From Citricoccus muralis (lineage in GTDB: Bacteria > Actinomycetota > Actinomycetes > Actinomycetales > Micrococcaceae): a stretch of 64,000 nt of DNA. A program made the position numbers and the translations under genes. Location: the NCBI RefSeq assembly GCF_029637705.1, contig NZ_CP121252.1, forward strand, positions 2,356,001 through 2,420,000. The letters run 5' to 3'. Shown piece after piece: positions 1 to 64,000 of this stretch. Within the stretch, counting starts at the first letter, position 1, and each line of letters begins with the position of its first letter. Under the pieces are notes generated by a model, which had not been told where the DNA came from, searched no databases, and worked only from the letters and a program-made list of their open reading frames with translations.

Positions 1-931
1 TCAGCTTGTAGCGGCCGACCTTAGCCAGGTCGTAGCGCTTCTCGGTGAAGTACAGGTTCGACAGCAGCGACTGTGCGGCGTCAACGGCAGCGGGCTCGCC
101 CGGGCGCAGCTTGCGGTAAATGTCGAGCAGGGCCTCATCCTGGCCTTCGGTGCCGTCCTTCTCCAGGGTCAGACGCATGGAGTCGTAGTCGCCGAACTCT
201 TCCAGAATGCGGGACTCGGACCAGCCCAGGGCCTTGAGCAGCACGGTGACGGGCTGCTTGCGCTTGCGGTCCAGACGCACGGAGACCTGATCACGGCGGT
301 CAATCTCCAGCTCGAACCAGGCTCCGCGCGAGGGGATGATGCGCGCGGTGAAGACGTCCTTGTCGGTGGTCTTATCCGGAGCCGACTCGAAGTAGGCGCC
401 CGGGGAGCGAACCAGCTGCGACACGACGACACGCTCGGTGCCGTTGATGACGAAAGTGCCCTTGTCGGTCATCAGCGGGAAGTCGCCCATGAAGACGGTC
501 TGCTGCTTGATCTCGCCGGTGTTGTTGTTCATGAACTCGGCTTTGACGTACAGCGGCGCGGCGTAAGTGGTGTCGCGTTCCTTGCACTCGTCCACCGGCA
601 TCTTCGCATCAGCGAACTCCGGCTCCGCGAAGGACAGCGACATGGTGCCCTGGAAGTCTTCGATCGGAGAAATCTCCTCGAAGATGTCGGCCAGGCCGGA
701 GGTGGTGGCGATCGAATCATCGCCGATCTCCTGGGCGTGGGCGACGCGTGCGGTCCAGCGCTCGTTGCCGACGAGACGGTCGAATGACTCCGTCTGCAGT
801 GCCAGCAGATCCGGCACGTCCAACGGCTCATGGATCTTCGCGAACGAAATACGTCCGGCGCTGGCGGCTGAACGAGGCGAAACGTTCTGGTTGTTAGCGG
901 CTGAATTTTCAGAGGTGCTCGAAGCGACCAA
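1..931 (-). CDS. rpoB: RNA polymerase beta subunit, N-terminal part (cut by window edge)
   Basis: This is the first 310 codons of the RNA polymerase beta subunit. The reverse-strand translation runs from a TTG start at 931 ([12 protein letters not shown]...) through [33 protein letters not shown] and [17 protein letters not shown], and ends at the window edge in [17 protein letters not shown]. These are classic beta-subunit protrusion and lobe blocks. The TTG start was chosen because GAAAGGATC lies about six bases upstream and the protein begins with the short Ser/Ala-rich leader usual for actinobacterial RpoB. The gene follows rplL in the usual r-protein order, but about 8.6 kb of unrelated genes lie between them, so rpoB probably has its own promoter in the 356-bp gap upstream. 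The rifampicin-binding region lies outside the window. Confidence 0.97.
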
Positions 932-1287
932 GAGGGATCCTTTCACAGACCTTCTTTGTTTTCGTTCGTGTCCACCGCTCCTCGACTCCCTGCCGTCGAG
1001 AAACGATCACCACGGCGGCCCACCGCTATATGAAGGCTCGTACCGTGTACCGTGTATCTTGGATGCGGTCCCCGGTCGCATAGCCCCCGTTTCACTGAAG
1101 TGAACGAGAAGCGGACGAAGGTGGGCACAGCGGTCCCAAGATGGGGATACGCAAAGAACCAGCATAGCTCAACACGCCACGCGCGTCTACCCGAGCTTTC
1201 GTCATCCGCGCCGAGATGTGTTATTGCCCCAGCCTTTCTCCTTCAAGCTGTGTTCGGCGCCACCACATGCCACATTAGGATGGCGCC
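932..1287. other. rpoB / RpiR-regulator divergent intergenic region
   Basis: This 356-bp stretch lies between rpoB (reverse) and an RpiR-family regulator gene (forward) and holds no convincing gene. It must contain the rpoB promoter and leader on the reverse strand and the promoter of the regulator. I see a short tandem GTACCGT repeat near 1040-1055 and a weak TTCAC-TGAA-GTGAA hairpin near 1089-1102. I see no clear -35/-10 pair, so no promoter is called. Confidence 0.4.
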
Positions 1288-2199
1288 ATGACCGAACCTC
1301 AGCCGCCGCGCACGCAGCAGGCGTTTTTGGCCCATGTCCGCGCCAGCGCAGGCCAGCTCGGCCCCGCGGAAAAGCGCGTGGCCGAAACACTGATCGCACA
1401 CCTCGAAGAAATCACCGATCTGGCCACCTCACAGATCGCCCAGCGCGCCGAGACTTCCGCAGCCACCGTGGTGCGCACCTGCCAGCGCCTCGGGTACAGC
1501 GGGTACCACGCACTCAAAGCAGAGATGACGCGGCATCGGTACCTGCGTGACCGTGAGTCACAGCCCAGTGCCCAGCGAGCCGAGGCGGACGAAGCCAGCA
1601 ACCACTCCTCCATCATCGATCGCGTGCTCACGACAGCACAATCCGATCTCGCCAGCGCGGCCGCACTCCTCGATCGCAACGCTTTCGACCGCGCCGTCGA
1701 CGCCCTGGCCAGCGCCCAGCGCATTCTCTTCGTCGGGTCCGGCGAATCCGCCACCCCCGCCCAGGACGCCGCCCTCCGCTTCACCATGGGCGGCCGCCAG
1801 GCGGTGGCTCCGGTCGAGACCCTTTCACAGCAGTTCACCGCCCGCCTGCTCAGCACCGAAGATGCCTGCGTGGCGATCAGCTTCTCGGGCGCCAATCGCC
1901 ACACCCTGGACGCCGTCTCGGCGGCCCGCTCGGCCGGCGCCCGCATCATCAGCATCACCAGTTCCGGGGTCTCTCCCCTGGCCCGGCGCGCGGACATCAG
2001 CCTCGCCACCGGATCCCCGACCCAGGAAACCGAGGTCTTTGTGGGGCGCATCGCCCACACCCTGGTGCTCAATGCCCTCAACCTCGCGGTGCAGCACCAA
2101 TCAGGGGAGCCAACCTTCGGCCCATCCCAGGCCCTCGTCGACGTCTTCGCCCGCACCCTGCGCCCGGAAGTCACCGACGAACCCACCACCGAAACCTAA
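1288..2199 (+). CDS. MurR/RpiR family transcriptional regulator
   Basis: A 303-residue cytoplasmic regulator. The N-terminal RpiR-type helix-turn-helix covers roughly residues 1-80, with the recognition segment TSAATVVRTCQRLGYSGYHA. A SIS (sugar isomerase) domain covers roughly residues 120-265, with FVGSGESATPAQDAALRF and the phosphosugar-binding-like ISFSGANRHTLDAV segment. Members of this family sense phosphorylated sugars or related phosphate esters and control catabolic or uptake operons. The gene directly precedes a run of two phosphohydrolases, an ABC importer and a third phosphatase, so it is the likely local regulator. A 43-bp inverted repeat just downstream of it is a good candidate operator. 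The effector cannot be told from the sequence. Confidence 0.9.
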   Translation: MTEPQPPRTQQAFLAHVRASAGQLGPAEKRVAETLIAHLEEITDLATSQIAQRAETSAATVVRTCQRLGYSGYHALKAEMTRHRYLRDRESQPSAQRAEADEASNHSSIIDRVLTTAQSDLASAAALLDRNAFDRAVDALASAQRILFVGSGESATPAQDAALRFTMGGRQAVAPVETLSQQFTARLLSTEDACVAISFSGANRHTLDAVSAARSAGARIISITSSGVSPLARRADISLATGSPTQETEVFVGRIAHTLVLNALNLAVQHQSGEPTFGPSQALVDVFARTLRPEVTDEPTTET

Positions 2200-2272
2200 C
2201 GAGGATTCCCCCGTCCTTCACATCCAGGTGGCCGCTCGTTCACCTGACGTCCACATGGGTCCGCTGTGATCA

Positions 2273-2315
2273 TTTCGTAACGCCGTTTCATGATCTACGA
2301 AACGCTGTAACGAAA
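2273..2315. promoter_or_regulatory. 43-bp inverted repeat, candidate RpiR operator
   Basis: Two 17-nt arms, TTTCGTAACGCCGTTTC (2273-2289) and GAAACGCTGTAACGAAA (2299-2315), are inverted copies with two mismatches, separated by nine bases. The repeat lies between the regulator stop (2199) and the GTG start of the phosphatase gene (2329). The right arm overlaps the ribosome-binding region. Each arm also holds paired TTTC/GTTTC-type half sites, which suits a dimer-of-dimers SIS-domain regulator. A role as operator or as a 5-prime RNA hairpin masking the ribosome-binding site is inference. Confidence 0.6.
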
Positions 2316-2328
2316 GGATCGACTCCCT

Positions 2329-3069
2329 GTGACCTCCCCCTCGGACGGCGCTTCGATGCCACCCGCAATCGCCAATCTGCGAGCGATCCCGGGCATCGGT
2401 GCACCCCGGATTTTCCGTTCCAGTGCGCTGTGCAGCCTCAGTGCCGCAGCCCGCGAGGAACTGCGCCGGCTCGACCTTGCTGCGGTGATCGACCTGCGCG
2501 AGCGCGGCGAGATCACCGAGGCCCCCGACGAGATCGAGACGGCCACCCCCGGGACCGCCTGGATCAACATCCCGCTGTATCAGGGACCGGTTCCGATGAG
2601 CACGCCCATCGAGCAGGTCTACCGGGATTTGCTCGTTCACCGCCGCCCCCAGCTTTGCGCCGCCGTCAGCGCCGTCGCCCGCTACGCATCGGCCGGTGTG
2701 CTCATGCATTGTAAGGCCGGCAAGGATCGCACGGGTTTGGTCGCGGGGCTCGTGCTGGAAGCAGCTGGGGTGGCGCGTGAGCTGATTGTTGACGACTACG
2801 CCCTCTCGGAGACTGCGCTCTCGGCGCACTACCGGGACCAGGTGCTGGCGATGGTTCACACGGCTGAGTTGGATGACGACGCGGCCGCGGCCGCGCGTCA
2901 GTTGCACCTGCAGAGCCCGCCGGCAGCCCTGCGTAGTGCTCTCGACATGCTCGATCGCGACTACGGTTCGGTCACCGACTACCTGCGTACCGGCGGGGTC
3001 GCCACCGCGGAGATCGACGTGCTGAGGGCGCAGCTGAACCCGGCGGCTCCCCAGGAGGAGGCGTCATGA
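2329..3069 (+). CDS. Tyrosine/dual-specificity-type protein phosphatase (DSP superfamily)
   Basis: A 246-residue phosphatase with the cysteine signature loop HCKAGKDRTGL; the nucleophile is Cys128 and the phosphate-binding Arg is Arg134. The N-terminus (NLRAIPGIGAPRIFRSSAL) and the VIDLRERGEI segment are typical of the bacterial Y_phosphatase3 group that acts on phosphotyrosine or small phosphate esters. The GTG at 2329 is chosen because GAAAGGATCG precedes it by about seven bases. The stop overlaps the next start (ATGA), indicating translational coupling. Its neighbours are two other unrelated phosphohydrolases and an ABC importer, so a small-molecule phosphoester is as plausible a substrate as a protein. 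The C-terminal third (about residues 165-246) is an alpha-helical extension. Confidence 0.85.
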   Translation: MTSPSDGASMPPAIANLRAIPGIGAPRIFRSSALCSLSAAAREELRRLDLAAVIDLRERGEITEAPDEIETATPGTAWINIPLYQGPVPMSTPIEQVYRDLLVHRRPQLCAAVSAVARYASAGVLMHCKAGKDRTGLVAGLVLEAAGVARELIVDDYALSETALSAHYRDQVLAMVHTAELDDDAAAAARQLHLQSPPAALRSALDMLDRDYGSVTDYLRTGGVATAEIDVLRAQLNPAAPQEEAS

Positions 3070-3935
3070 CCTCGACGTTGCCGACGCACCGGCTGGTCCA
3101 TCTCACCGATGCCCATCTCACGGCGGAGTCCCGGTTGCTCCACGACCGGCTCGAACCTTGGTCGCGACTGTTCTCCGCTTTGTCGGCAGCAGCGCAATTT
3201 CGGCCAGACGCCGTGGTGATTTCAGGGGACCTGGGCGAGCGCGGACACAAGATTCATGATCGCGCCGCACCACTGCTCACCCAGGCCGAGGCGCAGTTGG
3301 GATGCCCGGTGATCACGGTGCCCGGCAACCACGACACCCCCGGGGCGATCGGCGAGCGCTTCAACACCTCCCGCACGGCCTCAGGCCCCCACTCGGCGGA
3401 CACCGTCCACGAGATCACCGGGCTGCGGGTGATCGGGCTGGACAGCCACGGCTTCGAACAGCCGCAAGGATGGTTGGATCCAGAGCAGCTGGACTGGCTC
3501 ACTGAGGTGCTGGCGACCCCGGTCGAACATGGCACCGTGCTGCTGCTGCACCATCCGCCGATCCCCACCATCGATCCGTTCCTCTCCACCGTCGGCTTGG
3601 CCAACGCCGAGGAGCTTTCTGAGCGGCTGCACGGCACCGACGTCCGGGTGATGCTCAGCGGCCACCTGCACCTGAGCACTTCCGGGGTGCTCGGTGCGAT
3701 TCCGGTGTGGTCGGGACCGGCCCTGGCCTACAACCACAACCCGTTCACCCCGGCAGGCACCCTGCAGGGGCTGGACTCCAGCTGGCTGAGCGTCGTCGAC
3801 GTGCACGCCCACACCGTGGCTACTTCCGCGGTGCCCATGCAGACGGCCTCCGCCGTGTTCACCCGCCATCTGTCCCCTTCCCCCTCTCCATCCACCCCCT
3901 TCACCTCCGATCACCCCGCTACCGTTCAGGAGTAA
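3066..3935 (+). CDS. Metallophosphoesterase (calcineurin-like, Icc/CpdA type)
   Basis: A 289-residue binuclear-metal phosphoesterase. The ordered family motifs are visible: LTDAHL (Asp15, His17), GDLGERG, GNHDTPG, HHPP, and GHLHLS near the C-terminal end of the domain. This set is typical of class III cyclic-nucleotide and glycerophosphodiester phosphodiesterases. The protein has no signal peptide and is predicted to be cytoplasmic. It overlaps the phosphatase gene upstream by four bases and is followed four bases later by the lipoprotein gene, so the genes are clearly co-transcribed. The Ser/Pro-rich tail (about residues 270-289) is low complexity. The substrate is unknown; the transporter context suggests a phosphodiester taken up from outside. 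Confidence 0.88.
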   Translation: MTSTLPTHRLVHLTDAHLTAESRLLHDRLEPWSRLFSALSAAAQFRPDAVVISGDLGERGHKIHDRAAPLLTQAEAQLGCPVITVPGNHDTPGAIGERFNTSRTASGPHSADTVHEITGLRVIGLDSHGFEQPQGWLDPEQLDWLTEVLATPVEHGTVLLLHHPPIPTIDPFLSTVGLANAEELSERLHGTDVRVMLSGHLHLSTSGVLGAIPVWSGPALAYNHNPFTPAGTLQGLDSSWLSVVDVHAHTVATSAVPMQTASAVFTRHLSPSPSPSTPFTSDHPATVQE

Positions 3936-3939
3936 CCCC

Positions 3940-4980
3940 ATGTACCGTTCCCCGTCCTCCCGTTCCCGCACCATCCTCCTCTCCCTGGCTGCTCTGACCG
4001 CCGCGGCCGCCCTCACCGCCTGTGGCTCCGCATCTGGCGATGATTCCACCGACGCTGCAGCAGCCTCCGGTGAGACCATCACCGTCTACACCTCCGAACC
4101 CCAGGCCAAAATCGACGAGATCGTGGCTGCGTTCGAAGAGCAGCACGACGGCGCCAACGTCGAGGTCTTCCGTGCGGCCACCGGCGAGCTGAAGGCCCGC
4201 CTGGCCACCGAGCAGGAATCCGGCGGCATCCAGGCCGACGTGCTGCTGGCCGCCGATGTTCCCACTTTCGAGGCATACGCTGCCGAGGGCACCCTGGCCG
4301 AGCTCGACATCGACCACGCCGGCGATCTGGAAGACAACCTCGTGGACGAGGAGGGCTTCTGGGTGGGCACCCGCATCATCCCCACCGTCATCGCTTACAA
4401 CACCGAGGTCATCTCCGAGGCACCCAGCAGCTGGGCTGAGCTGACCGACCCCGACTATTCCGGCCAGATCGCCATGCCGAACCCCGATGTCTCGGGTGCG
4501 GCCGCGTTCAACACGGCGGTGTGGCTGGCCGAGGACGAGCTGGGCGAGACGTGGCTGGAGGACCTGGTGGCCAATGATCCGACCGTGTTGGAGAGCAACG
4601 GCCCGGTGGGGCAGGCCGTGGCCGGCGGCACCAACGGCATCGGCATCGTCGTCGACTATGTGATCCGCGAGCTGGCCGAGCAGGGCTCCCCCGTCGATCT
4701 GGAATACCCCACCGACGGTGTCCCCTACGTCTCACAGCCCGCTGGCGTGTTCGCGGACTCGGAGAACCAGGAGACCGCCAACGCCTTTGTCGACTTCCTC
4801 ATCTCCGAGGAGGGCCAGCAGTTGGCCGTCGAGCAGTCCTACCTGCCGGTGCGCGGCGACGTCGGCGTGCCGGAAGGTGCCCCCGAGTTGGCCGAACTGA
4901 ACCTGCTGGACCCGGATCTGGACGAGATCGCCGCCACCCAGACCGAGGCTGTCGACCTCTTCAACTCGATGGTGCAATGA
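3940..4980 (+). CDS. ABC importer substrate-binding lipoprotein (Fe3+/phosphonate-type family)
   Basis: A 346-residue exported binding protein. Residues 1-28 form a lipoprotein signal peptide with lipobox LTAC (Cys28), so it should be anchored to the outer face of the membrane. The mature part (TITVYTSEPQAKIDEIVAAF, then ADVLLAADVPTFEAYAAEG) belongs to the family that includes FbpA/AfuA iron-binding and 2-aminoethylphosphonate-binding proteins. I do not see the paired tyrosines that would clearly mark ferric-iron binding. The nearby phosphatases and RpiR regulator make an organophosphate ligand an alternative to iron. The gene overlaps the permease gene by four bases. Confidence 0.88.
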   Translation: MYRSPSSRSRTILLSLAALTAAAALTACGSASGDDSTDAAAASGETITVYTSEPQAKIDEIVAAFEEQHDGANVEVFRAATGELKARLATEQESGGIQADVLLAADVPTFEAYAAEGTLAELDIDHAGDLEDNLVDEEGFWVGTRIIPTVIAYNTEVISEAPSSWAELTDPDYSGQIAMPNPDVSGAAAFNTAVWLAEDELGETWLEDLVANDPTVLESNGPVGQAVAGGTNGIGIVVDYVIRELAEQGSPVDLEYPTDGVPYVSQPAGVFADSENQETANAFVDFLISEEGQQLAVEQSYLPVRGDVGVPEGAPELAELNLLDPDLDEIAATQTEAVDLFNSMVQ

Positions 4981-6623
4981 GCCAGACCTCTACCACGATT
5001 ATGACTGGCCCCGATGGGGTGCGCTGGCTGCGTTGGGTAGCCTTCGCCCTCATCGGGCTCGTCGTGATCTACCCACTCATCGCGTTGACGGTGATGGGCG
5101 CCCGCCCCGACGCCCTGGCCGCCCTGGCTCGCCCCGCTGTCGGCCAGGCCACCCTCAACTCGATCCTCTCCGCCACCGGTTCTGCCCTCGGGGCCACCGT
5201 GCTGGGCGCGTTCTTCGCCCTGGCGCTGGACCGTTTCGCGTTCCCCGGACGCCAGGTGCTGCGCTGGCTGATCCTGTTGCCCTTCCTCATCCCGCCGTTC
5301 ATCGGCGCGATGTCGTGGATGGCGCTCCTCGGCGTCAACGGTCCGGTGAATCAGCTGCTCTCCGCCCTCGGAATGGACACCCGGATCTCGATTTTCGGCG
5401 GCTGGGGCGTGGTCTTCCTCCTCACCGTGCATTCCTACCCGATGGCGTACCTGGTGATCTCGGGAACCCTGAAGCGGATCCCCGGCAACCTGGAAGAAGC
5501 CGCCCGCATCGCCGGCGCCTCGCCCTGGCGGGTGCTGACCACCGTGACCCTGCCCCTGATGCGTCCCGGCCTGGTGGCTGCCTTCATTCTCACCGTCGTC
5601 GCAAATCTCTCCGATTTTGGGATCCCCGCCCTGATTGGCCTGCCCGAGCGCTACACCACCCTGACCACGTTGGTGTACCGGGAATTATCCTCGTCAACGA
5701 CGACGAACCCGCTGCCTGCCGTCTCCGCTATGGGGCTGGTGTTGATGGCATTGGCGGTGCTCGCCGTCCTCGCCCAGCGCCGGTTGCCCCAGGATGCGCA
5801 GCTCACCGCCGGGGCCGCCTCCGCCCGGTTCGACGTCGGCGCCATCCCCCGCGCCGGCCTGGCACTACTGTCTTGGGGCTGGGCGCTGGTCGTCTGCGTC
5901 CTTCCCCTGTTCGCGCTGGCTTCCCAGGCGCTGCTGCCCGCCCCCGGGGTGCCGCTCACCTGGGAAAACCTCACTCTGACCAATATTGACCGCGCCCTGA
6001 GTTCCCCCGGAGCGATGTCCGGAGTGCAGAACTCGGTGCTGCTCGCCGGAGGGTCAGCCCTCGCGTGCATGGTGCTGGGCTTGGTGGTCGCGATGTTGCT
6101 CGTGCGTGTGCGCCACCGCAGCAACGCCCTGCTGGACGGCCTGGCCACCCTCCCCCAGGCCCTGCCCGGGCTGGTCATCGCGGTGGGCTGGCTACTCATC
6201 GCTCCGCAGCTGGGCATCTTCAACACGCCCTGGGTCATCCTGGGCGCCTATGTGATGGCGTTCTTGGCGATCGTCGTGCAACAGGTGCGGGCCCCCCTGA
6301 GCACCATCTCTGCATCGCTCGAAGAAGCCGCGCAGATCTCCGGGGCCTCGCGATTACGCGCCCTGGTCGACGTCAGCGCCCGACTGGCGCTGCCGGTGCT
6401 CGCATCCGCCGGACTGGTGGTGTTCCTCACCGCCGTCCGCGAGCTGACCATCTCCATCCTGTTGGTGGCCCCGGGGACCCAGACCCTCGGCGTGACCATC
6501 TTCAACCTGCAGCAAGCCGGGGATTACAACTCCGCCTCCGCGCTGGCCCTGGTGGTCGTGATCGTCGGGATCATCGGCCTCAGTACCGCAGCCGCCATCA
6601 CCGCACGGCAGTCGAAAGGCTGA
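4977..6623 (+). CDS. ABC importer permease, fused double-permease (FbpB type)
   Basis: A 548-residue integral membrane protein with about 12 hydrophobic segments. It has two tandem permease modules, each with an EAA cytoplasmic loop: EEAARIAGASPWRVL near residue 172 and EEAAQISGASRLRAL near residue 448. This duplicated layout is typical of FbpB/AfuB and PhnU-like permeases, where one polypeptide supplies both halves of the pore. The start overlaps the lipoprotein stop (ATGA). The ATPase gene follows after 40 bases, completing the importer. Substrate specificity cannot be read from the sequence. Confidence 0.9.
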   Translation: MSQTSTTIMTGPDGVRWLRWVAFALIGLVVIYPLIALTVMGARPDALAALARPAVGQATLNSILSATGSALGATVLGAFFALALDRFAFPGRQVLRWLILLPFLIPPFIGAMSWMALLGVNGPVNQLLSALGMDTRISIFGGWGVVFLLTVHSYPMAYLVISGTLKRIPGNLEEAARIAGASPWRVLTTVTLPLMRPGLVAAFILTVVANLSDFGIPALIGLPERYTTLTTLVYRELSSSTTTNPLPAVSAMGLVLMALAVLAVLAQRRLPQDAQLTAGAASARFDVGAIPRAGLALLSWGWALVVCVLPLFALASQALLPAPGVPLTWENLTLTNIDRALSSPGAMSGVQNSVLLAGGSALACMVLGLVVAMLLVRVRHRSNALLDGLATLPQALPGLVIAVGWLLIAPQLGIFNTPWVILGAYVMAFLAIVVQQVRAPLSTISASLEEAAQISGASRLRALVDVSARLALPVLASAGLVVFLTAVRELTISILLVAPGTQTLGVTIFNLQQAGDYNSASALALVVVIVGIIGLSTAAAITARQSKG

Positions 6624-6663
6624 CCGGATTCCGCTCGACCCTCCTCAGGATCAGGACCCACCC

Positions 6664-7776
6664 ATGGCAACCATCACCCTCTCCCAGCTCACCCACCGCT
6701 ACGGCGCAGGACAGCTCGGTCTATCCGATATCGATCTCGAAGTGGCCGAAGGCGAGTTCGTCGCCCTCATCGGCCCCTCCGGTTCGGGCAAAACCACGCT
6801 GCTGCGCACCATCGCCGGATTCCTGCGCCCCTCCTCCGGGGTCATCCGCATCGGCGAGCGCGAGGTGGTCTCCCACGACGGCGCCTGGGTGCCACCGGAG
6901 CGGCGCCGCCTGGGCATGGTCTTCCAGGATCACGCCGTCTGGCCGCATTTGAGCGTCCAGAAGAACGTGTCCTACCCGCTACGCCGCACCGGCACTCCGC
7001 GGCGGGACCTTGATACCCGAGTGGCCGAGGTCATCGAGCAGGTCGGGCTCAGCGACTACGCCTCACGGATGCCGAACCAGCTCTCCGGAGGTCAGCGGCA
7101 GCGCGTCGCCCTGGCCCGCGCCATCGTGGCCCGCCCGCAAGCATTGCTGCTCGACGAGGCCCTCTCCGCCCTGGACGAGCCGCTGCGCGCTCGACTGCGG
7201 ATGGAGATCAAGCGCCTCACCCGCGAAGAACACCTCACCACCGTCCATGTCACCCACGATCGGGCCGAAGCCATTGCCCTGGCGGATCGGCTCGTGGTGC
7301 TCAACCACGGAGAGATCGTCCAGATCGGCACCCCACAGCAGCTCTTGCGCGAGCCCGCTTCGAGTTTCGTCGCGACGTTCCTCGCAGATGCCACCCGTTT
7401 CCACGGCGTCGTCTCGGGCCACCGCTTCTACCCGCAGCACCCGCATCTGCGTCCACCGGCTGGCATTACCTGGGTGGACCAGCACCAGCGTGGCGAGAGC
7501 ACCCACCACGCCACCCTCACGGTGTCCCCCGACGACGTGCGACTCACCCGCTTGGACCCCACCGCCACCCCACCCGAGGATCATGCCCGGGTGGTGTCTG
7601 TGTTGCACGGCCAGCACGGCGTCGAGGTGAGCATTGATTGGGCGGGCACCGCCACCCGGGTCTTCCAGCGCAGCACCGATCTGGTGGAAGGCGATGCGGT
7701 GCGCGTGGAGATCGGTCACGCGCGCCTCTTCGTGGGTGGGCCCGCCCGTCAGGACGCCACCGTAGGAGCGTGGTGA
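6664..7776 (+). CDS. ABC importer ATPase (FbpC/PotA type)
   Basis: A 370-residue nucleotide-binding subunit. The visible motifs are Walker A GPSGSGKTT, Q-loop VFQDHAVWPHLSV, signature LSGGQRQR, Walker B LLLDEALSALDEPLR and the switch His in HVTHDRAEA. After residue 240 a TOBE-like C-terminal region follows, as in FbpC and MalK-type ATPases, and may carry regulation. It is the third transporter gene in the operon. The TGA stop lies inside the GTGA start of the histidine phosphatase gene, so translation is probably coupled. Confidence 0.93.
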   Translation: MATITLSQLTHRYGAGQLGLSDIDLEVAEGEFVALIGPSGSGKTTLLRTIAGFLRPSSGVIRIGEREVVSHDGAWVPPERRRLGMVFQDHAVWPHLSVQKNVSYPLRRTGTPRRDLDTRVAEVIEQVGLSDYASRMPNQLSGGQRQRVALARAIVARPQALLLDEALSALDEPLRARLRMEIKRLTREEHLTTVHVTHDRAEAIALADRLVVLNHGEIVQIGTPQQLLREPASSFVATFLADATRFHGVVSGHRFYPQHPHLRPPAGITWVDQHQRGESTHHATLTVSPDDVRLTRLDPTATPPEDHARVVSVLHGQHGVEVSIDWAGTATRVFQRSTDLVEGDAVRVEIGHARLFVGGPARQDATVGAW

Positions 7777-8324
7777 ACGTGCGCTGGGCACTAGTGCGGC
7801 ATGGCCAGACCGAGTGGAATCAACTGCGACTCTTGCAAGGGGTCACCGATAATGTGCTCACCGCGGCCGGTCGCCATCAAGCATCCCTGGCCGGGGGGGA
7901 TCTCTCGCGGTACGGGGTCTGGGATCGGATCGTCTCCTCTCCCTTGATCCGCGCCCGACAGACCGCCGAGCGCATCGCGGACATCATCGGCACCCCCGTC
8001 CTCGAGATCGCCGACGACCTCGCCGAGCGTGATTTCGGTTTTGCGGAGGGCGCCTCGGTCGCGGGGCTCGACGACGCCGAGCGCCAGGCGCTGATGAACC
8101 AGGGCGAGTCCGAGGACTCAGTATTGGCCCGCGCCCACACGGTTTGTGTGCGGCTGGCAGCACAGCACCCCGACGAGCGGATTGTCTTGGTCACCCACGG
8201 CACCCTGATCCGTACCGTGCTGGACCACGCCTACCACACCTCGACGCCGCGCGTGGACAATGGTGAGGTCGCCTACGTCGACGCCGCGCTGCTCACCCGG
8301 CCGATCTCGCTCCAGAAGTCCTAA
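7773..8324 (+). CDS. Histidine phosphatase (phosphoglycerate-mutase-like) family protein
   Basis: A 183-residue protein of the histidine phosphatase superfamily. The RHG motif LVRHGQTEWNQ near the N-terminus carries the catalytic His, PLIRARQTAERI supplies the second Arg, and VTHGTLIRTVL carries the second His. The GTG at 7773 is chosen because TAGGAG precedes it closely and it overlaps the ATPase stop; an in-frame GTG at 7779 is the alternative. It is the third phosphohydrolase in this operon and has no homology to the other two. Likely activity is hydrolysis of a small phosphate ester. It ends four bases inside the convergent acyltransferase gene. Confidence 0.88.
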   Translation: MNVRWALVRHGQTEWNQLRLLQGVTDNVLTAAGRHQASLAGGDLSRYGVWDRIVSSPLIRARQTAERIADIIGTPVLEIADDLAERDFGFAEGASVAGLDDAERQALMNQGESEDSVLARAHTVCVRLAAQHPDERIVLVTHGTLIRTVLDHAYHTSTPRVDNGEVAYVDAALLTRPISLQKS

Positions 8325-9529
8325 GGGGTCCTTGCTTCGGTTGCCTCTGCTCGGGGCTCCAGCACCCGCAGCACCCGGGCGCGCAGGCGCGGACCCCAGG
8401 GGCGCTCGATCCAGCGGTGCACGCACCACGCCGCCACCAGCACTACACAGATCGCCGTCGCCAGTACCGCCGGCGCGGGCAGATGGTCGGCCAGCAACCA
8501 GATGATCCACCAGCCCCACAGTTGATGCAGCAGATACACCGGATAGGTCAGGTTCCCGGCCAGGGATGACCCTGGAATCCGCCACCGAGACCACGGGGTG
8601 AGCGTCACCGCGGCCACCAGGACGAAAAGTCCCAGCACCACCAGCACGTAGGCCCACCAGGGATGGGAGTATCCGGTCACCTCCGGCGTCCCCTCCACCG
8701 CGGAATTTGCCCGTAGCACGGCGGCCAGCACCGCGTTCAGCGCGACCGCACCCCAGCGAGCCAGGCTGTGCCCGTGGCTGTAGACCAGATACAGCACCAT
8801 TCCTCCGGCGAACAGGGGTGCGTATTCGGGGAACATCACCTGATCCACCAGATCCCGCAACCAAACGGGGAAGCCCAGCGCCGGGCCGATCCCCTGCAGC
8901 ATCAGCCCGGCTATCGGCCACGTCACGGCAACGACGAGCACCCGGCGGGCGGTGATTCCGATCCAGCAGAACAGTGTCATCAGCAGGTAGAACTTCATCT
9001 CGACCCACAGTGTCCAGTACACCGCGTCCAGGTGTCCCACCCCGGGGAAGCCGCCCTGGAACATGGTCAGGTTCGGCAACAGTTCCCAAGGCTCGCGGTT
9101 GGTACCCATGTCCGGCCAGATGACGAACTGCAGGGCCGCCGCGGCGAGGACGGCCACCAGATAGGCCGGATATAGCCGCCCCACCCGGGAGGCAATGAAT
9201 CGGGCTGGACTCCGTCCCCAACAGCTGAGCAGAATGACGAAGCCGGAGATGATGAAGAAGAGTTGCACCCCGAGGTTGCCCCAGGAACTCACCAGGCTGA
9301 GAGTGGGCCACACTTCGGCGGCGGTCTGGTCGCGTTCAGCCCCGGCCCAGTAGGTGTGGTGAAACGCAGTCCAGTGGAACAGCATGACGGCCAGCGCGGC
9401 GATCAGCCGGGTCACATCCAGGGCCGCCAGCCGCGGCGGGGCGGTATCAACGACGACATCGCGGTGCGTTGTACCGTCCGGTGCGGGCGCCGGAGTGTGG
9501 GTATCGCGGGGTGCGGTCAGGTTGGACAT
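8321..9529 (-). CDS. Acyltransferase family 3 membrane protein (OafA/YrhL-like)
   Basis: A 402-residue polytopic membrane protein with about ten hydrophobic segments. The N-terminus reads LAALDVTRLIAALAVMLFHWTAF, typical of the acyltransferase-3 family, where an Arg and a His near the first two helices are functionally important. Such proteins move acyl groups onto cell-surface carbohydrates or lipids. A 30-residue soluble N-terminus precedes the first helix, and the Arg-rich C-terminal tail (about residues 370-402) is predicted to be cytoplasmic. The gene converges on the phosphatase gene with a four-base overlap and is not part of that operon. The target molecule is unknown. Confidence 0.85.
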   Translation of the reverse strand: MSNLTAPRDTHTPAPAPDGTTHRDVVVDTAPPRLAALDVTRLIAALAVMLFHWTAFHHTYWAGAERDQTAAEVWPTLSLVSSWGNLGVQLFFIISGFVILLSCWGRSPARFIASRVGRLYPAYLVAVLAAAALQFVIWPDMGTNREPWELLPNLTMFQGGFPGVGHLDAVYWTLWVEMKFYLLMTLFCWIGITARRVLVVAVTWPIAGLMLQGIGPALGFPVWLRDLVDQVMFPEYAPLFAGGMVLYLVYSHGHSLARWGAVALNAVLAAVLRANSAVEGTPEVTGYSHPWWAYVLVVLGLFVLVAAVTLTPWSRWRIPGSSLAGNLTYPVYLLHQLWGWWIIWLLADHLPAPAVLATAICVVLVAAWCVHRWIERPWGPRLRARVLRVLEPRAEATEARTP

Positions 9530-9617
9530 CAGCGAATACTTTAGAAACAGCAGGTGGGTGCGCCCTGGTGGATTCCTGAAGGCCCCGTGAATTGGCGTCG
9601 TGAGTTCAGACAGACAA

Positions 9618-9654
9618 AACGGTCCCCAGATCCGTGGTGGATCTGGGGACCGTT
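9618..9654 (-). terminator. Intrinsic terminator after rplL
   Basis: A perfect 16-bp stem (AACGGTCCCCAGATCC paired with its complement) with a 5-nt loop. On the reverse strand it is followed by TTTTGTCTGT, a moderate U-rich tail. It lies 31 bases past the rplL stop and ends the rplJ-rplL transcript, which separates that unit from rpoB. Confidence 0.85.
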
Positions 9655-9685
9655 GAGGTACAGCTAGCGGCTCAGGCCGCGATCA

Positions 9686-10075
9686 TCACTTCAGGGTGAC
9701 GGTCGCGCCAGCGCCCTCGAGCTGCTCCTTGGCCTTGTCGGCGGTCTCCTTGTTGACGCCCTCGAGGACAGGCTTCGGAGCGCCGTCGACGAGCTCCTTG
9801 GCTTCCTTCAGACCCAGCGAGGTCAGAGCGCGAACTTCCTTGATGACGCCGATCTTCTTGTCGCCGGCAGCTTCCAGGACGACGTCGAACTCGGTCTGCT
9901 CTTCAGCAGCGGCAGCCTCGCCGCCGGCAGCCGGGGCAGCAGCGCCAGCAACGGCGACCGGAGCAGCGGCGGTCACGTCGAACTCTTCCTCGAAGGCCTT
10001 GATGAACTCGGAGAGCTCGATCAGGGACAGTTCCTTGAAGGCGTCCAGCAGTTCTTCGGTGGTCAGCTTAGCCAT
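9686..10075 (-). CDS. rplL: Ribosomal protein bL12 (L7/L12)
   Basis: A 129-residue acidic stalk protein of the 50S subunit that recruits translational GTPases. It has an N-terminal dimerisation helix ([21 protein letters not shown]), an Ala-rich hinge near residues 40-60, and the C-terminal globular domain with [29 protein letters not shown] sits seven bases before the ATG. It lies 84 bases downstream of rplJ and is transcribed with it, with a strong terminator after it. Confidence 0.97.
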
Positions 10076-10159
10076 GGTGATGGCTCCTTTACGTTGTCAG
10101 ATCGTTTCGGTGAAACGTGCGGATCTTGGGGGTGGCAGGTTCCTGCCGGTGTTCTAATA

Positions 10160-10687
10160 TCAGGCAGCTGCGGACTCTTCGTTGCGGACGCGCAGGGCTT
10201 CCACGGTACGAACAGTCTTGGACAGCGGAGCCTGGAACAGGGCTGCGGCCTTCGACAGGTTGCCCTTCATGGCACCTGCCAGCTTGGCCAGCAGAACCTC
10301 GCGAGACTCAAGATCCGCGAGCTTCTTGACACCGTCGACATCCAGGGTCTGGCCATCCATGTAGCCGCCCTTGATGATCAACTTGTCGTGGTCCTTGGCA
10401 AAGTCACGCACAGCCTTCGCCACGTCCACCGGATCACCGGAGACGAAAGCGATTGCGGAGGGACCTGACATCTTGCCTTCGAAGGCGTCGATGCCGGCTT
10501 CCTTAGCCGCAATATCGGTCAGCGTGTTCTTCACCACGGCGTAGGTGGCGTTCTCACCGAGGGAGCGTCGCAACTGCTTCAGCTCGTCCACAGTGAGACC
10601 ACGGTATTCCGTCAGCACGGCAGCTGCAGAGTTACGGAAAAGTTCCGTCAACTCGGCCACTGCTGCGGCTTTCTCAGACGTCGCCAT
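10160..10687 (-). CDS. rplJ: Ribosomal protein uL10
   Basis: A 175-residue 50S stalk base protein that binds 23S rRNA and carries the L7/L12 dimers. The typical start [20 protein letters not shown] and the [18 protein letters not shown]-type block are seen, and the C-terminal helix ([14 protein letters not shown]) is the L12-binding arm. The ATG at 10687 is set by GGAAAGGAGTGCC directly upstream, although the frame stays open further. The gene is preceded by a structured leader with an internal terminator, as expected for autoregulation by L10-L12. Confidence 0.96.
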
Positions 10688-10735
10688 GGCACTCCTTTCC
10701 AGTACTGGGACCGGCCTTGCTGTTTCACTCACATG

Positions 10736-10767
10736 AAAAAACGCCCCGTGCAGGTGCACAGGGCGTT
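10736..10767 (-). terminator. Intrinsic attenuator in the rplJ leader
   Basis: On the reverse strand AACGCCCTGTGC pairs with GCACGGGGCGTT (12 bp with one G-U pair) around a 4-nt loop, and the stem runs straight into TTTTTTC. This is a textbook terminator located between the likely rplJL promoter and the rplJ start, about 50 bases before the ATG. It is therefore more likely an attenuator than the end of an upstream gene. Confidence 0.8.
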
Positions 10768-10911
10768 GCATACGTCTAGACTGACGCGTCAGCGGCTCGT
10801 GTTCACCTGCGCAGGTCGCTTCATCTAGAGAAGTCTTTACAGCTGTTCCTTCTGCGGGATCCACTGCCAAGTGGACACCAGAAACAACGACCGGCGGTCT
10901 TTGGTGACTTC
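10768..10911 (-). promoter_or_regulatory. rplJ (L10-type) leader RNA
   Basis: This is the 5-prime part of the rplJL leader between the putative promoter and the attenuator. On the reverse strand it contains ACTTGGCAGTGGAT-type foldback sequence, CCTGCGCAGGTGAA and a perfect CTGACGCGTCAG palindrome. Bacterial L10 leaders bind the L10-(L12) complex and control rplJL expression. The GCAGGTGAA segment and the downstream terminator fit that class, but I cannot score it against the covariance model here. Confidence 0.55.
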
Positions 10912-10941
10912 ATCGTACATGCAGCGGGCGCGCGCCACCAA
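10912..10941 (-). promoter_or_regulatory. Putative rplJL promoter
   Basis: On the reverse strand TTGGTG (10936-10941) and TACGAT (10912-10917, preceded by TG) are spaced by 18 bases, a good housekeeping-sigma match. It lies immediately after the acyl-CoA dehydrogenase stop at 10950. The ribosomal genes therefore have their own start here rather than depending on the distant rplA unit. Confidence 0.5.
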
Positions 10942-10949
10942 ATTCACGG

Positions 10950-12134
10950 TCAAACAAAGGCGGAGACTCCGGTGAGTGCCCGGCCTACGATCAAGGAGTT
11001 GATCGAATGCGTCCCCTCATAAGTGTAGATCGCCTCGATATCGCACATCGTTTTAGCCATCCCGAAATCCGCGACGATTCCGTTGCCACCCATCGCATCC
11101 CGCCCCATTGCGGCGGATTCCCGCGCGAGCCGCGTGACCGTCGCCTTCGCGAGTGCCGCCTGAGCCATGTCGAGCCCCCCGTCGTCTTGAAGTCGGGCGA
11201 TGTCGGCCATGAGCGAGGTCGATAGCGCGAGATTCCCCGCAATCTGCGACAGTGCCCCCTGGATGAGCTGGAACCCGGCCAGCGGTCGTCCGAACTGTTG
11301 GCGCTCGGTGACATAGTCACGCAGGATCGACAGGACTGATTGTTGAGCGCCCACCGCTTGCCACCCCACCCAGGCGCGCGAGACGCACAGCAGATCATTG
11401 GCAGCATTGAATGACACCGCCCCGGGAAGTAATGCAGTGGCGGGCAGCCGGACCTCGTCGAAGGTAATGTCGGCGTTCTGCATGATGCGCAGGCCGATCT
11501 TGTGCTCAATTTTCGTCGCCACATACCCGGGGGCATCCGTGGGGACGAGGAAGCATTTCACCCTCCCATCCTCGGCATCGCGCGCCCACACCAACGCAAT
11601 ATCGGCCAGGGTGCCGAGCCCGATCCAGCGTTTGGCACCGTTGAGCACCCACCCGCTTCCCTCGCGGCGCACCTGCGTCTCCATGCCGCCAGCCACATCC
11701 GACCCATGGCCCGGCTCGGTCATGCAGAACGCCCCGAGCGCTTCCATGGCGCGCAGTCGGGGCAACCAGGTGTCTTGCTGCTTCGGGGAACCAAAGGTGT
11801 GGATCATGCCGATAATCAGCTCGTTATGGATCCCTACCAGTGCCGAGAGCGATAAATCCGCACGGGCCAGAGCCGCATGTGCGAGACCTTGGTACAGGTG
11901 CGACGCCCCGCTGAGCACCAGGTCGCCGAATCCGAGATCCACTAAGTCCGGGAGCAGATCCGGAGCGAAAGCGTCACGATTCCAGGCTTCAAGCGCTGGT
12001 GTCGCAATCCGAGCTTCAACCCCCTCATCGATCGCGGCGAGCTGTTCCCGCTCTGCGGTCGAGAGTCGACGGCGCAACCCGAGCAGGTCACCGCCGGAGA
12101 AATCACCTGCATCACAATGGGTCACCTGCAGCAT
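10950..12134 (-). CDS. Acyl-CoA dehydrogenase (glutaryl/isobutyryl-CoA dehydrogenase-like)
   Basis: A 394-residue FAD-dependent dehydrogenase that introduces an alpha-beta double bond into an acyl-CoA. The signature FCMTEPGHGSDVAG and NGAKRWIG lie in the middle domain; near the C-terminus RDAMGGNGI is followed by YTYEGTHSINSLIVGRALTG, where the Glu of YEGTH is the expected catalytic base. Residue patterns resemble glutaryl-CoA dehydrogenase. The nearby enoyl-CoA hydratase, hydroxyisobutyryl-CoA hydrolase and mmsAB genes point to isobutyryl-CoA to methacrylyl-CoA in valine degradation. It is divergent from the acyl-CoA synthetase gene, sharing a 105-bp promoter region with a CRP-like site. Exact substrate is uncertain. 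Confidence 0.88.
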   Translation of the reverse strand: MLQVTHCDAGDFSGGDLLGLRRRLSTAEREQLAAIDEGVEARIATPALEAWNRDAFAPDLLPDLVDLGFGDLVLSGASHLYQGLAHAALARADLSLSALVGIHNELIIGMIHTFGSPKQQDTWLPRLRAMEALGAFCMTEPGHGSDVAGGMETQVRREGSGWVLNGAKRWIGLGTLADIALVWARDAEDGRVKCFLVPTDAPGYVATKIEHKIGLRIMQNADITFDEVRLPATALLPGAVSFNAANDLLCVSRAWVGWQAVGAQQSVLSILRDYVTERQQFGRPLAGFQLIQGALSQIAGNLALSTSLMADIARLQDDGGLDMAQAALAKATVTRLARESAAMGRDAMGGNGIVADFGMAKTMCDIEAIYTYEGTHSINSLIVGRALTGVSAFV

Positions 12135-12203
12135 CTCGCCCCCTCTAAGTTATCGCCCTTCAGATCATCCCATTGCCAATTATAGGTCATCAAAGTACAT
12201 TTG

Positions 12204-12219
12204 TGTGAACCAGTTCACA
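12204..12219. promoter_or_regulatory. CRP/GlxR-type operator, perfect match
   Basis: TGTGAACCAGTTCACA fits TGTGA-N6-TCACA exactly, the consensus for CRP and the actinobacterial homologue GlxR. It lies between the divergent acyl-CoA dehydrogenase and acyl-CoA synthetase genes, 20 bases before the chosen synthetase start. The binding protein is inferred from the motif only. Confidence 0.7.
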
Positions 12220-12239
12220 GCGCGATGATGGAGGGCATG

Positions 12240-13985
12240 ATGCTGACTGTCACTGAACAATTCCGCCGTGTCCGCGACCGTTTGGTCGATCACCAGCTTG
12301 ATTGGGATCAGGCCAGAGCGGATTTCGAGTGGCCTCACTTCGAGCATTTCAATTTCGGCCTGGATTGGTTCGACGCGGTGGCGGACACGAGCGAACGAAA
12401 AGACGCTGCCGCTCTCGTGATCGCCGAAGAAGACGGGCAGGTGTTGCGCCGGACTTTCGCTGAACTTTCCCGGGATTCGAACAAGGTGGCTCAGTGGCTG
12501 CAGCGCGTCGGCGTTCAGCGCGGCGACCGCGTGATCCTGATGCTGAACAACCAGATTGAGCTCTGGGAGTCGATGTTGGGCTGCATCAAGACCGGTGCGG
12601 TGATGATTCCGACCACCACCCAGATGGGTCCGGAAGACTTGCAGGATCGCGTCAATCGGGCCTCGGCTCGCTGGGTGATCGTCAGCGCGACGGATGCTCA
12701 CAAATTCGCAGACGTCGCCGGCGACTACACCGTGATCTCGGTGCCCGGATATTACACGCCAGATGCCATCCTCCCACGGCTGAGTGAGCGCAGCGTCCTG
12801 AATTTCACCGAGGCGTATCAGTGCGATGGTCATTTCCAGCCCGAGGCTCCCACCCCGGCCGAGGACACGCTCCTGCTGTACTTCACCTCCGGCACCACGT
12901 CGAAGCCGAAACTGGTCGAGCATACCCACGTCTCCTACCCCGTGGGACACCTCAGCACGATGTATTGGATCGGGCTGGAGCCCGGGGACGTGCACCTGAA
13001 CCTGGCTAGCCCGGGCTGGGCCAAGCACGCCTGGTCGAATTTCTTCGCCCCGTGGATTGCCGAGGCCACCATCTTTGTGTTGAATTACCGCAAGTTCGAC
13101 GCCGCTGGCCTCATGTCGGCGATGGACGCCAACGGGGTCACCAGCTTCTGTGCTCCACCCACCGTGTGGCGGATGCTGATCAAAGCGGACCTGAGCACGA
13201 TGAAGCACCCGCCGCAGAAAACTGTCTCGGCTGGTGAGCCGCTCAACGCTGAGGTGATCGACCAGGTGCACCGGGCGTGGGGCGCCACCATCCGCGATGG
13301 ATTCGGCCAGACAGAATCAAGCCTGCAGATTGCGAACACCCCAGGCCAGCGTTTGGAGATTGGTTCCATGGGCCGCCCGTTGCCCGGATTCGACGTCGTG
13401 CTCGTTGACCCGATCACCGGCGCCGAGGCGCGCGAGGGCGAAATCTGTCTGAAGCTGGAACCGCGACCGATCGGCCTGATGCGCGGCTATTCCGGCGACG
13501 CCGAGAAGACGGAGGAAGCCTTCCGAGACGGCCTCTATCACACCGGCGACATTGCCTCGGTGAACGAGCACGGTGTCTACACCTATGTGGGACGCTCCGA
13601 TGACGTCTTCAAATCCTCGGACTACAAGATCTCGCCCTTCGAGCTGGAATCGGTGCTGGTGGAGCACCCGGCGGTGCTGGAGGCAGCAGTCGTGCCCGTT
13701 CCCGACGAACTGCGGCTCACCATCCCGAAGGCGTTCGTCACCTTGGCTTCCGGCGTCGAGCCCACCAGGGAGACGGCGCAGCAGATTCTGCAGCACACGC
13801 TGACCAAGCTGCCGCCATACAAGCGGATCCGGCTCATTGAGTTCCGTGAGCTGCCGAAAACCATCTCGGGGAAGGTGCGCCGGGTGGACCTGCGCAGTTT
13901 AGAAGCCGACCGTGACGAGGCGGCATCACCGCGGACGGCGGAGTTCCATGAGAGCGATCTCCAGCTGGACCGCGATAACCGCTAA
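12240..13985 (+). CDS. AMP-forming acyl-CoA synthetase (short/branched/medium-chain acid:CoA ligase)
   Basis: A 581-residue adenylate-forming ligase that activates a carboxylic acid to its CoA thioester. Visible motifs are the P-loop YFTSGTTSKPK, the DGFGQTESS core, YHTGD, GRSDDVFKSSDYKISPFELES and the C-terminal catalytic lysine in LPKTISGKVRR. The frame is open upstream, but the earlier TTG at 12201 sits inside a CRP-type operator. The ATG at 12240 has GGAGG five bases upstream, so it is preferred; 12237 is an alternative. It probably feeds branched-chain or similar acyl-CoA into the neighbouring valine-type pathway, acting beside the divergent acyl-CoA dehydrogenase. Confidence 0.9.
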   Translation: MLTVTEQFRRVRDRLVDHQLDWDQARADFEWPHFEHFNFGLDWFDAVADTSERKDAAALVIAEEDGQVLRRTFAELSRDSNKVAQWLQRVGVQRGDRVILMLNNQIELWESMLGCIKTGAVMIPTTTQMGPEDLQDRVNRASARWVIVSATDAHKFADVAGDYTVISVPGYYTPDAILPRLSERSVLNFTEAYQCDGHFQPEAPTPAEDTLLLYFTSGTTSKPKLVEHTHVSYPVGHLSTMYWIGLEPGDVHLNLASPGWAKHAWSNFFAPWIAEATIFVLNYRKFDAAGLMSAMDANGVTSFCAPPTVWRMLIKADLSTMKHPPQKTVSAGEPLNAEVIDQVHRAWGATIRDGFGQTESSLQIANTPGQRLEIGSMGRPLPGFDVVLVDPITGAEAREGEICLKLEPRPIGLMRGYSGDAEKTEEAFRDGLYHTGDIASVNEHGVYTYVGRSDDVFKSSDYKISPFELESVLVEHPAVLEAAVVPVPDELRLTIPKAFVTLASGVEPTRETAQQILQHTLTKLPPYKRIRLIEFRELPKTISGKVRRVDLRSLEADRDEAASPRTAEFHESDLQLDRDNR

Positions 13986-14048
13986 GCGCCCTGCTCGCCC
14001 GTACACTGATCCTGTTCCGTTATCCGCCGAAGAGATGTGACACATACG

Positions 14049-14591
14049 ATGACCGCCCACCCCGAGACCTCACGTAACCGCGACCTCGCTTTCGACCCCA
14101 TTCACGAGGCCCGCAGTAACTGGGTGCGCCAGGGCTGGGAGGACGTCGCAGATTCGATGGCGGCGGTGACCTCGGTGGTGCGTGTTCAGCAGATTCTGAT
14201 CAATCAGGCCAACGAGACGCTCAAGCCGTTCGCGCTCACTTTCGCCCGATTCGAGCTGTTGGCATTGCTGAGCTTTTCGCACGAGCAGCGCATGCTGATG
14301 AGTAAGGCCTCGGCCCGGCTCCAGGTGCATCCCACCTCGGTGACCCATACGGCGGACCGGCTGGAGAAAGACGGATTGGTGGAGCGCCGTCCCGTGGAGG
14401 CAGACCGGCGCGCCGTGCTGCTGGTGCTCACGGATCAGGGACACCGCCTGGCACGCGAGGCGGCCGAGGCATTGAACCGTGATTATTTCAGCGGTTTCGG
14501 GCTCTCCGCGGAAGAGGCCCGCGAGCTGTTTCAGATACTGCGGAAGCTACGCATCGGCGCCGGCGATTTCGCCGACACCGCCCCAGCCTGA
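14049..14591 (+). CDS. MarR family transcriptional regulator
   Basis: A 180-residue winged-helix regulator. The core runs from FARFELLALLSFSHEQRMLMSKASARL through the recognition helix HPTSVTHTADRLEKDGLVERR to the wing motif DRRAVLLVLTDQG, all standard MarR features. The ATG at 14049 is used, and a GTG at 14037 in the same frame is possible. An 11-bp odd palindrome, ATGTGACACAT (14035-14045), lies right at the start and could be an autoregulatory operator. It follows the acyl-CoA synthetase gene by 63 bases in the same direction and converges on the enoyl-CoA hydratase gene, so control of this catabolic block is likely but unproven. Confidence 0.88.
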   Translation: MTAHPETSRNRDLAFDPIHEARSNWVRQGWEDVADSMAAVTSVVRVQQILINQANETLKPFALTFARFELLALLSFSHEQRMLMSKASARLQVHPTSVTHTADRLEKDGLVERRPVEADRRAVLLVLTDQGHRLAREAAEALNRDYFSGFGLSAEEARELFQILRKLRIGAGDFADTAPA

Positions 14592-14602
14592 CTGAGATCG
14601 GC

Positions 14603-15406
14603 TCAGCAGTGCGACCACTGCGGGTCGCGCTTCGAGACGAACGCGTCCATCCCTTCGGTCTGGTCTTGGGTGGAGAACAGGGCGTGGAAGACCCTCCGCT
14701 CGAACTGGATCCCCTGATGCAGGGTGGTCTCAAACGCGGCGTTCACAGCTTCCTTGGCCATCTGCGCCACTGGCTTTGATTTCGCTGCGATCTCGGCAGC
14801 CACGGAGCGCGCGGTGTCGTCGGCGTCGGCGTCGGGGACCACTCGAGACACCAGCCCGATCCGTTCGGCCTCATCGGCGTCGATGCGGCGTCCGGTGAGA
14901 ATCAAGTCCATGGCCTTGGCTTTGCCCACCGCACGGGTCAGCCGCTGGGAGCCGCCCATGCCGGGAATCACCCCGAGGGTGATCTCGGGCTGCCCAAAGG
15001 TTGCCGTTTCTGAGGCGATCAGAACATCTGCCATCATCGCCAGCTCGCAACCGCCGCCGAGGGCGAAGCCACGGACTGAGGCGACGATCGGGGTGCGGAG
15101 CCGGGTCAGGGCGTCCCAGCCGGCGAACCAGTCGGCGGCGTACATGGTGGCGAAATCTTGCTGGGACATCTCCTTGATATCGGCTCCCGCGGCGAAGGCG
15201 CGCTCGGAACCCAGCAGCACGATGGCTCCGATGTTCGGATCGGCATCGAATTTTTGGGCTGCCGAGACCACCTCGTCCATGGTCTGCGCGTTGAGTGCAT
15301 TCAGTGCCTTGGGCCGGTCCAGCTGAATGGTGCCCACCCGGCCCGCCGTGGAGACCAGGATCGTCTCAAAGGCACCGTCGCGGTGGGGGTATTCGCTCGT
15401 CGTCAT
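14603..15406 (-). CDS. Enoyl-CoA hydratase
   Basis: A 267-residue crotonase-fold enzyme. The oxyanion-hole segments [17 protein letters not shown] and [17 protein letters not shown] are present, followed by the catalytic-Glu region [20 protein letters not shown] with both family glutamates. It would hydrate methacrylyl-CoA to 3-hydroxyisobutyryl-CoA in this cluster. The ATG at 15406 is supported by GGGAG eight bases upstream and the upstream stop (15409) only two bases away. It is the last gene of a four-gene reverse-strand operon (mmsA, HIBCH-type hydrolase, mmsB, this gene). Confidence 0.92.
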
Positions 15407-15408
15407 CG

Positions 15409-16356
15409 CTAGTTCTCCCTCAGCTCGTGAATGATGGCGGAAAAGTCCCGGTGCGCGCCGTCGGTTGCGGCAAATTCCCGGTAGATCTGGTGGGCCAGGG
15501 CACCCATGGGGGCGGCCGATCCCGTGGCTTCCAGCGCTTGGGCGGCCAGGCCGAGGTCTTTGCTCATCAGGGCGGTGGCGAAACCGGGTTGATAGTCGCG
15601 GTTGGCGGGCGAGCTGGGCACCGGTCCGGGCACGGGGCAGTTGGTGGTGACGGCCCAACATTGCCCGGAGGCTTGGGAGATGACGTCGAAGAGGGCTTGG
15701 TGCTCGAGCCCAAGTCGCTCCCCGAGCACAAAGGCTTCGGCCGCCCCGATCATGGTGACACCCAACAGCATGTTGTTGCAGATTTTCGCCGCTTGGCCCA
15801 TCCCAGGGCCACCGCAGTGCACGATGCGCGCGCCCATGATGTCCAGCAGCGGGTGCACGGCGGCGAACGTTTTGTCGGTGCCGCCCACCATGAAGGCCAG
15901 AGTGCCGGCTTCGGCGCCGACCACTCCTCCGGACACCGGCGCATCGGCGGCGGTAAAGCCTGCTTGCACCGCCATCTCGGCGGCTTGTTGGGCTTCGGCC
16001 ACATCGATCGTCGAGCAGTCGAGAAAGATGGTGCCTTCCCGGGCTGCGGTCAGAGCTCCGCCGGAGGGATCAGCATCCGAGCCGCGGTAGACCTCGTGCA
16101 CGTGTGCCCCGCTAGGCAGCATGGTGAGCACGACGTCGGCCTCCCGCACCGCCGAGGGGATGTCCTCGGCGATGACCACGCCGGTGGCGCGTGCTGCCTC
16201 AACCGCGGCCGGGACCACGTCATAGCCGGTTACCCGCACGCCAGCGGTCACCAGGTTGCCGGCCATGGGGCCACCCATGTGGCCCAGCCCAATGAACGCG
16301 ACGTGGACGTCTGCGCCGGGGGCGTTGGGGTGAGGAGGGGATTCGGTCATGGTCAT
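15409..16356 (-). CDS. mmsB: 3-Hydroxyisobutyrate dehydrogenase
   Basis: A 315-residue NAD-dependent dehydrogenase of the beta-hydroxyacid family, converting 3-hydroxyisobutyrate to methylmalonate semialdehyde. It has the N-terminal dinucleotide motif [17 protein letters not shown], the substrate motif [22 protein letters not shown] and the catalytic lysine segment [15 protein letters not shown]. The start at 16356 is chosen over in-frame upstream codons because these fall in the upstream gene's stop region and GAGAGAG lies just before this ATG. Its neighbours supply the steps immediately before and after. Confidence 0.93.
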
Positions 16357-16382
16357 CACTCTCTCGCGGTTCGCCACGGTAC

Positions 16383-17474
16383 TCAGGCGAACAGTCGGTA
16401 GCGCTCGTCCGGTTCGAATTGGGCCTGCACCCACTCGGCGTCGACCTCGGCAAGACTGGCCGGAGTCCAGGATGGGTTGCGGTCTTTGTCGATCACCTGG
16501 GCACGGATTCCTTCGGCGAAGTCGGGGTGGTCACAGCGGCGCATCCCTACCGTCAGTTCCCGCTGCAGGCTGTCTTTGAGGCTGCCACCGTCCGCGCGGC
16601 GGACCAGCTCAAAAGTCAGTGCCAGCGACGACGGTGATTTCGCTTCCAGCGTTGTCCGTGTCTCATGTGCCCAGCGGGCGTCGGAGTCCTTGTCCGCGTT
16701 TTCGGCACCGGCGCTCAGCGACTCCAGGGAGTCCAAGATGTGTTCCAGGGTGTCCTGAGCGAAGACCCGGTCGATCCGGGCGCCATCGGCCTCGGCGGCG
16801 AACAGTGATTCCCCGGCCTCGGTCTGAAATGCGGGGATCACATCGTCGATGCTGTCCCGGGTGAGCGCGTCAACAAGTTCATCCAATCGCGAGGAATCCA
16901 TGGCTGCATTGGCCAGTCCCAGGTGCACCGCTTCGGCAGGGCCCAGGTGCTGGCCGGTCAACGCGGCATAGACTCCGTGTGCAGCCCGCTCCCCCGGCGC
17001 CTGGGCGAGCAGATGTGGTCCGCCGACGTCGGGAATGAAACCGATCGTCGTCTCGGGCATGCCGGCCCGCGTCCGTTCGGTGACGAGCCGGTGGGAGCCG
17101 TGGGCAGAAATGCCGATGCCGCCACCTAGGGTCAGCCCGTCCATCAGGGCGATGTACGGTTTCGGATACTCATCGATGAGAACGTTGAGTTCGTACTCGG
17201 TGCGCCAGAAATGCTCGGTCTCGGGGTGGCCCTGAGTCGACGATGTCAGCTCCCGGTAGATACCCACGATGTCGCCACCGGCACACAATCCGCGCTCGCC
17301 CGCACCGCGCAGGACCACCTGGGCCACGGTATCGTCGTCACGCCACGATTGCAGCGTGCTCAGTAGCGTCTCCACCATGCCTACGTTTAAGGCATTCGCG
17401 GCACGGGTCCGGTTCAGGGTGAGGATGCCGAGGTGACCGCGCACCTCGACCAGAACTTCGGGGCTCTGGGTCAT
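16383..17474 (-). CDS. 3-Hydroxyisobutyryl-CoA hydrolase (HIBCH type)
   Basis: A 363-residue crotonase-superfamily hydrolase that releases free 3-hydroxyisobutyrate from its CoA ester, an obligatory step of valine degradation. GERGLCAGGDIVGIYRE, MDGLTLGGGIGISAHG and MPETTIGFIPDVGG match the HIBCH pattern, as does the length, which is longer than a plain enoyl-CoA hydratase because of the C-terminal helical extension. The ATG at 17474 lies one base from the upstream mmsA stop (17476), so translation is probably coupled. Confidence 0.9.
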   Translation of the reverse strand: MTQSPEVLVEVRGHLGILTLNRTRAANALNVGMVETLLSTLQSWRDDDTVAQVVLRGAGERGLCAGGDIVGIYRELTSSTQGHPETEHFWRTEYELNVLIDEYPKPYIALMDGLTLGGGIGISAHGSHRLVTERTRAGMPETTIGFIPDVGGPHLLAQAPGERAAHGVYAALTGQHLGPAEAVHLGLANAAMDSSRLDELVDALTRDSIDDVIPAFQTEAGESLFAAEADGARIDRVFAQDTLEHILDSLESLSAGAENADKDSDARWAHETRTTLEAKSPSSLALTFELVRRADGGSLKDSLQRELTVGMRRCDHPDFAEGIRAQVIDKDRNPSWTPASLAEVDAEWVQAQFEPDERYRLFA

Positions 17475-17475
17475 C

Positions 17476-18972
17476 TCAGCTGCCCTCCGGCATCACGAAG
17501 CTCAGTTGTGAGGTCGTCGAGGAGGGCCAGCGGGTGGTGACCGTTTTGACCTTGGTATAGAACTTCAGCCCGTCGGTGCCGTACTGGTTCAGATCGCCGA
17601 AGCCCGAGGCTTTCCAGCCGCCAAAGCTGTAGTAGGCGATGGGTACCGGAATGGGGACGTTGATCCCCACCATGCCGACGTCGACCTGGGTGGCAAAATC
17701 GCGGGCAGCTTGACCGTCGCGGGTAAAGATGGAGACGCCGTTGCCGAATTCGTGCTCACTGGGCAGACGCACCGCTTCTTCAAAAGTCTCGGCGCGGATG
17801 ACCGAGAGCACCGGGCCGAAGATCTCCTCTCGGTAGATCCTCATGTCGCCGGTGACCCGGTCGAAAAGCGTGGCACCCACGTAGAACCCGTTCTCGTGGC
17901 CGGCCACGGTGGCCCCGCGCCCGTCGACGAGCAACTCAGCGCCCTCATCGACGCCGGACTGGATGTAGTTCTCCACGCGGGTTTTCGCTTCGGCGGTGAC
18001 AAGCGCACTGTAGTCGGCGTCGGGATCGTCTGAGGCGCCCATGCTCAGCTCTTCCATGCGCTGCTGGAGCGCCGCGACCAGACGGTCGGCGGTGTCCTGG
18101 CCCACCGGCACCGCCACGGAGATCGCCATGCAGCGCTCACCCGCGGAACCAAAGGCGGCACCGACCAGCGCATCAGCGGCCAGGTCGATGTCGGCGTCCG
18201 GCATGATGATGAGGTGATTTTTCGCCCCGCCGAAGCACTGAGCGCGTTTGCCCAATGTCGTCGCGTGGGCGTAGATGGACTGAGCGATCGGGGTGGAGCC
18301 GACGAACGCCACGGCTTGGACGCGGGGATCTTCGATCAGGGCGTCGACGACCGTTTTGCCGCCTTGTACCACGTTCAGCGCCCCCTCGGGCAATCCGGCT
18401 TCCAATGCCAGCTCCGCCAAGCGGACCGGCACGGAGGGGTCGCGTTCCGAGGGCTTGAGCACGAAGGTGTTACCGGCGGCCAGCGCAATTCCTGCTTTCC
18501 AGAGCGGGATCATCGCCGGGAAATTGAACGGGGTGATGCCCACGACCACACCCAGCGGCTGGCGCAGGGAATGCACATCGACGCCTTGGGAAGCATCGGA
18601 GGTGAACTCACCTTTGAGTAGCTGCGGGGCACCAACCGCGAACTCCACGACCTCCACGCCGCGCTGGATGTCACCGTAGGCGTCGGCGATGGTCTTGCCG
18701 TGTTCGGACGAAAGGGTCTGCGCCAGTTCGTCTTTGTGCTGATCGATCAGTTCCACCCATTTCGCGAGCACTCGTGCACGGCGCTGCGGATTGGTCTGTG
18801 ACCAGACTGGAAAGGCCTGCTCGGCCGCATCAATGGCCGCACTGGCATCGCTAGCGCCGCCCAGAATCACCTCAGCAGTGATCTCACCGGTGGCCGGACG
18901 GTATACCGGGTGAGTAGCGTTGGCGACCCCGACGGTGCGAGCTCCGTTGATGAAATGCGGGACCTGAGCCAT
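17476..18972 (-). CDS. mmsA: Methylmalonate-semialdehyde dehydrogenase (CoA-acylating)
   Basis: A 498-residue aldehyde-dehydrogenase-family enzyme that converts methylmalonate semialdehyde plus CoA to propionyl-CoA and CO2. It begins MAQVPHFINGA, carries the coenzyme segment PFNFPAMIPLWKAGIALAAG and the catalytic cysteine in FGSAGERCMAIS, whose GERCMA context is typical of CoA-acylating MmsA. The ATG at 18972 has GAGAGG nine bases upstream; the ATG at 18981 abuts that sequence and is less likely. It is the first gene of the operon and diverges from the SDR gene. Confidence 0.95.
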   Translation of the reverse strand: MAQVPHFINGARTVGVANATHPVYRPATGEITAEVILGGASDASAAIDAAEQAFPVWSQTNPQRRARVLAKWVELIDQHKDELAQTLSSEHGKTIADAYGDIQRGVEVVEFAVGAPQLLKGEFTSDASQGVDVHSLRQPLGVVVGITPFNFPAMIPLWKAGIALAAGNTFVLKPSERDPSVPVRLAELALEAGLPEGALNVVQGGKTVVDALIEDPRVQAVAFVGSTPIAQSIYAHATTLGKRAQCFGGAKNHLIIMPDADIDLAADALVGAAFGSAGERCMAISVAVPVGQDTADRLVAALQQRMEELSMGASDDPDADYSALVTAEAKTRVENYIQSGVDEGAELLVDGRGATVAGHENGFYVGATLFDRVTGDMRIYREEIFGPVLSVIRAETFEEAVRLPSEHEFGNGVSIFTRDGQAARDFATQVDVGMVGINVPIPVPIAYYSFGGWKASGFGDLNQYGTDGLKFYTKVKTVTTRWPSSTTSQLSFVMPEGS

Positions 18973-19027
18973 GCTGGACATCCTCTCACACGCGGTAGTG
19001 ATCTGCGTCTCACTGCGATAATCTACT

Positions 19028-19041
19028 ACCAAATAATTGGT
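19028..19041. promoter_or_regulatory. Inverted repeat in the mmsA/SDR divergent promoter
   Basis: ACCAA-ATAA-TTGGT lies midway in the 94-bp gap between mmsA (-) and the SDR gene (+), in a locally AT-rich stretch. Its position suits an operator controlling both genes. No regulator can be assigned from the sequence. Confidence 0.35.
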
Positions 19042-19066
19042 GATGCAATGAAATGGAGACTGACCT

Positions 19067-19846
19067 ATGCCCATGGTGAATCTTGACGGAAAATCGGCCA
19101 TTGTCACGGGTGGAGCCTCGGGGCTCGGCCACGCCACCGCCACAGCTTTAGCGGAAGCGGGCGCACACGTGGTGGTTATCGATCTTCCAGATGATGAGCG
19201 GGTCCGCCGCTCGGAAGCAGTGGCAGAGATCGGTCAGCGTGCCACTTTCGTGCCGGGCGATGTCACCGACCCGGCGGTGGCCACCCAGGCGGTGGCCGCC
19301 GCGACAACACATGGTCCTCTACGTGTGGTCGTGAACTGTGCTGGAATCGCCACGCCGGGCAAGCTGGTGGGACGCGATGGGCCCATCGCAGTGGACACCT
19401 TCCGCAGGGTGCTAGACATTAACGTCACGGGCACCGTGAACGTACTCGGGCAGGCGGTCGCGGCAATGAAGAACCAGGAGCTCGATGGCGAGGACCGCGG
19501 GGCATTGATCAACACCGCATCAATAGCGGCGTTCGAAGGGCAGGTAGGTCAGGTTGCCTATGCCGCGTCCAAGGGCGCGGTGGCATCCATGACGTTGCCG
19601 TTGGCCCGCGAGTTGGCCCGGGATGCAATCCGGGTGATGACGATCGCCCCGGGATTGTTTGAGACGCCCATGATGGCTGGCCTGCCGGATGCAGCACGCA
19701 CCACCCTGGCCGAGTCGACGCTGCATCCGCACCGGCTCGGTCAGCCACAAGATTACGCGCTGGCGGTGCTGCAGATTCTGGAGAATCCAATGCTCAATGG
19801 ATCGGTGATTCGCCTGGATGGAGCGGTGCGCCTGGCGGCCCGCTGA
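19067..19846 (+). CDS. SDR family oxidoreductase, 3-hydroxyacyl-CoA dehydrogenase type II-like
   Basis: A 259-residue short-chain dehydrogenase. The coenzyme motif TGGASGLGHATA and an acidic residue after the second strand (VVVIDLP) indicate NAD. NCAGIA follows, then the catalytic Ser-Tyr-Lys set in INTASIAAFEGQVGQVAYAASKGAV. The pattern and the FETPMMAGLP segment resemble human HSD17B10-type 3-hydroxy-2-methylbutyryl-CoA dehydrogenase, which acts in isoleucine breakdown. GGAG lies eight bases upstream of the ATG. Divergent from mmsA, it would add an isoleucine or fatty-acid branch to the valine cluster. Confidence 0.87.
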   Translation: MPMVNLDGKSAIVTGGASGLGHATATALAEAGAHVVVIDLPDDERVRRSEAVAEIGQRATFVPGDVTDPAVATQAVAAATTHGPLRVVVNCAGIATPGKLVGRDGPIAVDTFRRVLDINVTGTVNVLGQAVAAMKNQELDGEDRGALINTASIAAFEGQVGQVAYAASKGAVASMTLPLARELARDAIRVMTIAPGLFETPMMAGLPDAARTTLAESTLHPHRLGQPQDYALAVLQILENPMLNGSVIRLDGAVRLAAR

Positions 19847-19884
19847 GACCCGTACGGCCGAACCAAGCTTTCGGATTAACCGCC

Positions 19885-19918
19885 AAGGGCGCCCAACTCG
19901 TACGAGTCGGGCGCCCTT
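19885..19918. terminator. Bidirectional terminator between SDR gene and rplA
   Basis: AAGGGCGCCC and GGGCGCCCTT form a 10-bp stem; inside it CTCG/CGAG continues the stem after a 2-nt mismatch, leaving a very small loop. It sits between two convergent genes. The U-tract is weak on both strands, so efficiency is uncertain. Confidence 0.6.
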
Positions 19919-19937
19919 GAGGTTTGAATGGTGAGGA

Positions 19938-20645
19938 TTACTCCTCGCCTCCGACCACACGGGTCACGTTCGGGTCCAGGGCAATTCCCGGGCCGAAGGT
20001 GCTCGAAACGGTGGCCTTCTGGATGTAGCGACCCTTGGAAGCCGAAGGCTTCAGACGCAGGATCTCTTCCAGAGCGGCGGCGTAGTTCTCGGTGAGCTGC
20101 TTCTCGTCGAAGCTGACCTTACCGATGATGAAGTGCAGGTTGGCGTGACGATCGACGCGGAAGTCGATCTTGCCGCCTTTAATATCGGTGACAGCCTTGG
20201 CCACGTCGGGGGTGACGGTACCGGTCTTCGGGTTCGGCATCAGGTTACGGGGACCCAGGATCTTACCCAGGCGACCCACCTTGCCCATCATCTCAGGGGA
20301 GGCCACGGCGGCGTCGAAGTCCGTCCAGCCGTCGGAAATCTTGGCGACCAGGTCGTCGGAGCCGACGAAGTCGGCACCTGCGGCCTCGGCGGCTGCGGCC
20401 TTGTCGCCGGTGGCGAAGACGACCACGCGGGCGGTCTTACCAGTGCCGTGGGGCAGGTTCACGGTGCCCCGCACCATCTGGTCGGCCTTACGCGGGTCAA
20501 CCGAGAGGCGCATGGCGACCTCAACGGTGGGGTTGGCCTTCGAGGTGGTGGTCTCCTTGACCAAGGCGATAGCCTCGGCCGGAGAGTAGAGGCGATCTTC
20601 GATCTTTGCCGCGGCTGCCTTGTATGCTTTGCTGCGCTTTGCCAT
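19938..20645 (-). CDS. rplA: Ribosomal protein uL1
   Basis: A 235-residue 50S protein of the L1 stalk that also represses its own operon in many bacteria. It starts [20 protein letters not shown] with AAGGAGAACAAG upstream; an in-frame upstream extension is ignored because it lacks L1 similarity. Core blocks [37 protein letters not shown] and [16 protein letters not shown] are characteristic. It follows rplK by 74 bases. In this genome the next genes are catabolic, not rplJ. Confidence 0.97.
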
Positions 20646-20719
20646 CTGCTTGTTCTCCTTGTGCAGTTGTGGTCTGCGGACCGCGCTCGGCCCTGCCACA
20701 GAATGGGTGTGAGGGGGAA

Positions 20720-21151
20720 TCAGCCTTCGACGGTGATGCCCATGGAACGTGCTGTGCCGGCGATGATCTTCGCGGCAGCCTGCACGTCGTTGGCGTTGAG
20801 ATCTTCCATCTTGGTCTGGGCGATCTCTTCACACTGAGCCTGGGTCAGCTTGCCAACCTTGTCGGTGTGCGGGGTGGAGGAGCCCTTCGCGACGCCAGCT
20901 GCCTTCTTGATCAGCTGAGCGGCCGGAGGGGTCTTGGTGACGAACGTGAAGGAACGGTCTTCGTAGACCGTGATCTCCACGGGGATGATGTTGCCGCGCT
21001 GGGATTCTGTGGCAGCGTTGTACGCCTTGCAGAACTCCATGATGTTCACGCCGTGCTGGCCGAGCGCCGGACCGACCGGAGGAGCCGGGTTAGCGGCACC
21101 TGCTTCGATCTGCAGCTTGATCAGACCAGAGACCTTCTTCTTCGGGGCCAT
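20720..21151 (-). CDS. rplK: Ribosomal protein uL11
   Basis: A 143-residue 50S protein of the GTPase-associated centre. [42 protein letters not shown] and the C-terminal rRNA-binding [20 protein letters not shown] blocks are all present. The ATG at 21151 is set by AAAAGGACC upstream; the frame remains open before it without L11 similarity. It forms an operon with rplA downstream. Confidence 0.97.
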
Positions 21152-21278
21152 GTTGGGTCCTTTTCTACCTTCGGTTTCCCTGGGACACAGGAGCGTGGGC
21201 CAGGGGGTTGGCCGCTGTGGCGCAGCAGCCGGTCCGTCGCCTGCCGACCAAAGCAATCGGTAGCGACGAAGTCTTTAG

Positions 21279-22121
21279 TTACTGGATCTTGCTGACCTCG
21301 TGGAAGCCCAGCGTCACCGGGGTTTCGCGCTCGAAGATCGTTACGAGCACGACCAGCTGGCGTGCTTCGACCTTGACCTCGGAGATCGTGGCCGGCAGCG
21401 ACTCGAACGGGCCGTCCTTGACGATGACGGACTCGCCGACCTCGAAGTCGACCGAAACCTGCGGGGCTGCTTCCTCGGTGCCCTTCGGCGCGGGGCGCCC
21501 TTCGGACTGGGCAGCCTTGGCGGCTTCCTGCAGCACCGACGGGGCCAGCATTGAATAGACCTCGTCCAGCGAGAGCGGGAACGGATCGTAGGCGTTACCC
21601 ACGAAGCCGGTCACACCGGGGGTGTGTCGAACGACGCCCCAGGCCTCTTCATTGAGGTCCATGCGGACGAGCACGTATCCGGGGATGCGCACTCGGTTGA
21701 CCACCTTGCGGGTGGTGTTCTTGATCTCGACGGCCTCCTCCATGGGGACCTCGATCTCGTAGATGTTGTCTTCCATGTCGAAGGTCTGAAGACGGGTCTC
21801 CAGGTTCGACTTCACGCGACGCTCGTAGCCGGCGTAGGTGTGGATGACGTACCAGTCACCGGGCTGGCGGCGCAGACGTGCACGCAGCTGCTCGGCCACC
21901 TGGTCCTCGTCGAGAACCTCTTCTTCGGCCTCTTCGGCCTCAGCAGTCTCGGATTCCGCAGCGTCTTCGGACACCTCGGCGTCCTGGACAGGGGCCTCGG
22001 CCTGCTCGACGACGTCGTCGATCTGCGCTTCGTCGGCCTGGACCTCGTCGGTCACGTCAGCTTCGACAGCCTGTTCCGTGGACTCGTCGATGTTCTGCTG
22101 TTCGAGTTCCTGCTCGGACAC
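21279..22121 (-). CDS. nusG: Transcription termination/antitermination factor NusG
   Basis: A 280-residue NusG. Residues 1 to about 85 form a very acidic, low-complexity extension (repeated Glu/Ala/Asp), common in actinobacterial NusG. The NGN domain follows ([21 protein letters not shown], then [10 protein letters not shown] and [12 protein letters not shown]), and the C-terminal KOW domain contains [21 protein letters not shown]. It starts with GTG preceded by CAGGAACCC. It lies between secE and rplK as in most bacteria. Confidence 0.95.
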
Positions 22122-22211
22122 GGGTTCCTGCTTTCTCGCGGTCTGGCACGTTCGGTCGTAACGGTCTCTCGTCGGTTCAGGTCGGCTCGGGGCACTGACA
22201 CCAGGTGGGCG

Positions 22212-22475
22212 TCAGAGTCCGTCCGGAGTACCGAAGATGAACGACGCTCCCGTGCCGAAGAGCCAATCGAGGCCCGTCACCAGCAGAACGACGATGACCA
22301 CGAAGACCAAGACGACACCCGTCATCTTGATCAGTTCCTCACGAGTGGGGGTAACGACTTTCTTAAGTTCGTCGACCACCTGCCGCAAGAACAGCATGAG
22401 GCGTCCGAAGACGCCGCGCTTCTGAGGCTTGCCGGAGCCGTCGTGGCCACCATTTTGGGCTACTACCTCAGACAC
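22212..22475 (-). CDS. secE: Preprotein translocase subunit SecE
   Basis: An 87-residue single-span membrane protein of the SecYEG channel. The amphipathic helix FLRQVVDELKKVVTPTREELIK precedes one transmembrane helix (VLVFVVIVVLLVTGLDWLF). It starts with GTG four bases after a GAGGG sequence and sits between tRNA-Trp and nusG, the conserved arrangement. Confidence 0.95.
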   Translation of the reverse strand: MSEVVAQNGGHDGSGKPQKRGVFGRLMLFLRQVVDELKKVVTPTREELIKMTGVVLVFVVIVVLLVTGLDWLFGTGASFIFGTPDGL

Positions 22476-22538
22476 GTACCCTCACTAGATCGCTGATCGT
22501 TCTGCCGGCGGTTCCGGTATTCCGTGAACCTCCTGCGC

Positions 22539-22610
22539 AGGGCAGACAGGACTCGAACCTGCAACCTACGGTTTTGGAGACCGTTGCGCTACCAATTGCG
22601 CCACTGCCCT
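22539..22610 (-). tRNA. tRNA-Trp (CCA anticodon)
   Basis: A 72-nt cloverleaf on the reverse strand. The acceptor AGGGCAG pairs with CTGCCCT, the D-stem is GCGC/GCGC, the anticodon loop is CTCCAAA (CCA) and the T-arm is GCAGG-TTCGAGT-CCTGT. CCA is not encoded. It lies directly upstream of secE, a common actinobacterial arrangement, and is likely co-transcribed with it. Confidence 0.96.
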
Positions 22611-22658
22611 TCGGGTTATCCGAGCACACCCCGTAAGGGTGCTGAACACCGAGAGACA

Positions 22659-22688
22659 AGTCTACGGTGCGGGTGAGCGTTTCGACAA
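22659..22688 (-). promoter_or_regulatory. Promoter for tRNA-Trp-secE-nusG-rplKA
   Basis: On the reverse strand TTGTCG (22683-22688) and TAGACT (22659-22664) are separated by 18 bases, a strong housekeeping-sigma match. It lies about 50 bases upstream of the tRNA-Trp 5-prime end. Confidence 0.65.
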
Positions 22689-22840
22689 GTTCACGACGTG
22701 GAGCACGGTGATAGTCCAGGATAGCCACGGTGTTCACCGCCGCACCACAGGAGCGATGTCAAGACCGTAGGCAGGGGACCGACATGGGACTACTCTGGAA
22801 CCTAGCCACTGCTTCCCTACCTCAGGAGGACCGTTTCCGC

Positions 22841-24046
22841 ATGGTTGCCCCCCACCGCCGCGTCTCCCAACGGCTCGGTGCGATTTCAGAATCAGCCACA
22901 CTCGCCGTCACCGCCAAGGCGAAGGAACTCAAGGCTCAAGGGCGGCCGGTGATCGGATTCGGCGCGGGCGAGCCGGACTTCGCGACTCCGGACTACATTG
23001 TCGATGCCGCCGTAGCAGCAGCCCAGGACCCCAAGAACCACCGCTACACCGCCGCCAGCGGGCTTCCGGAACTGAAGAAGGCCATCGCGGAGAAAACGCT
23101 GCGCGATTCGGGCATCGAGGTCGATCCCGCCCACGTGCTGGTGACCAACGGTGGTAAACAAGCCGTCTACAACGCCTTCGCTGCTTTGTTGGACCCACAG
23201 GACGAAGTGCTGGTCCCGGCACCGTACTGGACCACCTACCCCGAGGCAATCCGCCTGGCCGGCGGTGTTCCCGTGGAGGTTTTCGCCGGCGCCGAGGCCG
23301 AGTACAAGGTCAGCCTCGACCAGTTGGATGCGGCGGTGACCGAGAAGACCAAGGTCTTGTTGTTCGTCTCTCCCTCCAATCCCACTGGCGCCGTCTATAC
23401 CCCGGAGGAGACGGCTGCCGTGGGCCGCTGGGCCGCCGAGCGGGGTCTCTGGGTGGTCACCGACGAAATCTACGAGCACCTCACCTACGACGAGATGCCG
23501 TTCACCTCCATCGTGAAGGCCGTTCCTGAGCTGGCGGATCAGACGGTGATCCTCAATGGGGTGGCCAAGACGTACGCGATGACGGGCTGGCGGGTCGGTT
23601 GGATGATCGGGCCGCAGGACATCATCAAGGCAGCCACCAACCTGCAGTCGCATGCCACCTCCAACGTGGCCAATGTCTCGCAGCGGGCCGCCCTGGCCGC
23701 CGTGACCGGGTCACTGGACGCGGTCCATGAGATGCGCGAAGCCTTCGACCGGCGGCGCAAGACGATGGTCGCTCTGCTCAACGAGATTCCGGGATTCACC
23801 TGCCCCACCCCGAAGGGCGCGTTCTATGCCTATGTGGATGTCCAGGCGGCTCTCGGCAAGGACATCCGCGGTCGCACGGCGAACTCGTCGGCCGAGCTGG
23901 CCGAGATCATCCTGGAAGAAGCCGAAGTGGCTGTCGTTCCAGGTGAGGCCTTTGGGCCCTCCGGCTACCTGAGACTGTCGTACGCACTCGGCGACCAGGA
24001 TCTGGCCGAGGGTGTCGACCGCATCAAGGCGTTGCTCTCCGAGTAA
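22841..24046 (+). CDS. aspC: Aspartate aminotransferase family protein (pyridoxal phosphate-dependent)
   Basis: A 401-residue class I aminotransferase exchanging amino groups between aspartate (or similar) and 2-oxoglutarate. [17 protein letters not shown] near the N-terminus, [14 protein letters not shown] in the middle, the PLP lysine in [17 protein letters not shown] and a C-terminal substrate Arg in YLRLSYALG are visible. The ATG at 22841 is preceded by AGGAGGA ten bases upstream; an in-frame upstream extension is unlikely. The 230-bp gap back to tRNA-Trp holds divergent promoters. Related alpha-aminotransferases cannot be fully excluded. Confidence 0.9.
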
Positions 24047-24209
24047 CCACATCACCGGGTCCGTCACACGACCATCGTGGCGGGGACGTCCGACCTGGGC
24101 GGCCCCGCCACGGCGACGCAACCGGCGCAACGCAACTGTTCTTCCCCGGGCCCACACCCGACTAGCCTGGGAATGTGTTGCACCTCTACCTCGCCACGAA
24201 GGGATTCAC

Positions 24210-25241
24210 ATGCGCATCGGCCTGCTGACCAGCGGCGGCGACTGCCCCGGGCTCAACGCCGTCATCCGTTCCGCCGTGCTCCACGGAATCAAAACCTATG
24301 ACTACGAATTCGTCGGCATCCGCAACGGCTGGCAGGGCCTGATCGACCGCAACGTCATGGATTTGCCCCGCCAGGTGGTCCGCGGCCTCGCCCGCACCGG
24401 CGGCACCATCCTCGGCACCTCGCGCACACACCCCTACGACGCCGAGGGCGGTGGCCCCGACAACATCAAACACAACATGAGCCAGCTCGGATTGGACGCC
24501 CTGGTCGCCATCGGCGGTGAGGGCACCCTCGCCGGCGCCAAACGGCTCTACGACGACGGTATCCCGCTCGTCGGCGTACCCAAAACCATCGACAACGACC
24601 TACGCGGCACCGACTATACCTTCGGATTCGACACCGCCGTCTCCATCGCCACGGACGCCATGGACCGGCTCCGCACCACCGGCGAATCTCACCACCGTTG
24701 CATGGTCGCCGAAGTTATGGGCCGCCACGTCGGCTGGATCGCCCTGCACTCCGGCATGGCGGCCGGTGCCCACGCCATCCTCATCCCCGAGGTCCGCACC
24801 CCCATGGAACAGGTCTGCCAGTGGGTGAAGCAGGTCCACGAACGCGGTCGCTCACCGCTCGTCGTCGTCGCCGAGGGCTTCATCCCCGAGGGCCACGATG
24901 ATCCTCTGGCCGAAGCCGGCGTCGAAGCCTCCGGGCGACCGCGTCTGGGCGGCATCGGGGAATGGGTGACTCGCACTATCGAGGACATGACCGGTGTGGA
25001 GTCCCGCTCTACCGTGCTCGGCCACATCCAGCGCGGAGGTGCACCCACCGGGTTCGACCGGGTGCTCTCCACCCGGTTCGGCATGGGTGCCGTCGACCTC
25101 ATCCACGCGGGCCGCTACGGCCGGATGGTGTCGCTGAAGGGCACCGAAATCGTTCAGGTGGATCTCGCCGAGGCGCTCGATGGGCTCAAAGAAGTCCCCG
25201 CGCACCGCTACGAGGAAGCGAAGGTGCTCTTTGGCCGCTGA
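24210..25241 (+). CDS. pfkA: 6-Phosphofructokinase (group III, probably ATP-dependent)
   Basis: A 343-residue glycolytic enzyme making fructose 1,6-bisphosphate. The N-terminal nucleotide loop is LLTSGGDCPGLNAVIR, followed by GGEGTLAGA and the active-site motif PKTIDND. In this PFK group a Gly in the GGEGT position is associated with ATP use and Asp with pyrophosphate, while PKTIDND occurs in both; this sequence therefore points to ATP. The ATG at 24210 matches the family N-terminus. The 163-bp gap upstream shows no other gene. Its stop overlaps the next start region. Confidence 0.93.
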   Translation: MRIGLLTSGGDCPGLNAVIRSAVLHGIKTYDYEFVGIRNGWQGLIDRNVMDLPRQVVRGLARTGGTILGTSRTHPYDAEGGGPDNIKHNMSQLGLDALVAIGGEGTLAGAKRLYDDGIPLVGVPKTIDNDLRGTDYTFGFDTAVSIATDAMDRLRTTGESHHRCMVAEVMGRHVGWIALHSGMAAGAHAILIPEVRTPMEQVCQWVKQVHERGRSPLVVVAEGFIPEGHDDPLAEAGVEASGRPRLGGIGEWVTRTIEDMTGVESRSTVLGHIQRGGAPTGFDRVLSTRFGMGAVDLIHAGRYGRMVSLKGTEIVQVDLAEALDGLKEVPAHRYEEAKVLFGR

Positions 25242-26010
25242 ACTCACCCAGCACCTCCGCCAGGTGGTGCTGCTCGCGTGGAGTCGCAGCTTCGGGCTCG
25301 ATGACCACCTCCTCCTCGACGCCGCCGAACGCGGCGGAACTCAGCGCGTGGAAATCTTCACCGACGACCTCGACCGCACCGATGCCGGAGACGACGGGCA
25401 CATCGCCACTTTCCTGCGGCTCTTCTCTGTGTCCGTCGTCTACGGTCCGCGGTGGCTGGTGGAAGCCGCCCGCCCCGTCCACGATGAGGTTTTGGCGGTG
25501 GAATCTACGCTGATTCGGCTGGCCACTGACTACGGAGACCTCCCTGGAGCGGCCCGGTCCCTCGGCGAGACCACGCTGTACTACGCCGACGATTCACCGC
25601 AGGTCGAGCCCTCGACCACCCTGGCGGTCTCCTTCGAGCGCGACGACGTCGACGCCCTGGAACGGGCCTGCCCCGCCGACGACGCCACCGCCGCCGCCAT
25701 CTCACATCTGGACTCCACGGTGGCCCTGGTACCCGACGACGGGCAGGGCACCCCCACCGGCGAGGCTGTCGCTGCTTCCGGGTTTGAAGAGTGGGAAAAC
25801 CTGGTGGCTGGGATTTCGACCCTGGTGCACCCCGACCTACGGTTACGGGGCCTGGGCTCCTATGCCACCGCGGTCACCATGGATGAGGCCTTCGCCGCAG
25901 GGTTGATCCCGCAATGGCGGGCGCCCATGGGGCACCGGGCCGCAGAACGGCTGGCCGACCGGCTCGGCTTCGTGCTCTCCGGTTCGCAAACCACGGTGCT
26001 ACTGGACTAG
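25231..26010 (+). CDS. GNAT-like (FR47-type) acetyltransferase domain protein
   Basis: A 259-residue protein. The C-terminal half resembles the GNAT acetyl-CoA-binding core: ISTLVHPDLRLRGLGSYATA, where R-x-R-G-L-G is the expected pyrophosphate loop, then IPQWRAPMGHRAAERLADRLGF. The N-terminal half is not recognisable. A TTG start at 25231 is preferred because it lies just after an AGG-containing site and overlaps the end of pfkA; no better start exists in this frame. The substrate is unknown, and the overlap suggests co-expression with pfkA. Confidence 0.7.
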   Translation: MAAELTQHLRQVVLLAWSRSFGLDDHLLLDAAERGGTQRVEIFTDDLDRTDAGDDGHIATFLRLFSVSVVYGPRWLVEAARPVHDEVLAVESTLIRLATDYGDLPGAARSLGETTLYYADDSPQVEPSTTLAVSFERDDVDALERACPADDATAAAISHLDSTVALVPDDGQGTPTGEAVAASGFEEWENLVAGISTLVHPDLRLRGLGSYATAVTMDEAFAAGLIPQWRAPMGHRAAERLADRLGFVLSGSQTTVLLD

Positions 26011-26029
26011 ATGCGGGGCGGGCCTCGGC

Positions 26030-27199
26030 CTAGAGGTGCCGGCGGGCTCCGCGCAGGAAATCGCCCTGCGGACGACCCACGATATTGCCGGCATCGGGTG
26101 AGACCAGCACCTGCTGGCTCGCCGCCACCAGCTCGGTGACCGCACCCTCGGCATCCTTCTGCCGAACCACCAATTCTGCTTCCGGATCCACGGTGCGTTT
26201 GAGAATGGCCAGACCGATCGGACCCATCTCGTGGTGGTGTGCCACCGAGGTCACGGTGCCAACGCTACGTGCGCCGGCCAGGGCGGCTTCGTCAGCGTCT
26301 GGGTCGCGCACCACCAGCTCGGAGCCGGGCTCGGGAAGGCCGTGCATCGACCCGTCAAGCATCAGCTGCACCAGCCGGCGCGGCGGGTGGCCCAGGTTGT
26401 GCACGCGCGCCACCGTTTCCTGGCCCTTGTAGCAGCCCTTCGTCAGGTGCACCGCGGTGCGCAACAAATCCAGTTCGTGCGGAATCGAGCGCTCATCGGT
26501 GTCCACCAACTGGCGGGGTCGGGCAGCGGCGATCCGCAGCGCCTCCGAGCTCAGGGTGCCGGCCAGTCGCCAGCCCTGCGGCAACGCCTCCGACAGACGG
26601 CCCAGTTCGGCACGCCCCACCAGATACAGCCGCCACGACCAGTCGGCCCCGGGATGATCTTCCGGGTCGGGTGCGGCGCTGTAGGGGAAGCCGCCGGGGG
26701 CGATCGCCGGCCACGGGTCCTCCCAGACGGCGTGTACGCTCAGTGCGCCGTCGCTGGCCCCCCAGCCAGGGACCTCGGCGGTGGAACCAATCACCGCAAT
26801 ATCGTCCGTGCGGTCGGTAACCTCCACCCGGGAGGCGAACCGCATCGAATTCAGCCATTCCGTCAGCCCGGTGTTCAACCCGGGTTCAACGATCAGCCAG
26901 GCAGTGGCGCCGTCGTCCACGAGGGCGACATCATATTCGAGCCGGCCGCGCAAATCCAAGAACAGCATTTCGGTGGACACCCCGGGGCGCAGCGAGGCCA
27001 CATCCTGGCTGGTGAGCACGTGCAGCCAGCTCAGCCGGTCGGGCCCGGTCACGCCCACGACCCCGCGGTGGGAAAGGTCCACGACGGCGGTGCCCTGCTC
27101 CAGGGCACGCTGCTCGGCGTGGGGTTGGCCGTAGTGAGCGGCCACGGGTGCGTCGATACCGCTACCGAGAATCGGGGTGGGTCGCGCGTCGGCGCTCAT
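26030..27199 (-). CDS. ygfZ: YgfZ/GcvT-domain folate-binding protein (Fe-S cluster maintenance)
   Basis: A 389-residue aminomethyltransferase-fold protein. The diagnostic YgfZ motif is present as KGCYKGQETVARVHNLGHPPR, with the key cysteine. The N-terminal DLSHRGVVGVTGPDRLSWLH block is shared with GcvT. YgfZ proteins act with folate in repair or assembly of certain Fe-S enzymes. It starts directly after the stop of the nitrobindin-like gene upstream, so the two are co-transcribed, a frequent pairing in actinobacteria. Confidence 0.9.
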   Translation of the reverse strand: MSADARPTPILGSGIDAPVAAHYGQPHAEQRALEQGTAVVDLSHRGVVGVTGPDRLSWLHVLTSQDVASLRPGVSTEMLFLDLRGRLEYDVALVDDGATAWLIVEPGLNTGLTEWLNSMRFASRVEVTDRTDDIAVIGSTAEVPGWGASDGALSVHAVWEDPWPAIAPGGFPYSAAPDPEDHPGADWSWRLYLVGRAELGRLSEALPQGWRLAGTLSSEALRIAAARPRQLVDTDERSIPHELDLLRTAVHLTKGCYKGQETVARVHNLGHPPRRLVQLMLDGSMHGLPEPGSELVVRDPDADEAALAGARSVGTVTSVAHHHEMGPIGLAILKRTVDPEAELVVRQKDAEGAVTELVAASQQVLVSPDAGNIVGRPQGDFLRGARRHL

Positions 27200-27862
27200 T
27201 CAGGCGTCCTTCTTGCCCGGCGTGTGCGGGGTGCCCGGGGCCAGGCGGCCATCGGTGAGGGATGGCAGTCGGTCCAGGATGGCGGAGGCGTGGGCTTCTT
27301 TCTCTGCCCCCTCGGCGGCGGCCACATCCCAGCGCCAGAACAACTGGGTGTTGACCAGGCCGAAAATCCGGCTCGCCGAGTGGTATTCCCCGGCCAGCGG
27401 GCCGCGCATCACGGCATCGGAAATCAGCTGAATCTGCGGGCCGCGCACTCGACCGTAGTACAGCTCAGACAAGGAGCCGGGGTGGGTGATGGTCGCGGTG
27501 ATGGGGAAGCTGTCTTCCGAGGAGCGCAAGGCTTCCACGTCTTCGGCGGAGCGGTAGGCGGGCACGACATCGGCGGGCGAGAGCCCGGGGCCAACATCGG
27601 CGTCGTGCCGATCGCGATCCAGCGACCAGAATCCGGACTCGGTGGTCAGCGGACGCACCAGGGTACCGTCGGCTTCGCAGATCCACGATTCGGCCCGGTA
27701 TTCGATGAACGGCAGGCCCTGTTCGGTGAAGTCCACGCGCTGGTAGAAGATCTGGTCGTCGTCCTCACCGGAGCCCAGCCGACCCTGGCCCTCCCAGGAG
27801 CCGAGCACCCACGAGAGCGGGGCGAGCTCGGGAATGAGATCGTACGGTAACTCAGTCGCCAT
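27200..27862 (-). CDS. FABP/nitrobindin-like beta-barrel heme protein
   Basis: A 220-residue protein of the THAP4/nitrobindin-like (formerly DUF1794) family, ten-stranded barrels that bind heme and isomerise peroxynitrite. The family start block LAPLSWVLGSWEGQGRL and the FIEYRAESWIC and FPITATITHPGSLSELYYG stretches are visible. I cannot assign the heme-ligand histidine with certainty. A C-terminal tail after about residue 190 is unstructured and Pro/Gly-rich. It is immediately followed by ygfZ. Confidence 0.8.
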   Translation of the reverse strand: MATELPYDLIPELAPLSWVLGSWEGQGRLGSGEDDDQIFYQRVDFTEQGLPFIEYRAESWICEADGTLVRPLTTESGFWSLDRDRHDADVGPGLSPADVVPAYRSAEDVEALRSSEDSFPITATITHPGSLSELYYGRVRGPQIQLISDAVMRGPLAGEYHSASRIFGLVNTQLFWRWDVAAAEGAEKEAHASAILDRLPSLTDGRLAPGTPHTPGKKDA

Positions 27863-27889
27863 AATGCAGTGGAATCAGCGGGGGTGGGG

Positions 27890-28004
27890 TTACTGCTGGC
27901 CCTTGAACAGGCCGGCAACCACGAGCACGGCGAAGGCGGCCATGGCCAGTCCGGCCAGACCCAGCAGGACCAGGAAGAAGATTTCGAGTGCGAGAAGTGA
28001 CATG
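27890..28004 (-). pseudogene. Small single-span membrane protein gene broken by a one-base shift
   Basis: From an ATG at 28004 the reverse strand reads MSLLALEIFFLVLLG, then shifts frame at a G4 run (27960-27963). In the neighbouring frame it continues LAGLAMAAFAVLVVAGLFKGQQ with a stop at 27890. Joined, the two halves make a coherent 37-residue transmembrane peptide with a basic tail. A TAGACT -10-like box lies seven bases before the ATG, suggesting leaderless expression. It is either a real frameshift, a sequencing error in the homopolymer, or chance; its position beside the nitrobindin-like gene suits a small conserved membrane protein. Confidence 0.4.
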
Positions 28005-28039
28005 GCTTCAGTCTACTGCACGCGAACGCACCCCAACGA

Positions 28040-28375
28040 TCATGAAGGACCGACGTGACGCCCCTCGTGTTCGGCGTGCAACCATTCCTCGGCGAACTCC
28101 GGGGCGGTCATGGCTTCCAGGTCCGCGGCGATCAGCTCCAGGATCTGCTCCCCGGCGGACTCATCCGGCACATCAATACGCAGCTGAGAGGCTCGATCGG
28201 AGCGGCGGCGCACCACCACGGATTCACCAATGACGTCCTGTCCGCGCCCGCCCAGGGCCGAGGTGAGCACCCCGCCGATGAAGCGAAAGGCGCGTTCAAT
28301 CACGTCATCTCCGCCGTCTTCGAGGGCGACGGTGTACGCCTCGGTGGCCGGTTGCTGTGTGGATGCGGTACTCAT
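28040..28375 (-). CDS. Small hypothetical cytoplasmic protein
   Basis: A 111-residue protein with no motif I recognise. It is acidic overall (for example DESAGEQILELIAADLEAM) with a central basic patch (VVVRRRSDRASQLRIDVP), and a C-terminal segment EFAEEWLHAEHEGRH. No signal peptide or membrane segment is seen. It starts four bases after the stop of the membrane-protein gene upstream, with GGATGAGG before the ATG, so the two probably form an operon. Confidence 0.6.
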   Translation of the reverse strand: MSTASTQQPATEAYTVALEDGGDDVIERAFRFIGGVLTSALGGRGQDVIGESVVVRRRSDRASQLRIDVPDESAGEQILELIAADLEAMTAPEFAEEWLHAEHEGRHVGPS

Positions 28376-28379
28376 GGCC

Positions 28380-29339
28380 TCATCCTAACGGCGGAACCAC
28401 CCAGAGCGTGAAGTAGAGCACCATGCCGCTGACCAACACGGGCGCGGCCCCTAGGCTCAGTGTGGCAATCAGTTCACCGCGCCGGGCACCCGAAGCAGCC
28501 TCGGCGGTGAGTGGCTCATCGGTCACCAGAGTGGAGGCGTCGTCGATCAACGTCATGGCCTGCATGTCTTGTTCCTGCTCGACGGCGGCGCGGATCAGCC
28601 CGACGAGGGCACCACTGAGCACCCCGGCCACGGCGAGTGTGGCCACATAGTGGATCTCCCCCTGGTTCAGCCCGGAATACACCCCCAGGGGTAGCGCGCC
28701 GGCCACCACCACCATCACGAAGACTCGCACGGGCAGGGTGGTCGGGAGCAGCCCGATCAGCGCGGCCGCCACCGTACCGGCGAGCAAAGACACCGTGAGC
28801 ACCGGGATCTCGGATACCCCTCCGGTGGGGGTCAGCGCCCCGAGGTCGGCCCCGGTTTCGAACCAGGCGGTCACCGCATCGGTCTGGGTGCGGATCAGCA
28901 GCGCCCAGGCCGAAGCAGAAGTACCAATCGCCACACCGGTCACCGTGGAGGCGGTGGATTCCAGCCGGAATGGGCGCCCCTGGCCGCGCAGCACCTGCAC
29001 CACGAATCCGACCATGGTACCCAGCGCGGTCGCGGCAGCCACCGGTGCCAGCCACAAATCCGGGCGATCGCCCAGCATGACCTCATTGGAGAAGTTCCAC
29101 CGGTCTTCTAACAGGGTGACGGCCCACACGACGACGACCGCGGGCACCGCGATGGTCGCACTGAGCGAGCGGCGCGACGGCGCCCCCAGCAGCCGGGGCC
29201 ACCCCCAGGCAAAGATCAGCAACAACCCGGTCAGCACCGCGGGCACCGCCCAGCGCGCCATCACGGGCGGAATGGACGCCGCCACCATCAACAACACGGC
29301 AGCGGCCACCGAACTAAATGCCAGGGCCGGGAGTCTCAC
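28380..29339 (-). CDS. Polytopic membrane protein of unknown function
   Basis: A 319-residue membrane protein with about eight or nine hydrophobic segments spread through the sequence and an acidic cytoplasmic stretch near residues 250-285 (VEQEQDMQAMTLIDDASTLV). A GTG at 29339 (VRLPALAFSSVAAAVLL) is the likely start, placing the first helix near the N-terminus. The frame stays open further upstream, but that part is polar and lacks a ribosome-binding site. It is divergent from glnR and followed by the small hypothetical gene. I recognise no family. Confidence 0.65.
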   Translation of the reverse strand: MRLPALAFSSVAAAVLLMVAASIPPVMARWAVPAVLTGLLLIFAWGWPRLLGAPSRRSLSATIAVPAVVVVWAVTLLEDRWNFSNEVMLGDRPDLWLAPVAAATALGTMVGFVVQVLRGQGRPFRLESTASTVTGVAIGTSASAWALLIRTQTDAVTAWFETGADLGALTPTGGVSEIPVLTVSLLAGTVAAALIGLLPTTLPVRVFVMVVVAGALPLGVYSGLNQGEIHYVATLAVAGVLSGALVGLIRAAVEQEQDMQAMTLIDDASTLVTDEPLTAEAASGARRGELIATLSLGAAPVLVSGMVLYFTLWVVPPLG

Positions 29340-29412
29340 CGTTCCATCTTTGCATGGTTCTGCGCACAATTCCCGGCGCGTCTCAACACCCCGGCCCACT
29401 CCAACGTCGTTC

Positions 29413-29418
29413 TATACT
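29413..29418 (+). promoter_or_regulatory. Likely -10 box for glnR-mshD
   Basis: TATACT lies 41 bases before the glnR start and is a one-mismatch fit to TATAAT. No convincing -35 hexamer is found 16-18 bases upstream, which is not unusual for actinobacterial promoters. Confidence 0.4.
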
Positions 29419-29459
29419 GAAGCCTGGGCGTTCCCACCCCCGCCCGCCGAAGGAGAACG

Positions 29460-30194
29460 ATGGCTCGCTTGTTGATGCTCTCGCCCCAGGCCACCACCCC
29501 GGGAGCAGCGCTTCCGGCCCTCGAGTTTCTCTCCCACCACATCACCGTGCGCCCCTTCTCTTCGGCCGCACTGCGTGACGTCGACGACGTCGACCTGCTA
29601 CTCATCGATGCCCGCACCGATCTCACCGGCGCCCGCAACGTGGCCCGCCTGGCCCGGCAGACCGCCGAGACCACCCCGGTGGTGCCGTTCGTGACCGAGG
29701 GCGGGCTGGCGGCGATGAGCTCCGAGTGGCCGATCGTGGATTTCCTGCTCGTCTCCGCCGGGCCCACTGAAATCAGCGCCCGACTGCGCATCGCCCTGGA
29801 ACGGGCCGCCACGGTGGCACAGCTGGCCGGTCCAACCACCCAGCTGCGCGCTTCCGGGGTGACCGTGGATGAATCCACCTACACCGCCAAGGTCAACGGG
29901 CAGCCGATGAACCTGACCTACAAAGAGTTCGAACTGCTGAAGTTCCTGGTGGCTGCCCCGGGCCGGGTGTTCACCCGCGAGGAGCTGCTGCACCGGGTGT
30001 GGGGATACGACTATTACGGCGGCACCCGCACCGTTGATGTGCACGTGCGTCGACTGCGGGCCAAGCTGGGTTCCGATCACGAACAACTCATCGGCACGGT
30101 GCGCAACGTGGGCTACCGGTTCGCCCCGCGCGAAGGCCAACGCGCCGAGGCGCTGGCCACCGGTACTGATGACGGCGTTACAGTGGAGTCATGA
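29460..30194 (+). CDS. glnR: GlnR-like OmpR-family response regulator
   Basis: A 244-residue winged-helix regulator. Residues 1 to about 120 form an atypical receiver domain (VDDVDLLLIDARTDLTGARN, VTEGGLAAMSSEWPIVDFLL) resembling GlnR, whose phosphorylation pocket is incomplete. Residues about 130-230 form the OmpR-type DNA-binding domain (LTYKEFELLKFLVAAPGRVF, then the recognition segment YYGGTRTVDVHVRRLRAKLG). GlnR controls nitrogen assimilation in many actinobacteria. A GAAGGAGAA site precedes the ATG. The gene overlaps mshD by four bases, the same glnR-mshD pairing seen in mycobacteria, which strengthens the call. No sensor kinase gene is adjacent. Confidence 0.78.
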   Translation: MARLLMLSPQATTPGAALPALEFLSHHITVRPFSSAALRDVDDVDLLLIDARTDLTGARNVARLARQTAETTPVVPFVTEGGLAAMSSEWPIVDFLLVSAGPTEISARLRIALERAATVAQLAGPTTQLRASGVTVDESTYTAKVNGQPMNLTYKEFELLKFLVAAPGRVFTREELLHRVWGYDYYGGTRTVDVHVRRLRAKLGSDHEQLIGTVRNVGYRFAPREGQRAEALATGTDDGVTVES

Positions 30195-31186
30195 GCGACG
30201 CTTCTTCCCGTTCCTCCGAGCTCACCGATCCCCCTGCGACTAAGATGCTCGACGCCCTGTCTCGGCTGGCCGCGGCCGGCCAAGAAACCGATGGTCAACC
30301 GGCGTTCTCCGATCAAACCTGGGTGGAACTGCGCCGCGGCACCGCCCGGCTGTTCACGCTCCCCGGTAACAACACCGATCACCACGACGGCGACAACGAT
30401 GGCGACAACACGGTGCTCCTCGGCGCGGCATCCCTCTCTGGGGTCGGCACCGAATCCGAACCACTGCTGATCGAGATGCTGATCCACCCCAACCACCGGG
30501 GCCGCGGCCACGGCACCGGCTTGGTCCAAGAACTGCGCAGCCACCTCACCGAGCACCACCCCGACGCCGCACTCAGCGCCTGGGCCCACGGCGACCACCC
30601 CGCCGCCCGACACCTCGCCGCCACCACCGGGCTGACCCCGGCCCGCGAACTCTGGAAGATGGCCCTGCCGCTCTCCACGCCACACCCCACAGCCACCTCC
30701 GCACGCTGGGACGACACCGCACCCGAGGGGATCACGGTGCGGGAATTTGTGCCCGGCCAGGACGATTCAGCCTGGCTGGCCACCAACGCCGCGGCCTTCG
30801 CCGACCACCCTGAGCAGGGCCGGCTCACCCAGGAGGACCTGCGCGAACGTCAGGGCGAAGACTGGTTCTCGGCGGCCGGCTTCTTCGTCGCGGAGGACCC
30901 CCGTCTCGAGGGCGCCTTCGCCGGCTTCCACTGGACGAAGATCCCGGTGGGCTCCACCGACGGCGAGGTCTACGCCGTCGGCGTCCACCCCCAGGCCCAG
31001 GGCAGTGGACTCGGACGCGTGCTCACCGCCCGCGGGCTGAACCACCTGGCGGAGCAGAATCTGGAGCGCATCGTGTTGTATGTTGATGCAGACAACGCCC
31101 CCGCCGTGGCCCTGTACCGTTCCCTGGGCTTTACAATCGACGAAACCGACGTCCTCTTCGTCGGCGCAGTCACCTCCACCGTCTGA
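30191..31186 (+). CDS. mshD: Mycothiol synthase (acetyl-CoA:Cys-GlcN-Ins acetyltransferase)
   Basis: A 331-residue protein with two tandem GNAT domains, catalysing the last step of mycothiol synthesis. The N-terminal domain has MLIHPNHRGRGHGTGLVQEL and the C-terminal domain VGVHPQAQGSGLGRVL, each the acetyl-CoA pyrophosphate loop, followed by YVDADNAPAVALYRSLGF. The double-GNAT layout and YAVGVHPQAQG block are typical of MshD. A Ser/Asp/His-rich insertion sits near residues 55-70 (NNTDHHDGDNDGDN). It starts inside the glnR stop, so the two are coupled. The gene shows that the organism uses mycothiol and is an actinobacterium. Confidence 0.92.
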   Translation: MSDASSRSSELTDPPATKMLDALSRLAAAGQETDGQPAFSDQTWVELRRGTARLFTLPGNNTDHHDGDNDGDNTVLLGAASLSGVGTESEPLLIEMLIHPNHRGRGHGTGLVQELRSHLTEHHPDAALSAWAHGDHPAARHLAATTGLTPARELWKMALPLSTPHPTATSARWDDTAPEGITVREFVPGQDDSAWLATNAAAFADHPEQGRLTQEDLRERQGEDWFSAAGFFVAEDPRLEGAFAGFHWTKIPVGSTDGEVYAVGVHPQAQGSGLGRVLTARGLNHLAEQNLERIVLYVDADNAPAVALYRSLGFTIDETDVLFVGAVTSTV

Positions 31187-31253
31187 ATCCCGCCCCGAGG
31201 CCGGGACACGCTCGCCATCAGCACCGTTCGCACCGAGGAGAGGCATCCGCACC

Positions 31254-32279
31254 ATGCCGACTACTGCGTCCACCTACCCGGGTCTGACCGCCGCCCGCTC
31301 CGCCGAGCATCTGTGGGATGAAGCTCCGCGCGCCACCGTGCTCGCGGCCGGGGTGCTGCCCTGGCGCATCCGGGCAGGCGAACTGGAGGTGCTGATCATT
31401 CACCGCCCCCGCTATAACGACTGGTCCTGGCCCAAGGGCAAGCTCGACGACGGCGAAACCCTGCCCGAGTGCGCGGTCCGCGAAACCCGCGAGGAGATCG
31501 GCCTCGACATCCGGCTCGGCATCCCGCTGCCGGTGACCCACTACACCCTGAAGTCCGGGGCCTCCAAAGAGGTCTGGTACTGGGCCGCGGAAGTCACCAA
31601 ACAGGAAGCCACCCCGGACCACGGCGAGGTAGACAAAGTGGCCTGGGTCAGCCCGAAGAAGGCCCGCAGCAAGCTCACCAATGACGGTGATGTGCTCCCC
31701 CTGGAGGCCCTGGAACAGGCCCACGCCGAGCGACGACTGCGCACCACCCCGTTCGTAGTGCTGCGCCATGCCAAAGCCAAGCCTCGCTCCTCCTGGACCC
31801 GGGCGGAAGGCGAACGCCCGCTGGCCGCCACCGGACGTCGTCAGGCTTTGGCCGTGCGCGCCCTGCTTCAGGCCTGGAAGCCCGTCAAGATCGCGTCCTC
31901 CCCCTGGCGGCGCTGCGTCGAAACAGTGGCTCCCTATGTGCAGAGCACCAAGCGGTCGCTGAAGGAGATCAGCGCGCTCACCGAAAAGAAGGCCGGGAAA
32001 AACCCGAAGCGGGCCGGCCGCGAGATCGTCGGACTGCTCGATCGGGGGCGCCCACAGCTCGTGTGCATGCACCGGCCCGTGCTGCCGCTGGCCCTGCAAC
32101 AGCTGCGTGCCTGGACTCTCGAGGCCGCCACCACCAGCGAGCGCCACCAGGCCATCCTGCGCGCCCTGCCCACCGCCGACCCGTATCTGCGACCGGGCGG
32201 AGTCATCGTGGCCCACCAGTCGGTGGACCGGGAGGGGTGGATCGTCGCCATCGAGGTGTACGACGCCTACGACGGATGA
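31254..32279 (+). CDS. mutT1: Nudix hydrolase fused to a histidine-phosphatase domain (MutT1 type)
   Basis: A 341-residue two-domain protein. Residues about 25-160 form the Nudix domain, with the box GKLDDGETLPECAVRETREE followed by IG. Residues about 170-335 form a histidine-phosphatase domain starting VVLRHAKAKPRSSW and containing SSPWRRCVET. This domain order matches mycobacterial MutT1, which degrades 8-oxo-dGTP and diadenosine polyphosphates to protect against oxidative mutation. The ATG at 31254 is supported by GAGGAGAGG upstream. It follows mshD by 67 bases, so both redox-protective functions are linked. Confidence 0.9.
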   Translation: MPTTASTYPGLTAARSAEHLWDEAPRATVLAAGVLPWRIRAGELEVLIIHRPRYNDWSWPKGKLDDGETLPECAVRETREEIGLDIRLGIPLPVTHYTLKSGASKEVWYWAAEVTKQEATPDHGEVDKVAWVSPKKARSKLTNDGDVLPLEALEQAHAERRLRTTPFVVLRHAKAKPRSSWTRAEGERPLAATGRRQALAVRALLQAWKPVKIASSPWRRCVETVAPYVQSTKRSLKEISALTEKKAGKNPKRAGREIVGLLDRGRPQLVCMHRPVLPLALQQLRAWTLEAATTSERHQAILRALPTADPYLRPGGVIVAHQSVDREGWIVAIEVYDAYDG

Positions 32280-32321
32280 TCCCCTACCCAGCCGGCGCCC
32301 CGATTCGATAAGCTCAAAGAC

Positions 32322-32690
32322 ATGACGTCCGCACCGAAAATCGTCCACGAGCACATCCGCATCGAGCACGACGCCGACCGCGCCCGCTTCGAGCTGTGGC
32401 AGGATCACCCCGGCACCGAAGGGGAGTCCGCCGCCGCCCCGCAGTTCATCGGGTTCCTCGGCTACACCGTGGACGACGTCGAGGACGCCTCCGGGCACAT
32501 CGGACCGGTCTACCGGTTGCAGCACACCATCATCGACGAGCAGTTCTCCCGCCGCGGCTACGCCCGCGCCCTGGTCACGGTGGTCCTGGACCGGCTGCGG
32601 GAGGAAGAAGCCCGCATCAGCCCCGAGTGCAGCTACGTCGCTGACTTCCTGCAGCGTTACCCGGAATATCAGGACCTGGTGGCTCGTTGA
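32322..32690 (+). CDS. Small GNAT-family protein (YjdJ/COG2388 type)
   Basis: A 122-residue compact acetyltransferase-like protein. [21 protein letters not shown] contains the shortened acetyl-CoA loop of this family, followed by [20 protein letters not shown], where the conserved Cys and the C-terminal YPEY block are typical. These small GNATs have no secure general function. It overlaps the thyA region, since its stop at 32690 is two bases before the thyA ATG, suggesting co-translation. Confidence 0.8.
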
Positions 32691-32692
32691 TC

Positions 32693-33520
32693 ATGACCGT
32701 GACTATTCCCACCCCTTATGAAGATCTGCTTGCTGAGGTGCTGAACGAAGGCTCCGTGAAAACCGATCGCACCGGCACCGGCACCCGCAGTGTCTTCGGG
32801 CGCCAGCTGCGGTTCGACCTCTCCGCGTCGTTCCCGCTGATCACCACCAAGCGGGTGCACTTCAAGTCCATCGTGTACGAACTGCTGTGGTTTTTGCGTG
32901 GGGATTCCAATGTGCGCTGGCTCCAGGAGCGCGGCGTGAGCATCTGGGATGAATGGGCTGACGAGAACGGCGACCTCGGACCCGTCTACGGGGTGCAGTG
33001 GCGGTCCTGGCCGACCCCCAGCGGCGCCCACGTGGACCAGATCGCCCGGGTCCTCGAGCAGCTGCGCACCTCCCCCGATTCCCGGCGCCATCTGGTCACC
33101 GCGTGGAATCCGGCCGAAGTGGACGAGATGGCGTTGCCGCCCTGCCACGCCCTGTTCCAGTTCTATGTGACCCCCGGCGCAGACGGCGAACCCGGCACCC
33201 TGTCCTGCCAGCTCTACCAGCGCTCCGCCGACATGTTCTTGGGCGTGCCGTTCAACATCGCCCAGTACTCACTGCTCACCCTGATGTTCGCTCACCAGCT
33301 GGGGCTGAGGCCCGGGGAGTTCGTGTGGACCGGCGGGGACGTGCACATCTACTCCAACCACGAGGACCAGGTGCGCGAACAGCTCTCCCGCGATCCCTAC
33401 CCGTACCCACAGCTGCGGTTCACCCGCACCCCGGAGGACCTCTTCAGCTACGAGTTTGAGGACTTCGAGCTCGTGGACTACCAGCACCACCCCACCATCA
33501 AGGCGCCGGTCGCCGTCTGA
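32693..33520 (+). CDS. thyA: Thymidylate synthase
   Basis: A 275-residue ThyA converting dUMP to dTMP with methylene-tetrahydrofolate. The catalytic loop [12 protein letters not shown] carries the nucleophile Cys151; the nucleotide-binding segments [20 protein letters not shown] and [13 protein letters not shown] are intact, and the protein ends in KAPVAV, the usual short conserved C-terminus. The ATG at 32693 follows the upstream gene by two bases. The paired folA downstream regenerates the folate cofactor that ThyA oxidises. Confidence 0.97.
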
Positions 33521-33607
33521 GCGCCAGCTCCCCGCCCCTCTATTCTCAGCTCTCCTCCCTCTTCACCTCTCGCCCCGACGCCCGACCCAAGGACTGAACA
33601 CAGCAGC

Positions 33608-34174
33608 ATGAACCCTGACGACGAACCGACCATCCGCGTGGGCATGATTTGGGCCCAGGGGCTCAACGGGGTGATCGGGCGCGATGGCACCATGCCCTGG
33701 CACCTGCCCGAGGACCTGCGTCATTTCCGTGAGCTGACCGTGAACCACCCGGTGGTGATGGGACGCCGCACCTGGGAGTCCTTCCCCGAACAGTTCCGGC
33801 CGCTGCCGGATCGCACTAACATCGTGGTCTCCCGCACCCTGACCATGGACGACGAGATCGCCACCCAGCAAGCCCCCGGCGCCGTGGTCGTGCCCGATTT
33901 TCAGTCGGGACTCAACGCCGCCTTGGAGTCCGACGGGCTGGACCAGGTGTGGGTGATCGGCGGGTCCTCCATCTACGAGCAAGCGCTCGACGTCGCCACC
34001 GTGGTGGAACGCACCCTCATCAATGCGGAGCCCGAGGGCGACACCTACGCCCCCGAGCTCGATGAGTCCTGGCAGCGCACCCGCGTGGAACCGGCCGAAG
34101 GCTGGGTCCGCTCCCGCGAGGGTCTAGAATACCGCTACGAACGCTGGGAACGAGTGGAGAACAACGATGACTGA
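33608..34174 (+). CDS. folA: Dihydrofolate reductase
   Basis: A 188-residue NADPH-dependent reductase that restores tetrahydrofolate. GLNGVIGRDGTMPWHLPEDL is the substrate and Met20-loop block, with VVMGRRTWESFPEQFRPL and VIGGSSIYEQAL following in order. It is slightly long because of an N-terminal nine-residue leader and a charged C-terminal tail. It lies 87 bases after thyA. Its last eight bases overlap the next small membrane-protein gene. Confidence 0.96.
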   Translation: MNPDDEPTIRVGMIWAQGLNGVIGRDGTMPWHLPEDLRHFRELTVNHPVVMGRRTWESFPEQFRPLPDRTNIVVSRTLTMDDEIATQQAPGAVVVPDFQSGLNAALESDGLDQVWVIGGSSIYEQALDVATVVERTLINAEPEGDTYAPELDESWQRTRVEPAEGWVRSREGLEYRYERWERVENNDD

Positions 34175-34400
34175 ACCGCAACGCACGTCCGGACTCTTGG
34201 ACCAGCAGTCCATCACCTTCCTGGCCCTGATCGCCTGCCCGATTCTCGCTCTGGTGTGTGCGGGCATGGGCCTGGTGTTCATCCTGCAGGGTCATCTGAT
34301 CATCGGGGTGCTGTTCATCCTGGTGCTGGCCCAGATCTTCGTGGCCGGCGGACTGTGGGCTTACACTCGGCGCAAGCGCGCTCGTGACGAAACTCGCTGA
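34167..34400 (+). CDS. Small two-span membrane protein
   Basis: A 77-residue protein with two hydrophobic helices (about residues 13-35 and 39-62) and a positively charged C-terminal tail ([11 protein letters not shown]), which predicts both ends in the cytoplasm. It overlaps folA by eight bases, so it should be translated with it. Function unknown; similar small proteins occur next to folA in related actinobacteria as far as I recall, but I cannot name a family. Confidence 0.7.
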
Positions 34401-34419
34401 AGCCGCGCCGCGTCCCGCG

Positions 34420-34425
34420 TAGAAT
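34420..34425 (+). promoter_or_regulatory. -10 box for a probably leaderless asd transcript
   Basis: TAGAAT lies only seven bases before the asd ATG at 34433, which would place transcription start at or next to the start codon. No ribosome-binding site fits well. Leaderless mRNAs are common in actinobacteria. The -35 region is not clear. Confidence 0.45.
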
Positions 34426-34432
34426 GGGGGCC

Positions 34433-35614
34433 ATGACTTCACAGGCTGCCCCCGACACTCAGACCCTCAAACCCGCTGATACCGCCGCCACCCAGACCGT
34501 GGGCTTGGTCGGCTGGCGCGGCATGGTCGGCTCCGTGCTGCTGCAACGCATGGTGGAAGAAGGCGACTTCGCCAAGATTAACCCGGTGTTCTTCTCCACC
34601 TCCAACGCCGGCGGCCCGGTTCCCGCCCTTCCCGGAGTGGACCCGGACGACACCCTGCGCGACGCCTTCGACATCGACACCCTGGCCTCGTTGCCGATCA
34701 TTCTCACCACCCAGGGCGGGGACTACACCAAAGAGGTGTACCCGCGACTGCGTGCCGCCGGCTGGGACGGACTCTGGATCGACGCCGCCTCCACGCTGCG
34801 GATGGAGGATTCCTCCATCATCGTGCTCGACCCGGTGAACCGCGACGTTATCGACGCCGGACTCGCCTCCGGGGTCAAGGAGTTCGTGGGCGGCAACTGC
34901 ACCGTCTCCACCATGCTGATGGGCCTGGGCGGACTGTTCCGCCGTGGGCTGATCGAGTGGGGCACCTCCATGACCTACCAGGCGGCTTCCGGTGGCGGCG
35001 CCCGCCACATGCGTGAGCTGCTCTCCGGTTTCGGCTCCCTCAACGATGTGGTGGCCGAGGAGCTGACTGACCCGTCGTCGGCAATCCTGGAAATCGACCG
35101 TAAAGTCCTCACCGCTCAGCGCGACGGCTCCATGGACACCACCCAGTTCCAGGTGCCACTGGCCGGCTCCCTGATTCCGTGGATCGACTCGGATCTGGGC
35201 AACGGCACCTCCCGCGAGGAGTGGAAGGCCGGGGTCGAGACGAACAAGATCCTGGGCAACACCGGCGAGATGGTGATCCCGCTGGATTCCCTGTGCGTAC
35301 GCATTGGCGCGCTGCGCAGCCACTCCCAGGCGCTGACCCTGAAGCTCAATCAGGATGTGCCGGTCGACGAGATCGAGCAGATCATCGCCGAGGATAATCA
35401 GTGGGTCCAGCTGGTGCCCAACACCAAGGAAGCCACCATGGAGGCCCTCACCCCGGTGGCCGCCTCCGGTAGCCTCACTATCCCCGTGGGCCGGGTGCGC
35501 AAGCTGGCGATGGGCCCGGAGTACATCTCCGCCTTCACCGTGGGCGACCAGCTGCTCTGGGGTGCCGCCGAGCCGGTGCGCCGCATGCTGCTGATCGCCA
35601 CCGGCAACCTCTAG
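34433..35614 (+). CDS. asd: Aspartate-semialdehyde dehydrogenase (enterobacterial-type)
   Basis: A 393-residue NADP-dependent enzyme converting aspartyl phosphate to aspartate semialdehyde, the branch point to lysine, diaminopimelate, threonine and methionine. The nucleotide motif [19 protein letters not shown], the catalytic cysteine in [11 protein letters not shown] and [15 protein letters not shown] are visible. Block by block it resembles the E. coli-type enzyme ([42 protein letters not shown]) rather than the shorter form typical of corynebacteria and mycobacteria. A 25-residue Thr/Ala-rich leader precedes the core. The ATG at 34433 is preferred over 34424 because of the -10 box spacing. 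Confidence 0.93.
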
Positions 35615-35629
35615 ACCCCTCGAAACTCG

Positions 35630-36745
35630 CTAGAGCGAACAGCCCAGCAGCACCGGCTCCGGGGTGAGTTCGATTCCCCAGGCGCTCTGCACGCCGTCAC
35701 GCACCGCGCGGGCCACCGTGATCAGGTCCTCGGTACAGGCCTGCCCTCGGTTGGTCAACGCGAGGGTGTGCTTCGTGGACAGGGACGCCCGTCCTTCGAC
35801 CAAGTCAGTGCCGAAGCCGCGCGGGAATCCGGCGTGCTCAATCAGCCAGGCCGCCGAAAGCTTTACCAGCGCCTCACCCGACTCCGGGTCCTCCCCCGCA
35901 CCGAAGGCCGGTGCGGTGTCGGGCAGCTGCGCCCGCAGGGCCGCCGGCACGATCGGGTTGGTGAAGAACGAACCGGTAGACCAGGTGTCGTGGTCGTCCG
36001 CGTTGAGCACCATCCCCTTACCGGCGCGCAGCTGCAAGACGTGATCGCGCACCGCCTGCAGGCTGGCGTGCTCGCCCTCCTCCACGCCCAGTGCGCGGGC
36101 CAACTGCGCATAGCGCACGGGCGCCTCCGACCCGCTACGACGCAGGTCGAACTCGACGGAGAGCACCACCCAGCGCGGAGTGGCCGCGCGCGGGTCAGTA
36201 GCAGCATCGGCCAGCGTGCGCTTAATGATCGAATCGCGGTACCCGAACTCCAGCTCCGCGTTGCTCAGCTCCACGACCTCCCCGGTGGCGCGGTCCAGCG
36301 CCCGGATCTGGTGCAGGGTCTGGGCGATATCGGCCCCATAAGCGCCCACGTTCTGCACCGGTGTCGCCCCGGCACAGCCAGGAATCCCGGAGAGCGCTTC
36401 CAGCCCGGTGAGCCCTTGGTCCACGGTCCACGCCACGACGTCGTCCCACACATGACCGGCAGCCACCGTCACGCGCACCCGGGGCTGACCGGAATCCGCG
36501 GTCAGTTCCTCGGTGCTGATGCCGGTGGTGGCCAAGCGCACCACAGTGCCCGGGAACCCGGCGTCAGCGGCCAGAATATTAGACCCGCCGCCAAGCACCA
36601 ACACCGGGGTGTCGGCCTGGTCGGCCTCGCGGATGGCCTCCACGATCTGTTTTTCGGTGTCGGCCACCACCCACGCCTGCGCCGGGCCGCCGACCCGCGA
36701 GGTGGTGTGCGCGGCCAGGGCTTCGGTGTTCACCTGCGTGCTCAC
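35630..36745 (-). CDS. murB: UDP-N-acetylmuramate dehydrogenase
   Basis: A 371-residue FAD enzyme of peptidoglycan precursor synthesis that reduces UDP-GlcNAc-enolpyruvate. HTTSRVGGPAQAWVVADTEK, LVLGGGSNILAADAGF and SGIPGCAGATPVQNVGAYG are classic MurB blocks; GYRDSIIKR and TGSFFTNPIV (the active-site Ser region) follow. It starts with GTG overlapping the upstream MaoC stop (GTGA), the third gene of a reverse-strand operon. The two dehydratase genes plus murB order is conserved in actinobacteria. Confidence 0.96.
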   Translation of the reverse strand: MSTQVNTEALAAHTTSRVGGPAQAWVVADTEKQIVEAIREADQADTPVLVLGGGSNILAADAGFPGTVVRLATTGISTEELTADSGQPRVRVTVAAGHVWDDVVAWTVDQGLTGLEALSGIPGCAGATPVQNVGAYGADIAQTLHQIRALDRATGEVVELSNAELEFGYRDSIIKRTLADAATDPRAATPRWVVLSVEFDLRRSGSEAPVRYAQLARALGVEEGEHASLQAVRDHVLQLRAGKGMVLNADDHDTWSTGSFFTNPIVPAALRAQLPDTAPAFGAGEDPESGEALVKLSAAWLIEHAGFPRGFGTDLVEGRASLSTKHTLALTNRGQACTEDLITVARAVRDGVQSAWGIELTPEPVLLGCSL

Positions 36746-37215
36746 AGACGCACCAGCACCTGCGCCTTGGTCAGCACCCGGGCGTTCTCGGCATCGGGGT
36801 TAATGACCGCCAGGTCGATCCGTGCGGTGCTCTGCTCCTCGTTAATCGCTCCCACGGTGGCTTTCACCTCGAGACGGGCACCAGGCACGGCGTCGTCGCC
36901 GAAAGGATCCGCCGGGTTCGAATCCGGCGTCGTGTCGGCCACCGGCACCATGGCGGTGAAGCGGGTCTGATAGTCAAGAATCCGGCTGGGATCCCCGCAC
37001 CACTGGGACACGATGTCGACGGCGGTGCCCATGGTGAGCATGCCGTGCGCAATCACCCCGGGCAGGTCCACACCGCGGGCGGTGGACTCGGACCAGTGGA
37101 TCGGGTTGAAGTCACCTGAGGCCCCGGCGTAACGCACCAAATCGGCGCGGTTGAGCTCGATCGTCGTCGTGGAGACCACATCACCCTTGGTCAGGTCCGT
37201 CAGTGAAATGCTCAT
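36742..37215 (-). CDS. MaoC-like (R)-specific dehydratase subunit, HadB-like
   Basis: A 157-residue hot-dog-fold protein. FNPIHWSESTARGVDLPGVIAHG carries the hydratase-2 signature with the catalytic Asp/His type pair (N-P-I-H here), matching the active subunit HadB of mycobacterial fatty-acid synthase II-like dehydratases. It starts inside the stop of the HadA-like gene and ends inside murB, so the three are tightly coupled. The partner heterodimer with the preceding gene is expected. Whether it works in lipid or branched-chain metabolism is not clear. Confidence 0.85.
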   Translation of the reverse strand: MSISLTDLTKGDVVSTTTIELNRADLVRYAGASGDFNPIHWSESTARGVDLPGVIAHGMLTMGTAVDIVSQWCGDPSRILDYQTRFTAMVPVADTTPDSNPADPFGDDAVPGARLEVKATVGAINEEQSTARIDLAVINPDAENARVLTKAQVLVRL

Positions 37216-37676
37216 CAGTTCCCCTCCTCGGTGTCGGGTGCGCGCATCAGCAGGGTGGAATACACCGTGGCCACATCCTCACCGGCGACGGTGGTCACCT
37301 CCACCTGGGTGGTGATCATCGAGTTGCCGCCGAGCGCCTTCACGGAGGCAATGGTGGCTGCGGCCACCAGTTCGTCGCCGGCGACCACGGGGCGATGGTG
37401 GGTGAAACGCTCATCGGCGTGCAGCACGCGGGAGAAGTCGATGCCCACCTCCGGGTCGGCAATAACGGCAGCCTCGGCGCGTTGGGCCAGGCTGACCAGG
37501 AAGGTCGGCGGGGCCACCAGGTCGGCGTGTCCGGCCGCGCGGGCGGCCTCCACGTCATGGTGGAACGGGTGGGTGTTCTTCACCGCGGTGGCGAAGTGGC
37601 GGATAGCCTCGCGTCCCACCTGGTACGGCGCGGTGGCCGGATAGCTGCGCGACTGCACAGCGGGATCGATGCTCAT
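37215..37676 (-). CDS. FAS1-like/MaoC N-terminal dehydratase subunit, HadA-like
   Basis: A 153-residue hot-dog-fold protein (MaoC_dehydrat_N type). YQVGREAIRHFATAVKNTHP, APPTFLVSLAQRAEA and ERFTHHRPVVAGDELVA are typical of the substrate-binding HadA subunit, which lacks the catalytic pair and works with HadB. The ATG at 37676 has GAAGGA upstream. The first gene of the hadA-hadB-murB operon; the frame extends upstream without similarity and without a ribosome-binding site. Confidence 0.85.
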   Translation of the reverse strand: MSIDPAVQSRSYPATAPYQVGREAIRHFATAVKNTHPFHHDVEAARAAGHADLVAPPTFLVSLAQRAEAAVIADPEVGIDFSRVLHADERFTHHRPVVAGDELVAAATIASVKALGGNSMITTQVEVTTVAGEDVATVYSTLLMRAPDTEEGN

Positions 37677-37745
37677 CGCAGAGCGTCCTTCCGTCGAAAA
37701 ATGATCGGGCTCGGGCCTCGTGTTCACCAGCTTAGTGCGCCGGGC

Positions 37746-37994
37746 TCAGCGTTGCGTGCGGGCCCGCTCTCGACGACGCGCGTCGCGGAAACGGATCACC
37801 TGGGCGCACACGTGCACCACCAGGCCGGCGCCAATCAGGCTGAGCGCCGCCCAGGAGACCGGCAGCATCTGGGCCACGGCGCCGACAATGGCCAGCAGCA
37901 CGCCCACACCGATCAGTGCCATTCCGGTCAGCAGTAGCCGACGGTAGGTCTGTGATCCGGTGTCCCACGGGGTGGTGAATGACGTGTTACCCAT
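37746..37994 (-). CDS. Small two-span membrane protein
   Basis: An 82-residue protein with two hydrophobic helices (about residues 20-42 and 46-66), a polar N-terminus (MGNTSFTTPWDTGSQTYRR) and a strongly basic tail (RFRDARRRERARTQR). Both ends are predicted cytoplasmic. It stands alone, divergent from the antiporter gene with about 90 bases between them. No family recognised. Confidence 0.65.
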   Translation of the reverse strand: MGNTSFTTPWDTGSQTYRRLLLTGMALIGVGVLLAIVGAVAQMLPVSWAALSLIGAGLVVHVCAQVIRFRDARRRERARTQR

Positions 37995-38082
37995 GCCTCT
38001 AGTGTCTCACCTGTCGCCTCTTCTGTTGTGTCATCTGGTCAGCCGATCGTGGTGGGTATATATTCTCGCCTATGCTGAATCG

Positions 38083-39438
38083 GTGAATTCCGTCGTCATC
38101 GCCGTTCTTGTCATGCTGGGCCTCGCTCTCAGCCGCGTCCATGTGGTCATCGCCCTGTTCATCGGAGCTGTCGCCGGCGGGCTCGTCGCCGGGCTAGGCT
38201 TGGACGCCACCATGCTCGCCTTCCAGGGTGGGCTGGGTGACGGCGCCAAGATTGCCCTGAGTTACGGACTATTGGGCGCCTTCGCCATGGCGGTGGCGTC
38301 CTCCGGTCTGCCTCAGGCACTGGCCAACTCTCTGATCCGCCGGCTGGATTCCTCGTCTGAGCGGGCCTCGGACCGGACGGTGACGGTGACCAAATACGCC
38401 CTGGCCGGTGGCGTGCTGCTGATGTCGGTGGCCAGCCAGAACCTGATCCCCGTACACATCGCGTTCATCCCGCTGCTGATCCCACCGCTGTTGAGCGTGA
38501 TGAATCAGCTGCGCATCGACCGCCGACTCATCGCTTGCATTCTCACCTTCGGCCTGGTCACCACCTACATGTACATCCCGCTCGGATTCGGCAAGATCTT
38601 CCTCGAAGACATCCTGATGGGCAACATCGCCTCAGCCGGCATGGAGACCGAGGGCATCAACGTGATGGATGCGATGGGCATCCCCGCATTGGGCATGATG
38701 GCCGGCCTGCTCGTCGCGGTGTTCGTCAGCTATCGCAAGCCGCGCGACTACGCCGACCTGCCCTTGGTCTCCGGCAACGTGGGACAGCCCGAGGAGTCCT
38801 CGCGCTACCGGATGATCGTCTCCGTGGTGGCAATCCTGTGCTGCTTCGGCATCCAGCTGACACTCACCCTCTCCGGTTCCGAAGCAGATGGCTTGTTGCT
38901 CGGCACCTTGGTCGGGCTCGCGATCTTCCTGGTGACCGGCGCGGTGCGATGGCGGGCGGCAGATGATGTTTTCACCCAAGGCATGCGCATGATGGCAATG
39001 ATCGGGTTCATCATGATCACCGCACAGGGATTCGCCGCGGTGATGGCCGAGACCGGCGACGTGGCGAACCTGGTGACCGCCACGGAGTCGATCTTCGGGC
39101 ACAACAAGCCGATGGCAGCCTTTGCCATGTTGGCGGTCGGCCTGTTGGTGACCATGGGCATCGGTTCGTCGTTCTCGACTCTGCCGATCATCACCACCAT
39201 TTACGTGCCACTGTGTCTTGCCCTGGGCTTCTCGCCGTTGGCGACCGTCTCGATCATCGGCACCGCCGGCGCCCTCGGCGATGCCGGCTCGCCCGCATCA
39301 GACTCCACGCTGGGCCCTACCGCTGGTCTGAACGCAGACGGCCAGCACGATCACATCCGCGACTCCGTGATCCCGACCTTCCTGCACTTCAACCTGCCCC
39401 TGCTGGGCGCTGGTTGGGTTGCGTCTCTGGTCCTCTAG
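38083..39438 (+). CDS. NhaC/YuiF-type secondary transporter (Na+/H+ antiporter family)
   Basis: A 451-residue membrane protein with about 11-12 transmembrane helices. GGLGDGAKIALSYGLLGAFA near residue 50 and the C-terminal TAGALGDAGSPASDSTLGPT followed by HIRDSVIPTFLHFNLPLLG match the NhaC-superfamily YuiF group, which includes sodium/proton antiporters and proposed histidine permeases. The GTG at 38083 (VNSVVIAVLVMLGLAL) is chosen because the upstream in-frame stretch is polar, and TATGCT lies six bases before it, hinting at leaderless translation. The substrate (Na+ or an amino acid) is uncertain. Confidence 0.82.
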   Translation: MNSVVIAVLVMLGLALSRVHVVIALFIGAVAGGLVAGLGLDATMLAFQGGLGDGAKIALSYGLLGAFAMAVASSGLPQALANSLIRRLDSSSERASDRTVTVTKYALAGGVLLMSVASQNLIPVHIAFIPLLIPPLLSVMNQLRIDRRLIACILTFGLVTTYMYIPLGFGKIFLEDILMGNIASAGMETEGINVMDAMGIPALGMMAGLLVAVFVSYRKPRDYADLPLVSGNVGQPEESSRYRMIVSVVAILCCFGIQLTLTLSGSEADGLLLGTLVGLAIFLVTGAVRWRAADDVFTQGMRMMAMIGFIMITAQGFAAVMAETGDVANLVTATESIFGHNKPMAAFAMLAVGLLVTMGIGSSFSTLPIITTIYVPLCLALGFSPLATVSIIGTAGALGDAGSPASDSTLGPTAGLNADGQHDHIRDSVIPTFLHFNLPLLGAGWVASLVL

Positions 39439-39445
39439 AAAAGTT

Positions 39446-41062
39446 CTAGAACCGAGACGACGACCCGGCGCCGGAGAAGCTGCCACCGCCGGCGCCGTAG
39501 CCGGACGAGGAACCGCTCGATGACGAGGAGCGAGAGGACTCCACCGAGCTGGTGCCCGAGGTGTAGCCGTGGCTAAACGCGATAGCAGTCCAGTACGGAT
39601 TCACCCCGCCCGAGTAGGACGAGTCCAGAATGGTGAGGCGCCGGCGCCGCTGTGACTGCGCTTTCTCCATCTCTTCATCCATGTCAGAGCGCTCCGACGA
39701 GGTCTTGGTGAAGTCCGCAGCGGCCACGTCGTAATAGGTTTTCAGTTGCTCCGACAGGCGGGACTGGATGTCGTCCAGCCGGTCTAGCGCCTCGGTTGGG
39801 CTGATCGTTTCCTCGGTCACACCACCGCTGATCTCCTCGAGTTCGGCCTGCGCGGTCCGCTGGAATTCGCCAAGAGTGACGGCCTGGCTCTTCAGAGCCG
39901 AGGAATCAAAGAGTTTTGAGTCGGTGTACTCGCTCAGTGCGTTCAGGTCCTCGCGCACCGGCTCCGTCTGACGCATCCAGGCCCGTTCCCAGCCCGACTG
40001 GCGGTTGAGGAACGTGTTCGTGTCGACGATGACGTCGTCCATCATGTTCAGGAGCGACGCCGTCTCGTCGGCGTCCTTGGCCCGCTGGCGCACCCCGGCC
40101 TCCCCCAGCTGTTCTGGGGTCAGCTCCGAGAGCGCGTCGATCTCGTCATGCAGCTTCAGATAGTCATCATGGAACACGCGGAACCGCTCCAGGATCCGCG
40201 CACCGTAGGGAGTGTCTTCGGGGATGGTCGACGCCGAAAGCTCGGTGGCTTCCATATCCATGGTCACCTGTGCGTAGTGCTCCTGAGCGGAGACGATCAG
40301 ATCGCGCGTCTTGCGTCGTCTGTGGGTGCGGGCGCCGAACACACCCGCCGCACCGCCGAGCACGAGAGTCCCGGCGCCACCTGCTGCGACCCACAGGCCC
40401 GGAGCCGCCAGCGTCGGGCGGTTGACGAGCTCCGAGGCCCGCTCCGAAGCATCCACCATCGCATCCGACCAGCGGGCCTCACGGGCGGCGTCGAACCCGG
40501 ATTCCTGGATGTCCTCCTGCATGTCCATCGACACTTTGCGGTCTTCGCCGAAGTACGAGCCGATGTGCCGTCCTTCGGGATCGATGCCGATGATCACCAC
40601 GCCGTCAGCCCATTTCTGTCCATCGTCCGAGATCAGCTCCGGATGGTTATCGCGCATATAGGCCAGCACACGCTCGTTGAAGTTATCCGAGGCCGCGCCG
40701 CGCTCGGTGAAGAGCACCAACCGGGTGGGCTCGTAGAAGTTCACATCCGACAGCCCTTGAGCGACCGTGGGCTCGTGTAGAACCCCGGCCGTGTCAACAT
40801 AGCTGACCCCAGCGGTCTGGGTATCGATGGTTCCCGAGTCGCTGGCGTCTTGAATGCTCTCGACCTGCAGCTCGCCGCCGCCATCACCGCCGAAGAGAGA
40901 GGGGGCCGCCGCAGCCATCCAGACTCCGCCGATGCCGATTCCCGCCGCGAGCACGCCGGCAATGATGGCCTTGCGGTAGGACAGCGGGGCCGCCTTGTTT
41001 GACCGAATCGACGTCGAGGCCGGTGAAGCCTCCACCGGTGCTGAGTGCGGATCGGATGTCAT
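39446..41062 (-). CDS. Membrane-anchored TPM-like/DUF5129-type protein
   Basis: A 538-residue protein. One N-terminal transmembrane helix (AIIAGVLAAGIGIGGVWMAA, about residues 30-50) is followed by an extracytoplasmic domain of about 170 residues (VLFTERGAASDNFNERVLAY, VVIIGIDPEGRHIGSYFGED) resembling TPM/DUF5129 domains. A second helix near residue 215 precedes a long alpha-helical, coiled-coil-prone cytoplasmic region. The tail is Ser/Gly-rich and ends GSFSGAGSSSRF. The ATG at 41062 is chosen because AAGGAG precedes it; one ten codons upstream is weaker. Function unknown; probably envelope-related. Confidence 0.7.
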   Translation of the reverse strand: MTSDPHSAPVEASPASTSIRSNKAAPLSYRKAIIAGVLAAGIGIGGVWMAAAAPSLFGGDGGGELQVESIQDASDSGTIDTQTAGVSYVDTAGVLHEPTVAQGLSDVNFYEPTRLVLFTERGAASDNFNERVLAYMRDNHPELISDDGQKWADGVVIIGIDPEGRHIGSYFGEDRKVSMDMQEDIQESGFDAAREARWSDAMVDASERASELVNRPTLAAPGLWVAAGGAGTLVLGGAAGVFGARTHRRRKTRDLIVSAQEHYAQVTMDMEATELSASTIPEDTPYGARILERFRVFHDDYLKLHDEIDALSELTPEQLGEAGVRQRAKDADETASLLNMMDDVIVDTNTFLNRQSGWERAWMRQTEPVREDLNALSEYTDSKLFDSSALKSQAVTLGEFQRTAQAELEEISGGVTEETISPTEALDRLDDIQSRLSEQLKTYYDVAAADFTKTSSERSDMDEEMEKAQSQRRRRLTILDSSYSGGVNPYWTAIAFSHGYTSGTSSVESSRSSSSSGSSSGYGAGGGSFSGAGSSSRF

Positions 41063-41235
41063 CGGGGCTCCTTCAGTCTCGCCTGCCATACAGACGTCGT
41101 CGTTGTCTGAGATTGAGCCTAGAAGATTGTCGACCAGCCCGCTTCCCCCGCGAGTAGGATCATCTCACCCAAGAAATCATCCATAGAACGGACCCACACA
41201 GGATGAAACGGGCTCCCTCCCCCTGTAATGTGGGC

Positions 41236-41311
41236 GACGTGGGAATCCCCCTTCCCACTGGTGGGCTACAGGTCGCAGAGCGAAACTCTGGGGCCCACCC
41301 CTGGTGGGGGC
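41236..41311 (+). promoter_or_regulatory. Structured leader with mutually exclusive hairpins upstream of the TM2 gene
   Basis: GTGGGA/TCCCAC forms a first hairpin. GGTGGGC (41260-41266) can pair with GCCCACC (41293-41299), enclosing the hairpin CAGAG-CGAAA-CTCTG (41276-41290). The same GCCCACC segment can instead pair with GGTGGGG (41303-41309). The two long-stem alternatives exclude each other, as in riboswitch- or attenuator-type leaders. No known riboswitch class is recognised, and no U-tract follows, so translational rather than transcriptional control would be expected. Confidence 0.4.
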
Positions 41312-41336
41312 TTCGACGAACGAGCAAGGACAGTGG

Positions 41337-41603
41337 ATGAGCTACTCCCCGCACCCGTACCAGAATCAGGCCGCGCGCTCCGGCATGCAGTACAACACCC
41401 CGCCGAAGAGCTTCGTTGCGGCGATTCTGCTGTCGTTCTTCCTCGGCAACCTGGGCATCGACCGCATGTACCTCGGCCATGTCGGCCTCGGCATCGCCAA
41501 GCTGCTGCTGAACTGGTTGACCTTCGGTCTCTGGTGGCTGATCGACTTCATCATCATCGCGTGCAAGGGCACCGAAGCCCTGCGCCGCATCAACTGGGTG
41601 TAG
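41337..41603 (+). CDS. TM2 domain-containing membrane protein
   Basis: An 88-residue protein with a polar N-terminus (residues 1-26) and a TM2 domain: helix one AAILLSFFLGNLGIDRMYLG, where G-x-D-R-x-Y-L-G is the family signature, then helix two LLLNWLTFGLWWLIDFIII. TM2 proteins are small two-span proteins of mostly unknown role. AAGGA lies six bases before the ATG. It stands alone between two reverse-strand genes and has an unusually structured leader. Confidence 0.85.
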   Translation: MSYSPHPYQNQAARSGMQYNTPPKSFVAAILLSFFLGNLGIDRMYLGHVGLGIAKLLLNWLTFGLWWLIDFIIIACKGTEALRRINWV

Positions 41604-41642
41604 TCCCCGCACCGCTCGCCTCAGCTCGGCTGGACTCGAGCC

Positions 41643-42434
41643 TCATTCGTGGAGGCTCGGGAAATCCTGTTCCCCCAGCTCCTGGAGCCGGTGGCTGATT
41701 CCTTCGGCGGCGTGGAGCAGCGGCTCCTGGTAGCGCTCCAATTCGGGGTCCAGTCGGTAGTTGACCAGACCCACTGCGGCGTGCGCCACTCCGTCCACCA
41801 GCACCGGGGCCGCGATCGAGGACGATCCGAGCACGTACTCCTGCGCGCTGGTGGCATAGCCTCGGCGCCGGATCTCCTCCAGCCCACGGTCCAAACGCTG
41901 TGGATCAACCTCGGTATGGGGAGTGAAGGGCTGTAGTGGCTGGGAAAGAATCTGTTCCTGGACCGAGGATTCGCTGAAGGCCAGGATGACTTTGCCGAGG
42001 CCCGTGGCATGCAAAGGAATGCGTGCACCGATGCGGCTCTGCAAGGGGACAGATTCCTCATGGGTCAGTTTCTCGATGTAGAGTGCGGTCAGATCATCGG
42101 GAATCGCGAACTGCACCGTCTGCCGGGTCTTGTACTGCAGGTTGAGCAAAAACGGCAGCGCGGTCTCTCGGAGCCGACCGTGCAGGGGGGTCAGCAATCC
42201 CATCTCCCAGAGGCGCATGCCGAGGCGATATCGCCCCTCCGGGGATCGCTCAACGAATCCTCCGGCCCCCAGCTCGCCCAAGAGCCTGAAGGTCGTGGCG
42301 ACCGGCAAGCCGGTGCTCCGCGACACTTCGCTGATGGTCATGGAGGGAGCTGAGACGCTGAATTGGCTCAGAATCAGCAGGGCCCGGGCCACGACTGTCT
42401 TAGGCAAACCTGGCGAGGCTGACAAGAATGGCAT
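41643..42434 (-). CDS. IclR family transcriptional regulator (second of a tandem pair)
   Basis: A 263-residue IclR-type regulator. The N-terminal winged helix covers about residues 1-75 (TISEVSRSTGLPVATTFRLLGELGAGGFVER), and the C-terminal effector-binding domain covers about residues 80-250 (LYIEKLTHEESVPLQSRIG, HATGLGKVILAFSE, RRRGYATSAQEYVLGSSSIAAPV). The start at 42434 overlaps the stop of the other IclR gene (TGATG) and has AAGGCGG upstream. IclR proteins commonly control aromatic, acid or ketone catabolic operons; this pair faces the dikinase-carboxylase operon and probably controls it. Confidence 0.9.
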   Translation of the reverse strand: MPFLSASPGLPKTVVARALLILSQFSVSAPSMTISEVSRSTGLPVATTFRLLGELGAGGFVERSPEGRYRLGMRLWEMGLLTPLHGRLRETALPFLLNLQYKTRQTVQFAIPDDLTALYIEKLTHEESVPLQSRIGARIPLHATGLGKVILAFSESSVQEQILSQPLQPFTPHTEVDPQRLDRGLEEIRRRGYATSAQEYVLGSSSIAAPVLVDGVAHAAVGLVNYRLDPELERYQEPLLHAAEGISHRLQELGEQDFPSLHE

Positions 42435-43207
42435 CAGGTCCGCCTTTCGTTCAGGAGCGCAGACACGCTTCGTGCTGTCATCTGCAAGATAGCGATCCGA
42501 AACTCGTCCTGTCGAGAGGACGCTTCGGCAGAGCGGTGGTATCGGAGGGACATCGACATCGGCGGCCGGTTCTGCACATCCAGTGGAACCGCGTACTCTA
42601 CGGCATCTCCGGATTCCAGGATGACGTAGCGCCGATCGCGTGAGGCCTCGATTCTCTGTTCCAGCGTCTGCAGGCTGCGTTGGGTCAGCCTGAGCCGTCG
42701 CCGCGACTCGGCGGAGAGCTGGCCTGCCACCGCGATGCCACCGGCGGTGCCCTCCAAGGAGCACATCTCCCCCAGCCCATTCTGCGCCGACATGGACGCC
42801 ACCAGGATCTCGTCAACACACATCGCGGCTCCATCGAAGTAGCTGTACACCCGCACATCGGAATTCGTCCGAGAGCTCAGGGGCATCAGCAATAGGCGAG
42901 CCCCATAGCCGATGACGTCATGGCTCTGGGAGAGGATCCCCATACGCCACATCAGCGGGCCGATGCTGTAGGCGCCCTCGTTGTTCCGCACGACTGCGCC
43001 CATCCCCTCCAGCTTGTGGAGCAGCCGATGGACGGTCGCGACCGGAAGGCTGGTCCGTCGCGAGATGGCTGACAGCGTCAAGGTCCGGTGCTGAGCGTCG
43101 AATGCCAACAGGACGGTGAAGACGCGCTCAGCCACAGATTTGGAGCCAACTGTCTCCAGCGTGGATCGACTGGCAGCGCCTGCCGAAGGCTCTCGTGACG
43201 TGCTCAT
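42434..43207 (-). CDS. IclR family transcriptional regulator (first of a tandem pair)
   Basis: A 257-residue IclR-type regulator. The helix-turn-helix region (LTLSAISRRTSLPVATVHRLLHKLEGMGAVVR) lies near residues 48-80. The C-terminal domain is less typical: it has CVDEILVASMSAQNGLGEMC and GGIAVAGQLSA rather than the usual HATGLGKA-type motif, so its ligand pocket probably differs from that of the second regulator. The ATG at 43207 is chosen for the AGGGG site upstream; a longer in-frame start would run into the shared promoter. It diverges from the dikinase operon across a 167-bp gap that holds an inverted repeat and a CRP-like site. Confidence 0.87.
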   Translation of the reverse strand: MSTSREPSAGAASRSTLETVGSKSVAERVFTVLLAFDAQHRTLTLSAISRRTSLPVATVHRLLHKLEGMGAVVRNNEGAYSIGPLMWRMGILSQSHDVIGYGARLLLMPLSSRTNSDVRVYSYFDGAAMCVDEILVASMSAQNGLGEMCSLEGTAGGIAVAGQLSAESRRRLRLTQRSLQTLEQRIEASRDRRYVILESGDAVEYAVPLDVQNRPPMSMSLRYHRSAEASSRQDEFRIAILQMTARSVSALLNERRT

Positions 43208-43240
43208 ACTGCCCCTGCCTCTCGGTGTCCCCTCAGAATA

Positions 43241-43261
43241 GTTTTCCACTCTTTGAAAAAC
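43241..43261. promoter_or_regulatory. Candidate IclR operator (imperfect inverted repeat)
   Basis: GTTTTC (43241-43246) and GAAAAAC (43255-43261) form an imperfect inverted repeat with eight bases between the arms, close to the reverse-strand IclR gene. IclR-family operators are often short AT-rich palindromes of this kind. Assignment to either regulator is inference. Confidence 0.4.
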
Positions 43262-43266
43262 AAGCT

Positions 43267-43282
43267 GGTGATGCAGATCACA
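43267..43282. promoter_or_regulatory. CRP/GlxR-type operator upstream of the dikinase operon
   Basis: GGTGA-TGCAGA-TCACA matches TGTGA-N6-TCACA with one mismatch. It lies 93 bases before the operon's first start codon and 60 bases from the IclR start, in the divergent promoter region. It mirrors the perfect site at 12204-12219. Confidence 0.55.
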
Positions 43283-43374
43283 TTTTCTTAGGCTCGTGGT
43301 TGTCTTCATCTCTTAGGTCGCGGTCTGTTGATCACACAGCCGCAGGCCACCATCTCCGACCCGAAGGACTCATC

Positions 43375-45240
43375 ATGACTCAGGCAGATATGAGCCAGGA
43401 CACGCGCCCTGCCACCGAGAAAAGCTTCCCGAATCCCTATGAGATCGCCACGCCACCGGGGGCTGAAGGCTGGGAGGAGATGTATTCCTACCACAACCGA
43501 TTCCTCGAGACCCGACGGGCCGAGGATTCGCAGAAGACCTGGTTCCGCAACTCCCTACACTTCCCCGAAGTCTCATACCCCTTCGACCACGCCCTCATCG
43601 ATGGATCGTTCACGGGCACCGGAGTGACCAACACCCGCGTCTTCGCCCTGCCGCCGGCGCTGGGTCTAGATGTGAGAGTCATCAACGGCTACACCTACAT
43701 GTCCACGCTTCCCGCTCCGGACGAGGAGACCCAGGCCCGCCGCGCCGAAGAATTCTCCCAGCGTGCTGGGTACTACTTCCAGAACTGGGACACCCTCTAC
43801 AAGGAATGGGAATCCCGGGTGACCGCAGCCATCCGGGCGGTCGTGGACATCGAGGTTCCGGAACTCAGCGAGTTTGAGCCCATTGAAAAGGTGCTCGAAG
43901 ACCGCGGCCCCACCCAGGGCAACCTCTTCTTGGCCGGCTATCACCGGCTGGTGGAAGCGGGCGACCAGATCTGGACGCTGCATTCGGAATTCCTGAACCT
44001 CGGTTACGCCGCATACCTGCAGTTCCTGACGCTGTGCAAGGACCATTTCCCGGAGATCGACGACCAGACGGTCTCCCGGATGGTCTCCGGAATCGACGTG
44101 CTACTGTTCCGTCCCGACGACGAACTGCGCAATCTCGCCCGCCTCGCAGAAGAGCTCGGCGTCTCCGACGCCATCAAGTCCGCCACTTCCGAGGAGGAAC
44201 TGAACACGGCGCTCGAGCCGGAAGAAGCAGGCCGCACGTGGCTGGCCGCACTGGAAGAAGCCAAAGACCCGTGGTTCAACTTCTCCTACGGATCCGGTAT
44301 GTATCACTCCCACCGAAGCTGGATTGATGACATGTCGCTACCCATCCGGGCCATCGGCGACTATATCGACCAGCTGCGAGCCGGCGACGACCTCACCCGC
44401 CCCCTGGACCGGCTACAGGCCGAGCGCGACGAGATCGTGGATCGGTACCGTGAGCTGCTCGACGAGGACGACCGTCCCGTCTTCGACGAAGCCCTGGGGC
44501 TGGCCCGCACCGTCTTCCCCTACGTGGAGAACCACAACTTCTACGTCGAGCACTGGTTCTTGACCGGTTTCTGGAACAAGGTCCGCGAATTCAGTGCAAA
44601 ATTCGTTGAATGGGGCTTCTGGGATGATGTCGAGGACATTTTCTTCCTCCGTCGCGCCGAGGTCGAAGAGGCCGTCTATGACTTGCAGATGGCCTGGGGC
44701 GCCGGCGGCACCGCACAGGGCGGCTACTACTGGCCGGCCATCATCCAGCGACGCCGCGAGATCTACCAGGCGCTCGACGCCTGGACGCCTCCGCCGGCGC
44801 TGGGCCCCGTTCCGGGGGATGTCAGCGAACCTCTGACGATCATGCTCTGGGGCATCACCCCGGAAACCGTCGATCGCTGGCTCAAGGCGCAGGACGGCGG
44901 CTCGTCCTCGACCGTCTTGGAGGGGTTCGCCGGGTCTCCTGGCGTGACCGAAGGACGGGCGCGCGTCGTGCTGCGCCCGGACGAGCTCGACACCGTGCAA
45001 GACGGCGAGATCCTCGTCGCCCCGGTGACGAGCCCGAGCTGGACCCCGGTCTTCGGCCGCATCCGTGGAGCGGTCTCCGACATCGGCGGCATCATGTGCC
45101 ACGCCGCCATTGTGTCCCGCGAGTACGAGCTGCCCGCCGTGGTCGGCGTCGGCTTCGGCACATCCAATATCAAGACCGGCCAGCTGATCCGCGTCGATGG
45201 CGATGCTGGCACCGTCACGATCTTGGAGGAACAGAAGTGA
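43375..45240 (+). CDS. Dikinase large subunit with phosphohistidine domain (phenylphosphate-synthase-like)
   Basis: A 621-residue protein. The C-terminal 100 residues form the PEP-utiliser swivelling domain with the phosphorylatable histidine in GGIMCHAAIVSREYELPAVVG. The first 500 residues do not resemble the ATP-grasp or PEP-binding barrel; they are rich in aromatic residues (YFQNWDTLYKEWESRV, FNFSYGSGMYHSHRSWIDDM, HNFYVEHWFLTGFW) and probably bind the acceptor. This layout, with the ATP-binding half in the next gene, matches subunit 1 of phenylphosphate synthase (about 70 kDa) and parallels rifampin phosphotransferase. Predicted role: transfer of a phosphoryl group from the His to a non-pyruvate acceptor. 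The ATG at 43375 has AAGGA upstream. First gene of an eight-gene operon. Confidence 0.82.
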   Translation: MTQADMSQDTRPATEKSFPNPYEIATPPGAEGWEEMYSYHNRFLETRRAEDSQKTWFRNSLHFPEVSYPFDHALIDGSFTGTGVTNTRVFALPPALGLDVRVINGYTYMSTLPAPDEETQARRAEEFSQRAGYYFQNWDTLYKEWESRVTAAIRAVVDIEVPELSEFEPIEKVLEDRGPTQGNLFLAGYHRLVEAGDQIWTLHSEFLNLGYAAYLQFLTLCKDHFPEIDDQTVSRMVSGIDVLLFRPDDELRNLARLAEELGVSDAIKSATSEEELNTALEPEEAGRTWLAALEEAKDPWFNFSYGSGMYHSHRSWIDDMSLPIRAIGDYIDQLRAGDDLTRPLDRLQAERDEIVDRYRELLDEDDRPVFDEALGLARTVFPYVENHNFYVEHWFLTGFWNKVREFSAKFVEWGFWDDVEDIFFLRRAEVEEAVYDLQMAWGAGGTAQGGYYWPAIIQRRREIYQALDAWTPPPALGPVPGDVSEPLTIMLWGITPETVDRWLKAQDGGSSSTVLEGFAGSPGVTEGRARVVLRPDELDTVQDGEILVAPVTSPSWTPVFGRIRGAVSDIGGIMCHAAIVSREYELPAVVGVGFGTSNIKTGQLIRVDGDAGTVTILEEQK

Positions 45241-46349
45241 TGTCACGATACGTCTGCCCCTTCGCTGAGCTGGGCGCGGGAGACCGAGAATCCGTGGGCG
45301 GCAAGTGCGCCAGCCTGGGAGAAATGGTCAACGCCGGCTTGCCCGTCCCGGACGGCTTCGCCGTGACCGTGGAAGCGTTCGAAGACTTCCGTGACGCGTC
45401 CGATCTCAGGACCGAGCTGCAGACCCTGGTCCAGAGCATGCAGGAGGCCCGTCCACAGCAGCTGCAGCAGGCGCATGAGCAGGCCGTGGAGTTGATCCTG
45501 CACCGGCCCCTGCCCGAGGAGATGGAACGACAGATCTCAGAGGCCTACACCACGTTGGTCCAGAACACGGCGCAACGTCGCGGCCTGTCCGAGGCCGATG
45601 CCGTGAAGATTCCCGTGGCCGTCAGATCATCCGCCACCGATGAGGACGGGGACGCCGCGTCCTTCGCCGGGCAGCAGGAAACGTTCTTGTGGGTCAGCGG
45701 TGCTGACGCGGTGCTGGAGAAGATCCGGGAATGCTGGGCCAGTCTGTACACGCCGCAGGCCATCTCCTACCGCGCCTCCATGGACGCCACGGAGGGAGCT
45801 TTGGCCTCGCGGATCTCCGTGGCCGTCCAGCTCATGGCCGATGCCGACGTCGCCGGCGTGACCTTCACCGTTAGCCCGACCACCGGTGACCGTTCCGTGA
45901 TTGCCATCAATGCCAGCTACGGGCTCGGGCAGTCCGTCGTGTCGGGGGAAGTCACCCCGGACGAGTACTGGATCTCAAAGATCGGCCCGACGATCAAGGA
46001 ATCCAGAATCGCGGACAAAGCCCAGGAGTACGTTCCCAACAGCGACGGGACCGGAATCGAATTGCGCGACGTCGACGCCGAACGCCGTTCGCAGGCCTGC
46101 CTCTCGGACGACGAGGTGATTCAGCTCGCGGAGATCGCCGTCGCCGTAGAAAAGCATTACGGGACGCCACAGGATATCGAATGGGCCTTGGAGCGCAACG
46201 CGGACGGAACGAACAACGTCATGCTGCTGCAGTCTCGCCCGGAGACGAATTGGAAGAAGCGCAAGGACGAACAGGCCACCCGCAAGAAGGAACCGAACGC
46301 GACGACCGGACTCATCTCCTACGTCTCATCTGCATCGAAGGGAGCCTGA
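45240..46349 (+). CDS. Dikinase small subunit, PEP-synthase-type ATP-grasp domain
   Basis: A 369-residue protein equivalent to the N-terminal ATP-binding third of PEP synthase or pyruvate phosphate dikinase. GGKCASLGEMVNAGLPVPDGF, PVAVRSSATDEDGDAASFAGQ, NASYGLGQSVVSGEVTPDEY and DIEWALER are the family blocks in order. It would use ATP to phosphorylate the histidine on the large subunit, releasing AMP and phosphate by the dikinase mechanism. The start overlaps the large-subunit stop (TGATG), so the two are made together. The size (about 40 kDa) fits phenylphosphate synthase subunit 2. The Lys-rich tail after residue 340 is not conserved in PEP synthase. Confidence 0.85.
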   Translation: MSRYVCPFAELGAGDRESVGGKCASLGEMVNAGLPVPDGFAVTVEAFEDFRDASDLRTELQTLVQSMQEARPQQLQQAHEQAVELILHRPLPEEMERQISEAYTTLVQNTAQRRGLSEADAVKIPVAVRSSATDEDGDAASFAGQQETFLWVSGADAVLEKIRECWASLYTPQAISYRASMDATEGALASRISVAVQLMADADVAGVTFTVSPTTGDRSVIAINASYGLGQSVVSGEVTPDEYWISKIGPTIKESRIADKAQEYVPNSDGTGIELRDVDAERRSQACLSDDEVIQLAEIAVAVEKHYGTPQDIEWALERNADGTNNVMLLQSRPETNWKKRKDEQATRKKEPNATTGLISYVSSASKGA

Positions 46350-46351
46350 TC

Positions 46352-46864
46352 ATGGCCGAGATCACCACACCGACCTGGGACGAGCTGGTGAAGCTGGTCG
46401 CGGAGCTCGACGGATCGAACTTTGAGAACGTCTCGATCGACTACGGCGAGGTGTCCCTGCGGATGTCCCGGGATGAGCTTCAGCCCGATGCACCGGCACG
46501 GAATCGGGCGGAGACACCGACACCCGCGCCAGCGGATCCTGCTCCGGTCCCGACCTCCAACGCCGCGGCCGCCGCCCCGTCCGCTCACGACACCGAGACG
46601 GCCTCGGCTGCTTCCGAGGGAACGGCCGTCTCTTCACCGATGGTGGGGGTCTTCTACCGTTCCCCCTCCCCTGACGCGCCGCCCTTCGTGACGGAAGGCG
46701 ACCGGGTCGAGGCGGACTCGACGGTCGGCATCATCGAGGTCATGAAGCTGATGAACCCCGTTCAGGCGGGTGTCGCCGGTGTGGTGTCATCCTTCGCGGC
46801 GGCCGACGCGCAGGCGGTCGAATACGGCCAGGATCTGCTGCACATCATCCCGGAGACGTCATGA
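46352..46864 (+). CDS. Biotin carboxyl carrier protein
   Basis: A 170-residue BCCP. The N-terminal part (WDELVKLVAELDGSNFENVS) resembles the AccB N-terminus, a Pro/Ala-rich linker spans residues about 45-88, and the biotinyl domain begins SSPMVGVFYRSPSPDAPPF and carries the biotin lysine in IIEVMKLMN (Lys132). It would carry CO2 between the biotin carboxylase and the carboxyltransferase encoded next. It starts two bases after the dikinase stop and overlaps the carboxylase gene by four bases. Confidence 0.93.
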   Translation: MAEITTPTWDELVKLVAELDGSNFENVSIDYGEVSLRMSRDELQPDAPARNRAETPTPAPADPAPVPTSNAAAAAPSAHDTETASAASEGTAVSSPMVGVFYRSPSPDAPPFVTEGDRVEADSTVGIIEVMKLMNPVQAGVAGVVSSFAAADAQAVEYGQDLLHIIPETS

Positions 46865-48264
46865 GCCAGCCGCAGAAAGCGCCCACTGTTCTGGTGGCCA
46901 ATCGCGGTGAGATCGCCGTCCGCATCATCGAGGCGGCCCACCGCATCGGCGCTCGGGCGGTGCTGGCCGTCAGCGAGGCCGACCGCGATTCGGTCGGGGC
47001 CCAGCTGGCGGACGAAACCGTCGTCATCGGCCCGCCTCAGGCCGCCCAGTCCTATCTACGGCCTGAATTCGTGGCACAGGCGGCCCTGCAGTCCGGCGCC
47101 GACGTGGTCCATCCCGGCTACGGGTTCCTCAGCGAACAGCCCGAGCTGACCGAGATGCTGGAGGCCGAGGGCATCGCCTTCGCAGGGCCGCGGGCCGAGA
47201 CGCTGCGTGCCGTCGGGGACAAATCCAGTGCCCGCCAGGTCGCCATCGCCGCCGGTGTGCCGGTCGCCGCCGCCGAGCCGGTGCTCGATCCACACGATGC
47301 CGCCCAGCTCCGCTCCCTCGGCGACGCCGTGGGCTACCCGTTGCTGGTCAAAGCGGTCTACGGGGGCGGCGGTCGCGGCATCCGGCTGGCACCCGACCCC
47401 GAAACTCTCGTGCAGCTGGCTCCGCAGGCCGCCGCGGAAGCCGTCGCCGCCTTCGGCAACGGCGACCTCTACGTCGAGCGCTACTACGGGGCCGCCCGGC
47501 ACGTGGAGGTCCAGGTCTTCGGCGACGGCGACGGCGGGGTGCGGATCTTCGGCGACCGAGACTGCTCGGTGCAGCGTCGCCACCAGAAGCTCATCGAGGA
47601 GTGCCCGGCACCCGGGCTCTCGGAAGACCGCCGTCGAGTGTTGCATGACTCGTCTCGGGCCCTGGTGCGCGAGTTGCGCTATCGCGGCGCAGGGACCGTT
47701 GAGTTCATGGTGGACACGCAGTCAGAGGACATCATCTTCCTTGAGGTCAACGCTCGCATCCAGGTGGAGCATCCCGTCACGGAAGAGGCTTTCGGCATTG
47801 ATCTGGTGGCCGCCCAGCTGCGTTTGGCGCTGGGGCTCGACCCACAGTTGCCGGAGATGTCGGCCATCCCGGCGGCGACCGCCATCGAGGTCCGCATCAA
47901 CGCCGAGGACCCCGACCTGGATTTCCGTCCAGCGCCGGGACGGATTGCCTCGGTGTCCTGGCCCCGAGGTCCCGGGATCCGTGTGGATACGCTTCTGCGG
48001 GATGACTACACGTTCCTGCCGTACTACGACAGCCTGATGGCGAAAATGATCGTGAGAGCCCATGACCGCTCCGCCGCCGTCGACGCCTTGCTCTCCGCCG
48101 TTCGACGCACCCGCATCGAGGGGGTGGCCACCACGCTGCCAGTGCACGAGCAGGTGCTGGATCACCCCGATTTCCGGGCCGGAGCTGTGCCCACCACCTG
48201 GTTCGGCCCGTTCTGGGACGAGCACGCCCCGGCCACCTCAGACTCCCGAAAGGCTGTCCGATGA
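46861..48264 (+). CDS. Biotin carboxylase subunit (AccC-like)
   Basis: A 467-residue ATP-grasp enzyme that carboxylates biotin using ATP and bicarbonate. VANRGEIAVRIIEAAHRIGA begins the biotin-carboxylase N-domain, KAVYGGGGRGIRL is the glycine-rich ATP loop, and EVNARIQVEHPVTEE holds the conserved catalytic Arg and Glu. It lacks a biotinyl or carboxyltransferase domain, so it depends on the separate neighbours. The start overlaps the BCCP stop and the stop overlaps the carboxyltransferase start, indicating a stoichiometric complex. It is probably dedicated to this operon rather than to fatty-acid synthesis. Confidence 0.93.
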   Translation: MSQPQKAPTVLVANRGEIAVRIIEAAHRIGARAVLAVSEADRDSVGAQLADETVVIGPPQAAQSYLRPEFVAQAALQSGADVVHPGYGFLSEQPELTEMLEAEGIAFAGPRAETLRAVGDKSSARQVAIAAGVPVAAAEPVLDPHDAAQLRSLGDAVGYPLLVKAVYGGGGRGIRLAPDPETLVQLAPQAAAEAVAAFGNGDLYVERYYGAARHVEVQVFGDGDGGVRIFGDRDCSVQRRHQKLIEECPAPGLSEDRRRVLHDSSRALVRELRYRGAGTVEFMVDTQSEDIIFLEVNARIQVEHPVTEEAFGIDLVAAQLRLALGLDPQLPEMSAIPAATAIEVRINAEDPDLDFRPAPGRIASVSWPRGPGIRVDTLLRDDYTFLPYYDSLMAKMIVRAHDRSAAVDALLSAVRRTRIEGVATTLPVHEQVLDHPDFRAGAVPTTWFGPFWDEHAPATSDSRKAVR

Positions 48265-49826
48265 CCACCACCGACCCCGTACCCGTGCGGAAGCCCATCC
48301 GATTCGTCGACACCTCCCTGCGCGACGGAAACCAGTCGCTGTGGGGCGCCACCGGCCTGACGACCGGCATGGTCGAAGCCCTCGGCCCTGATCTGGCCGA
48401 CGTCGGGTTCGAGGCGATCGATTTCACCAGCTCCACCAACCTGCTCATGGGTGCCAAAACCCACCGGGAAGATCCATGGGAGCGGATATCGCGCATGCAC
48501 GCTGCCACCGGGGACCTGCGGCTGTCGGCGATCACCACCGGCATGCGCTTCATGTCCTGGGAACGGGCCTCGGAGACCGTGATGCGGTTGGCGCTGCGGC
48601 TGATGGCCCGCCACGGGCTGTCCAGGATCCAGATCGCGGACCCGATGAATGACTCCGACGCCGTCACCACCGTCGCCCGGTGGGCGAAAGAGGAAGGGTT
48701 TGCCCAGGTCGTGGCGGCCACCACCTTCACCGAGTCCCCGGTGCATACCGACGCCAGCTACGTCCAGGCTGCCCGTCAGTTCACCGCCGATGCGCACATC
48801 GACGCCGTCTATCTCAAAGACCCCGGAGGGCTGTTGACCCGGGACCGCGTGGCCAGCCTGGTGCCGGCGCTGCGCGAGGTCGTCACCGGCAAGCCTCTGG
48901 AACTGCACGGACACTGCACCACCGGCGAAGCTCCGCAGAACTATGTCCTGGCCGCCGAGCTCGGGGTGGACGCCCTGCACACCGGAATCGGGTTCCTGTC
49001 TAACGGCACCGCCCAGCCGGGTCTGGTCTCCGTGTTGGATAACCTGGAGGCTGCCGGGATCCCCCACGACGTCGACCGGGACGCGCTAAGCCGCGTCACG
49101 GCCATCATCGAGCGCATCGCTTCCTCTCAGGGGCTGCCCGCTGGCGAGGTGATGCCTTACGATCTGGCCCCGCACATCCACCAGGTGCCGGGTGGGATGA
49201 TGGGCACGCTCAAGCGCCAGCTCCAGGAGCTGAAGATGGAGTCGGTGCTGCCGGCGGTCATTGCGGAATCGGGCCGAGTGCGGGCCGATCTCGGCTACCC
49301 CATCATGGTGACCCCCTTCAGCCAGTTTGTCGGCAGCCAGGCGCTGATGAACGTGCTGTCCGTCCAAGGCGGACAGGAGCGCTACAGTCGAATCCCGGAC
49401 GAGGTCGTCCGCTTCGTTCTCGGACACTTCGGCACCCCGGCGGGCGAGATCGACCCGGCCGTGCGAGAAAAGGTCGAGTCCCTGTCCCGGGCCAAGGAGC
49501 TGCACTTCGAGCCGGCCCACAGCGGCACACTCGAGGAGATTCGAGACGAGCAGAGCCGCAAGGCCGGGCGTGATCTGGCGGATGAGGAGCTGCTGTTGCG
49601 CCTAGTGATGGCGCCGAATGTTCTGGAGTCCGTCCGGTCAGCCGGACCGGCACCGACGTGGAGCAGCGCAGCTACCGCTGGCCGGGTCGACTCCCTGGAG
49701 GGTTTCATTCGGGCGGTCAACACCCTGCCGCGTTGGAAGTCCTTGCATGTACGCCGCGGGAGCCAGGAGGTGCGCCTCCGGCGGACATCCCCGACCACGC
49801 CCACCCGCCACGAATCCGGAAGGTGA
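48261..49826 (+). CDS. Biotin-dependent carboxyltransferase, pyruvate carboxylase/OadA/5S type
   Basis: A 521-residue TIM-barrel carboxyltransferase. RFVDTSLRDGNQSLWGATGL matches the R-D-x-x-Q-S-L active-site motif, YLKDPGGLLT carries the lysine that is carboxylated in pyruvate carboxylase, and LHGHCTTG supplies the metal-binding H-x-H. HQVPGGMMGTLKRQL, RADLGYPIMVTPFSQFVGSQ and the downstream helical region follow the OadA/5S pattern. This class transfers CO2 from carboxybiotin to an enolisable carbonyl compound, normally pyruvate. The operon context (dikinase, acetoacetyl-CoA synthetase) suggests a ketone or its enol phosphate instead. The last 40 residues are Arg/Ser/Thr-rich and not conserved. 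Confidence 0.87.
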   Translation: MTTTDPVPVRKPIRFVDTSLRDGNQSLWGATGLTTGMVEALGPDLADVGFEAIDFTSSTNLLMGAKTHREDPWERISRMHAATGDLRLSAITTGMRFMSWERASETVMRLALRLMARHGLSRIQIADPMNDSDAVTTVARWAKEEGFAQVVAATTFTESPVHTDASYVQAARQFTADAHIDAVYLKDPGGLLTRDRVASLVPALREVVTGKPLELHGHCTTGEAPQNYVLAAELGVDALHTGIGFLSNGTAQPGLVSVLDNLEAAGIPHDVDRDALSRVTAIIERIASSQGLPAGEVMPYDLAPHIHQVPGGMMGTLKRQLQELKMESVLPAVIAESGRVRADLGYPIMVTPFSQFVGSQALMNVLSVQGGQERYSRIPDEVVRFVLGHFGTPAGEIDPAVREKVESLSRAKELHFEPAHSGTLEEIRDEQSRKAGRDLADEELLLRLVMAPNVLESVRSAGPAPTWSSAATAGRVDSLEGFIRAVNTLPRWKSLHVRRGSQEVRLRRTSPTTPTRHESGR

Positions 49827-49833
49827 CGCCGTC

Positions 49834-50760
49834 ATGACCACGCCCCTGAACACACCGCCCAGCTCGTCAGCGATCACGCAGGATCTGGCCGATCGGATCT
49901 CCCGCGCACATGGCGTCATGTTTGATATCGACGGCTGCCTGTTGCTGGCCGACCAGCCCGGTGGTTACGGCGGTACCCTGCTGCCCGGAGCCGCGCAGGC
50001 ACTGAAGGCCGTGGGCGCCACCAGACGCCGGTTCGTGTGCTTCACCAACGGGTCATTCCAGACGCCATCCGCGATCGCCGGGACCCTGCGGGAACTCGGG
50101 CTCGAGGTCACCGATGAACAGGTGATGACCCCGGCCGTCGTCGCGGCCGAAACCATCGCCCGGCGCTACCCGGGCGGACGCGTGCTCGCGTTCGGCGGCC
50201 CCGGGGTCATCGAGACGTTCACCACCCACGGGGTGGAGCTGGTCGCCGTTGAGGAGGCAATCGCCGGTCGAGCCGGTGACGTCGCCGCCGTCGTGATCGG
50301 CTGGGACACCGAGTTCGGCCGGTCCAAGATCGTGGCCGCGGCCGAGGCCGTCCTGGCCGGCGCCACGCTGTACGCCACCTCCGACGCTCCCACGTTCGCT
50401 TCCCACCACCGGCTGAACGTCGGCGTCTCCGGTTTCATCGCCGCCGGCCTCTCCCACGTCACCGGTCACCCCTACCGGGTGCTCGGCAAGCCCTCCGCGG
50501 AAGCCTTCGAGGCGATCTGCGCCCGCACCGGTGCCACCGCGGAAGAACTGTTGATCGTCGGAGACGACCTGCAGCTGGAAACCTCGATGGCGGTTCGACA
50601 CGGTGCAACCGCGGTGCTGATGACGACCGGGACGCACTCGCGCCAGGAGGCCGAACATGCCAATCCCGAACGGCGGCCCGATCTGATCCTGGACTCACTT
50701 GACGAACTCGCCCACCTGTTGCGCGCTGGTACAACACCCAGCCGGACGGAGAACTCATGA
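49834..50760 (+). CDS. HAD-IIA (NagD-like) phosphatase
   Basis: A 308-residue HAD hydrolase. Motif I is VMFDIDGCLLL (nucleophile D of D-x-D), motif II FTNGSFQTP, motif III the lysine in LGKPSAEAF, and motif IV the acidic pair in IVGDDLQLE. The cap between motifs II and III follows the IIA pattern of NagD and p-nitrophenylphosphatases. It begins seven bases after the carboxyltransferase stop and overlaps aacS by four bases. In this operon it may hydrolyse an organophosphate made by the dikinase, either as a pathway step or to clear a dead-end product. Confidence 0.88.
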   Translation: MTTPLNTPPSSSAITQDLADRISRAHGVMFDIDGCLLLADQPGGYGGTLLPGAAQALKAVGATRRRFVCFTNGSFQTPSAIAGTLRELGLEVTDEQVMTPAVVAAETIARRYPGGRVLAFGGPGVIETFTTHGVELVAVEEAIAGRAGDVAAVVIGWDTEFGRSKIVAAAEAVLAGATLYATSDAPTFASHHRLNVGVSGFIAAGLSHVTGHPYRVLGKPSAEAFEAICARTGATAEELLIVGDDLQLETSMAVRHGATAVLMTTGTHSRQEAEHANPERRPDLILDSLDELAHLLRAGTTPSRTENS

Positions 50761-52754
50761 GCACCACCGATACGTCACAGCCCCCGATGACGTGGAGCCC
50801 CTCAGCAGAGCAGATTGACGAGGCCCGCCTGACGGATTTCATGCGGTGGGTCGAAACCCACCGCGGAGTCGCCCTCTCGGACTACCGCGAGGTGTGGTCC
50901 TGGTCGGTGTCGGAGCTGTCTGACTTCTGGGACTCGGTGCGACAGTACTTCCAGATCATCGGTGATGGTTTCGACGGTCCCGCTCTGGCCGATGAAACGA
51001 TGCCCGGGGCCACCTGGTACCCCGGTGCGACCCTGAACTTCGCCGAAAACGTCCTGCGCCACGCGAATGATCCCGAGCTGGTCCATGTGCCCGCCATCGT
51101 CGACATCGACGAGCAGGACACCCGCCACGATATCACCTGGGGCCAGCTCGCCGGCCGCGTCGGGGCCCTGTCGCAGCAGCTGCGGTCTCTCGGCGTCCGC
51201 CCGGGTGACCGTGTGGCGGCCGTGTTGCCGAACATCCCGGAAGCGATCATCGGCCTGCTTGCAGCGGCCTCCATCGGAGCGGTGTGGACGATCAACTCGC
51301 CCGATTTGTCCGCCCAGGCCACCCTGGACCGATTAGCGCAGCTGGAGCCGACGGTCCTCATTGCCGCCGACGGGTACCAATTCAACGGCAAGGATTTCGA
51401 ACGGCTCGAGCATCTTGCGGACGTCCGTGCGGGACTGCCAAGCGTCAAACACACCATCGTGGTCAACAAACTCAACTTAGAATTATCTGCTGACGATCTC
51501 GGCTACGAAGTCCTGGATTTTGCTGGGCTCACGGCGTCCCCCGTCGACCCTGAGTTTCTCCGCGTGCCATTCAGCCATCCGCTGTGGATCTTGTTCTCCT
51601 CCGGTACCACCGGGGCGCCCAAGGGCATCGTGCACAGCCACGGCGGCATGGCGCTGGAGGCCTCGAAGGGGTGCGGACTCAATCAGGACATGGGCCCCGG
51701 CGACCTCTACTACGTCGTCGCGAACACGTCGTGGATGGTGTGGAATACCCTCGTCAACAACCTCATGGTCGGCGCATCTGTCGTCACGTACGCGGGTTCT
51801 CCGACCTATCAGCGCAAGGACCGACAGTTCCACATCCTCGCTCACACGGGAGCCACCATGTTCGCCACCGGTGCCGCCTACCTGAGTCTGGTGCAGAAGG
51901 CCGGAGTGTATCCCGGACAGCAGTGGGATCTGTCTCGGCTTCGAGCCATTCTCTCCACCGGTTCGCCCCTGCCCGAATCGACCTGGAAGTGGGTGCACGA
52001 TGAGGTGAAGTCCGACGTGCATCTGGGATCAGATACCGGCGGCACGGACATCTGCTCGGGATTCATCGGTTCCAATCCGCTGGAGCCGGTTCGACTCGGA
52101 TACCTCCAAGGGCCTCTGCTCGGTGTAGCGGTCGAAGCACGGAGCGAGGCCGGAGATCCGGTGATCAACGAGGTGGGCGACCTGGTTGTCACGCGCCCCA
52201 TGCCCTCCATGCCTGTGTCCTTCTGGGGTGACGCGGACGGGTCCCGCTACCGTAGCTCCTACTTCGACAAATTCCCCGGAGATTGGACTCAAGGTGACTG
52301 GATCACCGAAACCGACTGGGGCGGATTCGTCGTGCATGGCCGCTCCGACGCAACGCTCAACCGACAGGGTGTCCGGTTGGGCAGCGCCGACATCTACAAC
52401 GCCGTCCAACACGTCCAGGAGGTCGCAGACTCACTGGTGATTGGCGTCGAGGAGTCGGACGGCGGATATTACATGCCGCTGTTCGTGGTGCTGAAAGAGG
52501 GGGCGACTCTTTCGGAGGAGCTGATCACGCGGATCGCCACCACCATCAGGTCTCATACCAGCGCTCGGCATGTGCCCGACACGGTCCTGGAGGCGCCAGC
52601 TATTCCCGTTACCCATGCGGGCAAGAAGATCGAGGTACCGATCAAGCGGCTGTTCTTGGGCCACCGCCCGGAGGACGTGATTAACGCGAGTTCCCTGTCC
52701 AACCCAGAAGCCCTCGACTGGTTCATCCGCCAAGCCCGGCAACCTCGAGATTGA
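50757..52754 (+). CDS. aacS: Acetoacetyl-CoA synthetase (acetoacetate:CoA ligase)
   Basis: A 665-residue AMP-forming ligase. The adenylation P-loop is FSSGTTGAPKGIVHSHGG, the characteristic GSDTGGTDICSGFIG block follows, and the catalytic lysine near the end lies in VTHAGKKIEVPIKRLF, an AacS-type C-terminus. The N-terminal TFTWSP-like block and W-Y-P-G-A-T-L-N-F-A-E-N segment also match AacS. It would convert acetoacetate or a similar 3-oxoacid to its CoA ester, ready for thiolysis. It overlaps the phosphatase gene upstream. Its presence is the strongest clue that the carboxylase product is a 3-oxoacid. Confidence 0.92.
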   Translation: MSTTDTSQPPMTWSPSAEQIDEARLTDFMRWVETHRGVALSDYREVWSWSVSELSDFWDSVRQYFQIIGDGFDGPALADETMPGATWYPGATLNFAENVLRHANDPELVHVPAIVDIDEQDTRHDITWGQLAGRVGALSQQLRSLGVRPGDRVAAVLPNIPEAIIGLLAAASIGAVWTINSPDLSAQATLDRLAQLEPTVLIAADGYQFNGKDFERLEHLADVRAGLPSVKHTIVVNKLNLELSADDLGYEVLDFAGLTASPVDPEFLRVPFSHPLWILFSSGTTGAPKGIVHSHGGMALEASKGCGLNQDMGPGDLYYVVANTSWMVWNTLVNNLMVGASVVTYAGSPTYQRKDRQFHILAHTGATMFATGAAYLSLVQKAGVYPGQQWDLSRLRAILSTGSPLPESTWKWVHDEVKSDVHLGSDTGGTDICSGFIGSNPLEPVRLGYLQGPLLGVAVEARSEAGDPVINEVGDLVVTRPMPSMPVSFWGDADGSRYRSSYFDKFPGDWTQGDWITETDWGGFVVHGRSDATLNRQGVRLGSADIYNAVQHVQEVADSLVIGVEESDGGYYMPLFVVLKEGATLSEELITRIATTIRSHTSARHVPDTVLEAPAIPVTHAGKKIEVPIKRLFLGHRPEDVINASSLSNPEALDWFIRQARQPRD

Positions 52755-52782
52755 TGACTCCCCACGCTGAAGAGGACACCCT

Positions 52783-53532
52783 ATGACACCTGAGATTTCG
52801 GAGGAGATCGCCACACGCATGGCCGTGGACCCGCAAGCCCACGCGGAGGACCCACGTGCGATGGCCTTTGAAACGGAATTCCCCGTCCGGCCCATACCTG
52901 CCCGCGGTCCGGTTGCCACGGGACCGATTTCTCTGACTCCCGCCACTGGTGATGACCGGCTGTGGAGAGCTATCGAGCCGGAGCTGCGAGCACGGGCCAA
53001 CGACATTCACCTGCCCATCTCCGCGGCCTATGCCGCCCGATTGTGCGATGCCTACCCGCAGGCCGACCGCGAGCTCGTCATGGTGGCGATCATCCTCCAT
53101 GACACCGGATGGGCTCATGTGGACCAGTCACGGGTGATCTCCGAAGGTTTCAGGTCCGGGGGCGACTGGAGGAAGCAGCTCATTCGCTTCGAGCACGAAG
53201 TCGAAGGATGCAAAGTCGCCCGCCGCGTCCTGCCCAGCCTGGGATATGATCAGGCGTTCGTCGAGCGCGTCTGCACGATCATCGACGGACATGACACTCG
53301 CCTCGTTGCCTATTCCCTCGAGGACGCGCTGGTCAGGGACGCCGACCGGCTCTGGCGCTTCGACGGACCCGGGATCGCGTTATCCACTCAATGGACGGGA
53401 TTGGACGTCACGACGTACCTGGATGACGTGGAACGCCGGTTCGTGCCCGAATTGATCACTGAGGCAGCGGTGCAGATGGCCCGCCAAGACTTGGATCGCC
53501 ATCAAGCACTTCTGCGAACGCGCCTGAGCTAG
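52783..53532 (+). CDS. HD-domain hydrolase
   Basis: A 249-residue protein with an HD phosphohydrolase domain covering about residues 60-200. The metal motif lies in VAIILHDTGWAHVD, a further His in IIDGHDTRLVAYSL, and the final Asp in RDADRLWRF. The N-terminal 50 residues are Pro-rich and not conserved. It follows aacS by 28 bases with AGAGGACACCCT before the ATG and is probably the last operon gene. HD enzymes hydrolyse nucleotides or phosphate esters; a role in controlling the dikinase or clearing a phosphorylated intermediate is inference only. Confidence 0.8.
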   Translation: MTPEISEEIATRMAVDPQAHAEDPRAMAFETEFPVRPIPARGPVATGPISLTPATGDDRLWRAIEPELRARANDIHLPISAAYAARLCDAYPQADRELVMVAIILHDTGWAHVDQSRVISEGFRSGGDWRKQLIRFEHEVEGCKVARRVLPSLGYDQAFVERVCTIIDGHDTRLVAYSLEDALVRDADRLWRFDGPGIALSTQWTGLDVTTYLDDVERRFVPELITEAAVQMARQDLDRHQALLRTRLS

Positions 53533-53610
53533 GCCCTGTTACGAAAGTCGCTGGACTGCCGGTGGATCACGTAGATGATAATGATGCCCCTTCGACTCCT
53601 CACCATCGGA

Positions 53611-53739
53611 TCATTGATTCAGGCACCTGGTCCGAAGACGCCTGCTGATCGCCACTCCGACAGTGATGACACCGAAGACAAGCGCCCCGAACGCGATGAA
53701 CACTCCCAGGATGAAGAGAACACCGAGGATGAAGTCCAT
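53611..53739 (-). CDS. Possible 42-residue membrane microprotein
   Basis: The reverse strand from an ATG at 53739 reads MDFILGVLFILGVFIAFGAL then VFGVITVGVAISRRLRTRCLNQ and stops at 53611. It is a single hydrophobic helix followed by a basic tail, a plausible inner-membrane peptide. There is no strong ribosome-binding site; GTTAGACTGG upstream could supply a -10 box. It lies in the gap between the HD gene and the truncated IS. Confidence is limited because short hydrophobic frames arise by chance. Confidence 0.4.
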   Translation of the reverse strand: MDFILGVLFILGVFIAFGALVFGVITVGVAISRRLRTRCLNQ

Positions 53740-53848
53740 GCGGGCAGGCCTGTCCGTTGATGGGGCAAGTGAATAACTCCAGTCTAACGGTCACGATGGG
53801 CAGGTCAGTCATTGTGATGGCACGCCGAGATAAAGCACCCCGTTCCGT

Positions 53849-54365
53849 GGTGCCTCATCGTCAAGTCCCCGGGAAATGATTCCTCGTGCCTCATGGAAAA
53901 GTCCCCGCGAAACGGTGTTGTGGTTAGGCGCTACGGGCTCGGCGTTGATCGATCTTGATCCATTCCGCGTCGGGCATGGCCGCAGCGGCCGCGTATTCCA
54001 GTTCGCGTTCTAGCCGTCGGGTGGGTTCTTTCGCGTTCTCGATCAATCGGTGCTGGATCGAGGTGATCTTACGAGCGATCTCAACGACGTTTAGTGAGGC
54101 TTTATACGCGGCGAGCTCGGCTTCTTGGGCCGGGCTAAGCACTCCAGCGGCTAAGAGCCGGTGATACGGCGATAAGGGCTTGTCGTAGACCCGTTTCCGG
54201 CGGCCAACCGCATCAGTGGTGTATCCGATGGGTTTCTTCGTGGGGGTGTAGTAATTCAGCCGGTCACACACCAATGGCCATAACTGATTCAACAGCTCAC
54301 GTTGATGAGGGGTGTCGTACCGGTAGTAGAACCCGTACCGGCGCACGAGATGGTTGTTCTTCGAC
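53849..54365 (-). mobile_element. Truncated IS element (3-prime end only), copy 1
   Basis: The left boundary carries two ~24-bp repeats of the type GTGCCTCAT-N-AAGTCCCCG (53849 onward and 53885 onward), the same terminal motif that begins the IS copy at 62.8 kb. Between these repeats and 54365 lies the 3-prime third of the transposase gene. Over about 235 bases it differs from the other copy at only a handful of positions by eye. The 5-prime part is missing and the break point abuts a 27-bp perfect inverted repeat. Confidence 0.8.
53924..54365 (-). pseudogene. Transposase C-terminal fragment
   Basis: The reverse strand encodes SKNNHLVRRYGFYYRYDTPH, then RELLNQLWPLVCDRLNYYTP, TTDAVGRRKRVYDKPLSPYH and a C-terminal helical tail ending IDQRRARSA. 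It matches the end of the integrase-core transposase of the second IS copy from the catalytic Glu region onward; the two catalytic Asp residues lie in the lost part. An open frame continues from the inverted repeat into this fragment, but the first dozen residues are not transposase. It is non-functional. Confidence 0.82.
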
Positions 54366-54430
54366 TTGAACCGTCCCTGGTTCTGTGCCGCTTCTATGCG
54401 GGGAGCGGCACAGAACCAGGGACGGTTCAA
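54366..54430. repeat. 27-bp perfect inverted repeat at the IS break point
   Basis: Arms at 54366-54392 and 54404-54430 are perfect complements (TTGAACCGTCCCTGG...CCAGGGACGGTTCAA) around an 11-nt loop. The repeat sits exactly between the truncated transposase and the IclR remnant. It could be the end of another element or a fold-back scar from the deletion. It lacks a U-tract on either side, so a terminator role is less likely. Confidence 0.75.
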
Positions 54431-54482
54431 AGCGTCGACAACGTCGTTTAGGTAACCTGACCCAGATTGAATACGAACTAGT

Positions 54483-54955
54483 TCACCACAAAGCCGTCGC
54501 CTGGCGGCATCAACCCCGGGGTCAACTCAACCTTCAGCAGTCTCTTCATCGACGGCGTGGAGTCCACCCGCGCGCTCCGGGCAAGCCCGCGAGTTGGCGT
54601 GCGAATGTCTGACCACGCCACGGCGGGCGGGAAAATCCAGGTGGCTCATCTGGATCAGAAGGAACTGATCGATCTGTTCCCAGTGGGTTTGAAACCACTC
54701 ACCTCGCATACCGAAACTGATCTGCAGGCGTTATTCAAAGAGCTCAAACGATGCCGGGACCGAGGCTATGCCCTTTCTCGCGAAGAGAGCACCGAAGGCA
54801 TCTCAGCGATAAGCGTTCCCATACAGAACTCCCACCAGCGAACGGTGGCCGCACTCAGCGTGGTGGCTCCGTCTTCCCGGCTACCTCACACCAGATTTAA
54901 CCCAATGATCCGCATGCTCGCTGAGGTCGCAGCTACCGTGCGCTCAAGTATCTAA
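54483..54955 (+). pseudogene. IclR-family regulator remnant (C-terminal effector domain)
   Basis: The open frame begins after a TAG at 54480 and reads FTTKPSPGGINPGVNSTFSS, then LFIDGVESTRALRASPRVGV, HATAGGKIQVAHLDQKELIDLF, RCRDRGYALSREESTEGISA, VAALSVVAPSSRLPHTRF and RMLAEVAATVRSSI. This is the order of an IclR effector-binding domain. The winged-helix domain and proper start are missing; upstream lies the inverted repeat and IS fragment. It is likely the victim of the IS rearrangement. A GTG at 54557 could start a shorter product but would lack a DNA-binding domain. Confidence 0.65.
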
Positions 54956-55157
54956 TCGCCACATCGTTCGGCGTTCGGCCGAATACCTCCGAGACTATGA
55001 CGGTCCTAAAGGAGCGGCCGCAACGACAGCCAAAAAGCAGGAACGACCGCCATCTGTACTACCTCGCGTTTGCCGCGGCCAGTAGAACACCCGCCCCGGC
55101 GGACCCCGGACAGCAGAAGCCCCAGACCACTGATGCGATCCGGGGCTTCATTTCGCC
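54956..55157. other. Intergenic region downstream of tRNA-Met
   Basis: No convincing gene. On the reverse strand GAAGCCCC and GGGGCTTC (within about 55119-55154) form an 8-bp stem with an 18-nt loop just past the tRNA-Met 3-prime end, a possible terminator without a clear U-tract. The rest shows no recognisable features. Confidence 0.35.
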
Positions 55158-55234
55158 TGGTAGCGGTGGCGGGACTCGATCCCGCGACCTCACGATTATG
55201 AGTCGTGCGCTCTAACCAGCTGAGCTACACCGCC
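55158..55234 (-). tRNA. tRNA-Met (CAT), elongator type
   Basis: A 77-nt cloverleaf including an encoded CCA. The acceptor GGCGGTG pairs with CACCGCT (G1-U72 wobble), the anticodon stem is CACGA/TCGTG and the loop CTCATAA gives anticodon CAT. The anticodon stem lacks the three G-C pairs of the initiator, so it is an elongator tRNA-Met; a lysidine-type tRNA-Ile cannot be fully excluded. Confidence 0.92.
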
Positions 55235-55236
55235 AC

Positions 55237-55279
55237 GAAATGAAATGCCCGCGCGGGATGCGCGCGGGCTCTTCATTTC
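55237..55279. repeat. Long hairpin between tRNA-Thr and tRNA-Met
   Basis: GAAATGAA (55237-55244) pairs with TTCATTTC (55272-55279), and inside it GCCCGCGCG pairs with CGCGCGGGC around a 5-nt loop. The 17 paired bases on each side are interrupted by one 2-nt mismatch. On the reverse strand it follows tRNA-Thr and precedes tRNA-Met; it may act as a processing hairpin or a leaky terminator. Confidence 0.6.
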
Positions 55280-55281
55280 AG

Positions 55282-55353
55282 AGCCCCGACCGGGAATCGA
55301 TCCCGGGACCTCAGTCTTACCAAGACTGCGCTCTACCACTGAGCTATCGGGGC
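55282..55353 (-). tRNA. tRNA-Thr (GGT anticodon)
   Basis: A 72-nt cloverleaf. The acceptor GCCCCGA pairs with TCGGGGC, the D-stem is GCTC/GAGC, the anticodon stem is CAGTC/GACTG with loop TTGGTAA (GGT) and the T-arm is CCGGG-ATCGATT-CCCGG. CCA is not encoded. It lies upstream of tRNA-Met on the same strand. Confidence 0.96.
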
Positions 55354-55492
55354 AACGAAGAAAGACTTTACCAGCGATTCACACGGATGTGAAATTGAGA
55401 ACGGGCCCGTGATGGTGACCTCTCTCACGCCAGGATGGAGCGGTGCTCATCCAGGTCAATCTTCAGTTTTTTCGCGCCCTCAGACGCGAAGA

Positions 55493-57499
55493 TCAGTACC
55501 GCGAATCACGGCTCTTGCGGTCGGAGGAGGACCAGCGATCCTTCTTCTTCCGGCCCTCGCCATATCCCCCGCGAGCGTCGTCGCGAGAGTCTCCGCGGCG
55601 GTCGTCTCGCCGGTTGTTGTCGGAGCCGCCCTTGAAGCCGCCACGGCCGCCTTTGTAGCCGCCCTTGGTGTAGCCGCCGCGGCCACCGCGATCATCGCGA
55701 TCGTCACCGCCACGCTCGGCGCGGGTGGGGCGTCCGGAGTCCAGGCGCAGCTGCAACGGACGACCGTTGATGGTGGCGTGCTGGAGTGCCTCGCGCTGTT
55801 GGGCGCTCAGGTTTGCAGGCAGTTCCACCAGGGAGTGGGTCGGGCGAATGTCGATGCCACCGATCTGGCGGGCGCTAATGCCGGCTTCGTTGGCGATGGC
55901 GCCCACGATGTTGCCCGGCTGCACGCGGTCCTTGCGACCCACGGCGATCCAGTAGGTGGCGTTCCCTTCAGAAGGGCCACGGCTGGGTCCGCGGGAGCCA
56001 CGACCGTCACGATCGTTGCGGTCGTTCTTGCCGGCGCCACCGCGCATGGGAGGCAGATCCGGCTCTTCAGCCAGCAGCGACTTGCCGCCCTGGGCGATCT
56101 TGGCCAGCGCGGCAGCCACATCGGCGGCGGGCACGTCGTGCTCGTCCACGTAGCGGTCCACGAGGTCGCGGAACACCGACAGCGATCCCTCCTCACTCTG
56201 AGCCAGGGTGCTGGTGATCTCCTCGGCGAACCGGGAGAGCCGGGAGGTGTTCACGTCGTCGACGCTGGGCAGCTGGATCTGCTCGACCGTCTGCTTGGTG
56301 GTCTTCTCGATGGCGCGCAGCAGGTACTTCTCGCGCGGGGTCATCAGCAACACGGCGTCACCCTTGCGCCCGGCGCGGCCGGTACGGCCAATGCGGTGCA
56401 CGTAGGAGGCGACGTCGTGAGGGATGTCGTAGTTGATGACGTGGCTGATGCGCTCGACGTCGAGACCGCGGGCCGCCACGTCGGTGGCCACGAGGATGTC
56501 GACGGCACCGGAGCGCAGGTTCTCCACGGTCTTCTCGCGCAGGTTCTGCGGGATGTCACCGGAGATCGCAGCCGCGCGGAATCCGCGGGCGTTGAGCTTG
56601 GCGGTGAGCTCCTCCGTGGAGTTGCGGGTGCGGACGAAGGCGATCACGCCGTCGTGGTCTTCGGTCTCCAGGATGCGGGTCATCGCCTCGAGCTTCCACG
56701 GGCCGGTGACCTGCAGGTAGCGCTGGCGGATGTTGGTGGCCGGGGTGGACTGTGCGGAGACGCGCACCTCGGCGGCATTGTTGAGGTAGTTACCGGTGAT
56801 GCGGCGGATCGCCGAGGGCATGGTGGCGGAGAACAGCGCGGTCTGCTTGCCCTCGGGAGTGGCGGAGAGGATCTTGTCGACCTCTTCGGCAAAGCCCATG
56901 CGCAGCATCTCGTCCGCCTCGTCGAGCACCAGGTAGTCAAGCGCGGAGAGGTCCAGGGAGCCCTTCTCAATGTGGTCGATCACACGGCCAGGGGTACCGA
57001 TGACCACGGGGGCGCCGCGGCGCAGGCCGGCCAGCTGAGGGCCGTAGGGGGCGCCACCGTAGACGGGCACCACGGAGATGTTGTCGAGGTGCTTGGCGTA
57101 GGAGGTGAAGGCCTCGGCAACCTGCAGGGCGAGTTCGCGGGTGGGCGCCAGCACCAGGATGCGCGGCGAGGTTCCGGGGCCGGTGACGTCGATGGTCTCG
57201 GCCAGCCGCGACAGGGCGGGCAGCGCGAAGGCGGCCGTCTTGCCGGTGCCGGTCTGGGCCAGACCCACGACGTCGCGTCCGGCGAGCAGCAGCGGGATGG
57301 TCTGCTCCTGGATCGGCGAGGGGGTCTCATAGCCGAGATCCTCGAGCGCAGCCAGCACGCGGCCGTCGAGGCCGAGCTCGGTGAACGGCGTCGCCGTATT
57401 CTTCGCCGTGTTCTCGGCGGTTTCGACTGCTTCGGTCGATGCGGCTGGTTCGGCGGTTTCGGTGGTGGGGTCAGTGGTGACAGGGGTGTTTTCGGACAC
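55493..57499 (-). CDS. deaD: DEAD-box ATP-dependent RNA helicase (DeaD/CsdA-like)
   Basis: A 668-residue RNA helicase that unwinds structured RNA, probably in ribosome assembly, decay or cold adaptation. An acidic leader (residues 1-40) precedes the Q motif (ELGLDGRVLAALEDLGYETPSPIQ), Walker A AQTGTGKTAAF, PTRELALQ, DEAD box LDEADEMLRMG, SAT and the helicase C domain (VATDVAARGLDVERISHVIN, HRIGRTGRAG). A DbpA-type RNA-binding domain follows (TYWIAVGRKDRVQPGNIVGA), and the C-terminus is an RGG/Gly/Arg/Asp-rich RNA-binding tail. It starts with GTG seven bases after GAGGAAAA. It is preceded by a long, hairpin-rich leader. Confidence 0.94.
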   Translation of the reverse strand: MSENTPVTTDPTTETAEPAASTEAVETAENTAKNTATPFTELGLDGRVLAALEDLGYETPSPIQEQTIPLLLAGRDVVGLAQTGTGKTAAFALPALSRLAETIDVTGPGTSPRILVLAPTRELALQVAEAFTSYAKHLDNISVVPVYGGAPYGPQLAGLRRGAPVVIGTPGRVIDHIEKGSLDLSALDYLVLDEADEMLRMGFAEEVDKILSATPEGKQTALFSATMPSAIRRITGNYLNNAAEVRVSAQSTPATNIRQRYLQVTGPWKLEAMTRILETEDHDGVIAFVRTRNSTEELTAKLNARGFRAAAISGDIPQNLREKTVENLRSGAVDILVATDVAARGLDVERISHVINYDIPHDVASYVHRIGRTGRAGRKGDAVLLMTPREKYLLRAIEKTTKQTVEQIQLPSVDDVNTSRLSRFAEEITSTLAQSEEGSLSVFRDLVDRYVDEHDVPAADVAAALAKIAQGGKSLLAEEPDLPPMRGGAGKNDRNDRDGRGSRGPSRGPSEGNATYWIAVGRKDRVQPGNIVGAIANEAGISARQIGGIDIRPTHSLVELPANLSAQQREALQHATINGRPLQLRLDSGRPTRAERGGDDRDDRGGRGGYTKGGYKGGRGGFKGGSDNNRRDDRRGDSRDDARGGYGEGRKKKDRWSSSDRKSRDSRY

Positions 57500-57744
57500 G
57501 AGTTTTCCTCATCAGGGGTCGCAGCGCACAGCATGTTGGGAGCGTGCTCGGATGGTCATCTACCTGAGGTGATCTTCCGGCGACATCCCTGCGTGCACGG
57601 TCCAACATCGTGCTACTTTCACTTCCCTGACGCTGACGCTCAGCGCTTCACAGGCACACCCACGGGACGCAGTTTTTCTGCGGCAAACGGTGTGGGGGAT
57701 AGACCGGATCTGGTCTCAGTACTCCTCCAGTGTACGTCACATCC
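57500..57744 (-). promoter_or_regulatory. Hairpin-rich leader upstream of deaD
   Basis: No gene is seen in this stretch. Short inverted repeats include GCTGA-CGC-TCAGC, CGCAG-TTTTT-CTGCG and AGACC-GGATCT-GGTCT. A long structured leader would suit a helicase that controls its own mRNA, as known for some cold-shock helicase genes. No clear -35/-10 pair is identified. Confidence 0.35.
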
Positions 57745-57772
57745 GCGCGGACCCCGTACCCGGGGCCCGCGC
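57745..57772 (-). terminator. GC-rich hairpin after metB
   Basis: On the reverse strand GCGCGGGCCCC pairs with GGGGTCCGCGC (11 bp with one G-U) around a 6-nt loop, starting 10 bases after the metB stop. It lacks a U-tract, which is common for actinobacterial terminators. Confidence 0.6.
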
Positions 57773-57782
57773 ACGTGAGCAA

Positions 57783-58955
57783 TCACACCTGTTTCAGGGC
57801 CCGATCCAGGTCGTCGATGAGGTCGGCGACGTCCTCGATGCCCACGGAGAGACGCACCAGATTGTCCGGCACGGCCAGCTCGGTGCCGGCGACCGAGGCG
57901 TGGGTCATCTCGGCCGGGTAGTTCATCAGCGATTCGATGCCGCCCAGGGATTCGGCGAGCTGGAACAGGCGGGTGTGCTCGGCGACGCTGCGCGCGGCAG
58001 CCGCTCCCCCGGTGAACTGCACCGAGACCATTCCGCCGAAGCCGGACATCTGACGCGCGGCCAGCTCGTGGTTGGGGTGGTCGGCTAGTCCCGGGTAGAG
58101 AACCCGCTCCACGCCGGGCTGGGAGGTCAGCCAGTCGGCGATCTGGGCGGCGTTGGACACGTGGCGATCCATGCGCACCCCCAAGGTCTTCAGCCCGCGG
58201 GTGGTCAGGTAGGCGTCCAGCGGGCCGTTCACCGCGCCGGCGGCGAACTGTTGGAACTGCACGGCCTCGGCCAACTGCGGATCCTCCACCACCACAGCTC
58301 CTCCGACGACGTCGGAATGGCCGCCGATGTACTTCGTCGTCGAGTGCACCACCACGTCGGCGCCCAGGCTCAGCGGCAACTGCAGGTACGGGGTGGCGAA
58401 GGTGTTGTCAACCACCAGCAGGGCGCCGGCGGCGTGGGCCAGCTCGGCGAGGGCGGAATTATCCGAGATCTTCATCATCGGGTTGGAGGGCGTTTCCAGC
58501 CACAGGATCTTGGTCTTCTTCGCGGCCAGTGCTTTCTCTACGGCGGCCAGGTCGCCCATGTCGACGACGCTGTGGGTCATCTGCCAGCGCCCCAGGATCT
58601 TGTTGATCAGCCGGTAGGTGCCGCCGTAGACGTCGTTGCCCATGACGATGTGGTCGCCGGGCTCGGCCACGCCCATGATGAGTGCGGTTTCGGCGGCCAG
58701 ACCGGAGGCAAAGGTGAACGCCCGGGCGCTCTCTTTCGAGGATTCCAGAGCCGCCAGCTGGGCCTGCAGCGAGTCCCGGGTGGGGTTGGTGCCGCGGCCG
58801 TAGTCGTAGCCCTGGCGCAGCTGGCCGATCTTCTCGGGCGCATAGGTGGTGGAGAGGTGCACGGGCGGAACCACGGCTCCGGTGATCGGTTCGAAGTCTT
58901 GCCCGGCGTGGATGGCGCGGGTGTTGAAGCCGGTGGTGGGGGTGTTCTCAGTCAT
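57783..58955 (-). CDS. metB: Cystathionine gamma-synthase/lyase-family enzyme (PLP-dependent)
   Basis: A 390-residue enzyme of the Cys/Met metabolism PLP family. The family blocks GFNTRAIHAGQDFEPITGAV, YDYGRGTNPTRDSLQAQLAA, FASGLAAETALI, DNTFATPYLQLPLSLGADVV and the PLP lysine in HSTTKYIGGHSDVVGG are present. It either makes cystathionine from an activated homoserine and cysteine or cleaves cystathionine. Being directly after cbs, a reverse-transsulfuration role (cystathionine gamma-lyase) is equally possible. The ATG at 58955 is supported by AAAGG upstream; an in-frame upstream extension is low complexity. Confidence 0.9.
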   Translation of the reverse strand: MTENTPTTGFNTRAIHAGQDFEPITGAVVPPVHLSTTYAPEKIGQLRQGYDYGRGTNPTRDSLQAQLAALESSKESARAFTFASGLAAETALIMGVAEPGDHIVMGNDVYGGTYRLINKILGRWQMTHSVVDMGDLAAVEKALAAKKTKILWLETPSNPMMKISDNSALAELAHAAGALLVVDNTFATPYLQLPLSLGADVVVHSTTKYIGGHSDVVGGAVVVEDPQLAEAVQFQQFAAGAVNGPLDAYLTTRGLKTLGVRMDRHVSNAAQIADWLTSQPGVERVLYPGLADHPNHELAARQMSGFGGMVSVQFTGGAAAARSVAEHTRLFQLAESLGGIESLMNYPAEMTHASVAGTELAVPDNLVRLSVGIEDVADLIDDLDRALKQV

Positions 58956-59017
58956 CTCTGCGGTGCCTTTCGTTGCGGCGGTGACGTCGGTCGGGACGGG
59001 CGATGGGGAGGCGGGGG

Positions 59018-60532
59018 TCACTCCCCCAGGCGGGCCACCAGGTCGTGAACGGTGAGGATGCCCTGGATGACGCCGTCGTGGGCCACCATCACCGCGCCGG
59101 CGGAGCGCAGCACCGGGTACACCGACGCTGCGGTGGCGTGCACGGAGACCTGCGGCAGTGCGGCGTCGGCGTGGGTGAGCACCTCGTCCTCGGGACGGGC
59201 GGTGCCGTGCAGGACCCGCTCGGCGAGCCCAGCGGAAGATACGGAGCCCAACACTTCGCCAACGCGCAGATCATCGCGCATCTGGGAGACCACGGGTATC
59301 GCGTCGATCCCGTAGCGGTTCATAGTGGAGAGCGCCTCGGCCACGGTGGTGGTCTTGACTGCGGAGACCACCGAGGGCAGGGAATCCGGCAACCAAGTAC
59401 CCTTCTCGGCCACGATGTCGCCGATGCGCAGCCCGGCCACGGAATCCAACAGGTGGGCGCTCGAGGTTCCCGCATCGGCACCCTGGGGCTGGGTGCGCGG
59501 GTCGGCCGCCCCTCCATCGCGGTAGGCGGAGCCGAGGGTGTCGGGCACCGGTGTCTCGGCGTGCTCGACGGTGAACCCCTGGGTGTCCATCCAGGAATCT
59601 GAGAAGATCTTGCCCAAGTAGCCGCGGCCGGAATCCGGGAGAATGATCACCATGATGTCGTCGGGCCCGAGGTCCTGAGCCGCGCGCAGACCGGCGACGA
59701 CCGCCATCCCGGAGGAGCCGCCCACGAGCAGCCCTTCTTCAGCGGCCAGGCGGCGGGTCATCGCGAAGGATTCCGCATCGTTCACCGCGTGGATCTCGTC
59801 AGGGACGGCCGGATCGTAGTTGCCCGGCCACATGTCCTCGCCCACACCCTCCACGAAATAGGGGCGGCCCTCTCCCCCGGAGTAGATGGACCCATCGGGG
59901 TCGGCCACCACCACACGCACCGGCCCGGATTCTCGGTCGGCGGAAACCTCTTTGAGGTAGCGTCCGGTGCCGGTCACGGTGCCGCCGGTGCCCGCGCCGA
60001 CCACCAGGTGGGTGATGGCTCCATCGGTGTCGTTCCAGATTTCCGGTCCGGTGGACTCGTAGTGCGACTGCGGTGCGGCCGGGTTGAAGAACTGGTTGGG
60101 CTGGTAGGCGCCGTCAATGTCGGCTTCGAGCCGGTTGGCCACCCCGTAGTAGGAGTCCGGGGAGTCCGGGGCCACCGAGGTTTTGGTCACGACGACTTCG
60201 GCACCGTAGGCCTTGAGCACGTCGCGCTTTTCTTGCCCCACCTTGTCGGGGGTGATGAACACGGAGCGGTAACCCTTCTGCTGAGCTACCATGGCGAGTC
60301 CCACGCCGGTGTTGCCGGAGGTCGGCTCGACGACGGTGCCGCCGGGGGCCAGCTTGCCCTCGGCTTCGGCCTCCTCAATCATCTTCAGCGCGATCCGGTC
60401 TTTGATGGATCCGCCCGGGTTGAGATACTCCAGCTTGACCAGCACGGTGGGGGCCACATCGCGGGCCACGGAGTTCAGTTTCACCAGCGGGGTGCTGCCG
60501 ATGAGATCCAGGACGTTCTCGGCGTAGTTCAT
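59018..60532 (-). CDS. cbs: Cystathionine beta-synthase
   Basis: A 504-residue PLP enzyme condensing serine (or a related substrate) with homocysteine to cystathionine. Residues about 1-320 form the fold-II PLP domain, with the PLP lysine in NPGGSIKDRIALKMIEEAEA, SGNTGVGLAM and GTGGTVTGTGRYL. Residues about 360-500 form two CBS domains (IPVVSQMRDDLRVGEVLGSV and the last block). The CBS pair, where adenosine ligands act in other homologues, is present. The ATG at 60532 gives the family start MNYAENVLDLIGSTPLVKL. It precedes metB by 62 bases in the same operon. Confidence 0.92.
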   Translation of the reverse strand: MNYAENVLDLIGSTPLVKLNSVARDVAPTVLVKLEYLNPGGSIKDRIALKMIEEAEAEGKLAPGGTVVEPTSGNTGVGLAMVAQQKGYRSVFITPDKVGQEKRDVLKAYGAEVVVTKTSVAPDSPDSYYGVANRLEADIDGAYQPNQFFNPAAPQSHYESTGPEIWNDTDGAITHLVVGAGTGGTVTGTGRYLKEVSADRESGPVRVVVADPDGSIYSGGEGRPYFVEGVGEDMWPGNYDPAVPDEIHAVNDAESFAMTRRLAAEEGLLVGGSSGMAVVAGLRAAQDLGPDDIMVIILPDSGRGYLGKIFSDSWMDTQGFTVEHAETPVPDTLGSAYRDGGAADPRTQPQGADAGTSSAHLLDSVAGLRIGDIVAEKGTWLPDSLPSVVSAVKTTTVAEALSTMNRYGIDAIPVVSQMRDDLRVGEVLGSVSSAGLAERVLHGTARPEDEVLTHADAALPQVSVHATAASVYPVLRSAGAVMVAHDGVIQGILTVHDLVARLGE

Positions 60533-60591
60533 GGTGTCCACGGTACCGGCAGGGACGGGGGAAACAGGAATACCATGGTGCTGATCTGCTC

Positions 60592-61593
60592 ATGAATCGC
60601 AACAATCATCCTCCAGCGAACATCGCCCGCACGCACCGCACGCTCGTCCCCGCCGCACCGCTCGATGTGGCTCGCACGTTGCGTCCCCTGCAGCGCGGCA
60701 CCGGCGATCCCGCGTTCCGCCTCACCGAGCAGGGTCTCTGGATGGGGCTGCGCCACGGTGGCGTGCCCGTGAGCGTGCACCTCCGTTCCCGGACTCGGCT
60801 GGATGCTGAGGTGGAACTCGAGGCGTACAGTCCGGACCCCAGCACGGCGGAGGCACTGCTGGACAGGGCCGAGATTCTCCTCGGTGTCGACGCGCAAGCC
60901 CTGGCCGCCTGGGCAGAATTTGATAAGCGGCTACAGCGAGAGAAACACTGGCGCATGTTGCTCCCCGAATGGGTACCTGAGGCACGACGACGGCGTCCGG
61001 GGCTGCGCTTTCCGGCCACCGGCGCCCTGGTGTCGCAGCTCTTCGCGGTGGTACTGGAACAGAAGGTCACCCACGATCAGGCCCGCGCCGGCTGGCGCTG
61101 GCTGCTGCGCGCCGCAGGCGAACCCGCCCCGGGGCCGGTACCCGAAGGACTCCGGGTGCCACCGGATCCCGAACAGGTCCGACTGATCCCCTCCTGGCGT
61201 TGGCACCAGGGCTGGGTGCAGCCGGCGATGTCGCGCACCATGCTCCAGGTGGCTCAACGGGCGTCCGCCCTGGAACGCCTCGCAGTAACAGAACCGGTGG
61301 ACCGCTTGGCGTTAACGATCACCGCCGTCCCCGGGATCGGCCCGTGGACGGCGGCGGAGACTCTGCAGCGCACACACGGTGCGGCAGATGTGGTCTCGGT
61401 GGGTGATTATCACCTCGCCCATCAGGTGGGTGAGGCGTTGACGGGGCGACGCACCGATGACACCGGAATGCTCGAGTTGCTCGAGCCCTTCCGCGGTCAT
61501 CGTCACCGGGTCGTGCGCCTGCTGCTCTCCGGCGGAATGCGGTTTCAGCGGTTCGGCCCGAGGCTGGCGCCCACGGATTTTCGCGACCGCTGA
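60592..61593 (+). CDS. HhH-GPD DNA glycosylase (AlkA-like)
   Basis: A 333-residue base-excision repair glycosylase that removes alkylated bases. The helix-hairpin-helix and catalytic region reads LTITAVPGIGPWTAAETLQR followed by VSVGDYHLAHQVG, where the Asp of GDYHL is the catalytic residue. The N-terminal half is variable (arginine-rich, RLTEQGLWMGLRHGGVPVSV). It diverges from cbs with a 59-bp gap and converges on thioredoxin with no gap between stops. Its substrate range (AlkA versus a relative) is uncertain. Confidence 0.85.
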   Translation: MNRNNHPPANIARTHRTLVPAAPLDVARTLRPLQRGTGDPAFRLTEQGLWMGLRHGGVPVSVHLRSRTRLDAEVELEAYSPDPSTAEALLDRAEILLGVDAQALAAWAEFDKRLQREKHWRMLLPEWVPEARRRRPGLRFPATGALVSQLFAVVLEQKVTHDQARAGWRWLLRAAGEPAPGPVPEGLRVPPDPEQVRLIPSWRWHQGWVQPAMSRTMLQVAQRASALERLAVTEPVDRLALTITAVPGIGPWTAAETLQRTHGAADVVSVGDYHLAHQVGEALTGRRTDDTGMLELLEPFRGHRHRVVRLLLSGGMRFQRFGPRLAPTDFRDR

Positions 61594-61998
61594 TCAGTTC
61601 TGCTGGTCGGCGCCTTCCGGAGCACCGGACTCGTCGGCGTTCTGCTGGGCGGCAATCTGTTCGCGGACCTGGTCCATGTCCAGCTCCTTGACCTTGCTGA
61701 CCAGCTCTTCGAGCTGCTGAGCGTTGATCGCGCCGGGCTGGGCGTACACCAGCACCTTCTCGCGGAACGCCATCAGCGTCGGGATGGAGGTGATGTTCGC
61801 TGCGGCGGCCAGGCCACGCTCCGCCTCGGTGTCGACCTTGGCGAACACGACGTCCTCATGCTCCTGGGACACCTGGTCGTAGACGGGAGCGAACTGCTTG
61901 CACGGCCCGCACCAATCTGCCCAGAAGTCGACCAAAACAATGTCGTTGTCGGTGACGGTGGTCTCGAACTCTGCTTCAGTGATATCAACTGTTGCCAT
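61594..61998 (-). CDS. trxA: Thioredoxin
   Basis: A 134-residue thioredoxin. The redox motif is WADWCGPCKQ (Cys30 and Cys33), with the cis-proline segment ITSIPTLMAF and the typical VDFWA strand before it. The usual thioredoxin core ends near residue 105; here it carries a Glu/Gln/Ala-rich acidic extension to residue 134. It sits alone, convergent to the glycosylase gene, and serves general disulfide reduction. Confidence 0.93.
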   Translation of the reverse strand: MATVDITEAEFETTVTDNDIVLVDFWADWCGPCKQFAPVYDQVSQEHEDVVFAKVDTEAERGLAAAANITSIPTLMAFREKVLVYAQPGAINAQQLEELVSKVKELDMDQVREQIAAQQNADESGAPEGADQQN

Positions 61999-62078
61999 GT
62001 GTTCAGCCTAACGAAGCAGAGCGCGCAACGATACCGGGAATCAACGCTGGCAGCGAACACGCACGAGACCAAAGCAGA

Positions 62079-62519
62079 TCACTCGGAGGTGCCGGACTCT
62101 TCCTGCGGTGCGCTCACCACGAGGTCGTGGTCCACGTGTTCGGCGCTGAGCCGGGCGGCGGCCACCACTGCGCGGTGGAACTGCCCCGGCGTCGGCAGGT
62201 TCATCATCGCTGCCGAAAGTGCACCAGAATAATCGGTGAGCAGCCGCCCCGAGGGGGTCTGGGCCCGAACGAAAGTCCCGCGCGACACTTGAGGTTCCAG
62301 CACACCCAGGGCCACCAGAGATTGCACCGCTTCACGCACCGCGCTGCGCCCCACCTGCAGGGTCTCCCTCAGTTCCGGTTCAGTGGGAATTCGCGAGCCG
62401 ACGGGCCAGGAACCGCTGACAACTTGGCTGCGTAGGTAGCGCAGCATTTCCTCCGAGCGCGACCGGGTGGGTCCGTGTACTGCGGAGTGTGTTGAACCGG
62501 CCCGGCGTTCTCGTCTCAC
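62079..62519 (-). CDS. GntR-family transcriptional regulator, short form
   Basis: A 146-residue protein with a GntR winged helix at about residues 22-90 (VVSGSWPVGSRIPTEPELRE, LQVGRSAVREAVQSLVALGV). The usual FadR-type C-terminal ligand domain is cut to about 55 residues, so it is either truncated or a minimal form. It begins with GTG and no strong ribosome-binding site. It is isolated, with a terminator hairpin and tRNA-Tyr upstream. No target can be named. Confidence 0.65.
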   Translation of the reverse strand: MRRERRAGSTHSAVHGPTRSRSEEMLRYLRSQVVSGSWPVGSRIPTEPELRETLQVGRSAVREAVQSLVALGVLEPQVSRGTFVRAQTPSGRLLTDYSGALSAAMMNLPTPGQFHRAVVAAARLSAEHVDHDLVVSAPQEESGTSE

Positions 62520-62592
62520 AAGCTCAACTCCATGTCAGCCTCTCGGCGGAATTCACGGATATGGTGCCGTACGCGAGTGCGGAGATACAGCA

Positions 62593-62620
62593 AAGGCTCC
62601 GAGCTGGTGCTCGGAGCCTT
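62593..62620 (-). terminator. Terminator after tRNA-Tyr
   Basis: AAGGCTCCGAG and CTCGGAGCCTT form a perfect 11-bp stem with a 6-nt loop, 26 bases past the tRNA-Tyr 3-prime end. On the reverse strand TTTGCTG follows, a weak U-tract. Confidence 0.65.
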
Positions 62621-62645
62621 CCCCGGTGTTCACTACCGTATTCCG

Positions 62646-62727
62646 TGGCAGATGAGGGATTCGAACCCCCGTAGGCAATGCCAGCTGATTTACAGTCAGC
62701 CCCCTTTGGCCGCTCGGGTAATCTGCC
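62646..62727 (-). tRNA. tRNA-Tyr (GTA anticodon)
   Basis: An 82-nt class II tRNA with a long variable arm. The acceptor GGCAGAT pairs with ATCTGCC, the anticodon region is CTGACTGTAAATCAG (GTA) and the T-arm is GGGGG-TTCGAAT-CCCTC. CCA is not encoded. The 80 bases upstream (62728-62807) hold its promoter and then the IS boundary. Confidence 0.95.
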
Positions 62728-62807
62728 GCGGCCGTCTCTGAACAAGCAGAAGACGAACGAGATAAAAGGTTACCCGATCCGGTCCTCTTTTTCGAATCGT
62801 CGACGAG

Positions 62808-64000
62808 ACTCATGGAAAGTCCCCGCGTAGCAAGGGGCCGTGCCTCATAAAAAAGTCCCCGGCAAATCCTCCGGGTCCAGGTATCGGCAACGATGGGGTA
62901 TGCCCGATAAGGATGTCTCGTTGGCGACCAGAGTCGAGATCACGAAGAAATACGCCAAAGCGTATGAAGCAGCCAGCAAAAAGGACAAATCACGGATCCT
63001 CGATAAGGTCGTGGAAATCACTGGCTGGAACCGAGACCACGCCCGTCAACAACTACGCCGGCGTCTTCGCCAACCACCAGGACGAGCCACCGCTACCGTT
63101 GCGGTCATCGATCGACGGAAGAACCCGGGGTAGTAAGTATTCCTATGACTGCCTGAAAATCTTGCAACGCGTGTGGGCTGTTGCTGGCGGTATCTGCGGC
63201 AAATACCTCGCAGCGTCGATGGTTGATTGGTTAGACGCTATGGAAGCCACCGGTGATCTCGTCTATGGCCAGGACCGATACAGCCAGCACGTCCGTGATG
63301 AACTGCTCACTATTTCAGCCGCGACCATTGACCGGCATCTGAAACCTCTGCGGGATCAAGACCCGATTCGAGGTAAATCCGCCACGAAGCCCGGGGCACT
63401 GTTACGAAACTCGATCAGTGTGCGTAAAGCCGGTGACGAGATCGAAGCTGAACCAGGATTCTTCGAAGTCGATACCGTCGCTCATTGCGGCCCCACCCTG
63501 AAGGGCGAGTTCGCTCGCACGGTGAATTTCACTGACATGTACACCGGGTGGGTGTTCACCACCGCGATCAAGAACAATTCCCAGACCCACATCGTCTCTG
63601 CTTTCGAGAAGTTCCTCGAAGCAGTCCCGTTCATGGTCACCGGAATCGATTCCGATAACGGTAGCGAGTTCATCAACCATGAAGTGCTGGGATGGAGCGC
63701 TCAGAAGAAGATTTTCTATACCCGTTCACGGCCTTATCAGAAGAATGATCAAGCCACGATTGAGTCGAAGAACAACCATCTCGTGCGCCGGTACGGGTTC
63801 TACTACCGGTACGACACCCCTCATCAACGTGAGCTGTTGAATCAGTTATGGCCATTGGTGTGTGACCGGCTGAATTACTACACCCCCACGAAGAAACCCA
63901 TCGGCTACACCACTGATGCGGTTGGCCGCCGGAAACGGGTCTACGACAAGCCCTTATCGCCGTATCACCGACTCCTAGCCGCGGGCGTGCTTAGCCCGGC
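62808..64000 (+). mobile_element. IS element copy 2 (runs off the window)
   Basis: The element begins near ACTCATGGAAAGTCCCCGCG (62810-62829), followed by a second subterminal repeat GTGCCTCATAAAAAAGTCCCC (62841 onward), which mirror the terminal repeats at the end of copy 1. Inside is a transposase of the integrase-core (DDE) class, possibly of the ISNCY/IS1202-like group. The element is oriented opposite to copy 1, about 9 kb away. The 3-prime end is beyond the window. Confidence 0.82.
62900..64000 (+). pseudogene. Integrase-core transposase, frameshifted, 3-prime end cut by the window
   Basis: Starting at ATG 62900 the protein reads MPDKDVSLATRVEITKKYAK with a helix-turn-helix segment (ILDKVVEITGWNRDHARQQL), then meets a stop at 63131. 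The rest is open in the +1 frame (RGSKYSYDCLKILQRVWAVA). It includes the catalytic triad regions FFEVDTVAHCG (first Asp), GIDSDNGSEF (second Asp) and NDQATIESKNNHLV (Glu), and runs to the window end. The frame change lies at CCCGGGG (about 63125-63131). It could be a programmed shift, but single-frame homologues are the norm as far as I know, so an inactivating one-base insertion is more likely. Confidence 0.72.

Follow-up and report, generated by a model that had tools for sequence, protein, structure and literature searches.

The closest described system, the Hpe/Acv pathway for aromatic lignin ketones, was reported in 2022 (PNAS; PMC9618137), with further work in 2025 (JBC; PMC12167813) and 2026 (PMC13101465). 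In Rhodococcus rhodochrous GD02 it is encoded by the operon hpeHICBADEF (PMC9618137, PMC12167813), and kinase, carboxylase and phosphatase activities have been shown for Hpe orthologues (PMC9618137). The HpeHI orthologue acts on phenols. The carboxylase of GD02, HpeCBA, gave no detectable carboxylation of unphosphorylated 4-hydroxyacetophenone (HAP) or AV and favours phosphorylated HAP about tenfold (PMC9618137). For a homologous operon from Actinomadura macra NBRC 14102 (L103), conversion of HAP, AV and acetosyringone has been demonstrated (PMC13101465). A second phosphorylation-first phenolic route is encoded by the cre operon of C. glutamicum, in which creD is a phosphohydrolase by annotation; a Cys in HpeH and a Ser in CreH before the catalytic His is a reported difference between the two kinases.

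The window, a 64,000-nucleotide stretch of the Citricoccus muralis chromosome, carries a further copy of this already described Hpe pathway in an actinobacterium related to Arthrobacter. Judged by orthology, its eight-gene operon is with a probability of about 93% an hpe operon degrading 4-hydroxyphenyl methyl ketones, most likely HAP. An earlier note had proposed a pathway for acetone or a homologous ketone and knew of no described pathway built from such modules; the modules are, however, those of the Hpe operon, whose genes match the first seven in order (PMC9618137). The claimed unknown acetone pathway is thus resolved as a known aromatic one, and the single odd feature of the operon looks to be an extra phosphatase gene, apparently borrowed from the cresol pathway.

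The operon and its flanking genes

Gene content, order, orthology, motifs and the presence of downstream genes were computed here. Pfam and NCBIfam profile searches bore out the eight same-strand genes between 43375 and 53532 and the families that had been named for them. With their neighbours and predicted functions they are:

41643..42530, - strand: IclR-family regulator (Pfam IclR_C and HTH_IclR), transcribed away from the operon; it corresponds to the second of the IclR genes that precede hpe in relatives
42434..43309, - strand: IclR-type HTH regulator (HTH_IclR), divergent from hpeH; start codon uncertain, the ORF overlapping the neighbouring regulator
43375..45240, + strand: hpeH, hydroxyphenylethanone kinase, substrate-binding and swivel (phospho-His) subunit (PEP-utilisers mobile domain)
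45240..46349, + strand: hpeI, ATP-grasp kinase subunit (PPDK_N)
46352..46864, + strand: hpeC, biotin carboxyl carrier protein (TIGR00531 BCCP; EVMKL biotin motif)
46861..48264, + strand: biotin carboxylase (BC) subunit of phosphophenylethanone carboxylase (Biotin_carb_N, CPSase_L_D2, Biotin_carb_C)
48261..49826, + strand: carboxyltransferase (CT) subunit of phosphophenylethanone carboxylase (Pfam HMGL-like and PYC_OADA)
49834..50760, + strand: hpeD, HAD-IIA phosphatase with the carboxylated phospho-ketone as substrate (Hydrolase_6, Hydrolase_like)
50757..52754, + strand: hpeE, hydroxyphenyl-beta-ketopropionyl-CoA synthetase of the acetoacetate-CoA ligase family (TIGR01217, 751 bits)
52783..53532, + strand: creD-like HD-domain phosphohydrolase in the place of hpeF (HD domain)
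53924..54430, - strand: ORF without Pfam match, with a 65-bp imperfect palindrome inside (inverted self-match); at a guess, a mobile-element remnant
54557..54955, + strand: truncated IclR regulator, a remnant with the effector domain only (IclR_C positions 45-171 of 174)

The genes had been described as mostly overlapping by 1-4 bases, which holds for four of the seven junctions (H/I by 1 bp; C/BC, BC/CT and D/E by 4 bp each); gaps of 2, 7 and 28 bp separate I/C, CT/D and E/HD, so that of the eight genes the HD gene has the loosest connection to the operon. The likely start codons of hpeC and hpeD lie at 46352 and 49834. The order of genes 1-7 is repeated in Rhodococcus, Arthrobacter, Cryobacterium, Actinomadura and Acidimicrobiaceae among the related contigs compared, a recurrence that places the arrangement far beyond chance. 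From hpeH to hpeE the products are 79, 65, 45, 73, 65, 61 and 70% identical to those of A. macra. Upstream, the regulator at 41643..42530 is 66, 58 and 56% identical to the equivalently placed gene of Arthrobacter sp. C2, A. macra and Rhodococcus JS3073, and that at 42434..43309 is 59, 39 and 45% identical to its counterparts in L087, L103 (A. macra) and L011. A 49-residue IclR query gave two weak matches in the own genome.

The two-component dikinase belongs to the HpeHI clade. HpeH (84% identical to Arthrobacter C2) falls in a 10-row group with 100/100 support together with A. macra and Rhodococcus (JS3073), nested in a 14-row 100/100 group apart from the cre-linked kinases; alongside A. macra and JS3073, GD02 entered the kinase comparison by way of its HpeI structure rather than its HpeH. 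HpeI is 67% identical to the crystallised GD02 protein (PDB 9GOJ). A Cys precedes the catalytic His (Cys-His576), as in 13 of 13 other HpeH sequences of the Hpe clade, while the cre-linked kinases have Ser. No second HpeH-type kinase was found in a targeted search of the genome. By orthology, the phosphate target would be the phenol OH of HAP and not the enol of acetone.

The three-component carboxylase is orthologous to HpeCBA and has its genes in the same order. Its carrier protein is 45-53% identical to relatives, and the carboxyltransferase, 74% identical to Arthrobacter C2, keeps the metal, Lys and His motifs (RDGNQ, KDPGG and HGH). The HAD protein HpeD has a DIDG motif, and HpeD and HpeE lie within the same operon as the carboxylase.

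The terminal HD-domain gene

The operon ends with an HD gene instead of hpeF. Genes 1-7 are conserved together across actinobacterial loci; an HD gene at the end of an hpe operon was not seen in the 85 related contigs compared. The HD protein is 62-72% identical to its nearest Micrococcaceae relatives, and all neighbourhoods read for these were cre-type operons. They sit between creE- and creC-like genes of 4-cresol (cre) operons, which is the creD position; one, 65% identical, lies between an FAD reductase and an aldehyde dehydrogenase gene. The assignment to creD is one of position and homology within Micrococcaceae cre-type operons, C. glutamicum entering only through the annotation of its creD. 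HD and GHD motifs are present, and an alignment-based AlphaFold model (pLDDT 90, against 38 for a single-sequence model) has HD phosphohydrolases as its nearest solved folds. The gene is a creD homologue; its product is probably an accessory aryl-phosphate phosphohydrolase, taken over from a nearby cre operon, which points to an exchange of parts between the hpe and cre routes.

Whether the creD-like gene works in the pathway can be read in two ways. Tentatively, the locus could be a working Hpe/Cre hybrid, in which the recruited creD changes the handling of aryl phosphates, for example by rescuing dead-end phosphorylated phenols, and a gene of a phenylpropanoid cluster supplies the retro-Claisen step. 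It is also conceivable, at less than even odds, that the gene is a functionless relic of a cre operon otherwise lost by deletion and no working part of the pathway: in Arthrobacter C2 an IclR gene and then cre genes come immediately after hpe, the window has creD followed by an IclR fragment, the phosphate would already have been removed by HpeD, and a 28-bp gap precedes the gene. Against such decay stand the full-length ORF, in which all family-conserved residues are intact, its location on the same strand and the shortness of that same gap.

Proposed completion of the pathway and its likely substrate

In the proposed pathway, HpeHI would phosphorylate the phenol OH of the ketone, converting ATP to AMP. 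HpeC together with the BC and CT subunits would then carboxylate the methyl group of the acetyl moiety at the expense of one more ATP, giving 4-phospho-benzoylacetate, from which HpeD would strip the phosphate before HpeE forms the CoA ester. A retro-Claisen hydrolase encoded elsewhere, a homologue of HpeF/CouO, would release 4-hydroxybenzoate and acetyl-CoA, and 4-hydroxybenzoate would enter the beta-ketoadipate pathway through a PobA homologue and the products of the pca genes. The outline drawn in the earlier note survives: phosphorylation by a two-part dikinase, biotin-dependent carboxylation at the methyl group of a ketone, and capture of the resulting 3-oxoacid in CoA-ester form. Its acetone or homologous ketone gives way, by Hpe orthology, to a 4-hydroxyphenyl ketone (HAP, possibly acetovanillone), and its enol phosphate to a phosphate on the phenolic OH that the HAD protein removes after carboxylation.

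A genome search located the HpeF/CouO homologue (62% identity) at G000:2623952-2624830, about 215 kb from the operon in a probable phenylpropanoid cluster, and we infer that completion of the pathway depends on this distant protein acting in trans. In several other loci compared hpeF is also missing from the operon; as the same applies to Sphingobium SYK-6, we do not count hpeF as a requirement for the kinase-carboxylase-phosphatase core. Further downstream, PcaH lies above its model cut-off, and the PobA homologue (394 bits) falls below its NCBIfam cut-off of 539 but adjoins pca genes. A profile search of the genome, the only one covered at genus level, gave no match to VanA_C (vanillate demethylase oxygenase). 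The presence of the HpeF/CouO homologue, the PobA-like protein and PcaH and the absence of VanA make HAP the likely growth substrate.

An Hpe-family operon tuned to another phenolic ketone, such as acetovanillone, acetosyringone, 4-hydroxypropiophenone or a ring-substituted hydroxyacetophenone, appears unlikely. Conversion of HAP, AV and acetosyringone is common to the operons of A. macra, GD02 and SYK-6 (PMC13101465), and specificity may have moved in genes that are 45-84% identical to relatives; the 45-79% protein identity to A. macra and JS3073 may likewise leave scope for a shifted ketone preference. Without VanA_C, however, acetovanillone would probably stop at vanillate, and the tenfold preference of the GD02 carboxylase also favours HAP.

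The HD gene occupies the slot held by hpeF in A. macra and JS3073, but it is very improbable that it functionally replaces HpeF as the beta-ketoacyl-CoA hydrolase of the operon, given its homologues in cre-type operons, where no beta-ketoacyl-CoA is expected, its predicted phosphohydrolase-type fold, the HpeF homologue encoded elsewhere, and Arthrobacter C2, where hpe, cre and hpeF share a single region and the HD gene stands on the side of cre.

An acetone or butanone operon, in which the dikinase yields an enol phosphate and the AacS-like ligase activates acetoacetate after biotin-dependent carboxylation, can be dismissed in spite of a gene 7 product above the acetoacetate-CoA ligase cut-off and an OadA-type carboxyltransferase, since these seven families, arranged alike, have been characterised as Hpe, with a kinase whose orthologue acts on phenols and a GD02 carboxylase that showed no detectable activity on unphosphorylated HAP or AV, and the genome carries a 4-hydroxybenzoate/protocatechuate route. 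Pyruvate/oxaloacetate and phenylphosphate-synthase readings are, like the acetone one, rejected on the grounds of synteny, tree and motifs, and literature searches for an acetone carboxylase that uses biotin and goes together with PEP-synthase-like genes gave nothing relevant.

Comparison with known systems

The Hpe pathway is hereby extended to a genome of 3.1 Mb from the same family as Arthrobacter, and work on lignin valorisation gains another operon to test. In 2022 the complete pathway was counted in GD02 and only four further genomes (PMC9618137). In this analysis about 25 actinobacterial loci encode close homologues of the carboxyltransferase, and many of them have most of the cluster, which suggests that the pathway is commoner among actinobacteria than the 2022 figure.

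Like the locus, acetone carboxylase AcxABC and acetophenone carboxylase Apc spend ATP on ketone carboxylation. Profile searches of the eight operon proteins detected no domains of the hydantoinase-like subunits of AcxABC/ApcABCDE. To our knowledge, Acx is not homologous to HpeCBA. The same is reported for Apc (PMC9618137). With creCDEFGHIJ of C. glutamicum the locus shares a paralogous phenol kinase, CreHI, and the creD-like gene. Its own kinase belongs to a separate clade, however, the CreJEF P450 and the CreG and CreC dehydrogenase genes are missing from the operon, and the genome has no close CreJ (best 26-30%).

The 4-hydroxyacetophenone carboxylase XccBCA of Aromatoleum aromaticum EbN1 is described as homologous and clustered with hpeHI homologues (PMC9618137), but serves an anaerobic ethylphenol route. 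Sphingobium SYK-6 acvABCDEF has, by description, a homologous and syntenous kinase, carboxylase and phosphatase, but lacks hpeE and hpeF homologues and uses VceA/VceB (PMC9618137). The A. macra operon ends in hpeF (64% identical to JS3073 HpeF), unlike that of the window, and is fully syntenous with it over genes 1-7 and both IclR genes. GD02 differs in the same terminal gene, the HpeF homologue of C. muralis lying elsewhere and vanA being absent from its genome; genes 1-7 correspond one for one in order, and the two upstream regulators, the Cys-His phospho-site and the close HpeI are shared.

Identity of the operon

43375-53532, + strand: operon encoding, in order, HpeH, HpeI, HpeC (BCCP), biotin carboxylase (BC), carboxyltransferase (CT), HpeD (HAD phosphatase), HpeE (CoA ligase) and an HD protein
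52783-53532, + strand: the HD gene
53924-54955: region just downstream of the operon
G000:C1:2623952-2624830: hpeF homologue elsewhere in the genome

Domain searches bore out the eight open reading frames and the domains named for them in the earlier note. Neighboring genes overlap by 1-4 bases at four of the seven junctions, the remaining three being gaps of 2, 7 and 28 bases, and two IclR-type regulator genes lie divergently upstream. The proposal that this operon carboxylates acetone found no support, as the genes match the already described hydroxyphenylethanone (Hpe) pathway of Rhodococcus rhodochrous GD02. The route to this identification was a tblastn search of plasmids, in which the carboxyltransferase was 66% identical to a protein of Rhodococcus sp. 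JS3073 that belongs to a cluster of the same seven genes in identical order, with an amidohydrolase last. Over 368 residues, the window HpeI shares 67% identity with the solved GD02 HpeI (PDB 9GOJ), to which the JS3073 protein is 97% identical. A genome scan revealed both IclR genes and genes 1-7, ordered as in the window, in Actinomadura macra NBRC 14102 (79, 65, 45, 73, 65, 61 and 70% identity for genes 1-7); Arthrobacter sp. C2 is nearer (53-84%). Placed in a Rhodococcus host, the first six genes of the A. macra operon transform 4-hydroxyacetophenone (HAP), acetovanillone (AV) and acetosyringone (PMC13101465, 2026). Table 1 of the GD02 study names the carboxyltransferase hpeB and the biotin carboxylase hpeA, and the masses of HpeA (57.4 kDa) and HpeB (49.3 kDa) (PMC9618137) seem to fit the reverse. 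Because these masses and the gene order BCCP, BC, CT seem to fit the reverse naming, the window genes are labeled BC and CT.

The HpeHI kinase has been further characterized in 2025 (PMC12167813). In a midpoint-rooted tree of 45 HpeH-type proteins, with a long-branch warning that concerns other groups and not the window's place, the window HpeH is nested in groups of 2, 10 and 14 sequences (each 100/100) consisting exclusively of kinases of Hpe-type clusters, and kinases linked to cre (4-cresol) genes form a separate group of 13 (100/100). The residue preceding the catalytic histidine is cysteine in HpeH and serine in CreH and phenylphosphate synthase (PMC12167813). GGIMCHA occurs in the window HpeH and all 13 other Hpe-clade sequences, and GGMMSHA in the cre-linked kinases; since CHA is also present in one distant Micrococcaceae group, the cysteine alone is not diagnostic. 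A second HpeH-type kinase was not found in the genome.

Predicted pathway and its completion

Orthologues phosphorylate the phenol, converting ATP to AMP (PMC12167813), carboxylate the phosphorylated ketone through biotin at the cost of one ATP and then dephosphorylate it (PMC9618137). CoA ligation and retro-Claisen cleavage are a literature proposal backed by growth of Rhodococcus given all eight GD02 genes (PMC13101465). The window operon would carry out the same steps. It lacks hpeF, and the 62% identical homologue encoded elsewhere would act in trans. This homologue is flanked by genes whose sequences place them in the SDR and acyl-CoA dehydrogenase families, surroundings suggestive of a cou-type cluster for phenylpropanoids. 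A PobA homologue, which at 394 bits stays below the TIGR02360 cut-off of 539, adjoins PcaH, which exceeds its own cut-off, beside what look like other pca genes. VanA_C had no match in the genome, the same search being positive in Corynebacterium glutamicum. From this inventory, HAP should be completely degraded and AV would likely halt at vanillate, barring another demethylase.

Variant clusters in other genomes

Proteobacterial Hpe-like cassettes (L012, L014, L015, L113, L115-L121, L123, L130, L133, L134, L138, L142, L143, L148, L159) comprise BCCP, BC, CT, HAD phosphatase and often CoA ligase, and no HpeHI was found in the stretches compared. A Tm-1-like/UPF0261 ATP-binding protein (PF06792 and PF23189) is encoded nearby, one copy lying on plasmid pBAR1 of Sphingomonas bisphenolicum. 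As the phosphatase is retained, UPF0261 may stand in for the dikinase, a possible function for this uncharacterized family. In Microbacteriaceae/Aurantimicrobium-type (L093, L094, L096, L098, L104) and Thermomicrobium-like (L150, L156) clusters, hpeH is present and hpeI was not detected between hpeH and hpeC; these may recruit an ATP-grasp subunit from elsewhere or use another phosphate donor. In ten loci (L106, L107, L108, L111, L131, L140, L141, L144, L149, L151), the Hpe-like carboxylase genes have no kinase of their own beside them; genes for a CreHI-type kinase and an HD protein lie no farther than about 10 kb away, mostly on the opposite strand, suggesting one kinase common to both pathways.

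The HD gene and comparison with Arthrobacter

Within Micrococcaceae, the closest relatives of the HD protein share 62-72% identity with it. In the neighborhoods examined, their genes are flanked by those of an aldehyde dehydrogenase and an FAD-dependent reductase, and genes for a P450, an SDR and a CreHI-type kinase lie nearby (families judged from sequence), matching the C. glutamicum set creC, creD, creE, creF, creG, creH, creI and creJ, in which creD is called a phosphohydrolase. A model of its fold built from an alignment (pLDDT 90) is similar to HD phosphohydrolases, YpgQ among them, with weak E-values. In none of 85 related contigs, some too short to tell, does an HD gene close the hpe operon. 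The protein is probably either an accessory phosphatase acting on aryl phosphates or a leftover. A second HD paralogue, roughly 36-40% identical and beside an IclR regulator, occurs near cre-type clusters in L077, L079 and L083 and near an Hpe-like cluster in L050 (all Micrococcaceae).

In the downstream region, an open reading frame that matches no Pfam family, an imperfect palindrome of 65 bp and an IclR gene that is truncated suggest a past rearrangement. Arthrobacter sp. C2 (L087/L045/L076) has a natural aromatic-phosphorylation island of adjoining hpe and cre operons: hpe is followed by an IclR gene, creJ, creI, creH, creG and creE, then by an HD gene and an hpeF homologue. In the window, unlike Arthrobacter, hpe is followed by creD, the unmatched reading frame and the IclR fragment. 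Loss of the intervening cre genes would be the simplest story; the genome has no close CreJ. The window operon is ordinary in kind: a known pathway, described rather recently, found in a new host and given a hybrid twist.

Follow-up and report, generated by a model that had tools for sequence, protein, structure and literature searches.

A two-component phenolic dikinase of a predicted hydroxyphenylethanone pathway in Citricoccus muralis

The two-component dikinase HpeHI was identified in 2022 (PNAS, PMC9618137), and its kinetics, mutants and structure were reported in 2025 (JBC, PMC12167813). It phosphorylates the phenolic hydroxyl of its substrate, not the ketone or enol (PMC9618137, PMC12167813), and the enzyme of Rhodococcus rhodochrous GD02, whose small subunit HpeI is PDB entry 9GOJ, prefers hydroxyphenyl ketones (PMC12167813). 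The carboxylase HpeCBA accepts only phosphorylated ketones, and HpeD dephosphorylates the product (PMC9618137). In a host strain, the first six hpe genes of Actinomadura macra converted 4-hydroxyacetophenone and acetovanillone to beta-keto acids (AEM 2026, PMC13101465). According to the published reports, a complete syntenous cluster occurs in GD02 and only four other genomes; A. macra and a Rhodococcus metagenome genome are among those named (PNAS 2022, PMC9618137). Here a contiguous stretch of 64,000 nucleotides of the C. muralis genome (the window) was analyzed. Positions refer to the window unless given as genome positions.

The kinase pair and its operon

Positions 43375-46349 very probably encode a two-component phenolic dikinase, made up of HpeH and HpeI, for the first step of the hydroxyphenylethanone (Hpe) pathway, with its reactions assigned from the orthologues. 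HpeI matched PDB 9GOJ over its full length (528 bits, 67% identity). HpeH was 79% identical to HpeH of A. macra NBRC 14102 and 80% identical to HpeH of Rhodococcus hpe clusters, whose HpeI proteins share 97-98% identity with GD02 HpeI. In the Pfam searches, HpeI contained the ATP-grasp domain PF01326 (PPDK_N) at residues 17-350 (E 1e-102), and the only domain found in HpeH was the swivel domain PF00391 (PEP-utilizers mobile) at residues 542-612. In Pfam, neither subunit showed a PEP/pyruvate barrel domain. As here, the two-component small-molecule dikinases HpeHI, CreHI and PpsAB have their ATP-grasp and swivel domains on different subunits with neighboring genes, and lack the PEP barrel. Membership in the PEP synthase/PPDK group, which is defined by the C-terminal barrel, was rejected on the Pfam result. 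The phosphohistidine loop of HpeH, VSDIGGIMCHAAIVSREY, fits the pattern S/TxxGGxxxH with His576 as the catalytic residue and Cys575 directly before it. In the published orthologue the exchange H581Q abolishes activity (PMC12167813).

The start codon of hpeI shares one base with the stop codon of hpeH, and all seven hpe genes are intact and tightly overlapping (Table 1). Two divergent IclR genes are followed by hpeH-I-C-B-A-D-E, with the same genes, order and orientation as in the A. macra cluster, which ends with the amidohydrolase gene hpeF. The kinase is thus accompanied by the HpeCBA carboxylase, the HpeD phosphatase and the HpeE CoA synthetase, the neighborhood that marks an HpeHI operon.

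Table 1. Genes of the hpe locus of C. muralis (window positions)
Feature	Coordinates	Strand	Remarks
IclR regulator 2, divergent	41643..42434	-	Longest ORF starts at 42764, start set by inspection; syntenic in hpe clusters
IclR-type regulator 1, divergent	42434..43309	-	Only the HTH domain matched; placed and oriented alike in the hpe clusters of A. macra and Rhodococcus
hpeH, large subunit	43375..45240	+	621 aa; acceptor-binding domain about 20-505, swivel domain about 512-618, catalytic His576 in GGIMCHAAIVSRE; from Pfam, homology, tree and fold
hpeI, small ATP-grasp subunit	45240..46349	+	369 aa; PF01326; 67% identity to GD02 HpeI (PDB 9GOJ)
hpeC, biotin carboxyl carrier protein of phosphophenylethanone carboxylase	46346..46864	+	PF00364; about 45% identity to the A. 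macra protein, syntenic
hpeB, biotin carboxylase subunit	46861..48264	+	Pfam; 73% identity to the A. macra protein
hpeA, carboxyltransferase subunit (HMGL-like + PYC_OADA)	48261..49826	+	Pfam; 65% identity to the A. macra protein
hpeD, HAD-IIA phosphatase	49834..50760	+	Pfam; 61% identity to A. macra; start codon by inspection, ORF extends up to 49618
hpeE, acetoacetate-CoA-ligase-like AMP-forming CoA synthetase	50757..52754	+	TIGR01217 over cut-off; 70% identity to the A. macra protein
CreD-type HD phosphohydrolase	52783..53532	+	28 bp after hpeE, in place of hpeF; PF01966

Because the PDB sequence search with HpeH was strong for the swivel domain only and matched the rifampin-binding domain weakly, the remaining fold was assigned from a structure model built from 39 relatives (mean pLDDT 89). 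The six best Foldseek matches of this model were all rifampin phosphotransferase, at 18-19% sequence identity and with a loose multi-domain superposition (rmsd 7.9-15.8 Å). VIA alignments to rifampin phosphotransferase covered 478-500 residues at Z about 24; the alignment to 5hv1 spanned model residues 25-618 (Z 23.7, 478 residues, 3.8 Å), and the alignment to 5hv2 spanned residues 42-502, i.e. the acceptor-binding domain without the swivel (Z 17.3, 372 residues). PPDK, enzyme I and pyruvate kinase matched essentially at the swivel domain. The acceptor domain of HpeH, which lies upstream of the swivel, therefore models as the fold of the rifampin-binding domain of rifampin phosphotransferase, the same fold that the JBC 2025 paper reports for HpeH (PMC12167813).

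These data bear on an earlier note on this DNA. Its description of a split dikinase, with an ATP-grasp small subunit, a phosphohistidine-loop large subunit and no barrel, agrees with the Pfam results and the His576 loop. Its region of about 500 aromatic-rich residues was also found: F, W and Y make up 13% of residues 1-500, which we judged to be above a typical protein. The replacement of the barrel by an acceptor-binding domain, as in phenylphosphate synthase and rifampin phosphotransferase, held as well. The "unknown fold" of that region did not, given the rifampin-binding-like model.

Predicted pathway and the operon tail

The pathway steps proposed for Citricoccus would be those of the tested orthologues; the genome itself contributes homology, synteny, clade, fold, an intact catalytic His and the presence of HpeF-like, PobA and PcaH genes. 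HpeI would bind ATP and present it to HpeH, where His576 of the swivel domain would take the phosphate. The phosphorylated swivel would then move to the rifampin-binding-like domain and pass the phosphate to the 4-hydroxyl of 4-hydroxyacetophenone (or acetovanillone). The biotin enzyme HpeCBA would carboxylate the phospho-ketone at the methyl carbon, HpeD would dephosphorylate the carboxylated product and HpeE would then form the CoA ester. An HpeF/CouO-type hydrolase encoded elsewhere is predicted to cleave the ester to 4-hydroxybenzoate and acetyl-CoA, and PobA and protocatechuate 3,4-dioxygenase would feed the ring into the beta-ketoadipate pathway.

A gene for PobA, 4-hydroxybenzoate 3-monooxygenase (NF006091 over cut-off), lies directly beside the protocatechuate 3,4-dioxygenase gene (PcaH). 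No VanA_C domain (vanillate demethylase) was detected in the Citricoccus genome, and the control genomes were positive. Because PobA and PcaH are present and VanA_C is absent, 4-hydroxyacetophenone is the likely growth substrate, the demethylase search covering the VanA type. The identity of 67-79% to tested orthologues does not fix the preference of the kinase among 4-hydroxyacetophenone, acetovanillone and acetosyringone. The earlier note had expected an orphan enzyme with a new acceptor, probably the ketone of the pathway. The enzyme type is already named, assayed and partly crystallized, with neither a new acceptor nor a new fold: the orthologue HpeHI has been known since 2022 and was characterized in 2025 (PMC9618137, PMC12167813). 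The (aryl) ketone of the pathway is very probably the acceptor molecule, although in published HpeHI the phosphate goes to its phenolic OH and not to the ketone.

The end of the operon differs from those of GD02 and A. macra, both of which have hpeF there. No gene for the beta-keto hydrolase HpeF was found in or adjoining the Citricoccus operon. An HpeF/CouO homologue (58%) is encoded at genome positions 2623949-2624806, about 0.2 Mb away, in a cluster with acyl-CoA dehydrogenase, SDR and CoA ligase genes. An hpeF gene within the operon is not essential, as SYK-6 encodes that step elsewhere (PMC13101465). The surrounding region (genome 2612000-2631900) is a second aromatic-looking cluster, which includes ABC transporters in addition to these genes.

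In place of hpeF, the operon carries the HD gene, and none of the other hpe clusters collected had such a gene at this position. Its product was 58-60% identical to the HD protein of two Rhodococcus cre-type operons and retains the HD residues; the PDB sequence search yielded one weak HD match. For creD of Corynebacterium glutamicum, a table entry as phosphohydrolase was all that the open literature gave. Tentatively, the Hpe operon may be a hybrid: an HD aryl-phosphatase of the CreD type would have joined or partly replaced HpeD, altering which phosphorylated intermediate is released or salvaging stalled aryl phosphates. The stretch just downstream (53924-54955) holds an ORF that matched nothing in Pfam and the truncated C-terminal domain of an IclR protein; both resemble leftovers of a rearrangement or an insertion.

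Such debris, together with the missing hpeF, could also mean that the operon is decaying and that the pathway no longer supports growth, the kinase still being of the HpeHI type. Against this stand the seven intact, tightly overlapping hpe genes, the HpeF/CouO homologue in trans and the presence of PobA and PcaH, and we consider decay unlikely. Read as a functional Hpe operon, the locus would represent a testable variant of the pathway, with predicted growth on 4-hydroxyacetophenone without vanillate demethylation, hpeF in trans and an extra HD phosphatase.

Clade, loop residue and distribution

A quick maximum-likelihood tree was calculated for 90 large subunits. A CBS subunit and the ppcBDAG genes served to identify the Azoarcus reference, and genes for a P450, ferredoxin, a reductase, an HD protein and aldehyde dehydrogenase the Rhodococcus cre-type references; these three operon-identified stand-ins replace the sequences of C. 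glutamicum CreH, Thauera PpsA and SYK-6 AcvA. Citricoccus HpeH paired with the large subunit of Arthrobacter sp. C2 (84% identity). The set of ten to which it belongs (SH-aLRT 96, the support values being from a short search) also contains sequences from A. macra, Rhodococcus, Cryobacterium and Acidimicrobiaceae, and all ten are accompanied by carboxylase genes. The Azoarcus phenylphosphate synthase and the Rhodococcus cre-type references were placed elsewhere, far from this set. The residue before the catalytic His was Cys in all 24 members of the hpe clade, as in GD02 HpeH, and in 3 of the 66 sequences outside it. Ser was found at this position in 60 of those 66, the Pps and Cre references included.

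These results weigh on the reading of the pair as a kinase acting on a simple phenol or an alkylphenol (PpsAB or the 4-cresol kinase CreHI) that happens to lie beside an unrelated carboxylase. The two-component architecture is the same, both subunits share 42-47% identity with the Pps and cre-type references, and a CreD-type HD gene is part of the cluster. However, the tree puts HpeH in the carboxylase-linked hpe clade, Cys and not Ser precedes the His, and the cluster has no ppc, P450, ferredoxin or ferredoxin reductase genes. The preference of GD02 HpeHI for hydroxyphenyl ketones (PMC12167813) also speaks against this reading, which we regard as very improbable. Clade, loop residue and operon context led us to reject an assignment as phenylphosphate synthase or CreHI; in particular, neither the neighboring ppc carboxylase genes nor the CBS subunit seen in the Azoarcus reference was found at the hpe locus. 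A second, CreH-like large-subunit gene was not found in the Citricoccus genome.

In another reading, the kinase would act directly on a ketone or its enol (e.g. making an enol phosphate from acetone), and the product would be carboxylated to a beta-keto acid and turned into acetoacetyl-CoA. This would suit a carboxylase acting alpha to the carbonyl and an HpeE above the acetoacetate-CoA ligase cut-off, but its probability is very low, as HpeHI targets the phenol oxygen and HpeCBA needs a phospho-phenol (PMC9618137), the HpeE proteins already known also belong to this type (the nearest tested homologue of GD02 HpeE is AcsA2; PMC9618137 Table 1), and a PobA gene directly beside protocatechuate dioxygenase fits an aromatic product. 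Carboxylation of acetone or another aliphatic ketone, prompted by the acetoacetate-CoA-ligase annotation, was rejected because the tested HpeE proteins belong to this type as well.

With the pair taken as HpeHI, its distribution was considered. Among 395 genomes of the same family, an hpe-type copy occurred in two (Citricoccus and one other, at 85%), and a paralogue at about 46% was present in many. This rarity suggests that the hpe-type kinase was acquired horizontally. The set of kinase, carboxylase, phosphatase and CoA ligase was found in several further actinobacteria, and the Hpe pathway is apparently more widespread than published reports state. The Citricoccus locus would add one more actinobacterial lineage to those that have this route for hydroxyphenyl ketones derived from lignin.

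More distant systems were also seen. An hpe-like operon is present in full on plasmid pRlBT01c of Rhizobium leguminosarum (kinase pair, carboxylase, HAD, CoA ligase and amidohydrolase), with an HpeH of only 48% identity and Ser before the His. Many two-component dikinases of about 50% identity, from Chloroflexota, Actinomycetota and others (54 loci), had no recognized carboxylase genes nearby, and HD genes adjoin five of them. On a plasmid of Natribaculum luteum and on other haloarchaeal plasmids, two-component dikinases of about 41% identity lie near ring-hydroxylating dioxygenase genes.

Comparison with described dikinases

The closest described systems, HpeHI of GD02 and A. macra, resemble the Citricoccus pair in the two subunits (67% for GD02 HpeI, 79% for A. 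macra HpeH), operon order, regulators, Cys-His loop and rifampin-binding-like domain. Citricoccus differs from them in an hpeF outside the operon, a CreD-type HD gene after hpeE and a genome without a VanA-type demethylase. By their descriptions, AcvAB of Sphingobium lignivorans SYK-6 and MarK of Novosphingobium aromaticivorans serve the same pathway step (PMC9618137, PMC13101465); MarK is a single-component kinase, in contrast to the two-subunit kinase here.

The 4-cresol kinase CreHI (C. glutamicum; cre-type operons, Rhodococcus plasmids) shares the two-component dikinase and the HD phosphohydrolase partner. It differs in its sequence (42-47% identity), in a P450/ferredoxin operon in place of the carboxylase and in the Ser before the His. 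Phenylphosphate synthase PpsABC of Azoarcus sp. KH32C likewise has split ATP-grasp and swivel subunits (44-45% identity), but with a third CBS subunit and the phenylphosphate carboxylase genes ppcBDAG next to it. Rifampin phosphotransferase (5HV1, 5FBT) resembles HpeH in the fold of both the acceptor-binding domain and the swivel domain (Z about 24), whereas it is one fused chain with an antibiotic as acceptor and about 20% identity.
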